This document shows positions 1 to 25,857 of a stretch of DNA of 25,857 bases, one piece after another (within the stretch, counting starts at the first letter, position 1; the number at the start of each line of letters is the position of its first letter). Location of the stretch: the IMG/VR virus record IMGVR_UViG_3300044742_000117, positions 1 to 25,857 of that record; one strand, 5' to 3'. The notes below the pieces were generated by a model that saw nothing but the letters and a program-made list of their open reading frames with translations, was not told where the DNA came from and ran no database searches. Both the position numbers and the translations under genes were made by a program. The DNA comes from a virus.

Positions 1-1675
1 GGATCGCGGCCCACTGCACTATTGTACGACGTGTACCTTCGGAGAGACTACGCCACTTGTCGAGCCAACTACTGACCACATCTCCGATGCGCAGGAAGAT
101 AGGGATCGCTTGCTCACCCATGTAGAGCACGAGCACCTTCAGTTGATTGAGGAACACCTGCCAGCGCACACCGAGTGTCTGTGACATCGCAGCGAACGAA
201 TTACGAAACTCATCGTTATCTGCGACTGTCGCTCCCTGCACCTTGCGATACTCTTGGATGCTCTTTGCAAGCTGAATGAATGCACGACGTGCCTGCACTG
301 TGAACTCACGACCACGACCAGAGCCTCGACCGAACGCAGAGATGATACGGAATGCATCGTTGAGGTTGTGGCCCCTACTCAGTGCGGCCACCTTCTCGAT
401 GATGTTCGGGAACGGGATCAAGTGTCCGCTGAGATCGGCAATCGCGAGTCCTGCCTTGCGCATACCAGCCTGCACGTCAGGGTTGGTGAAGACTTCGATT
501 AGCCTTGCAAGCGCAGGGCCGGTCTTGGTCGCATCAAGTGTCCTCGACACGAGCGCAATGGCACCTGAAATCTCATTGAATGAAAGGCCCGCGCCCTTGG
601 CGGCAGGCACCACAGACGTGAGCACATGATCCAACTGCTGGAAGTTGAGTCGACCGAACCGGACGATGCTGAACATACGGTTGAGAATTTCATGGGTCTT
701 CTCTGTGATTCGTCCGGTCGTTGCGAGCGTGCGATCGAAGTTCTCCAACACTGTGATGCTCGCGTGCGTCGCGGTCTGAAGATCGACACCGCCTGCAACG
801 GCAACCCTGTTGAATTCACGCAACAGCTTGATACCCGAACCAAATCCGACATCGATGGACGAGAAGATATCGTAGGCAGCCTGCGCCATCTCCTGAGACG
901 ATGCCGGAAACTGTCGCATCATCCCGAGGATTTCCTTGCCTAGCCTGTTTGCATTGACCGCAGTCGCAGCGAACGTCTGTCCAGCTTGACGAGTCTGCGT
1001 CGCGGCGAGTGTGACTTCTGTGTTGAACTTGGCGAACGAGTTAGCTGCTATGCCAAGCGAAGCTGTACCGATTGCACCAAACAACTGCATAGTGCGGCCA
1101 ATACCACCCATGGCATGACCGATATTGTCGAGATTCTGGAGTGGCAAGGCACGAATGGCCTTTTCGAAGGCAGCAATCTCACGGCGCGTCATACCGGCCG
1201 ACACACCTAGCTGTGTCAGCTTACGCTTGTTGCCCTCCAATGCACGATCCAACTGCCCGATAGGATTAGCCATCCCACGTATGCGGGAATCGAAACGTTG
1301 CAAAGACGGATCAAGCATGTCGAACCGCTTCTGAGCAGAACCCAGTGCGTTCTCAAGTTGCTTGATTGCCGCAGTACGGGAGACGAAACCCTGTCCGCCC
1401 CCCGCCTGCAATGGCCCTCTACCAGCCTGCACCCGCGCAAGTTGCTCTTCTAGTTGGATTCGATGCTTGAGTAGTTCTAGACCACGACCCTGCCCCATCG
1501 AACTACGGATGCGATCCGACTGCTGCATCTTCTTGAGGTTGAACATCGACTGACGCTGTGCGATAGCCTCAGCCTTGCTCATACCATTCAACTCGCCGGA
1601 GACACGGCGAAGCGTACGAGACGCAAAATCCTGCGCTCGCACCACAACCATCATCTCTCCGACCCTGAGTGGCAT
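1..1675 (-). CDS. Tape measure protein, C-terminally truncated by window edge
   Basis: The reading frame is open from the ATG at 1675 to the window edge, giving 558 codons with no stop. The product should set tail length and line the tail tube lumen. The N-terminal ~190 residues are charged and helical (LELLKHRIQLEEQLARVQ), followed by a region typical of TP901-type tape measure proteins: Gly/Ala-rich GGIGRTMQLFGAIGTASLG, then QTRQAGQTFAATAVNANRLGKEIL, then helices containing QLDHVLTSVVPAAKGAGLSFNEISGA. The start overlaps the stop of the frameshifted chaperone (TAATG), so initiation is probably coupled. GAGGAG sits only 2 nt before the ATG, which also favours coupling over independent initiation. 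An ATG pair about 7 codons downstream is a weaker alternative. Family assignment rests on these motifs, the position after the chaperone and the length. The C-terminal part is not visible. Confidence 0.9.
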   Translation of the reverse strand, partial: MPLRVGEMMVVVRAQDFASRTLRRVSGELNGMSKAEAIAQRQSMFNLKKMQQSDRIRSSMGQGRGLELLKHRIQLEEQLARVQAGRGPLQAGGGQGFVSRTAAIKQLENALGSAQKRFDMLDPSLQRFDSRIRGMANPIGQLDRALEGNKRKLTQLGVSAGMTRREIAAFEKAIRALPLQNLDNIGHAMGGIGRTMQLFGAIGTASLGIAANSFAKFNTEVTLAATQTRQAGQTFAATAVNANRLGKEILGMMRQFPASSQEMAQAAYDIFSSIDVGFGSGIKLLREFNRVAVAGGVDLQTATHASITVLENFDRTLATTGRITEKTHEILNRMFSIVRFGRLNFQQLDHVLTSVVPAAKGAGLSFNEISGAIALVSRTLDATKTGPALARLIEVFTNPDVQAGMRKAGLAIADLSGHLIPFPNIIEKVAALSRGHNLNDAFRIISAFGRGSGRGREFTVQARRAFIQLAKSIQEYRKVQGATVADNDEFRNSFAAMSQTLGVRWQVFLNQLKVLVLYMGEQAIPIFLRIGDVVSSWLDKWRSLSEGTRRTIVQWAAI

Positions 1676-2387
1676 TACTCCTCGACTATCATCTCTTTGA
1701 CGCCTTGGTGTCTCTGCCTATTCTTCTCTCGTGCGTCACGCTTCTTCGCGAGATGATCCTCATAGCGACTGAACGCATCGAGTATCTTCTCCAGCCGTAC
1801 AACCTCTCCCGCATCTTGCTCTAGCAGTCCACCACTCCGTGGCAGAACATGCAGAGCTTTGCAGATAGATGTGTACCGAAGCCAGCGATACGCCTCGTCG
1901 ACTAGGTAGTCACCATAGACTCGTCTGGCAACTCCGTCTCTTCCGAGTAGGAGGGCGAAGGCGACTTCGGCAAAGGGGCGACATCATCCTCATCCATCTG
2001 CGTAAGCTGCGCGATATACCGATTGATCTCTTCACCGATCTTCGGGTCGAGCTTCCATGTCGGCATCGGCTTGCTGAAGTCGATCAACTGCGTCTCTGCA
2101 TCATCGATGAAAAGATTATGCTCGATGACCATGTTGCGAAACTCGTACTCCGTCACCTTGACATTGGCGGATTCGAAATACGCACGTAGAAGTTCCTCAT
2201 CGCTGAGCTTCTTACCGGACTGCGCGGCCTTGACATTGCCTCGCGTCTCTTCCTGATACATCCGGCCAGCGATGTCCTTGCGCAACTCCATCTCGTGGAA
2301 CGACAGAGTGCGCAAGGACACGAATCCACCGGGGCACGTCTCCAGTTCGAAGCGGTGCGCTTCGGGATTGACAGTTGCCTTGGGCAT
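1675..2387 (-). CDS. Tail assembly chaperone, -1 frameshift product (GT-like), about 237 aa
   Basis: Codons 1-139 are shared with the short form. A -1 slip on CCCTTTG (1977-1971) would then join them to 98 further codons ending in TAA at 1677-1675. The -1 frame has TGA stops only a few codons upstream of the slip site and is then open to the tape measure start. It encodes a plausible helical, charged extension (VDEAYRWLRYTSICKAL, then GEVVRLEKILDAFSRYEDHL, then a Lys/Arg-rich end). There is no other gene in the 226 nt between the short chaperone and the tape measure, so this frame explains the gap. Programmed -1 frameshifting here is well known in lambda (G/GT) and many long-tailed phages. 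Its use in this phage is inferred. Confidence 0.78.
1902..2387 (-). CDS. Tail assembly chaperone, short form (G-like)
   Basis: This 161-residue acidic protein lies between the tail tube and tape measure genes, where dsDNA phages encode the chaperone that binds the tape measure during tail assembly. It starts at an ATG preceded by AGGAGA with 5-6 nt spacing. The body contains FVSLRTLSFHEMELRKDIAGRM and a helical middle (SDEELLRAYFESANVKVTEYEF), and it ends in a Pro/Ser-rich tail (PLPKSPSPSYSEE). Identity is inferred from position and from the overlapping frame described for the fused product, because these chaperones diverge strongly in sequence. The short form should be the major product. Confidence 0.82.
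   Translation of the reverse strand: MPKATVNPEAHRFELETCPGGFVSLRTLSFHEMELRKDIAGRMYQEETRGNVKAAQSGKKLSDEELLRAYFESANVKVTEYEFRNMVIEHNLFIDDAETQLIDFSKPMPTWKLDPKIGEEINRYIAQLTQMDEDDVAPLPKSPSPSYSEETELPDESMVTT
1971..1977 (-). promoter_or_regulatory. Slippery heptamer C CCT TTG for -1 frameshifting
   Basis: Read in the chaperone frame, GCC CCT TTG contains X XXY YYZ with X=C, Y=T and Z=G. Tandem slippage gives CCC TTT. The site lies just after the last stop in the -1 frame and before the zero-frame stop at 1904-1902, inside the short window where a shift would work. I found no better heptamer there. Confidence 0.75.
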
Positions 2388-2407
2388 TGCTCTCTCCTGT
2401 GTAAGTG

Positions 2408-3400
2408 TTACGTAATCGCCGCAGGTGACTTGCAGACGATCTGATATGCACTACCACCCACGATACCAACACAGCGTCCGGTGAAGCCCGCCATGATGAG
2501 ATCGCCCATTCCCTCTAGGGCGATATCGTAGGTGTCATAGCTCACACGGTTGCCCTGAAGCTGGACTCCAGACGTCGCGGCAGCAAAGTTTGCACCACCG
2601 TTGACGGACTCCAACTTGATTGCACGCTGTGTGTTGTTGACCATGTTGTCGTAGTCGGTGCGGTTGATGAAGTCAAGCTCCGACTCGATCTCAGCTTCAG
2701 TGATACCGAAGCTGATATAGGATGCGCTCCTGAGTGCGTTGATGCGATTCTGTGCCTCGGGGTTATAGTTTGCACGGAATGTGAATCCGTTGAACCCGAG
2801 ATCAGCGGTCGTGAACGACGGCGTAACTGCGGCTGCTGCGAGATACACGCTGTGAGCAGCGGCTCCGAGTAGATCAGGAGCAACCCAGGTAGGCGTCGGT
2901 GCCGACTGCACAGCCTCAGCCAGACCAAGCACGTTCATCGTGACACGTAGCACCGCGTCATCACCAAGCACGAATTCCCAACCACCCACAACACAGCCTG
3001 TATAACCGAACACGACACCGTTACGTACAACGGTGATCGAGATCGTCTTCGGTGTAGTCACACCTGTAGCTGTCGATGCCGAGCCTGCCGACGAGGGAAT
3101 AAACGTATAGACAAACGGCCCAGCTCCAGACTTCGCAGGAGTATGTCGAGAAGCATAGAGCCAGTACGGAAGGTTGGTCGGATCAACCTCCATCTCGATG
3201 TCGCCCTCGACATGATAGAAGCCCTGCTTCACGTCTGAGACGATAGTCTGCTGACGAATCTGTTCGGAGTAGTACTTCTCCTCCATGTACTTGAGGGATT
3301 CGTTCAGAATCGGAACGAAGATAGTGGGGGCAGCATATGTGCCCATTGTAGTTTCAAAGGCGATGCCGACCTTACCGCCTCCACCGAGTCCCGCAGGCAT
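2408..3400 (-). CDS. Major tail protein (tail tube subunit)
   Basis: This 330-residue protein should polymerise into the tail tube. The N-terminal region (KVGIAFETTMGTYAAPTIFVPI, then QTIVSDVKQGFYHVEGDIEMEVDPTNLPYWLYA) is typical of phage tail tube proteins, which carry an early Gly-rich stretch followed by a GxIexev..tnlp.ll segment. The rest is beta-rich. It begins at an ATG overlapping the upstream stop (TAATG) and is followed by the chaperone after 20 nt, which is the canonical order tube, chaperone, tape measure. No sheath-like gene is next to it, supporting a non-contractile tail. An added Ig-like domain is possible given the length but I cannot show it. Confidence 0.85.
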   Translation of the reverse strand: MPAGLGGGGKVGIAFETTMGTYAAPTIFVPILNESLKYMEEKYYSEQIRQQTIVSDVKQGFYHVEGDIEMEVDPTNLPYWLYASRHTPAKSGAGPFVYTFIPSSAGSASTATGVTTPKTISITVVRNGVVFGYTGCVVGGWEFVLGDDAVLRVTMNVLGLAEAVQSAPTPTWVAPDLLGAAAHSVYLAAAAVTPSFTTADLGFNGFTFRANYNPEAQNRINALRSASYISFGITEAEIESELDFINRTDYDNMVNNTQRAIKLESVNGGANFAAATSGVQLQGNRVSYDTYDIALEGMGDLIMAGFTGRCVGIVGGSAYQIVCKSPAAIT

Positions 3401-3624
3401 TACTCACCCCCATCCTTCTTCTTGAGTTCAGTCGTACCCGTGAGCTTAGCAATCACGCCATGCCCATAGATATCCTTGATCGGAGTACCCCACTTTGCCA
3501 GAAACAGTTCCTCCATTTCTCTTGTGACTTCGACAGTAGTCCCGTTCTTTACAAGAATACCATCGCAGTCGAATTCCGTACCCTTGGGGAAGTCAGGATG
3601 ATCTACTTCCAGCTTGTAAGCCAT
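3400..3624 (-). CDS. Small hypothetical protein of the tail-completion region
   Basis: A 74-residue protein with a strong ribosome binding site (AGGAGG, 4-5 nt before the ATG). It has a beta-rich start (YKLEVDHPDFPKGTEFDCDGILVKNGTTVEV), one short helix (REMEELFLAKWG) and a Lys-rich end (ELKKKDGGE). I do not recognise a family. It lies between the probable tail terminator and the tail tube gene and overlaps the latter by one base, so it is co-translated with tail genes and may be a minor tail-joining or regulatory protein. That role is inferred from position only. Confidence 0.7.
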   Translation of the reverse strand: MAYKLEVDHPDFPKGTEFDCDGILVKNGTTVEVTREMEELFLAKWGTPIKDIYGHGVIAKLTGTTELKKKDGGE

Positions 3625-3632
3625 ACGTCCTC

Positions 3633-4088
3633 CTACGCTGCTTCATACGGAACACGATTCTCGCCAACCCACGTGAGTCGTGTAGTGACGATGGTACGCA
3701 TGTTGCTGTCGATCACACGACCAGAGATGCCAGGAAACTCCCCATCTACCAAGCTGTCGATGATATGTCCTCCAAGCTGTCGGTTGGCATGTAGGAGCTT
3801 CCTGATATCGGTCGCTAGCTGGACATCCTTGCGCGAGCGCACAGCGGAGGACGACGATAGCTCTGCATGGAAGACCCATAGATCGAGATGGAAGTAGACG
3901 ATAAAGACTCCTGTGGCGTGGTATTGACGTCTGACATTGTCAGTCTGTACCAACACCGCAGGATATTGTGGAATGAGATTCTCGTCATTCTCTGCGATAT
4001 AGGCCAGACCGAGCGCAGCCTTGCTGTCATCGAGTAGCTCGATGATGTGGTCAAACGGCTGAAGAATATCGTAGTAGTCCTGCGCCAC
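3633..4088 (-). CDS. Putative tail terminator / tail-completion protein
   Basis: A protein of about 151 residues located after the virion morphogenesis (gp10/G-like) protein and before the tail tube, where the tail terminator (gpU-like) normally lies. It begins AQDYYDILQPFDHIIELLDD and has alternating beta segments (YPAVLVQTDNVRR, TGVFIVYFHLDLWVFHAE), a helix (RKDVQLATDIRKLLH) and a final strand (IVTTRLTWVGENRVPYE), a pattern seen in terminators. I prefer the GTG at 4088: it lies one base after the upstream stop and has AAGG 7 nt before it. The frame extends back to a GTG at 4121, which would add 11 residues and overlap the upstream gene by 32 nt. The product name is inferred from synteny and fold pattern. 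Confidence 0.72.
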   Translation of the reverse strand: MAQDYYDILQPFDHIIELLDDSKAALGLAYIAENDENLIPQYPAVLVQTDNVRRQYHATGVFIVYFHLDLWVFHAELSSSSAVRSRKDVQLATDIRKLLHANRQLGGHIIDSLVDGEFPGISGRVIDSNMRTIVTTRLTWVGENRVPYEAA

Positions 4089-4089
4089 A

Positions 4090-4680
4090 TCAGAGCCTTG
4101 TACGAATAGGCATGGGCGCACTGCGAGGAATAAAGCGACCGAGACCGCCTCTCATTGCATGCCGCCTACCTAGTCGTCCTGTTGCAGTTTCAAATAGATC
4201 GATGGAGCGGTCGAACCAGTCAGCGAAAGTTGCAAAGATTGCGATACTGGCTACGTCACTGAGTCCGAGAAATTCTCGCTTCGGGAGTGGATTGGGTGAT
4301 CCACCTTTCGTCTTGCGATGTGGCTTACCTTCTTGATGGTAGGCTCCGTACTCTGGCAATCCGCTCGTGTCATAAAAGAGCGTGTCACCGTTGACGATAA
4401 CCGCTTCATCGGCAATAGCAGCTTCATACAAGTCCTCCGTCTTGCGCAAGATGCCAGCATTCTCCCCCGCACGATCCAGATAACTTTCAGCCCATGGCTG
4501 CCACGGCGAACCACTTGGATCAGTCTCCGTGATGAATCGCTGACGGACATCTGCTTGCAATTCTTGTCCCGCCAACATGAGCGGTAGTTCTACGTCCCGC
4601 AGGGCGTCGTCAACTAATAGCACAGCTTGTGCCATTTCAACGGGAGCAGGCTCCCATGTATATGTGACTGTGGCGGGCAC
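4090..4680 (-). CDS. Phage virion morphogenesis protein (HK97 gp10 / Mu G-like)
   Basis: A 196-residue protein starting at a GTG that overlaps the previous stop (TAGTG). The segment DVRQRFITETDPSGSPWQPWAESYLDRAGENAGILRKTEDLY is characteristic of the virion morphogenesis family, in which the sequence following DPsGxpWxpl leads to L..tG.L. It is followed by a GAYHQEGKPHRKTKGG-like segment and PKREFLGLSD, matching the Y...Hq.G....iPaRpFLGls end of the family. These proteins act at the head-tail junction or in tail completion. The start is translationally coupled to the upstream connector gene. Confidence 0.87.
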   Translation of the reverse strand: MPATVTYTWEPAPVEMAQAVLLVDDALRDVELPLMLAGQELQADVRQRFITETDPSGSPWQPWAESYLDRAGENAGILRKTEDLYEAAIADEAVIVNGDTLFYDTSGLPEYGAYHQEGKPHRKTKGGSPNPLPKREFLGLSDVASIAIFATFADWFDRSIDLFETATGRLGRRHAMRGGLGRFIPRSAPMPIRTRL

Positions 4681-5114
4681 TAGAACCTACCGCTCATGAG
4701 GAACTTCGGCGGGTCAGTTGTGTCATTCGGTTCGAAGTATGTGTTATCGAATACGGTTGTATCCGGCACACCTTCTACTAGCAAGCTACCTGCAATAATG
4801 TTGTTGAGCAACGCCATTGCTTGATTGTAGAGATTCTGTGCGAACTCGGGATCATCGAGCGACGACTCCGAAAACCGGATACGGTAAATCTCGGCAGCCG
4901 CAAGCATGCCGGTGATCAACTTGATGATGTTGGGTGTGGAGTCGGGATCGATCCACAACGCCATCGTTGCCGAAGGAATTACACCTGCGAGGTAGCCCCT
5001 GACGATGTACTCATTATCTAGATAGATTTGAGTACGATCGTCAGGGATTTCCTCGACCTTCAGCTTGTCGTATGGCAGATGTGCTTGCACATCCCCATCA
5101 GCGACAAACGTCAT
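4680..5114 (-). CDS. Head-tail connector / adaptor protein
   Basis: A 144-residue protein whose architecture matches adaptor proteins of the gp6/gp15/DUF1320 type that dock below the portal: a short N-terminal segment, helix DDRTQIYLDNEYIVRGYLAGVI, then TPNIIKLITGMLAAAEIYRIRF and FAQNLYNQAMALLNNIIAG. The C-terminus is extended and beta-like, ending KFLMSGRF. The start ATG directly follows the stop of the upstream gene (TAGATG). The role is inferred from helix pattern and position between the capsid and virion morphogenesis genes. Confidence 0.78.
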   Translation of the reverse strand: MTFVADGDVQAHLPYDKLKVEEIPDDRTQIYLDNEYIVRGYLAGVIPSATMALWIDPDSTPNIIKLITGMLAAAEIYRIRFSESSLDDPEFAQNLYNQAMALLNNIIAGSLLVEGVPDTTVFDNTYFEPNDTTDPPKFLMSGRF

Positions 5115-5486
5115 CTACGTTCCTTCGGGTAGTTCCTGTGCAGCGTCGGCGGGAGGATTGGCGATGGGATGCTGGAACGACAGTTCAAGCAACATGTCGG
5201 TATCGACTTCGCCACCCTTGGTGATGCGCTGCACTGCCGCCTGTGCGGGCGACACTAGCTCGTTTGCCTCTTCAGGCAGTGGATACGAGCGCACAGATCC
5301 ACCATCGATGAGTGCCTGCCATGCATCGTCATCGATCTTCAACGATGCCTGTGTGACCTTCTCACCGACCGCGATGATGTTGCGCTTCTCGACCACAGTG
5401 GCGACACGACCATCAGGACGCTTGAGTTCCTTCGTGTCGCCGCCGTTGTAGAGAGCACTCCACACGTAGTACGTCTTAGCTGCCAT
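5115..5486 (-). CDS. Hypothetical head-tail region protein
   Basis: About 123 residues. The upstream ATG at 5492 has GGAGAGG directly against it, whereas the ATG at 5486 has the same Shine-Dalgarno sequence 6 nt away, so I take 5486 (MAAKTYYVWS). The middle segment KVTQASLKIDDDAWQALIDGGSVRSYPLPE resembles short phage proteins found beside connectors, in which a G..v....L.....w..Li..GaVr..p.P pattern occurs. The C-terminal third is Pro/Ala/Glu-rich and probably flexible. The function is unknown. It lies between the major capsid and connector genes and abuts the latter. Confidence 0.7.
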   Translation of the reverse strand: MAAKTYYVWSALYNGGDTKELKRPDGRVATVVEKRNIIAVGEKVTQASLKIDDDAWQALIDGGSVRSYPLPEEANELVSPAQAAVQRITKGGEVDTDMLLELSFQHPIANPPADAAQELPEGT

Positions 5487-5501
5487 CTGCATCCTCTCCT
5501 A

Positions 5502-6506
5502 TTACCACGCCGTCGCGCCGAAGGCGTCCTTGATCAGATAGCCTGCACTTGCAAACGTGACCTTGAGATCATACTTCCATGACGAACGAACGAGATCGGA
5601 CTTGCGTCCTTCCTCACGCCAACGATCCGTAGGCCGCGTTGTACCGTCAGGATAAACCTGCGCGAACGTCTTACCGAACGACAGATCATCCTGCTGGAGA
5701 TTCGGGCTGACGTAGCCGAGCCACACGTCCTTGCCCCATGCGCTGACAAGCGACTCAGTTGCTTCCTGAATATCGTTGTCGTTGTACTTGTCGTCACCGA
5801 TTAGCACCATCTCGCCATCGAATCCGGTGAGTGCGCGGAACGCGCCATCATCGGTGAGTGCGAAGTTGGTGAACCGAGCGACCATGTCGGGATGTCCCGC
5901 AAGCCACGGGATACCCTGCGAACCGAGCGCCATCACGTTCGGCGTCACACCAGTGAGAGACTGAATCTTCATGATTGCAGCCCTCACGATGTCGATCGGG
6001 TTAGAGGTTGCACCGGCGTAGTTGTCCCACTGATCCGCTGCAAGCAGCGTGATCGTGTTGCCTACGGGATACGTTGCAGTGTTGCGAAGTAGTGCAGCAA
6101 CAGCGATCTCCTGCTCAAGCAAGAGAGAGTTGTTGATCAGCGCCGTAGCATCGACTTCAGGGTTGATCTGCAAGCTGCCACCGAACACGGCATTTGCAAG
6201 TCCACCCTGTGAGTTCAACTGCTGACGCTCTTCATCTGCAACTGCGGCCTGGAGCGAGTGCTCAACTGTCTTGAACGTATCCTCGCTCCAACGCCCACCG
6301 CGAACCTCGTTCGCAACGGCTCCAGGCTCACGCCTGGAATAGAAACGAACACGCCGCTCGCGGCCATAGACGCGATAGCGACCCGACTGCGTATTGACCG
6401 GAATCTGCGGCATGAGCCGAAGACCGACAAAGGTAGGCGGGTTGTACCCGACCGAGAAATCCGTGAGGATCGGATCGGAATACAGTGTACCGGGATCGTA
6501 CATCAT
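5502..6506 (-). CDS. Major capsid protein, HK97 fold
   Basis: A 334-residue protein that should form the icosahedral shell. It has the usual length for an HK97-fold capsid protein and the expected elements: an N-arm leading to SGRYRVYGRERRVRFYSRREPGA, a spine-helix region rich in E and L (SLLLEQEIAVAALLRN), a P-domain/A-domain sequence with VTPNVMALGSQGIPWLAGHPDMVARF, and a C-terminal strand region ending YLIKDAFGATAW. It starts with a doubled ATG (6506/6503), with GGTGA about 9-10 nt upstream. It follows decoration and protease genes in the canonical order. There is no N-terminal delta domain here, because the scaffold appears to be fused to the protease. Confidence 0.9.
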   Translation of the reverse strand: MMYDPGTLYSDPILTDFSVGYNPPTFVGLRLMPQIPVNTQSGRYRVYGRERRVRFYSRREPGAVANEVRGGRWSEDTFKTVEHSLQAAVADEERQQLNSQGGLANAVFGGSLQINPEVDATALINNSLLLEQEIAVAALLRNTATYPVGNTITLLAADQWDNYAGATSNPIDIVRAAIMKIQSLTGVTPNVMALGSQGIPWLAGHPDMVARFTNFALTDDGAFRALTGFDGEMVLIGDDKYNDNDIQEATESLVSAWGKDVWLGYVSPNLQQDDLSFGKTFAQVYPDGTTRPTDRWREEGRKSDLVRSSWKYDLKVTFASAGYLIKDAFGATAW

Positions 6507-6530
6507 CTCGTTTGCTCACCTACCTTTCTA

Positions 6531-6929
6531 CTACGCCGTGCCCGCAACGTCGCCGTTGAGTGCGAGATGAATGCGAGCATACTTGCCCGCACCGGATGCG
6601 GCTTCGACACAGTGGCCCATGATGCGCTCACCAGCGGCGACAGCCTTGACTCGACCATCCGCTGCGATTGAGACGCGCTGGCCGATAGTGATCGCGGCCG
6701 ACGCCTCCCACAGCGTGTCGCCTTCGACAGCAATCGAAGCGCCCTTACCTTTCGTGATTTCTCCAGCACTAATATCGTGCTGTACGACACCGGCAACCAT
6801 GTCTGTGATTGCCGTCACAACATTGACCGTTTCCGCTGCGGTGAACTTGACTGCACGAAACTTCGTCAGCGCACCAGCGGCGGTATAGCCCTTGTCCTGA
6901 AGGTAGTTCCTAGTAGTGCTAGGCGGCAT
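6531..6929 (-). CDS. Capsid decoration / DUF2190-like protein
   Basis: A 132-residue Gly/Ala/Val-rich protein between the protease and the capsid protein. The pattern GALTKFRAVKFTAAETVNVVTA, then GVVQHDISAGEITKGKGASIAVEGDTLWEASAAITIGQRVSIAADGRVKAVAAGERIMGHCVEAAS-type text, is typical of DUF2190 or lambda D-like head stabilising proteins: small beta barrels with repeated G..v.v. turns and a late 'G...ea...G....v.l' motif. It likely binds trimer vertices of the expanded capsid. A single Cys is present in the GHCVEA segment. Confidence 0.8.
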   Translation of the reverse strand: MPPSTTRNYLQDKGYTAAGALTKFRAVKFTAAETVNVVTAITDMVAGVVQHDISAGEITKGKGASIAVEGDTLWEASAAITIGQRVSIAADGRVKAVAAGERIMGHCVEAASGAGKYARIHLALNGDVAGTA

Positions 6930-6941
6930 TGATCATCCCTC

Positions 6942-8603
6942 CTAACGTGCGTGTCCGCCGAGGTACGCCTTTGCAAGCTCAGGATGAGCTTCCGAGACGT
7001 GTGAGATAGCTGCATCCTGAGACAGACTGTCCTCAGTCATTGCAGCCCTGACAAGCCGTGCGAACTCCTGACGATCACGAGTGAAGTCACCCGTGACCTG
7101 ACCTTCGACTACGGTGGTGTCATCGCTACGCGATGATCCACTTTCGCCCTGCGGAACACTTGCATGCTCCGATGCAGTTGCATCGAGTAGCTCACGAAGA
7201 TCATCATGGTTGAACTGCCGAGTGCTAATGCGCAGATGAGACTGTGCAATCTGCTCACGAACAAGCGGCGAATATCCACGTTTCTGACCTTCGAACGACG
7301 CGAACGAATTCGCGAACAGATTCGCTTCCTGTCCACGATTGTCCTGCTCCAGACGCGCAAGTGCCTGCGCCTGCTCAGGATAGTCCGACTCGAAACTGCG
7401 CTGCGAAGTTGCAGCAGCAACAGCTTCATTGAGCGGGACAACAATCGAATCCACAGACTGCGCGACCGCCGTTGCAAGTTCATCATCGGTCGTCTCGTCC
7501 GTAAACTCGATACCGAGGGCGGTAGCCCTCGCCTCAAGCCACTCCCTATTCATTGACTCCTCCGGTTCATTGACGATCGGTGGCGGATCGCGCCTCCATC
7601 CTCCCTCAATTGCAGGATCGCCCTCTTCGGGCGGCTCGCGTGGTGTCGGTTCACCACCCAACCCTGTGCCGGGTTCCGAATGCTCCTTGTCTGCGTCGTA
7701 TGATTGCCGTCGCTCAGGGACGTCCGACACAGATCGTGCAACTGCAATAGATGTAGCCTGTGAACCACCCCCTGTTGCCTCGACTAGTACATCTTCGAAT
7801 GTTGCAATCTCATCGGCCATGCCTGTAGAGACTGCACGTTCTGCACCGAGCACACGTCCCTCAAGAGAGCGAACCTGTTCGGGATCGAGACCCCTGCCCG
7901 CTGCAACTGACGTGATGAATCTCTCGTTGAGATCACCGACGATCTCACTCAGATACTCACGTGACTCTGGTGTGAGGGTTTCAAACTCGGCTGCCTTGAA
8001 CCGACCAGCCTTGATTACGGTCTCCTTCACACCCTCTTGCTGTAGCTTGCCCGACTCGTCGGTATGCACGATGTACGTACCCACGTTGCCCGACATGCTG
8101 GAAGGCGACACGAACAACTTGGTTGCTTGTGATGCGAGACCGAAAGCAGCCGATGCCGCCATAGTGTTGGCGATTGCATAGATTGGCTTTATGTCGCGAC
8201 CCTGCCGAATCTCCATGGCGGTCTCTTCAATCAGTGCAGACGAGCCACCGGGTGAGTCGACATCGAGCACAATCGACGTAATCGAATCGTCTGAGAGAAG
8301 CTGGCGAAAGTCCTGTCGCCACTGCTCAAGAGAAGTGGCACCGCTCATCTCGGTCATGAGGTTGGCCTTGGGGAAGATAGGGCCATGTAGAGGTAGCACG
8401 CCCACAACACCTGTGCGCTGTACCGTCGGAGGTACCGCACGCTGATTGGCACCCTGCATACGCAGACGAATCTCTTCCTGCGTGATAGTGCCATTGATAT
8501 GCATGTCGACTAGCTCAAGCATCATCTTGAGCGCGCCCGGCAGCATCATCCACGGTGTCGTGGTGATCTTGGAAATGATGTTCGAATAGTCCTTCATAGG
8601 CAT
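6942..8603 (-). CDS. S49-family capsid maturation protease with C-terminal scaffold-like region
   Basis: A 553-residue protein. Residues ~65-270 match the SppA/S49 fold: VVGVLPLHGPI, then ITSIVLDVDSPGGSS with the oxyanion-type SPGG at 117-120, then MAASAAFG with the predicted nucleophile Ser151, then IKAGRFKAAEF with the predicted general base Lys203. The region from ~290 to 345 is Pro/Glu/Gly-rich, a likely linker and cleavage region. Residues ~350-553 are charged and helical (LNEAVAAATSQRSFESDYPEQAQALARLEQ), consistent with an internal scaffold. Protease-scaffold fusions are known in several phage lineages. The gene directly follows the portal stop (TAGATG). The fusion boundary and scaffold function are inferred from composition. 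Confidence 0.9.
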   Translation of the reverse strand: MPMKDYSNIISKITTTPWMMLPGALKMMLELVDMHINGTITQEEIRLRMQGANQRAVPPTVQRTGVVGVLPLHGPIFPKANLMTEMSGATSLEQWRQDFRQLLSDDSITSIVLDVDSPGGSSALIEETAMEIRQGRDIKPIYAIANTMAASAAFGLASQATKLFVSPSSMSGNVGTYIVHTDESGKLQQEGVKETVIKAGRFKAAEFETLTPESREYLSEIVGDLNERFITSVAAGRGLDPEQVRSLEGRVLGAERAVSTGMADEIATFEDVLVEATGGGSQATSIAVARSVSDVPERRQSYDADKEHSEPGTGLGGEPTPREPPEEGDPAIEGGWRRDPPPIVNEPEESMNREWLEARATALGIEFTDETTDDELATAVAQSVDSIVVPLNEAVAAATSQRSFESDYPEQAQALARLEQDNRGQEANLFANSFASFEGQKRGYSPLVREQIAQSHLRISTRQFNHDDLRELLDATASEHASVPQGESGSSRSDDTTVVEGQVTGDFTRDRQEFARLVRAAMTEDSLSQDAAISHVSEAHPELAKAYLGGHAR

Positions 8604-10088
8604 CTACCCTTCGGCGTTCGTAGGGTCTGCGGTGTCGGGCGCATTGAGCCGCCCCGGATTCTGTGCAGGAGAATTGCCCGGATCAAACTTTCCCGGTGTG
8701 AGTGGTGCATCGATGATCTTACGTGCCCACTCCTCCAACTCTGGGGTGTAGTTGATGATCTGATTCTTCATCAAGTTTGCTACCGCAGAGGCCCACTGCT
8801 GCAAGTCCTTCGTCTCACCGATGTTACGTACACGCAACTTCGGAAACTTGTCGGTCTTGAAGTTGTAACCAACAAGGTAAGGGACGCAGTATAGGTTGAT
8901 TGAGTCACAGATTTGATTGCCGATATAGCGGAGAGACTTGTTGAACATGTCTTGGTGAGAACCTGACGTGGCCCTACCTCCACCTGTTCCCTCCAGTCCG
9001 AGTAGCAAGAACTGCGTCATCGTGTTGAGCATGATCGTTCCATTGTGGTGTTCGATTGAACGCATCACGTCAACCGGCTGACCCGGCAACTCCAAGAAAC
9101 TCAACCCCCACTTGGGCGGGAGCACCGCGCCACCATGCTCGTTCGTTCGGATATTGCGAACCAGCTCTAGGGCAGCGGTCTTGTCCGAATCCTTATATCC
9201 CGGCGGGAGAACGATGACCGGGAAGCCCATGCCATGACGTTCCTTCTGGATACCATCAATGTTGTAGAGATTGCTCTTGAAGTACCACGGCCGATACGAC
9301 GTACGTAGCAGCGACTTCCCTTCAAGGTTTCCACCTTTACGGTTGTGCGTGAAGATGATCAACTTCTCGATGTCTATGTCGACATCCTTCGGCTTGCCGT
9401 CACCTTGCACTGCCGACTGTGTAATCGATATCGGCCCGCCGTAGTCGTCGTACTTGATCTCCTTGATGGTCGGAGTCGGACGCGCAGAGAGCTTGCGTAG
9501 CATCGTATAGACCCTACGATTTGCGCCGGTCTTGCGCGGAGACCACTCGCGCTCTTCCCATACCTTCTCAATCGCGGAGTAGCCGAACTCATACATACGG
9601 AGGATGTCTTCCAGAACGTTGAGGAACGGACTGTTCGAACCCTCCAGCAAGTTGTACTGTACAAACTCGCCAATGACTAGAGCTTCTTCGCTGTCGTCGA
9701 AAGGCTCGACAAAGTAGTCGGCACCCATAACGGGCATCTTTGCAGCGCGAAGTGATACGTCGACAGCGGCATCGCCATTCGCCATCTCGTCATACAAGTT
9801 GAACGCGGTCTGACGATTCGCGAGAGCAGGAACTACATCGCGAACGAGTCCGCCACGACTCGATCCAAGTTCGACACCAACGGCGGTACCGGGATCGATT
9901 GTCCCACCCGCCGCATAGCTCGTGCCAGTTACACGCCGACGTGGATCGGTAGTCGTTGCCTGTCTCCCCATGAGGCGAGACACGAACGATTGCTTGTTCT
10001 CTGCAACGCGCACAAACCCCACAACTGCGGGGTCGGCTAGCGCAATCTCAAGAAGTTCTGAGTCTGTCAGTTCTCTAGTATCGGCCAT
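8604..10088 (-). CDS. Portal protein (DUF935-like)
   Basis: A 494-residue protein forming the dodecameric DNA entry ring. Diagnostic stretches include EMANGDAAVDVSLRAAKMPVMGADYFVEP, a stem-like segment FEYGYSAIEKVWE-type (here MYEFGYSAIEKVWEERE), LIIFTHNRKGGNLEGKSLLR, and FKSNLYNIDGIQKERHGMGFPVIVLPPGY, which matches the DUF935/Mu gp29-like portal family better than SPP1-type portals. The start overlaps the terminase by 14 nt. The C-terminus is Pro/Asn-rich (GKFDPGNSPAQNPGRLN). Confidence 0.92.
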   Translation of the reverse strand: MADTRELTDSELLEIALADPAVVGFVRVAENKQSFVSRLMGRQATTTDPRRRVTGTSYAAGGTIDPGTAVGVELGSSRGGLVRDVVPALANRQTAFNLYDEMANGDAAVDVSLRAAKMPVMGADYFVEPFDDSEEALVIGEFVQYNLLEGSNSPFLNVLEDILRMYEFGYSAIEKVWEEREWSPRKTGANRRVYTMLRKLSARPTPTIKEIKYDDYGGPISITQSAVQGDGKPKDVDIDIEKLIIFTHNRKGGNLEGKSLLRTSYRPWYFKSNLYNIDGIQKERHGMGFPVIVLPPGYKDSDKTAALELVRNIRTNEHGGAVLPPKWGLSFLELPGQPVDVMRSIEHHNGTIMLNTMTQFLLLGLEGTGGGRATSGSHQDMFNKSLRYIGNQICDSINLYCVPYLVGYNFKTDKFPKLRVRNIGETKDLQQWASAVANLMKNQIINYTPELEEWARKIIDAPLTPGKFDPGNSPAQNPGRLNAPDTADPTNAEG

Positions 10089-11487
10089 ATCGAGCGAGTG
10101 ATTCGTTGTTCTGGAAGAACGTCTCCGACTCGCTTTTACGACCCGGAGAGTAGATGTCGCTCAGGGACGCGCCAGCGCCGTTCTCGAAATACTGACCGAT
10201 CCCGTATCGGATCGCGTCAGGGCCGTGATCGTCGTGCTTGTATTGTCCCTCCATCGAGTTAGTTCCTTCCTTGGGATCGGGCCTGTGCAACTGATCCATC
10301 TGTCGAATCAAGTGCTCACAGGATGGATCGATGGTGAGTCGTGGCAGTCCAGTCGGCTGCACTTTCAGCATACGCTTGACATGCTCGATACCGAGTGACC
10401 AACTCTCGTGTGGGGTCGACGCAATGTCCTCACTGTAGATTTGCACACCTGTGATGATCGCGAGTGTGTTCGCACCATCAGGCCCACGAGGATCGCCTGC
10501 GCCCCAATCGACATGGTAGTAAGGCGGATTCTGCCTCGCCTTGAGAATCTGTGCATGCTCCATGGTGGTGAGATCGGACACCTGATACTCACGCCACACA
10601 TAGAAGTTTTCGTCACTGTCGATCATCACGTCGTAGCAACAGAACGGATTGTTGAACCCGTAGTCGAGGAACCACACGTTACGCCACTCGGAACGATATG
10701 GGATTTCCTTGACATGGATATCGTGATCAAACTCGTCGTAAATCTTTCCGGCGAAGGCGGTGAATTCAGCACCGACTTCCTGCATGAACCACTGCCGCGT
10801 TACGCTCTCCTCGATGTCGATGATCTCGGGATCGTTGCGACCACCGGGATAGATGATGTGGTTCTCCCATGAGGGGAGACGCCAGGACTCGTACATCGGA
10901 TATCGCTGTCGGTTCTGCCCTAGACGCCACAAGCCTTGATACCAGTTGTACCCACGTGGTGTCGAAGTAAAGATTGCCCAGCCACGGGTGCCGGAACCGT
11001 CAGGATCGGACAGCGCAGGACGTACGTACTGTTCCCATGTGTCAGACGTGTGTCGTGCAGCCTCGGCCATGATCACACCGGCCAGACCTTCACCGAGTAG
11101 TGTGTCCTGATGCTGAGCCGACTTGACTTCGAGCAACGATCCAGTCGGCATCTGAATCATCATGTCACCCTGCTTGACGTTGTATGACTTCTTGATCCGC
11201 TTGTCCCCACCAAGGCCAAGCTTCTTCATGATGTTGAAATATACAATGCGGAACTCCTTCTCCGCAGTTGTATACTTTGGCCCAACGATCCAGTACCGAC
11301 CAGGATTCTCTGGGTCAAGTAGGGCAGCGGTTAGCTCGTTCGCACCGAACGTCGTCTTGCCATAGCGACGACCGCACGCAAGAATCTTGAAGCGTGCATC
11401 TGAATCGTGAATGGCCTTCTGCTTCGCAGAGTGTGGCTTGTAGCCGAGCTTGTCGAAGATGTACTGCTTGCGTTCAAGATCGATCAC
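10075..11487 (-). CDS. terL: Terminase large subunit (packaging ATPase/nuclease)
   Basis: A 470-residue protein that pumps DNA into the procapsid and cuts concatemers. The ATPase domain shows Walker A GRRYGKTT (39-46), Walker B GLAGVIMAEA with Glu142, and coupling motif TSTPRG (174-179). The RNase H-like nuclease domain shows FLDYGFNN with Asp275, HVDWGAGDPRGPDG around Asp327 and a final acidic cluster HDDHGPDAIRYG (418-429), as expected for the metal-binding triad. The start is a GTG overlapping the upstream stop (TAGTG), with GAGG about 11 nt upstream. It is followed by the portal gene. Full-length and intact. Confidence 0.96.
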   Translation of the reverse strand: MIDLERKQYIFDKLGYKPHSAKQKAIHDSDARFKILACGRRYGKTTFGANELTAALLDPENPGRYWIVGPKYTTAEKEFRIVYFNIMKKLGLGGDKRIKKSYNVKQGDMMIQMPTGSLLEVKSAQHQDTLLGEGLAGVIMAEAARHTSDTWEQYVRPALSDPDGSGTRGWAIFTSTPRGYNWYQGLWRLGQNRQRYPMYESWRLPSWENHIIYPGGRNDPEIIDIEESVTRQWFMQEVGAEFTAFAGKIYDEFDHDIHVKEIPYRSEWRNVWFLDYGFNNPFCCYDVMIDSDENFYVWREYQVSDLTTMEHAQILKARQNPPYYHVDWGAGDPRGPDGANTLAIITGVQIYSEDIASTPHESWSLGIEHVKRMLKVQPTGLPRLTIDPSCEHLIRQMDQLHRPDPKEGTNSMEGQYKHDDHGPDAIRYGIGQYFENGAGASLSDIYSPGRKSESETFFQNNESLARYGRY

Positions 11488-11705
11488 TACAGCACCAACC
11501 TCATGATCTCATCCTCATCGACGCCCTTCTTCTTAGCGTTCTGAATCGCTCTACACGCAAAGTGCAGCTCGACAGAGGAAGAGGCGAGAAGTTCAGCATT
11601 ACGCTTTGAGAAGCCTGAGCTACGCAACCACTGCAAGCGCCAGAGGTAGACCTTGTTCGGCTCGACTTCCTGACCGATCTCATTCTCTGTCAGTACCTTC
11701 GCCAT
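11487..11705 (-). CDS. Small helical protein, possible terminase small subunit
   Basis: A 72-residue protein directly upstream of and overlapping terL by one base. The sequence YLWRLQWLRSSGFSKRNAELLASSSVELHFACRAIQNAKKKG is short and helical, followed by VDEDEIMRLVL. It is far shorter than usual small terminases (often 130-180 residues) and lacks an obvious HTH plus oligomerisation region. Comparable short ORFs precede terL in some actinophages. Position suggests a role in packaging, but the assignment is weak. It could equally be a small regulatory or hypothetical protein. Confidence 0.55.
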   Translation of the reverse strand: MAKVLTENEIGQEVEPNKVYLWRLQWLRSSGFSKRNAELLASSSVELHFACRAIQNAKKKGVDEDEIMRLVL

Positions 11706-11706
11706 A

Positions 11707-12024
11707 TCAGTCTGCCTCCACTCGAAAGTATAGTGGCCCCTTCACAGGTGACTCCGATCCGTCTGTGTACTTGAGGTAGAGCTTGAAGTCGTCGCCCGCT
11801 GTATATCCTGCAAGAGTTGTGTCGATCTCACAGATAGCCTGCATCGGCCAGTCCGAATCGACAGTCCACGGAACATTTGTCTGTACAGCGGAGTTATCCG
11901 ACTTCTTACGCACATCGAAGAACTTGTTCGTGACAGGTGCGAGAGTGCTGATGTTATTCAGCCGATCCCGGACTGCAACGATCAATGCTTCGATCGTACC
12001 CTTCTGTAAAACTTCCATCGACAT
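11707..12024 (-). CDS. Small beta-rich virion protein, paralogue of the 18574-18873 product
   Basis: 105 residues. The C-terminal segment FKLYLKYTDGSESPVKGPLYFRV aligns well with FRLFVKFTVGSEVVRKGPFYFTI of the 99-residue protein at 18574-18873. This shared block marks the two as paralogues. The N-terminal half (EVLQKGTIEALIVAVRDRL) is helical and differs from the other copy. It begins at an ATG directly after the stop of the 1041-residue fibre gene, with GGAGGG 5 nt upstream. Small beta domains of this kind are common in baseplate or fibre-anchoring proteins. The function is inferred as fibre-associated. Confidence 0.72.
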   Translation of the reverse strand: MSMEVLQKGTIEALIVAVRDRLNNISTLAPVTNKFFDVRKKSDNSAVQTNVPWTVDSDWPMQAICEIDTTLAGYTAGDDFKLYLKYTDGSESPVKGPLYFRVEAD

Positions 12025-15000
12025 CTATGCCCTCCAACTGAATCGTGTCGTCTTCATCAGTGCCCACCTTGCAAACATCTCAAGCACGTCCCATCGGATT
12101 ACCCATCCGGCAGTTTCCCACCGGCCCAGGGGGACGGCGACTGCCCATCGTGTGGTATATCCAACGATGTCGAGTATGAAATCGACTTGGAGGAAGATTG
12201 CCCCCGGCTGCAAGTCGAGATAGACCTGTGCACTATCCGCATACTGGAACGATTCCGCCGAGAAAATCGAAAGTAGAAGTAGTACAGTTTGAGCGTCTAC
12301 CGGAGCAAAAACCTCCACAGTGGTGACGGTGAGGTCTAGGTAGATGGAGGCGAGATCGTCGTGAACCGCAACACTTGTGCCAGAGGAGATGAGATCGAGA
12401 TAGACAGATGCTGCGTCGACAAACTGCGCAATGTCGGTAGACGTGATGGTCAGAGCTAGCGGAACAATGTTCGCATCGACATACTGAGCCGTGTCCGTCT
12501 GGCTGCACTGGAGATCAAGGTAGACGGAATCGGCGTCGCTTCGCTCACGGATATCTGCACTCGCTACGGTAAGATCGAGGTATACCGTGTTGGAGTCGAG
12601 AAAATCGGCAGTGTCTGTTCCCGACGCAACCAGATCAACGAGGATGGTATCTGCGTCGTTCGTAGCACCAGACTGTGACTCGTTACCAGAGCATTGAATG
12701 TCCAGATATACGGATGCAGTGTCGGTGCCTGCGAATACATCTGCACTCGTGATTGTAATGACGACGTTGCCGGTAGCACTGTCAATTCCTGCGAAGACTT
12801 GTGTGTCGGAAGTCTGAAGATCGAGGTAGACGGTGGCTGCGTCAACGAAGTCTGCCGCTTCGACGGACGTGAGTGAGAGATCGAAGTAGATGCTGTCCGC
12901 ATCGAATGTAGTGTGATCCTCGGTCGCAGAAGTAGAGAGATCGAGATAGACCGTGTCAGCATCCGATGCAGCCGTCGTCTGTATATCCGTACCTGATGCC
13001 TGAAGATCAACGTAGATCGAGTCGGCATCGTATGTAGTGTGCTCTTCTGTGGCGGTGACTTGCAGGTCGAAGTAGACTGAGTTTGCATCAACAGCCTGAA
13101 GGGTGTCCGTCGCGCTTGGCGTTAGAAGAACATAGACGGTTTGCGCATCAACATCTTGCGCGACATCCGTCGATGTGGTTGTGAGATCGACGTAGATCGT
13201 ATCCGCATCGGTAGTAACTCGCTCAGTGAATTCAGTACCGGATGCCTGTAGGTCGAGATAGACGGAGGCAGACTCGACAGACTCTTCGATGTCCGTACTC
13301 GACGGAGCCAGTAGGAGGCTAACTGTCGCGGTGTCAACGAACTGAGCGGTGTCGGTTGCGCTTGTGCTGATGTCGACATAGACGGAAGCACTGTCCACGA
13401 ATTCAGCGAGTTCGCTGGATACCACGTTGAGGTCGACGTATATCGTGGCTGCGTCGAACAGCTCGTGAAGTTCAACTGAGTTGATTGAGAGTGTGAGTGG
13501 AACGGTGCCACTATCGACTCCTTGGAAGGTTTGTGTGTCGCTCGTCTGAAGGTCGAGGTAGATTTCAGCCGAGTCAAAGGTCGTATGCTCTTCTGTTGCA
13601 CTCGTGCTGAGATCGAAGTAGACAGTCGCGCTATCCGTATAGGCTACGCCTGTGGCCGCTGGCGTCTGCAAGCACGATTCGGCAACTTCGAATACGGTTG
13701 CATCCCCGAGTGCGGCATAGCCTTGAACACGAATCTCCAGATCGGCATAGCTTGAGATGCTTGCTACGTCGCCGCTTGCAATGGCGAGGTTGTACGTGGT
13801 GAGGCTCGTGGTGAGATTGGCGGTCTCCAACACAGGCCCGATCGGAGTCGCACCATCCCAGAGCTGCGCACGGATCGTGCCGTAATCACCGGAGCTTGTC
13901 TTTCGCGCGCGGATGACAAGATAGTGACCCGTATCAACACCGGGATCGGTGCCTGAGCTAAGACTCAGCCGCGCCCACTGTGTCGACTTCGGCCCGACAT
14001 CGACGCCGGACGGCGTGAGTGTCAGCGGTACGGTTGCAGACTCGACCCCCGCGAAGGCTTGTACGTCGCTCGTCGTGAGATCGAAGTAGACGGTCGCTAC
14101 TTCCGCCTCTTCCTCGATCTCCGTACCGGATGCTTGCACATCGACATAGGCTGTAGCACTATCAACAGCATCGAATCCCTGCGTATCCGAGACTTGAATG
14201 TCTACATAGACCGTGGCGCTATCAACAGCCACGAACGCTTGCGCATCCGACGTTTGTAGATCGATCAGTACTTCGGCTGAATCGAGTATCTCTTTGAACT
14301 CGGTTCCACTCGCTTGCAGATCGACAAGGACGGTCGCTGTATCGGGAATCTCATGTAGTTCGGTAGCCGACACCGATAGTGCCATTGGAACGGTTACAGA
14401 GTCAACGCCTTCGAATACTTCCGTGCCCGACGCCTGTAGATCAACTAGTACGGTTGCACTATCGGTGGTAGCTCCGGCGGCAGCGGGATAGATCGCCACA
14501 AGGAAATCGCCATTCAGTTCCCTCGATCCCATCGGCCATAACGACGGGAGTGTCTCGCTCGACGCTGTTAGCTGCCGCGACTCACCGGCTACGTTGACCT
14601 TGGAACCTGCGGAGCCTGTGCCTCCACTACCGATGGCAGCAAAGTTTGAATAGCTTGTCGAAGCCGCAGTTGGCTGTGAAGCGACAGCACCGACATGGAT
14701 ACCCATCGCTATGAACAGGTAGTCCTTACTTCCGCCCGAAGGTGTAATCGAACACTGCTGCAAGTTGATGCTATCGGCCGTAATTTCGGTGCCAATCTCC
14801 AAAATCGTTCCTGAAGTTGCAGCCCCTGTGATTCGCCAAACGATTGCAGCCCATCTAACAGAAGCACCAGTGCCTGCTATGCTGACATCAACGGTGCTTC
14901 CCTCCGAACCATCAGCGACTCTGTACAGAACGTACTGCCATGCATTGTCGTGTGAACCGGGAATCGGTGGACTGAACCCTGAGTCAGTCCATCCAGTAGC

Positions 15001-15150
15001 GGTAGGCACGCTACCGTTATTCAGCCCTATAAGCATCACAAGCAAATCGCCGGATGCAATAGATGAAGGCAGAGAAACAGTCAGCGGTTCGGTATCAACC
15101 GTACCACCTGAAGTGCTAGTAGCTCTACCTGCATCGACGGGCGATGCCAT
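12025..15150 (-). CDS. Large repeat-rich tail fibre / adhesin-like protein
   Basis: A 1041-residue protein, the largest complete gene here. Residues ~1-225 form a beta-sandwich-like domain (GDLLVMLIGLNN, GWTDSGFS, WQYVLYRVADGSEGSTVDVSIAG, RWAAIVWRITGA) of a type common in phage fibres. Residues 232-391 hold 8 copies of a 20-residue repeat. Residues 392-507 form a second beta domain (GHYLVIRARKTSSGDYGTIRAQLW, SYADLEIRVQGY). Residues 508-987 hold about 24 further repeats. The C-terminus is an RW-rich motif (TRWAVAVPLGRWETAGWVIRW). The architecture fits a long surface-exposed fibre or capsid/tail adhesin. A Gly-rich signal peptide is absent. The exact receptor cannot be predicted. Confidence 0.85.
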   Translation of the reverse strand: MASPVDAGRATSTSGGTVDTEPLTVSLPSSIASGDLLVMLIGLNNGSVPTATGWTDSGFSPPIPGSHDNAWQYVLYRVADGSEGSTVDVSIAGTGASVRWAAIVWRITGAATSGTILEIGTEITADSINLQQCSITPSGGSKDYLFIAMGIHVGAVASQPTAASTSYSNFAAIGSGGTGSAGSKVNVAGESRQLTASSETLPSLWPMGSRELNGDFLVAIYPAAAGATTDSATVLVDLQASGTEVFEGVDSVTVPMALSVSATELHEIPDTATVLVDLQASGTEFKEILDSAEVLIDLQTSDAQAFVAVDSATVYVDIQVSDTQGFDAVDSATAYVDVQASGTEIEEEAEVATVYFDLTTSDVQAFAGVESATVPLTLTPSGVDVGPKSTQWARLSLSSGTDPGVDTGHYLVIRARKTSSGDYGTIRAQLWDGATPIGPVLETANLTTSLTTYNLAIASGDVASISSYADLEIRVQGYAALGDATVFEVAESCLQTPAATGVAYTDSATVYFDLSTSATEEHTTFDSAEIYLDLQTSDTQTFQGVDSGTVPLTLSINSVELHELFDAATIYVDLNVVSSELAEFVDSASVYVDISTSATDTAQFVDTATVSLLLAPSSTDIEESVESASVYLDLQASGTEFTERVTTDADTIYVDLTTTSTDVAQDVDAQTVYVLLTPSATDTLQAVDANSVYFDLQVTATEEHTTYDADSIYVDLQASGTDIQTTAASDADTVYLDLSTSATEDHTTFDADSIYFDLSLTSVEAADFVDAATVYLDLQTSDTQVFAGIDSATGNVVITITSADVFAGTDTASVYLDIQCSGNESQSGATNDADTILVDLVASGTDTADFLDSNTVYLDLTVASADIRERSDADSVYLDLQCSQTDTAQYVDANIVPLALTITSTDIAQFVDAASVYLDLISSGTSVAVHDDLASIYLDLTVTTVEVFAPVDAQTVLLLLSIFSAESFQYADSAQVYLDLQPGAIFLQVDFILDIVGYTTRWAVAVPLGRWETAGWVIRWDVLEMFARWALMKTTRFSWRA
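12202..13629 (-). repeat. About 24 tandem 20-residue repeats (60 bp), block 2
   Basis: Repeat units follow the pattern [AD]-[ST]-[VI]-Y-[VLF]-D-[LI]-x-[TAV]-[ST]-x-x-[ED]-x(6)-D-[AS]. Most are exactly 20 residues; three units are 22. Typical units are ATVYLDLQTSDTQVFAGIDS and DSIYFDLSLTSVEAADFVDA. Each should give one or two beta strands. Units differ in sequence, so they have diverged and are not a recent expansion. Confidence 0.9.
13978..14457 (-). repeat. Eight tandem 20-residue repeats (60 bp), block 1
   Basis: Same repeat as the downstream block, starting ATVLVDLQASGTEVFEGVDS and ending at SGVDV. It is separated from block 2 by a non-repetitive beta domain of about 116 residues. The block is nearest the N-terminal domain of the 1041-residue protein. 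Confidence 0.9.
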
Positions 15151-15152
15151 CT

Positions 15153-15491
15153 CTAGCCTAGCGTAATAGTAATCTTACCCATGACCTGAGCGCCTTTGCC
15201 CGCCTTGTTCTCTTGGATTACCCAAATCTCAACATAGCCCGTATTTCCTGGAGGCGTCCATGCGGTAGAGATGCAACTTGCTCCATCAACAGCGACTTCG
15301 GTTTCGGTATATGTTGCATCACCCTTTGGATCTCCGGTCGGGTACCAGAGGAAGTACACATCAGCGTCCCCTGCGGTATAGCCGCAACCACTAACGGTTG
15401 AGCCATCCCAGGATAGGGTAGTGTTATGACGACCAGCATTAGCTACTGGCACGAGCAGTAGCGCGACGATAATGACTAGCAAGAAACGCAT
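15153..15491 (-). CDS. Small exported protein with Sec signal peptide
   Basis: 112 residues. The N-terminus is a clear signal peptide: MRF, a hydrophobic core LLVIIVALLLVPV and a likely cleavage after ANA (residues 17-19). The mature part is a beta-rich domain (TTLSWDGSTVSGCGY, ADVYFLWYPTGDPKG, TGYVEIWVIQEN) resembling a fibronectin III- or Ig-like sandwich, with Cys36 and Cys73 that could form a disulfide. The start has an excellent ribosome binding site (AAGGAGGG, 3 nt before ATG). It is surrounded by cytoplasmically assembled virion genes, so export is unexpected. It may be a moron acting at the host envelope, for example in superinfection exclusion, but the function is not shown. Confidence 0.8.
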   Translation of the reverse strand: MRFLLVIIVALLLVPVANAGRHNTTLSWDGSTVSGCGYTAGDADVYFLWYPTGDPKGDATYTETEVAVDGASCISTAWTPPGNTGYVEIWVIQENKAGKGAQVMGKITITLG

Positions 15492-15500
15492 GATCCCTCC

Positions 15501-16136
15501 TTATGAGGCTGTTGCTGTTATGAACGTTGCATCAGAGGCATCGTTCACCTTTGACCACAATGGTGCAGTCGTCCAGTTTCCGACATCGATGTCCGCATCG
15601 GGACACATCATCTGTGTCCCACCGACAGGCGTGTAGTCATCGGTACCACTGGCCTGAAGATCGAGATAGACCGTCGCGGAGTCGACAACCTCCAGTAGCT
15701 CAACACCGCTTGCCTGGAGATCAACGTACCCTGTAGCCGAATCGACACCAGCAAAGACTTGCGTATCCGAAGTTTGAATATCGACGTAGACCGTTGCCGT
15801 ATCGACTGCTTCCTGTAGTTCCGTCCCGGATGCCTGAAGATCGACGTATGTGGTAGAAGCATCAACAAACTGTGCAGCCTCTACTGCCGAAGTCTGGAGG
15901 TCGACATACGCTGTATCCGCATCGAACGTCGTATGATCCTCAGTGGCGGATGTCTGGATATCAACATAAACTGTAGCGGCATCAACAAACTGCGCAATCT
16001 CTGTGCCACTAGCCTGAAGATCGACATAGATAGTTGCCGTCTCTGAATAGACAACGCCAGATATATCGCGCAAGTCGTCATCGAACCACGCTGCCGCAGT
16101 CTCACGGAAGTACGGAAGTGCGAGTACAAGTCCCAT
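15501..16136 (-). CDS. Repeat-bearing fibre protein, possibly truncated
   Basis: 211 residues. A short N-terminus (ALPYFRETAAAWFDDDLRDISG) leads into 7 copies of the 20-residue repeat (residues 34-171). The C-terminal 40 residues (PDADIDVGNWTTAPLWSKVNDASDATFITATAS without continuation) look like the first part of a beta domain that in other phage proteins starts 'PD.D...g.W....LW..ld....dD.dfI.s' and runs on for another 100 residues. Here translation stops there. The missing second half resembles the inter-repeat domain of the 1041-residue protein. The gene abuts the upstream stop (TAG at 16141-16139, ATG at 16136). Confidence 0.82.
   Translation of the reverse strand: MGLVLALPYFRETAAAWFDDDLRDISGVVYSETATIYVDLQASGTEIAQFVDAATVYVDIQTSATEDHTTFDADTAYVDLQTSAVEAAQFVDASTTYVDLQASGTELQEAVDTATVYVDIQTSDTQVFAGVDSATGYVDLQASGVELLEVVDSATVYLDLQASGTDDYTPVGGTQMMCPDADIDVGNWTTAPLWSKVNDASDATFITATAS
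15624..16037 (-). repeat. Seven tandem 20-residue repeats (60 bp)
   Basis: Units such as ATVYVDIQTSDTQVFAGVDS and STTYVDLQASGTELQEAVDT. They belong to the same family as the repeats in the 1041- and 730-residue proteins. Unit ATVYVDIQTSATEDHTTFDA is close to units in the 1041-residue protein, so the arrays likely exchange or share ancestry. Confidence 0.9.
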
Positions 16137-16138
16137 TA

Positions 16139-17035
16139 CTAACGCTTCTCTAGTTCTACCTCAACCAAGCCAACCGTACCCGCAAAGGCCGTACCACCAT
16201 TGAAGCTAATACCCATGATGCTGTTGGCGACTCCCGAGTCAAAGGCACCGGATGTGACCTGTACCGCCTTGATAGAAGTCGTGCCACCAAATCCTGTTGT
16301 CGGCAAGTTGTTGACCATCTTGATATGACCAGAAAGAACGGCCGAGGCACCAACTGCACGGAACAAGGCCAGTATCTTGAATACTGCGGTATCGGCAACA
16401 GATGTACCCACGCCCAGTGTAAAGGTAATTCGTGCAGTATCTGCTGTAGACCCTGCCGTACCCACACGGATAATCACGGTAGGCGTACCCGTACCGGCAG
16501 TCTTTACCATCGAAATCGTACATGTATACAAAAGACCGATGACTGGAGCACCAAGCGCATCAAGACGAACATTTGAGCCTGTCAGATACGCATCAGTCGT
16601 TGAGAGCGTCTGATCGGCTGTGCTCTTGTTAGTCGAGTTGAGTACAGGAATAGCGGCCTTGTACTGGAACCAGCCGAGTCCCTCAGACCACGTAAGCTCC
16701 TCACCGGGAGCAAGTGTAACCTTCTTGAGTTCGTAGTCATTGCCATCGATTGCATCGAGCACGACGGTTACGTCGTTCGATACTGAGGCATGGGTATTGC
16801 GAATACTCACACCTTGTACTGTACGGCGCTTGCTTGCGCTTGTATTACCCGCAAGGATGTCCGTCGTCGTCGCAGTTGTAATCGTGTGCTGCTCATTACC
16901 CGGCGGATCGGTAATCGGTGGCGATGAGTTATCGCAATCCATGTACGTAACATGTGTGTCGATATCGCCCGCAGCACTCGTAATGAGCTTTAGCTTGTCG
17001 GGCAGAGTTGCATGACCCACAAGGGCTGCAAGCAT
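16139..17035 (-). CDS. Virion structural protein, beta-rich, fibre locus
   Basis: 298 residues. The N-terminal third contains RTVQGVSIRNTHASVSNDVTVVLD followed by LKKVTLAPGEELTWSEGLGWFQY, which matches a recurrent phage motif where a small beta domain ends in tL..Ge.l.y..g.Gw. The remainder is Gly/Thr/Val-rich (VIIRVGTAGSTADTARITFTLGVGT, VLSGHIKMVNN, VGLVEVELEKR), as in tail fibre or head-fibre beta-sandwich domains. No enzymatic motif is visible. It begins at TGATG shared with the LamG-like gene. The exact role is unknown. Confidence 0.75.
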   Translation of the reverse strand: MLAALVGHATLPDKLKLITSAAGDIDTHVTYMDCDNSSPPITDPPGNEQHTITTATTTDILAGNTSASKRRTVQGVSIRNTHASVSNDVTVVLDAIDGNDYELKKVTLAPGEELTWSEGLGWFQYKAAIPVLNSTNKSTADQTLSTTDAYLTGSNVRLDALGAPVIGLLYTCTISMVKTAGTGTPTVIIRVGTAGSTADTARITFTLGVGTSVADTAVFKILALFRAVGASAVLSGHIKMVNNLPTTGFGGTTSIKAVQVTSGAFDSGVANSIMGISFNGGTAFAGTVGLVEVELEKR

Positions 17036-17796
17036 CAGAGACTCCTCATGATTGACTTGGGAAACTGCCGGAAGTCAGGTCTAACAGCGGGTGCAGCAGG
17101 AGCGCGACCATTGAAATTCCATGTCGGATTAGAACCGGCCAGCGTTAGGCTACCGATCGAGCTGAACGTCGATGGGTTCGCTCCGATATCCGTCGGTGTG
17201 AGTGTATTGCATTCGATCAGCAGCGTGGGCTGCCCTGCGGAGCAATTCCACCAGTCGGATGTTCTATTGTTAGCTATTAGCTCCGTACACTGTGCATCTG
17301 ACAATGCCACACCTACCCAAGCAGCAACGAGCGCAGTATTAGTATCGGTAGCAGAGAAGTCTCCTGTAAAGCCGATCTCAAAATGACCAATCGTGCCTGG
17401 GCCTGCACGATTGCCGCCATTTACTCCACTGCTCGCATCGGCGTGCGTCCATCCAGCGGGTGAGCTTTGGTTGATATAATGGCTGCGCTCCGTAACTGTG
17501 CCAGAAGCCCATGTCACTACAGTGATGTACCAGTCCGTCGTAAAGGTGACGCCACCGAGAATATTGAAGACAATCCCATCATCGTCATTTAGCGCAGTTG
17601 CGCCGTACTCTAGAGAGTGGTACCAATTCCCCCTCGCAGCATCCATAAGCCCGAGAATATCCACCGCCGCGTTTGCCGTCGTCACCTTCCTCGCGAGAGC
17701 TGCGATCGTACCTGCCCCGGCTTGCAGATTATTTAGCGCCGAACTAATCGGTGTAAACGTGGCATGCTGTGCACCTGGGTTATAGAGAGTCGGCAT
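17035..17796 (-). CDS. LamG/concanavalin-like domain protein
   Basis: 253 residues. The segment AARGNWYHSLEYGATALNDDDGIVFNILGGVTFTTDWYITVVTWASGTVTERSHYI and GTIGHFEIGFTGDFSATDTNTALVAAWVGVALSDAQCTEL matches the jelly-roll LamG/laminin-G-like domains of phage adhesins, where 'w..v.vt.....rl..n' precedes 'f.ig.d...f.G.ia.v.i...aLs.aei..l'. A Trp-Asn-Phe segment and a short basic C-terminus follow. Likely carbohydrate-binding and part of the receptor-binding apparatus. It overlaps the LuxR-type gene by 17 nt. Confidence 0.8.
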   Translation of the reverse strand: MPTLYNPGAQHATFTPISSALNNLQAGAGTIAALARKVTTANAAVDILGLMDAARGNWYHSLEYGATALNDDDGIVFNILGGVTFTTDWYITVVTWASGTVTERSHYINQSSPAGWTHADASSGVNGGNRAGPGTIGHFEIGFTGDFSATDTNTALVAAWVGVALSDAQCTELIANNRTSDWWNCSAGQPTLLIECNTLTPTDIGANPSTFSSIGSLTLAGSNPTWNFNGRAPAAPAVRPDFRQFPKSIMRSL

Positions 17797-18043
17797 CTTC
17801 TACGATTCGTGAGATATCGATTATGCCATTGCCAATTGCAAGAGCTACTGCATTGCACATACCCTTAGCACCTAGCTTTGCGATGATGCGTTTGCGATAG
17901 TCCTTGATTGTATCGGGCGATAGAAACATGCGCTCACCAGATTCCTTGTGCGTTTCACCCAGGGCGATACCGTACAACAGATCGATCTCCCTATCTGTGA
18001 GGGCATCACCCTCGATCAACTCACGTAAGTTCTGTGAGGTCAT
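17780..18043 (-). CDS. Stand-alone LuxR/GerE-type DNA-binding protein
   Basis: 87 residues. Residues 15-72 form a LuxR-type HTH: LTDREIDLLYGIALGETHKESGERMFLSPDTIKDYRKRIIAKLGA corresponds to the family pattern LT.RE..vL.l.a.G.s.keIA..L.iS..TVk.h...i..KLg. There is no receiver or ligand domain, so it resembles a solo regulator. It lies inside the fibre locus and starts at TGATG shared with the upstream gene, so it should be made with late genes. It may regulate late phage genes or host promoters. Weak Shine-Dalgarno, probably coupled translation. Confidence 0.88.
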   Translation of the reverse strand: MTSQNLRELIEGDALTDREIDLLYGIALGETHKESGERMFLSPDTIKDYRKRIIAKLGAKGMCNAVALAIGNGIIDISRIVEDADSL

Positions 18044-18564
18044 CTATCGTACGAACCGTCAGGCCACGCTGTTAGTCCATCATAAAGCTGACACTCACCC
18101 ATACCATCGCTGTTGTCGGCCTGTCGCAGACCCGGCACCTGTGTTGTCCGTGTACGACCACCATCTACATCACGACCATCGTCGTCGTAGCGACTGAACT
18201 TGTCGTGCCAGCGGCCGTCATCTCCCTTCTCGACGCCAGGTATACCGTGAACACAGAAGCGTGGATCACTGTTGTTCGACGGCGCGAAGTTATAGGTACG
18301 CGGCGCGATCCCAAAATGAGGATCGGGTGGCGGCGGTGGGGGAGGCGGCGGCGGAACAGCAATCTTCTTGTGTCGTCTCATCTCCTCGAAGATACCAAGT
18401 GCAAAGTTTGCGCGTGGTGTTGCGATACCCTTCGAATCGCCACCCGCCTTCGCGAGTCGCTGTACCTTATGTGCGTCTGTGGGGTATGCGAGCTCGAATG
18501 CAGGCCACACATGCTTCTGAAAGTATTCGCTCTCCCACATCCTCCATATACCGATAGTTGCCAT
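18040..18564 (-). CDS. Hypothetical protein with decaproline tract
   Basis: 174 residues, starting at an ATG with AGGAGA 7 nt upstream. The N-terminal ~70 residues are globular (GIWRMWESEYFQKHVWPAFELAYPTDAHKVQRLAKAGG). Ten consecutive prolines (71-80) follow, then a charged, Gly/Asp-rich C-terminal half with PRFCVHGIPGVEKGDDGRWHDKFSRYDDDGRD and two Cys. I recognise no family. The proline run suggests a rigid linker and would slow ribosomes without EF-P. Position within the fibre locus suggests a virion or assembly protein, not proven. Confidence 0.7.
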   Translation of the reverse strand: MATIGIWRMWESEYFQKHVWPAFELAYPTDAHKVQRLAKAGGDSKGIATPRANFALGIFEEMRRHKKIAVPPPPPPPPPPDPHFGIAPRTYNFAPSNNSDPRFCVHGIPGVEKGDDGRWHDKFSRYDDDGRDVDGGRTRTTQVPGLRQADNSDGMGECQLYDGLTAWPDGSYDR

Positions 18565-18573
18565 AGCAATCTC

Positions 18574-18873
18574 CTATTCGATAATCGTGAAGTAGAACGG
18601 CCCCTTACGTACAACCTCACTTCCGACCGTGAACTTCACGAAGAGTCGAAACTCACCTTCGGCCCATACACCGCCGACTGTGGTATCGAGTAGTACCGTG
18701 ATCACAAGACCTGAAGCACTTGCGCTTCCGGCCGTAACCTTGAGCACGTCCGCTGCATCCAGAACGTCGAATGTCGGGCCTGACCCGGACAGATCGGTCA
18801 CTGTCGAACTTCGATCCGTCATCGTCACCCGGATGTTCTCCTTGGAACCCTTTGCGATAAATCCAATCGGCAT
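18574..18873 (-). CDS. Small beta-rich virion protein, paralogue of the 11707-12024 product
   Basis: 99 residues. It contains KENIRVTMTDRSSTVTDLSGSGPTFDVLD, then VITVLLDTTVGGVWAEGEFRLFVKFTVGSEVVRKGPFYFTI; the last block matches the 105-residue protein next to terminase. The pattern resembles the small beta-barrel BppU-like or fibre-connector domains of baseplates, which open with a 'd.....l..t..d..g....l....v.f.v.d'-like arrangement. The gene begins at TGATG shared with the 730-residue fibre gene, so the two are probably made in a fixed ratio. Function inferred. Confidence 0.73.
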   Translation of the reverse strand: MPIGFIAKGSKENIRVTMTDRSSTVTDLSGSGPTFDVLDAADVLKVTAGSASASGLVITVLLDTTVGGVWAEGEFRLFVKFTVGSEVVRKGPFYFTIIE

Positions 18874-21065
18874 CAGTCACACCCCGGTTGAGATTCGATG
18901 AAGGTTGACCATCTTGTCGCGTCGTCAGCTAGCCATCGACAGATGTCGGTTACTGCATCCCAACGAGGGTCAGCTTCACCCTCGCCTGTAAAGTGGAACC
19001 GTGAATAGCACTCTCCACCAAGCGCAACCAAGTTTATGTAGATAGTTGCACTATCTGTGCTTTGGGCGCCCTGAGCTTCATACGTGAAGCCCGGTTGGAT
19101 ATCGAGGTAGATCGTCGCAGCATCTAGACCAATGACTTGATGGAAGTCTTCGACTGCACTGACTTGCAGATCGAGATAGATCGTCGCCAAGTCCGAATAC
19201 GGCCCACCCTCAATTGCAGACACCTGTATATCGAGAAAGATCGATTCGACTCCGATGTTGAGATCGAAGGTCTCTGACCCGCCTTCCTCGGTCTGCACAC
19301 GTATGTAGTACGTCTCACCGCTCTGAACGGGCAGCGTTAGCGAGCGCGCAATATTCTGCGCGTCCGTATCGAAGAAGTTGAAGAAGCCACGTAAGTCGTC
19401 GGGCGGCTGCATACGTACCAAACCTGCAAGCGTCGTGCCATGCCAGCAGTCTATGTATACGTAAGCGTGTCCACCGTTGACACTTGTGCACTTCCCCTTG
19501 ATCTTTAGTTGGCCGTTGAACGTGGCGACGTACTTGTACCAAACGGTGTCCTTCGGCCCATACGCGAGAATCTCAGCTTCGCGCTCATCAGGCTCAGCAG
19601 TTGCACCAATTGTCGTACCTGACCCAGAGAACGGAATCGAGCTGATCACCGTTGCACTTGCAAAGTTGTCGTTAGCCGGATGGGAACCTCCGGTCTGCAA
19701 CTGCCACTTGAGTCGGAACGTTCCTTCCGTCTTGGAATCGACCGCGATCCAATATTCGCCCACTGCAAGAGACTGTATAATCTCTGGCCAGTTGCCGGTG
19801 CCACTATCATCGTCTTCGGCAACCGACGAGCCTAGTGAACCGCCCGACTTGTTGTAGAGCGACAGTACGCAGTCGACAGCCGACTCAGCCCATATCTTGT
19901 ACGTGCCCGACTTCTGAATCGTAAGCACGTACCAGACCGATCGTGTCGGGCCGTAGCCACCGTGTGCAGCTTCACCACCATCTGTAGTTGCAGCAACAGT
20001 AGTTCCATCGACAGCCCCAGCTTGCGCCTCCGTAAGCCATGCACTACCGGGATACGGTACCCACTCCGTGCGACCGAGATAGTACGGGTGGTGATTCTGT
20101 AGCGGTGCCGAATTCAGTGCAGTACGTATGTCGTTGGGTGGTGCGGTAGGCGGAGCAGCAACCGCGCCGAAATAGAAATCGCTATCGCCCTCCGTACCAT
20201 CGTAGTTGTAGTTGCCAACAAAGATGTAGTAATCATTGCCCGCAACAAGTGATACTGTTACTGTTGCATCCTCGATGGAGACTGTATTATCTACAAAGTC
20301 TCCGTTGTTGATAAAGTCAAGGTCTGACCACGAAGTCGGCGTACCACCGCTGAGCTTCTTGTAGATTTCCCAATAGGGCACGTAGAACGGATCAGCCCCG
20401 TCACGCACCATATGCATTTCCTGCGACTCCGTCGTGGCGCAGTGGAACTTGTACCAGACCGACGGGAACCCATTTCCATATGAGAACCCTCCATCATCAG
20501 TCGCGCCAACAGTCGTCGGGCTTGCGACCAATCCATCAACAGGGTCGGTACCAAGGTCGACCGCGCTTGCCAACGCATCGTTCGCCGGAGCGGAAGGATT
20601 GCCGAACGACTCCCAATGCAGATCGAAGTTGATCGCATGCGCATTAGCTGGATCGCCCGTGAAGAACGACGAGGCCACACGAATGTGGTAAGTGACGCCC
20701 GACGTAAGCAGAGCTTCGACAATGGCGAAGTCACGCAGTAGGTTGACAGAGTTGCCGCTCTTGTTGACACCAACAATCTCTGTTAGGCCACCAACCGTCG
20801 AACCCGAATACAACGAAACCCGGAACTGACGAACGTCAGTCCAAACCACCGTCGTCGTATTAGCAAGCCTGAACCGATAGCGTCCCGTCGATGTGGGCGT
20901 ATACGTGTACCACACCGACTGCACATCATTTCCACCGAACGGGACAGGCTCACCCGATCCAACTTGTCCGGTCGCATCGACAGTCGTATCGCCCGTCCTA
21001 GTTCCGGGCAGGGTTGTACTAAGTGCGATTGCACTTGCAAAAGCATCATTGGAGGGGGCGGGCAC
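18873..21065 (-). CDS. Multi-domain fibre/adhesin with four PPC-like domains and 20-residue repeats
   Basis: A 730-residue protein from a GTG start with GGAGGGGG 6 nt upstream. Four beta-sandwich units of the bacterial pre-peptidase C-terminal type begin near residues 3, 155, 310 and 472. Most open with P.NDa.a.A..l and pass through GaT.dgg, S/TVWYk..., and a final Y.i.v. segment. Residues 607-685 hold four copies of the fibre repeat (ATIYLDLQVSAVE). The C-terminus carries RWDAVTDICRWLADDATRW. PPC-like domains usually bind substrate or cell surface in secreted enzymes. Here no catalytic domain is present, so host-surface or glycan binding is inferred. Confidence 0.82.
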   Translation of the reverse strand: MPAPSNDAFASAIALSTTLPGTRTGDTTVDATGQVGSGEPVPFGGNDVQSVWYTYTPTSTGRYRFRLANTTTVVWTDVRQFRVSLYSGSTVGGLTEIVGVNKSGNSVNLLRDFAIVEALLTSGVTYHIRVASSFFTGDPANAHAINFDLHWESFGNPSAPANDALASAVDLGTDPVDGLVASPTTVGATDDGGFSYGNGFPSVWYKFHCATTESQEMHMVRDGADPFYVPYWEIYKKLSGGTPTSWSDLDFINNGDFVDNTVSIEDATVTVSLVAGNDYYIFVGNYNYDGTEGDSDFYFGAVAAPPTAPPNDIRTALNSAPLQNHHPYYLGRTEWVPYPGSAWLTEAQAGAVDGTTVAATTDGGEAAHGGYGPTRSVWYVLTIQKSGTYKIWAESAVDCVLSLYNKSGGSLGSSVAEDDDSGTGNWPEIIQSLAVGEYWIAVDSKTEGTFRLKWQLQTGGSHPANDNFASATVISSIPFSGSGTTIGATAEPDEREAEILAYGPKDTVWYKYVATFNGQLKIKGKCTSVNGGHAYVYIDCWHGTTLAGLVRMQPPDDLRGFFNFFDTDAQNIARSLTLPVQSGETYYIRVQTEEGGSETFDLNIGVESIFLDIQVSAIEGGPYSDLATIYLDLQVSAVEDFHQVIGLDAATIYLDIQPGFTYEAQGAQSTDSATIYINLVALGGECYSRFHFTGEGEADPRWDAVTDICRWLADDATRWSTFIESQPGCD
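19011..19247 (-). repeat. Four 20-residue fibre repeats
   Basis: Units ESIFLDIQVSAIEGGPYSDL, ATIYLDLQVSAVEDFHQV..., ATIYLDIQPGFTYEAQ... and ATIYINLVALGGE. They are looser in spacing than in the other two proteins, with units of 20 to 23 residues. They sit between the PPC-like domains and the RW motif. Confidence 0.82.
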
Positions 21066-21092
21066 GCCCTACCCCCTCCACAGCACACAGGT

Positions 21093-21106
21093 GGGCAAGG
21101 TTGCCC
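21093..21106 (-). terminator. Short hairpin between 21106 gene and 730-residue fibre gene
   Basis: GGGCAA-CC-TTGCCC on the minus strand lies immediately after the stop of the upstream gene. No U-tract follows, and the loop is very tight. It may cause pausing or partial attenuation before the GTG start, but is not a convincing intrinsic terminator. Confidence 0.3.
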
Positions 21107-21660
21107 TACCCGGCCTTGAGTGTTGCCGTCACCTTCTCGGTGTCGCCGTTTGCAAACGTGCGCGTCGCCGCAGTGTCAGCAGCAAAGTACAACTGCCCTG
21201 CGTTCAACGTCGAGCCGTCTGTCAGCGCCCACGAGTTTGCACCGTTCGGGCTAGGTGCACCCGAGAACGCGCCGAACGTGACCTGATCGGCCGTCGTTGA
21301 CTGACCACCCGTCGAGAACGTCGAGTCGAACGAAGACGTTCCCCAGTCGATTCCCGCCTGGTTGATTGTCTTTGCAATCGTCTGCCTCGCGTAGCCGGCG
21401 GCAGTAGTCGACCCGATCTCATTGACGTTCGAACCCGAAACAGTCACAGACCAGACCGACGCTCTCACCATATTCGCGCCTGTACCAACTACAGTCGTGG
21501 AGAGGCCCATCGTCCATGACGCAGGCGGTGTGATCGAGCCAGACGCACCCATCACGTAGTCCGTGACGAGCTGACTCATCCTCTGGAACACAATGGTCGC
21601 ATGCCGAAGCTCAAGCGGGCCATCGACATCGAACTCATTACAGTGATGCCAATGCTCCAT
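21106..21660 (-). CDS. Small beta-rich virion protein
   Basis: 184 residues. After a short N-terminus (HWHHCNEFDVDGPLELRHATIVFQRMSQLVTDYVMGASGSI) the sequence follows a pattern I know from phage structural proteins of this size: WTMGLSTTVVGTGA, then AAGYARQTIAKT, then ADQVTFGAFSGAPSPNG-type sequence, then LYFAADTAATRTFANGDTEKVTATLKAG, where 'G.Y.R..i', 'i.f......a.g.v....l.d...' and 'v..Gd...v....l.' recur. Likely a minor tail or capsid-associated protein. No enzymatic residues seen. Confidence 0.72.
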   Translation of the reverse strand: MEHWHHCNEFDVDGPLELRHATIVFQRMSQLVTDYVMGASGSITPPASWTMGLSTTVVGTGANMVRASVWSVTVSGSNVNEIGSTTAAGYARQTIAKTINQAGIDWGTSSFDSTFSTGGQSTTADQVTFGAFSGAPSPNGANSWALTDGSTLNAGQLYFAADTAATRTFANGDTEKVTATLKAG

Positions 21661-21662
21661 TG

Positions 21663-22076
21663 CTATGCCTCCAGAAAGTCGAGGTTGAGCTTCTTGGACT
21701 CCTTCATCTTGTAGAACGAGCCAAACGAGTCCTCACGATCCGTGCCCTGCTGCATCGGATGTGAGATATCACGTACAGCCATCGCAAGCTGATCTACGTT
21801 GATCACGCCGTTCTCATCCTTCATCTTCTTGACAAGCGCTGCAACTTCCGACGTGACCACATCCGCACTCGCGGTCTGATCAGGGTTGTAGTCGTCGGGG
21901 TGCTTGTCGTACACGTATACCGCTGCAATCCGCTCAGCAGGAGCACCAACCGGGCCACCCGGCTCACCGTTCACAGCGCGGTCATGATGTGCCTTGATAG
22001 CAGACTTCGCCTCATCCTCGTCTGCATACTCACCGACTGACATCCTGCCAGTCTCATACACGGTCTCAACAAACAC
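21663..22076 (-). CDS. Conserved phage hypothetical protein
   Basis: 137 residues from a GTG that overlaps the upstream stop (TAGTG), with AGGAGG 5 nt before. It contains MSVGEYADEDEAKSAIKAHHDRAVNGEPGGPVGAPAERIAAVYVYDKHPDDYNPD, a pattern I have seen in uncharacterised actinophage proteins near structural genes (…AERI..V..Yd.HP.dY.). The C-terminal half is helical (VTSEVAALVKKMKDENG) and ends in KLNLDFLEA. I assign no function. The YVYDKHPDDY motif is the best handle for a search. Confidence 0.72.
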   Translation of the reverse strand: MFVETVYETGRMSVGEYADEDEAKSAIKAHHDRAVNGEPGGPVGAPAERIAAVYVYDKHPDDYNPDQTASADVVTSEVAALVKKMKDENGVINVDQLAMAVRDISHPMQQGTDREDSFGSFYKMKESKKLNLDFLEA

Positions 22077-22501
22077 TACTTCCTCCTTTGAGCTTCGTGT
22101 TCGACATCGTCTTCTGGCGCACGTGGTGCCTCTCTCAGTGCTTGAGCAATCTCCGGTACCTCCGCATCGCCAACAGGTACGAAGCCGAACGGTGCCAACT
22201 TCTGTGCTGCTTCAGGTGTAAGTGTCAGCCCCGACTCAGCAAGTGCGAGATGCTCGTGCGCGGAATGCCTATTATTGTGCATCTCGCGCCACCTACGAAT
22301 CAGGGCATGACCTTCTTGCTGCATGTCCATATCAATCGAATACTCCAAGTCTGTCTTATGGGTGAAAGCCCACGGTTGGAATATACGACCGCATAGTCTG
22401 CATGCAGCAAGTGGTCGATCTTTGCGAATCGTCAGACTCGTCGCGCTCTGACCAACAATGCTGTGGTCAAACAGTACTAACTGGCTCCGACGATCACTCA
22501 C
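22076..22501 (-). CDS. Hypothetical protein with putative zinc-binding CxxC
   Basis: 141 residues, starting at a GTG that overlaps the upstream stop by four bases (GTGA). CRLCG at residues ~36-40, followed by an HKTD and an N-N-R-H-S-A-H-E-H cluster, could bind zinc, though the spacing matches no standard finger that I can name. The C-terminal third is Ala/Glu/Pro-rich (EIAQALREAPRAPEDDVEHE). It precedes the conserved 137-residue protein in the same operon. Function unknown. It may bind nucleic acid or a virion partner. Confidence 0.68.
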   Translation of the reverse strand: MSDRRSQLVLFDHSIVGQSATSLTIRKDRPLAACRLCGRIFQPWAFTHKTDLEYSIDMDMQQEGHALIRRWREMHNNRHSAHEHLALAESGLTLTPEAAQKLAPFGFVPVGDAEVPEIAQALREAPRAPEDDVEHEAQRRK

Positions 22502-22812
22502 GATTCTGTCTGTGCTGCCTTTGCACGTTCCATGCCTGCCATGATCTCAGCAAGCGGATCAGCATTGGCCTTACCATCTGCAATGAGGCGATCGTAACCC
22601 CACATTGCAATCTTCGTCTTGAGCGTATCGTTGGTCGAAAACTTCACGACCTGCTTGATCGCTGCAAGAAAGTCCATCTTCAAGTCTTCGAGGTCTCGGA
22701 CAGCCGCCTTCGAAGTTGTATTCTCTGTACTATCGCGCAACTCCTGTTCAAGTGCTACACGGATTGCGTCGACTTCTTCTCGCTGCTTCGTTGTCAGGTC
22801 TTCAAGACTCAT
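22498..22812 (-). CDS. Hypothetical helical protein, first gene of the late operon
   Basis: 104 residues with a strong ribosome binding site (AGGAGG, 5 nt before ATG). It is almost entirely helical and charged (TKQREEVDAIRVALEQELRDS, then LKMDFLAAIKQVVKFSTNDTLKTKIAMWGYDRLIADGK), compatible with a small oligomeric protein. I do not recognise the family with confidence. It is the first gene after the upstream noncoding stretch, so a late promoter should lie within 22813-22960. Confidence 0.72.
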   Translation of the reverse strand: MSLEDLTTKQREEVDAIRVALEQELRDSTENTTSKAAVRDLEDLKMDFLAAIKQVVKFSTNDTLKTKIAMWGYDRLIADGKANADPLAEIMAGMERAKAAQTES

Positions 22813-22960
22813 ACGTACCTCCTCTCGCGTACGAGGATAGAGAGATATCAGGGTTTGTGTGAATTGTCACATGTAACAAACGTCACGTGTATTGTAATCG
22901 GAATAGGCAACATACACCACTGCCATGCATTGTAAGAGTTACCGTCGTGAGTGTTTGAAA
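22813..22960 (-). promoter_or_regulatory. Probable promoter region of the late operon
   Basis: These 148 noncoding nt precede the first gene of the long minus-strand operon. The minus strand shows two TACAAT boxes (about 22930 and 22890) but no clear matching -35, and a near-palindrome TGTCACATGTAACA at 22865-22878. No copy of the four-copy 18-bp box is found here, so late transcription may use a different signal. The promoter itself is inferred from position. Confidence 0.5.
22865..22878. promoter_or_regulatory. Near-palindrome TGTCACATGTAACA, candidate operator
   Basis: Centred on ACATGT, with TGT and ACA ends and one mismatched pair. It lies 53 nt upstream of the first late gene, where an activator or repressor could act. 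Confidence 0.35.
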
Positions 22961-23003
22961 GGGCGACCCCTACAGTCCCTTTCGAGACTGTAGGGATTCG
23001 CCC
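22961..23003 (-). terminator. Rho-independent-like terminator of the 23016 gene
   Basis: Two nested perfect stems: GGGCGA (22961-22966) with TCGCCC (22998-23003), and CCCTACAGTC (22968-22977) with GACTGTAGGG (22986-22995), around an 8-nt loop. That gives 16 pairs with a small internal loop. On the minus strand the stem is followed by TTTC, a weak U-tract. It lies 13 nt past the 23016 stop and would separate that gene from the late operon. Confidence 0.7.
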
Positions 23004-23015
23004 GTGTGGATCGTG

Positions 23016-23753
23016 CTAGCTGGACGTGCGAGCCGTGTCCTGCGCGGCCGCTCGACCCCGCTCGCTCATGAGTGACGCCACCCGCTCACGTGCGGCCGCG
23101 TCGCGCTCGACCGTGGGGCTTGACGCGCTAGCCCTGCGTCCCTTGCGCTTGCGAGCCGTAGCCGTCGTCACGAGGGGGACGCGCGAGCCGTCAGGCATGA
23201 CGCGATAGCATGTCCAGTCAACGGGAGCGGCATTGCCGTCCTCATCAGTCATAGTGATTGCACTGCGCTTCGAACCCGTCCAGCGCGGCATGCCCCGAAC
23301 CTCGCGGGCGTTGACGACGGTACCACTGGCATAGCCTTCGTCGCCCGTGCCTCGACCCTCGCGGTGTGGTTCAACTTGCATCGTTGATTCAATACCGTGC
23401 CAGTAGCTGTCCCGAGCCGTATGCCATTCGTCCAGTGCGGCATAGCGGTCAAGGGGTCGCGGGTAGTGGGTGAGTGTCCGGGTGGCCACGAGCGGTTCGC
23501 TAGGAAGCGCGAGCCGTGCGAGACGAGTAGTCATGTCGACTCGTGCGCGCGCGGCGCTTAGAACGCCTCTCCGCGATGCACGAGCGGCATTGTGCTTCTT
23601 GTGCAAGTGAGTCATGCGGCGGATGCGGTGCGGTGTCGCGGGAGTGTCGCCCGAGTAGCCTCCTGCACCACGCTTGGCGACCGGCTCACCGATGCCGCTC
23701 GGCGCAACGCAATCAGCGAAGTGACCCTCACCCATTGAACGCAGTACCGTCAT
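23016..23753 (-). CDS. Hypothetical GC-rich basic protein
   Basis: 245 residues, ATG preceded by AAAGGGG with 6 nt spacing. Composition is Arg/Ala-rich, with a basic N-terminal half (HKKHNAARASRRGVLSAARARVD) and a C-terminal stretch TARKRKGRRASASSP. A middle section shows DEDGNAAPVDWTCYRVMPDGSRVPLVT. I recognise no family. The DNA is clearly more GC-rich than neighbours and uses G/C-ending codons heavily, so it may be a recent acquisition. It has its own promoter box (23810-23827) and terminator, so it is a separate unit transcribed away from the plus-strand operon. Could be a regulator or DNA-binding protein because of the charge, but there is no motif to prove it. Confidence 0.65.
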   Translation of the reverse strand: MTVLRSMGEGHFADCVAPSGIGEPVAKRGAGGYSGDTPATPHRIRRMTHLHKKHNAARASRRGVLSAARARVDMTTRLARLALPSEPLVATRTLTHYPRPLDRYAALDEWHTARDSYWHGIESTMQVEPHREGRGTGDEGYASGTVVNAREVRGMPRWTGSKRSAITMTDEDGNAAPVDWTCYRVMPDGSRVPLVTTATARKRKGRRASASSPTVERDAAARERVASLMSERGRAAAQDTARTSS

Positions 23754-23809
23754 GTTCTACCCCTTTCCGTCGTGCGCCTCACGCGAGGCGCAATCGGTAT
23801 TCAACTGTA

Positions 23810-23827
23810 ATGATACTACGCTGTCAA
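23810..23827 (-). promoter_or_regulatory. 18-bp box, copy A (TTGACAGCGTAGTATCAT)
   Basis: It points towards the GC-rich gene, with 56 nt between the box and its ATG. Upstream flank TCGACCCAC resembles the flank of copy D (TCGACCAC). A TTGAAT lies 17 nt after the TTGACA and could be a conventional -10, but this is not seen at the other copies. Confidence 0.7.
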
Positions 23828-23871
23828 GTGGGTCGACGCAAGTCTCGCGCAATCCCTGCATGCATGCCGAT

Positions 23872-23889
23872 TTGACGACGTCGTACCAT
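23872..23889 (+). promoter_or_regulatory. 18-bp box, copy B (TTGACGACGTCGTACCAT)
   Basis: It keeps all 11 invariant positions of the four-copy consensus but has A6G and G7A. It lies 44 nt before the ATG of the 29-codon gene. Confidence 0.58.
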
Positions 23890-23933
23890 TCCAAGTGTTA
23901 GTTGAGAGCGAAGCTATCGAAGGGAGGCGCCGA

Positions 23934-24023
23934 ATGTACGAACGTTGTCTTGTGTGGCTCGGGTACAACGTCTCAAATCGTCGTATCCGTCGTAATCTCC
24001 GGATTATCCGGAACTGGTACTAG
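23934..24023 (+). CDS. Small basic protein, 29 residues
   Basis: ATG preceded by AGGGAGG with 6 nt spacing, one of the better ribosome binding sites in the early region. The peptide starts MYERCLVWLGYNV and continues with a very basic SNRRIRRNLRIIRNWY end (7 Arg in total). It lies between box B and box C, so it would be the first product of a short transcript. It could be a small regulatory or membrane/DNA-contacting peptide, or a leader peptide. No family known. Evidence is only start signal, composition and context. Confidence 0.5.
   Translation: MYERCLVWLGYNVSNRRIRRNLRIIRNWY
23942..23971. repeat. Inverted repeat ACGTTGT...ACAACGT
   Basis: Seven-base arms at 23942-23948 and 23965-23971 with a 16-nt spacer, inside the 29-codon gene. 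The arm shares ACAACG with the dyad at 24058-24078 and with sites at 24558 and 24566. Confidence 0.4.
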
Positions 24024-24050
24024 AGTATCGCGGTATCGATTTCGCGATAT

Positions 24051-24068
24051 TTGACAGCGTTGTATAAT
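24051..24068 (+). promoter_or_regulatory. 18-bp box, copy C (TTGACAGCGTTGTATAAT)
   Basis: It ends in a perfect TATAAT, 25 nt before the ATG of the 80-codon gene. The TTGACA is perfect too, but only 6 nt separate them, far less than the 16-18 nt that sigma-70 promoters need. TATAAT may act as a lone -10 box. Confidence 0.68.
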
Positions 24069-24078
24069 ATGTACAACG
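24058..24078. promoter_or_regulatory. Dyad CGTTGTA-N7-TACAACG, candidate operator
   Basis: Seven-base perfect arms overlap the TATAAT of box C, so a dimeric protein bound here would block or control the promoter. The other boxes lack this dyad, so regulation would be specific to the 80-codon gene. Confidence 0.5.
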
Positions 24079-24093
24079 AGGCAAGGAGAGACC

Positions 24094-24336
24094 ATGCGGG
24101 GGAACCCCGTCATGAAAGCCAAGCGCGTGACAGGCCCAACACCGAACACAGTGTTGGTGAATCGGGTGCGCCTGGAGCGTTGCTGCGTCAAAGGTTGCGA
24201 CAAACCCGTCGCGATTGTCAAGGTGATCTCGACTCACAAGGTCAAGCGAGCTTGTATCACGCACGCACAATCGTTGTCTGGTAAGCAGACACGAAAGTAC
24301 GGAACTGTAGGTTTTAGGCCCGCCTGGTTCGTGTAA
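24094..24336 (+). CDS. Small basic protein with Cys/His cluster
   Basis: 80 residues, ATG with AAGGAG 5-7 nt upstream. Residues 30-57 contain C30-C31-x3-C35 and C54-x2-H57 (RCCVKGCDKPVAIV, ACITHA), which could form a zinc ribbon or knuckle. The rest is basic with KAKRV and KQTRKYG. Such small basic zinc proteins in phages often bind nucleic acid, but I know no exact family. It is the first sizeable gene after box C and stands apart from the next gene by 460 nt. A hairpin spans its stop codon (24331-24350). A second in-frame ATG at 24112 lacks a good ribosome binding site. Confidence 0.7.
   Translation: MRGNPVMKAKRVTGPTPNTVLVNRVRLERCCVKGCDKPVAIVKVISTHKVKRACITHAQSLSGKQTRKYGTVGFRPAWFV
24097..24109 (+). 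other. Hairpin immediately after the start codon
   Basis: CGGGG-GAA-CCCCG directly follows the ATG at 24094. A 5-bp all-GC stem at the ribosome footprint could lower or regulate translation. Confidence 0.4.
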
Positions 24337-24350
24337 GGCTCACCTTACAC
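24331..24350 (+). terminator. Hairpin spanning the stop codon of the 80-codon gene
   Basis: GTGTAAGG-CTCA-CCTTACAC, an 8-bp perfect stem with a 4-nt loop that contains the TAA stop. No U-tract follows, so efficient intrinsic termination is doubtful. It may protect the RNA 3' end or aid Rho-type termination. Confidence 0.5.
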
Positions 24351-24405
24351 GACTCAACCCCCCGAGTTATGCTGCTATACCTAACGCATGCAGCGAATAC
24401 TACAG

Positions 24406-24465
24406 GGTATAAGTGGGTGCTTTAGAGTGATCCCAAATGTTAGAACACTCGCACCCACTAATACC
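24406..24465. repeat. Nested inverted repeat, 15-bp arms
   Basis: GGTATaAGTGGGTGC (24406-24420) pairs with GCACCCACTaATACC (24451-24465), one A/A mismatch. An inner stem GAGTG (24425-24429)/CACTC (24446-24450) stacks on it after a 4-nt bulge. It could be a small RNA hairpin or a binding site. Confidence 0.75.
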
Positions 24466-24467
24466 TA

Positions 24468-24498
24468 ATAGTATATATGACATAGTTATGTATACTAT
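24468..24498. repeat. AT-rich inverted repeat ATAGTATA...TATACTAT
   Basis: Perfect 8-bp arms with a 15-nt spacer, directly after the GC-rich repeat. AT-rich composition would suit DNA unwinding or promoter function. Confidence 0.6.
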
Positions 24499-24510
24499 AG
24501 AAAGTGCCTG

Positions 24511-24520
24511 TGACATGTCA
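24511..24520. promoter_or_regulatory. Perfect palindrome TGACATGTCA
   Basis: Ten-base perfect dyad 74 nt before box D. Its ACATGT core matches that of the near-palindrome at 22865-22878 (TGTCACATGTAACA), so one protein might bind both. Tentative. Confidence 0.4.
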
Positions 24521-24593
24521 GCAAATTTTACAATTTTCGTGAAAACGGACTTATTTTCAACGTCGACAACGTGTTAGCCCGTTTATCGACCAC

Positions 24594-24611
24594 TTGACAG
24601 GGCAGTACAAT
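24594..24611 (+). promoter_or_regulatory. 18-bp box, copy D (TTGACAGGGCAGTACAAT)
   Basis: Copy D precedes the rightward operon, with 185 nt of leader before the first ATG. A 6-bp hairpin TACCCC-TACG-GGGGTA (24611-24626) starts on the last base of the box. Confidence 0.68.
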
Positions 24612-24633
24612 ACCCCTACGGGGGTAATGTAGT

Positions 24634-24757
24634 GCTCACGGGGTCGCGGCATTCGATGTCTTACGACGGTCGTGCAGTTAGCACAACTTTGATCCTACAG
24701 ACCCCCGATGTGTCCAAAACTTCGGGTGCGACCAAACTTGCAGGGATCACCGTGAGC
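24634..24757 (+). ncRNA. Putative structured leader RNA with possible pseudoknot
   Basis: P1 pairs GCTCACGG (24634-24641) with CCGTGAGC (24750-24757). P2, contiguous on the 5' side, pairs GGTCGC (24642-24647) with GCGACC (24728-24733). Inside lie hairpins GTGC-agtta-GCAC (24672-24684) and CCCGA...TCGGG (24704-24708/24722-24726). TGATCC (24690-24695) can pair with GGATCA (24744-24749) to form a pseudoknot next to P1. The RNA ends 39 nt before the ATG of the 96-residue gene. I cannot match it to a named riboswitch. Individual short helices can arise by chance; the adjacency of P1, P2 and pseudoknot is the argument. Confidence 0.45.
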
Positions 24758-24796
24758 CGAATTTGAACTTCGAAAACCGGAAAGGGGGTGAATCAC

Positions 24797-25087
24797 ATGA
24801 AGATCGTACTCAATCCGAGCTATGCAACCACGAACACTGTCCGGTTCGATGAGGAGTCAACTCAGGCTCCCGTAGATCCGACAGACTTCCTGGCCGCAAC
24901 TCCGAGGGCATCCGGTGTCTTGGGGGATCCGTTTACTCAGTACCTCAACGCCGATCAGCTCGCCGCACTAGGATGGAAGCCGTCCAAGATCGGTGAGATG
25001 TACGTGGCCGAGGGTGGCCGTGGCAAGACGTACAATCGCCGCGACGTGGAGGGGCCTAGCATTACGCTAGATATCAAGGTGGTGTAG
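24797..25087 (+). CDS. Conserved small phage protein, 96 residues
   Basis: Starts at ATG 24797. A GTG at 24788 is in frame but forms part of the Shine-Dalgarno AAAGGGGGTG, which is 6-8 nt from the ATG, so I reject it as start. The protein opens MKIVLNPSYATTNTVRFDEE and ends SITLDIKVV, with GDPFTQYLNADQLAALGWKPSKIGEMYVAEGG in between. The 'MKI.L......NTVRf.e' start and beta-strand end resemble small hypothetical proteins common in actinophages. No function known. It is the first gene after box D and the structured leader. Confidence 0.78.
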   Translation: MKIVLNPSYATTNTVRFDEESTQAPVDPTDFLAATPRASGVLGDPFTQYLNADQLAALGWKPSKIGEMYVAEGGRGKTYNRRDVEGPSITLDIKVV

Positions 25088-25114
25088 TTTGTATAACTTC
25101 ACAAAGGGGGTGCG

Positions 25115-25252
25115 ATGATTACTCTCGATGAAGCAAAGTTAGCATGGCGCTGGGTGAGCAAGGATGTCCAGGTTCCCCTCTGGCTGTATGCCGCCTTGCT
25201 TGTTCAGGCGTTCCTAAACGCAACCGCGTTTGTGATCGAGGTGCTGTCGTGA
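25115..25252 (+). CDS. Small hydrophobic protein, 45 residues
   Basis: ATG with AAAGGGGGTG 1-11 nt upstream, the same 10-base sequence as before the previous gene. Residues 1-19 are soluble (MITLDEAKLAWRWVSKDVQ), and 20-44 are mostly hydrophobic (VPLWLYAALLVQAFLNATAFVIEVL), possibly one membrane segment. The stop TGA overlaps a following ATG (TGATG). Too short for family recognition. A membrane-associated early phage protein is plausible but unproven. Confidence 0.62.
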   Translation: MITLDEAKLAWRWVSKDVQVPLWLYAALLVQAFLNATAFVIEVLS

Positions 25253-25280
25253 TGCGACTGGATGACCAGGGAGGAATAAC

Positions 25281-25857
25281 GTGAAGGTATGGACTACCCT
25301 CACGCCTGACGAGCTTCGCGATATCGCCGCTAGCGTCGGAGTCAAGATTCATTCTGACTACGCCGGAAGCGGTATTTGCAAGAATGGGCGAGCGTGGAAC
25401 TTTCGGCTCGCACTGAATTCGGATATCCCGAAGCGCGATTCAGGCTACAAGTACCAGAGAGTGTCTGCATCGACTTACCAGAATAATCGGAGAGTCGCCG
25501 CTGTATGCTGGCATGGACACCGTGACTTCATGCGGGCGGTCTTTGCACGAGATGCGGATGCGAGGATCAAGAGCGCGATCAGCGACTACAGGGGTAGCGA
25601 GGCTTTCGAGCTCGACTTCCCTGCGACTGCATACCGTAACGTGGGGAGCCTAATGTACCCCATGTTCATGAAGGATACGTGTACTTGCTCGTGGGGTGAG
25701 TACGAAGATGTCGATGCGAGTATCGGAGGAACTACCTCAGTTCGTATGCAGCAGAGCATGATCACTGCGTGTCCACACGTGATCTTCACGCCCGATCACT
25801 ACAGGGCAGACGGATCGTGCAAGTGTGATGATCCGCACGATGCCAACATGGGTGAGT
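25281..25857 (+). CDS. Conserved phage hypothetical protein, truncated by window edge
   Basis: GTG start with GGGAGGA 6-7 nt upstream. 192 codons are visible and open to the right edge. It contains YKYQRVSASTYQNNRRVAAVCWHGHRDFMRAVFARDADARIKSAISDYRG, and the CWHGHRDF block (76-83) with Y-RN-VGSLMYP further on is a pattern I associate with uncharacterised proteins of actinophages. Later Cys pairs (CTC at 134-136, CKC at 180-182) suggest possible zinc binding. Function unknown. A 10-codon frame (25252-25284) ends by overlapping this GTG and could couple its translation to the upstream gene. The C-terminus is missing. Confidence 0.8.
   Translation, partial: MKVWTTLTPDELRDIAASVGVKIHSDYAGSGICKNGRAWNFRLALNSDIPKRDSGYKYQRVSASTYQNNRRVAAVCWHGHRDFMRAVFARDADARIKSAISDYRGSEAFELDFPATAYRNVGSLMYPMFMKDTCTCSWGEYEDVDASIGGTTSVRMQQSMITACPHVIFTPDHYRADGSCKCDDPHDANMGE

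Follow-up and report, generated by a model that had tools for sequence, protein, structure and literature searches.

A putative class of phage promoters with a short, fixed spacer in a clade of uncultured phages

The window, i.e. the whole stretch of DNA analyzed here, is a 25,857-base fragment of the genome of an uncultured phage. Four 18-mers within it, in which a TTGACA-like hexamer is followed by a 6-nt gap and a -10-like hexamer, are very probably members of a genuine phage-specific promoter class, as judged from comparative sequence data. The layout recurs in five related uncultured phages and therefore probably represents a special way for these phages to control RNA polymerase. A phage-specific promoter had already been proposed in a preliminary description of the window, and this proposal is supported by the recurrence of the same geometry at orthologous genes and by the conservation of an extended -10 and of an A-G at the putative start site.

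Short-spacer elements of the window

The structural genes of the window run leftward from ~22.8 kb, while a second gene set runs rightward from ~23.9 kb. The four 18-mers, all intergenic, sit between these two groups. Their previously described coordinates and strands match the sequence letter for letter, and the 11 invariant positions (1-5, 9, 12-14, 17 and 18) and the identical 6-nt gap were confirmed in all four copies. The pattern TTGAC-N6-GTAYMAT has four exact matches in the window compared with 0.02 expected (100 dinucleotide shuffles), a count that is partly circular because the pattern was derived from these very copies; no one-mismatch copies were found elsewhere in the window. Independent support is provided by copies in an overlapping contig and by the spacing spectrum of five other phages (see below). 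None of the four copies has a TANNNT 16-18 nt from the TTGACA, and a simple scan of the region revealed no canonical rightward promoter.

It had been stated that each copy heads a different gene. This holds for three of them. The leftward element TTGACA-gcgtag-TATCAT (positions 23810-23827, minus strand; exact match) has its -10 at 23815-23810 and a putative start at ~23803, from which it would read left, through a 50-nt leader with a Shine-Dalgarno (SD) sequence and ATG, into a 245-aa open reading frame (ORF; 23016-23753, minus strand). Homologous stretches of this ORF are present in five relatives, and no family match was obtained for it. The element TTGACA-gcgttg-TATAAT (24051-24068, plus strand; exact match) has a putative start A at 24075, 19 nt before the ATG at 24094 of an 80-aa ORF (24094-24336, plus strand) that is conserved in phages G3, G6, G7 and G4. 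For the element TTGACA-gggcag-TACAAT (24594-24611, plus strand; exact match) the putative start A is at 24618. Its transcript would carry a 179-nt untranslated leader (24618-24796, plus strand), in which no significant fold was detected (z -0.5), ahead of a 96-aa ORF beginning with the ATG at 24797 (24797-25087, plus strand). The N-terminus and position of the latter resemble those of short genes that follow short-spacer promoters in G7, G3 and G6, an equivalence that is one of position and N-terminus only, as the window gene gives no BLAST match to the others. The fourth element, TTGACG-acgtcg-TACCAT (23872-23889, plus strand; exact match to the degenerate pattern), is divergent from the 23827 element and is the weakest copy, having TTGACG and no A at the putative start. 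Here the statement fails, since it is followed only by a possible 29-aa ORF (23934-24023, plus strand; SD GGGAGG), a weak gene predicted from sequence alone.

Two inverted repeats were noted in this part of the window. The first (24397-24474), located between two of the promoters, has 24-nt arms (83% matching) separated by a 30-nt gap and is followed by an AT-rich stretch; a different inverted repeat occupies the matching position in G7. It may be a terminator or an origin element. The second (22960-23003; GGGCGA..CCCTACAGTC..GACTGTAGGG..TCGCCC), recognized by eye in the gap that separates the 245-aa ORF from the structural operon, is possibly a terminator.

Distribution of the elements among related phages

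Contig IMGVR_UViG_3300034150_000019 overlaps the window over 13 kb with 99.9% identity and extends it to the right by 13.3 kb. It contains a fifth exact copy, TTGACAGCGTTGTACAAT (L012 11436, minus strand), directly upstream of a gene encoding a DUF932 protein. Another copy differs from the pattern by one mismatch (L012 8598, minus strand). Two copies with a 7-nt spacer were also distinguished, TTGACA-gatggtg-TATAAT (L012 11739, minus strand) and TTGACA-taggtgc-TACAAT (L012 7356, minus strand); the putative start of the latter is 21 nt upstream of the ATG of a 331-aa gene.

Relatives were gathered as contigs carrying a DUF932 homologue, and the clade considered here comprises the window phage and G3, G4, G6, G7 and G8, whose records are fragmentary or do not state how complete they are; the ORFs of the relatives were called mechanically. 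G3, G6, G7 and G8 have DNA polymerase, portal, capsid, tail and many early proteins in common, mostly with 40-80% identity, and the same genes are present in the window phage and G4 as far as their fragments reach. The annotated relatives nearest to the DNA polymerase, the portal protein and the protein encoded at 5502-6506 of the window share less than 30% identity with them. Among cultured phages, the DUF932 protein is best matched in Rhodococcus phages (~45%), so an actinobacterial host is likely. No prophage of this kind was found in the bacterial genomes of the collection. The portal protein (window 8604-10088), whose nearest cultured relatives are less than 30% identical, matches the Mu portal family and the portal barrel of Thermus phage P23-45.

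The exact motif of the window was not found in the five relatives first collected, and the class became visible only in a search based on spacing. Occurrences of TTGACA-Nk-TANNNT were counted for k = 0 to 40 and pooled over the six phages. At k=7 there are 27 sites against a background of 2.7 (Poisson 2e-18). These are not 27 independent events, because the six phages are related, although the spacer sequences of orthologous sites have diverged; several of the sites fall within reading frames. The canonical spacing k=17 accounts for 24 sites, a number that overstates the true canonical promoters because some of these sites lie within conserved coding sequence. Seven sites were found at k=6, five of them from the window phage, which also has two at N7. 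The remaining spacings have a mean of 2.7 sites (range 0-8), and spacings 5, 8 and 9 are at background in the six phages. Among all hexamers located 7 nt before TANNNT, TTGACA ranks first (27 occurrences versus 12 for the runner-up). By these counts, the 6-nt spacer is a version peculiar to the window phage and the norm of the clade is 7 nt, exactly 10 bp below the canonical 17. Sites of contig G016 were left out of the independent count, being letter-for-letter identical to those of G3, and two N6 matches in G019 were dropped, since they lie within repeats resembling coding sequence.

Outside the clade, a control set of 73 partly redundant loci (1.0 Mb, 830 TTGACA) yielded the k=7 spacing once. 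Of six cultured phages that encode a DUF932 homologue, five lack the class, and out-of-clade contigs carrying the gene at 25281 of the window have mostly N17 sites, with one N6 match (L169). The spacing spectrum, the out-of-clade loci and the cultured phages together indicate that the class is real and, as far as sampled, confined to this clade.

It could still be argued that the elements reflect chance or a few repeated bases inherited from a common ancestor: the first pattern was taken from the copies themselves, and exact 18-mers in unrelated contigs resemble coincidences. We consider this extremely improbable given the spacing spectrum and the outcome of a search that disregards TTGACA (described below), and because the spacers of orthologous sites have different sequences in phages that mostly share 40-80% protein identity. 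Exact 18-mer matches in AT-rich or otherwise unrelated viral contigs appear incidental, and the only other exact matches come from the near-identical contig. Nothing meaningful emerged when the intergenic region was compared with known phages in a search for distant DNA similarity, Rfam gave no match, and such a promoter class is not described in the open-access literature searched.

Promoter anatomy

The logo of the 27 N7 sites reads CACTTGACA-N4-TGS-TAYAMT-N6-A(+1)G, or in a fuller form CAC-TTGACA-N4-TGS-TAYAMT-GNNNNT-A(+1)G. C at -1 is found in 21 of the 27 sites, TG at -15/-14 in 17 and G alone in 22. Seven bases past the -10 there is an A in 20/27 sites, followed by G (+1/+2) in 16/27, and this A-G looks like the start point of transcription. 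Counted from it, the -35 consensus TTGACA occupies positions -25 to -20 and is thus ten bases nearer to the start than usual. An extended -10, i.e. TGN directly before TANNNT, is present in 17/27 N7 sites. The 6-nt copies of the window lack it in its strict form and have instead a G directly preceding TA. Both spacer versions keep a conserved G at spacer position 6 counted from TTGACA, and differ by one extra base before TA.

When the sequences were searched with a pattern blind to TTGACA (TGNTANANT-N5-YAG), seven sites were obtained, and TTGACA is present at N7 in six of them and at N17 in one. In 15/27 N7 sites an SD sequence and a start codon lie within 80 nt of the putative start, mostly behind a leader of 14-31 nt. 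Orthologous promoters keep the layout with changed spacer sequences. Thus, the promoter of the gene at 24094 of the window has N6 in the window phage and N7 in G7 and G3, directly upstream of the gene; that of the DUF932 gene has N6 in the window phage and N7 in G3 and G4; and that of the 331-aa gene has N7 in both the window phage and G7. The 24594 promoter has positional equivalents in G7, G3 and G6.

The same phages also carry promoters of the host sigma-A type, which have the same TTGACA and TANNNT and, in 18/24 N17 sites, TG at -15/-14. These differ from the clade class in spacer length (17 versus 7 or 6 nt), in the bases before TTGACA (GGC versus CAC) and in lacking a conserved AG at the start. 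The presence of N17 promoters raises the question of whether the short-spacer sites are ordinary sigma-70 promoters, in which TTGACA acts as a standard -35 for a -10 that was overlooked 16-18 nt away, the near hexamer being incidental. The preliminary description held that conventional 17-nt spacing would speak against its reading; a second -10-like hexamer does occur at N17 in 3/27 sites (G3 55029, G4 10322 and G7 374), but in 24/27 there is no TANNNT at this distance. Moreover, the N7 hexamer itself is tenfold enriched, and at G8 2297 and G6 55503 a start ~10 nt later would be placed 4-5 nt before the start codon, inside the ribosome site or cutting it off, which argues against this explanation. 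We therefore regard it as highly unlikely.

Possible modes of recognition

Textbook sigma-70 promoters tolerate about 15-20 bp between the hexamers. The assertion that host sigma-70 cannot use a 6-nt spacer was nevertheless too strong, because an extended -10 can function without a -35. On balance, we favor the view that these are phage-specific promoters which the host RNA polymerase uses and whose TTGACA is recognized, as a promoter element, within the polymerase complex. The -10 (TAYMAT), together with the TG of the 7-nt members, would be bound as an extended -10 by the main host holoenzyme, and transcription would begin at the A seven bases past the -10. TTGACA at -25 to -20 would itself be a genuine promoter element, recognized together with the -10 in one complex, as suggested by the fixed distance between them (7 nt, or 6 in the window phage). 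This constancy argues for a promoter element rather than an operator. Since the neighboring genes are non-structural, the short-spacer promoters may be active early or in the middle of infection.

As to the reader of TTGACA, the sub-mechanism that we prefer is one in which an early phage protein would shift sigma region 4 off the polymerase flap and thereby allow it to recognize its usual -35 consensus one helical turn (10 bp) closer. In a variant of it, a phage protein would hold sigma compact, altering its reach and leaving its sequence preference unchanged. Reading by displaced host sigma region 4 is a tentative proposal, conceivable yet doubtful on present sequence data. Gp39 of phage P23-45 displaces sigma region 4 by ~45 Å and favors extended -10 promoters (PMC7403470). 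In mycobacterial polymerase with sigma B the distance between regions 2 and 4 is ~83 Å in the open and ~50 Å in the closed form (PMC7403470). The difference of 33 Å corresponds to about 10 bp of DNA, an agreement that is suggestive only: a coincidence worth testing, not evidence. Gp39-favored P23-45 promoters resemble those of the clade in that their extended -10 (TGN) is not accompanied by a -35 at the usual position; however, they need no upstream box, whereas the clade promoters conserve TTGACA 7 nt upstream.

Alternatively, a phage DNA-binding activator might take over from region 4. In phage T4 this is the role of MotA, whose box, centered at -30, replaces the -35 (PMC6755090). T4 middle promoters (MotA/AsiA) are alike in having a normal -10, which in the clade too would be read by the host holoenzyme, in having a box at a fixed, nearer position that would stand in for the -35, and in being confined to phage genes. 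Whereas the MotA box is centered at -30 and is not TTGACA, the clade promoters have the -35 consensus itself, located at -25 to -20. The likeness to T4 is one of layout and lies in the enrichment of the clade box at a fixed 7 nt over all other spacings.

A search for sigma-70 region 2 gave no match in the six records, some of which are incomplete. Pfam and PHROG scans covered 37 mostly non-structural G7 genes and 31 genes of the window phage. These scans identified replication and nuclease proteins and no sigma factor, RNA polymerase, integrase or repressor. No recognized polymerase-binding protein was found among the scanned genes, and no relatives of MotA or AsiA, proteins of a kind that diverge fast, among the early genes of G7 and the window phage; family searches likewise recognized no gp39 relative. 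One conserved protein (L012 8646-8173) has a predicted winged helix with a C-terminal helical extension. Its best structural neighbors are MarR-type regulators and, lower, replication initiators, with weak E-values, and it is a candidate only for the reading factor. Short-spacer elements occur within the frame of this gene (L012 8173-8646) in the window phage, G3, G6, G7 and G8. The position of the element relative to the reading frame differs between the window phage and G3, which hints at internal promoters.

The clade restriction of the class, together with its own flank CAC and start motif AG, unlike those of N17 sites, could also point to an alternative sigma factor or RNA polymerase of the phages' own, so divergent that it escapes detection, which would read the whole -25/-10 unit. 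This seems quite improbable, as the -10 and TG equal the ordinary host consensus, no sigma-70 region 2 was matched in the six records, and no polymerase appears among the Pfam/PHROG matches of the early genes.

A repressor or autoregulatory operator was considered as well. In that case host polymerase would use the extended -10 alone, and TTGACA, with or without dyads, would be a phage repressor site. The inverted repeat CGTTGTA/TACAACG (24058-24078, plus strand) covers the -10 of the 24051 copy and is reached in 0/200 shuffles. A similar dyad is borne by the fifth copy (L012 11436, minus strand), and in G3 and G4 the promoters of the DUF932 gene carry dyads that are individually weak (p 0.09 and 0.2) and differ in their arm sequences. 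The conserved winged-helix gene with internal short-spacer elements in several phages fits an operator too, and TTGACA is part of the cluster A repressor site. However, the distance to the -10, which would be free to vary in the case of an operator, is strictly N7, with only background counts at N5, N8 and N9; the TTGACA box has no dyad symmetry of its own, and the scanned genes gave no match to a repressor or integrase family. We consider the operator unlikely. The idea of a dyad operator for the whole class was rejected, as the dyad is significant on few copies only.

Cluster A repressor sites are asymmetric 13-mers (PMC9283540). Such stoperators (L5 type) have CTTGACA in common with the elements and can overlap promoters, but they are repressor sites spread across temperate phage genomes, whereas the clade box is tied to a -10 at a fixed distance. 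The likeness to stoperators suggested earlier is not supported, because the sites are not genome-wide (the four window copies are clustered within 0.8 kb rather than scattered), no integrase or repressor family was found in the scanned genes and only CTTGACA is common to both.

That a family of phages repeatedly has the exact -35 consensus at a distance of 7 bp from an extended -10 suggests one of two things: either the span between the two DNA-reading parts of sigma can be reset, or one of these parts is mimicked by a phage protein. Either outcome would yield a marker for new polymerase-remodelling phage proteins. Promoter finders with a fixed spacer range would overlook whole promoter classes in uncultured phages.

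Features of a different kind accompany some of the promoters in G7. Four perfect TTATCCACA boxes (DnaA-box consensus), all in one orientation, are present within 1.5 kb (G7 47723-49266; L122:7723-9266), and three of them are located 5-6 nt upstream of the TTGACA of a short-spacer promoter. A link between DnaA boxes and the class was rejected, since TTATCCACA adjoins TTGACA in these three G7 promoters and not generally. The region is possibly a replication origin. G7 also has, between two short-spacer promoters, ~310 nt without an obvious long ORF (G7 48929-49272; L122:8929-9272), which show a very strong predicted RNA fold (z -6.3) compared with the window counterpart at 24618-24796 (z -0.5).
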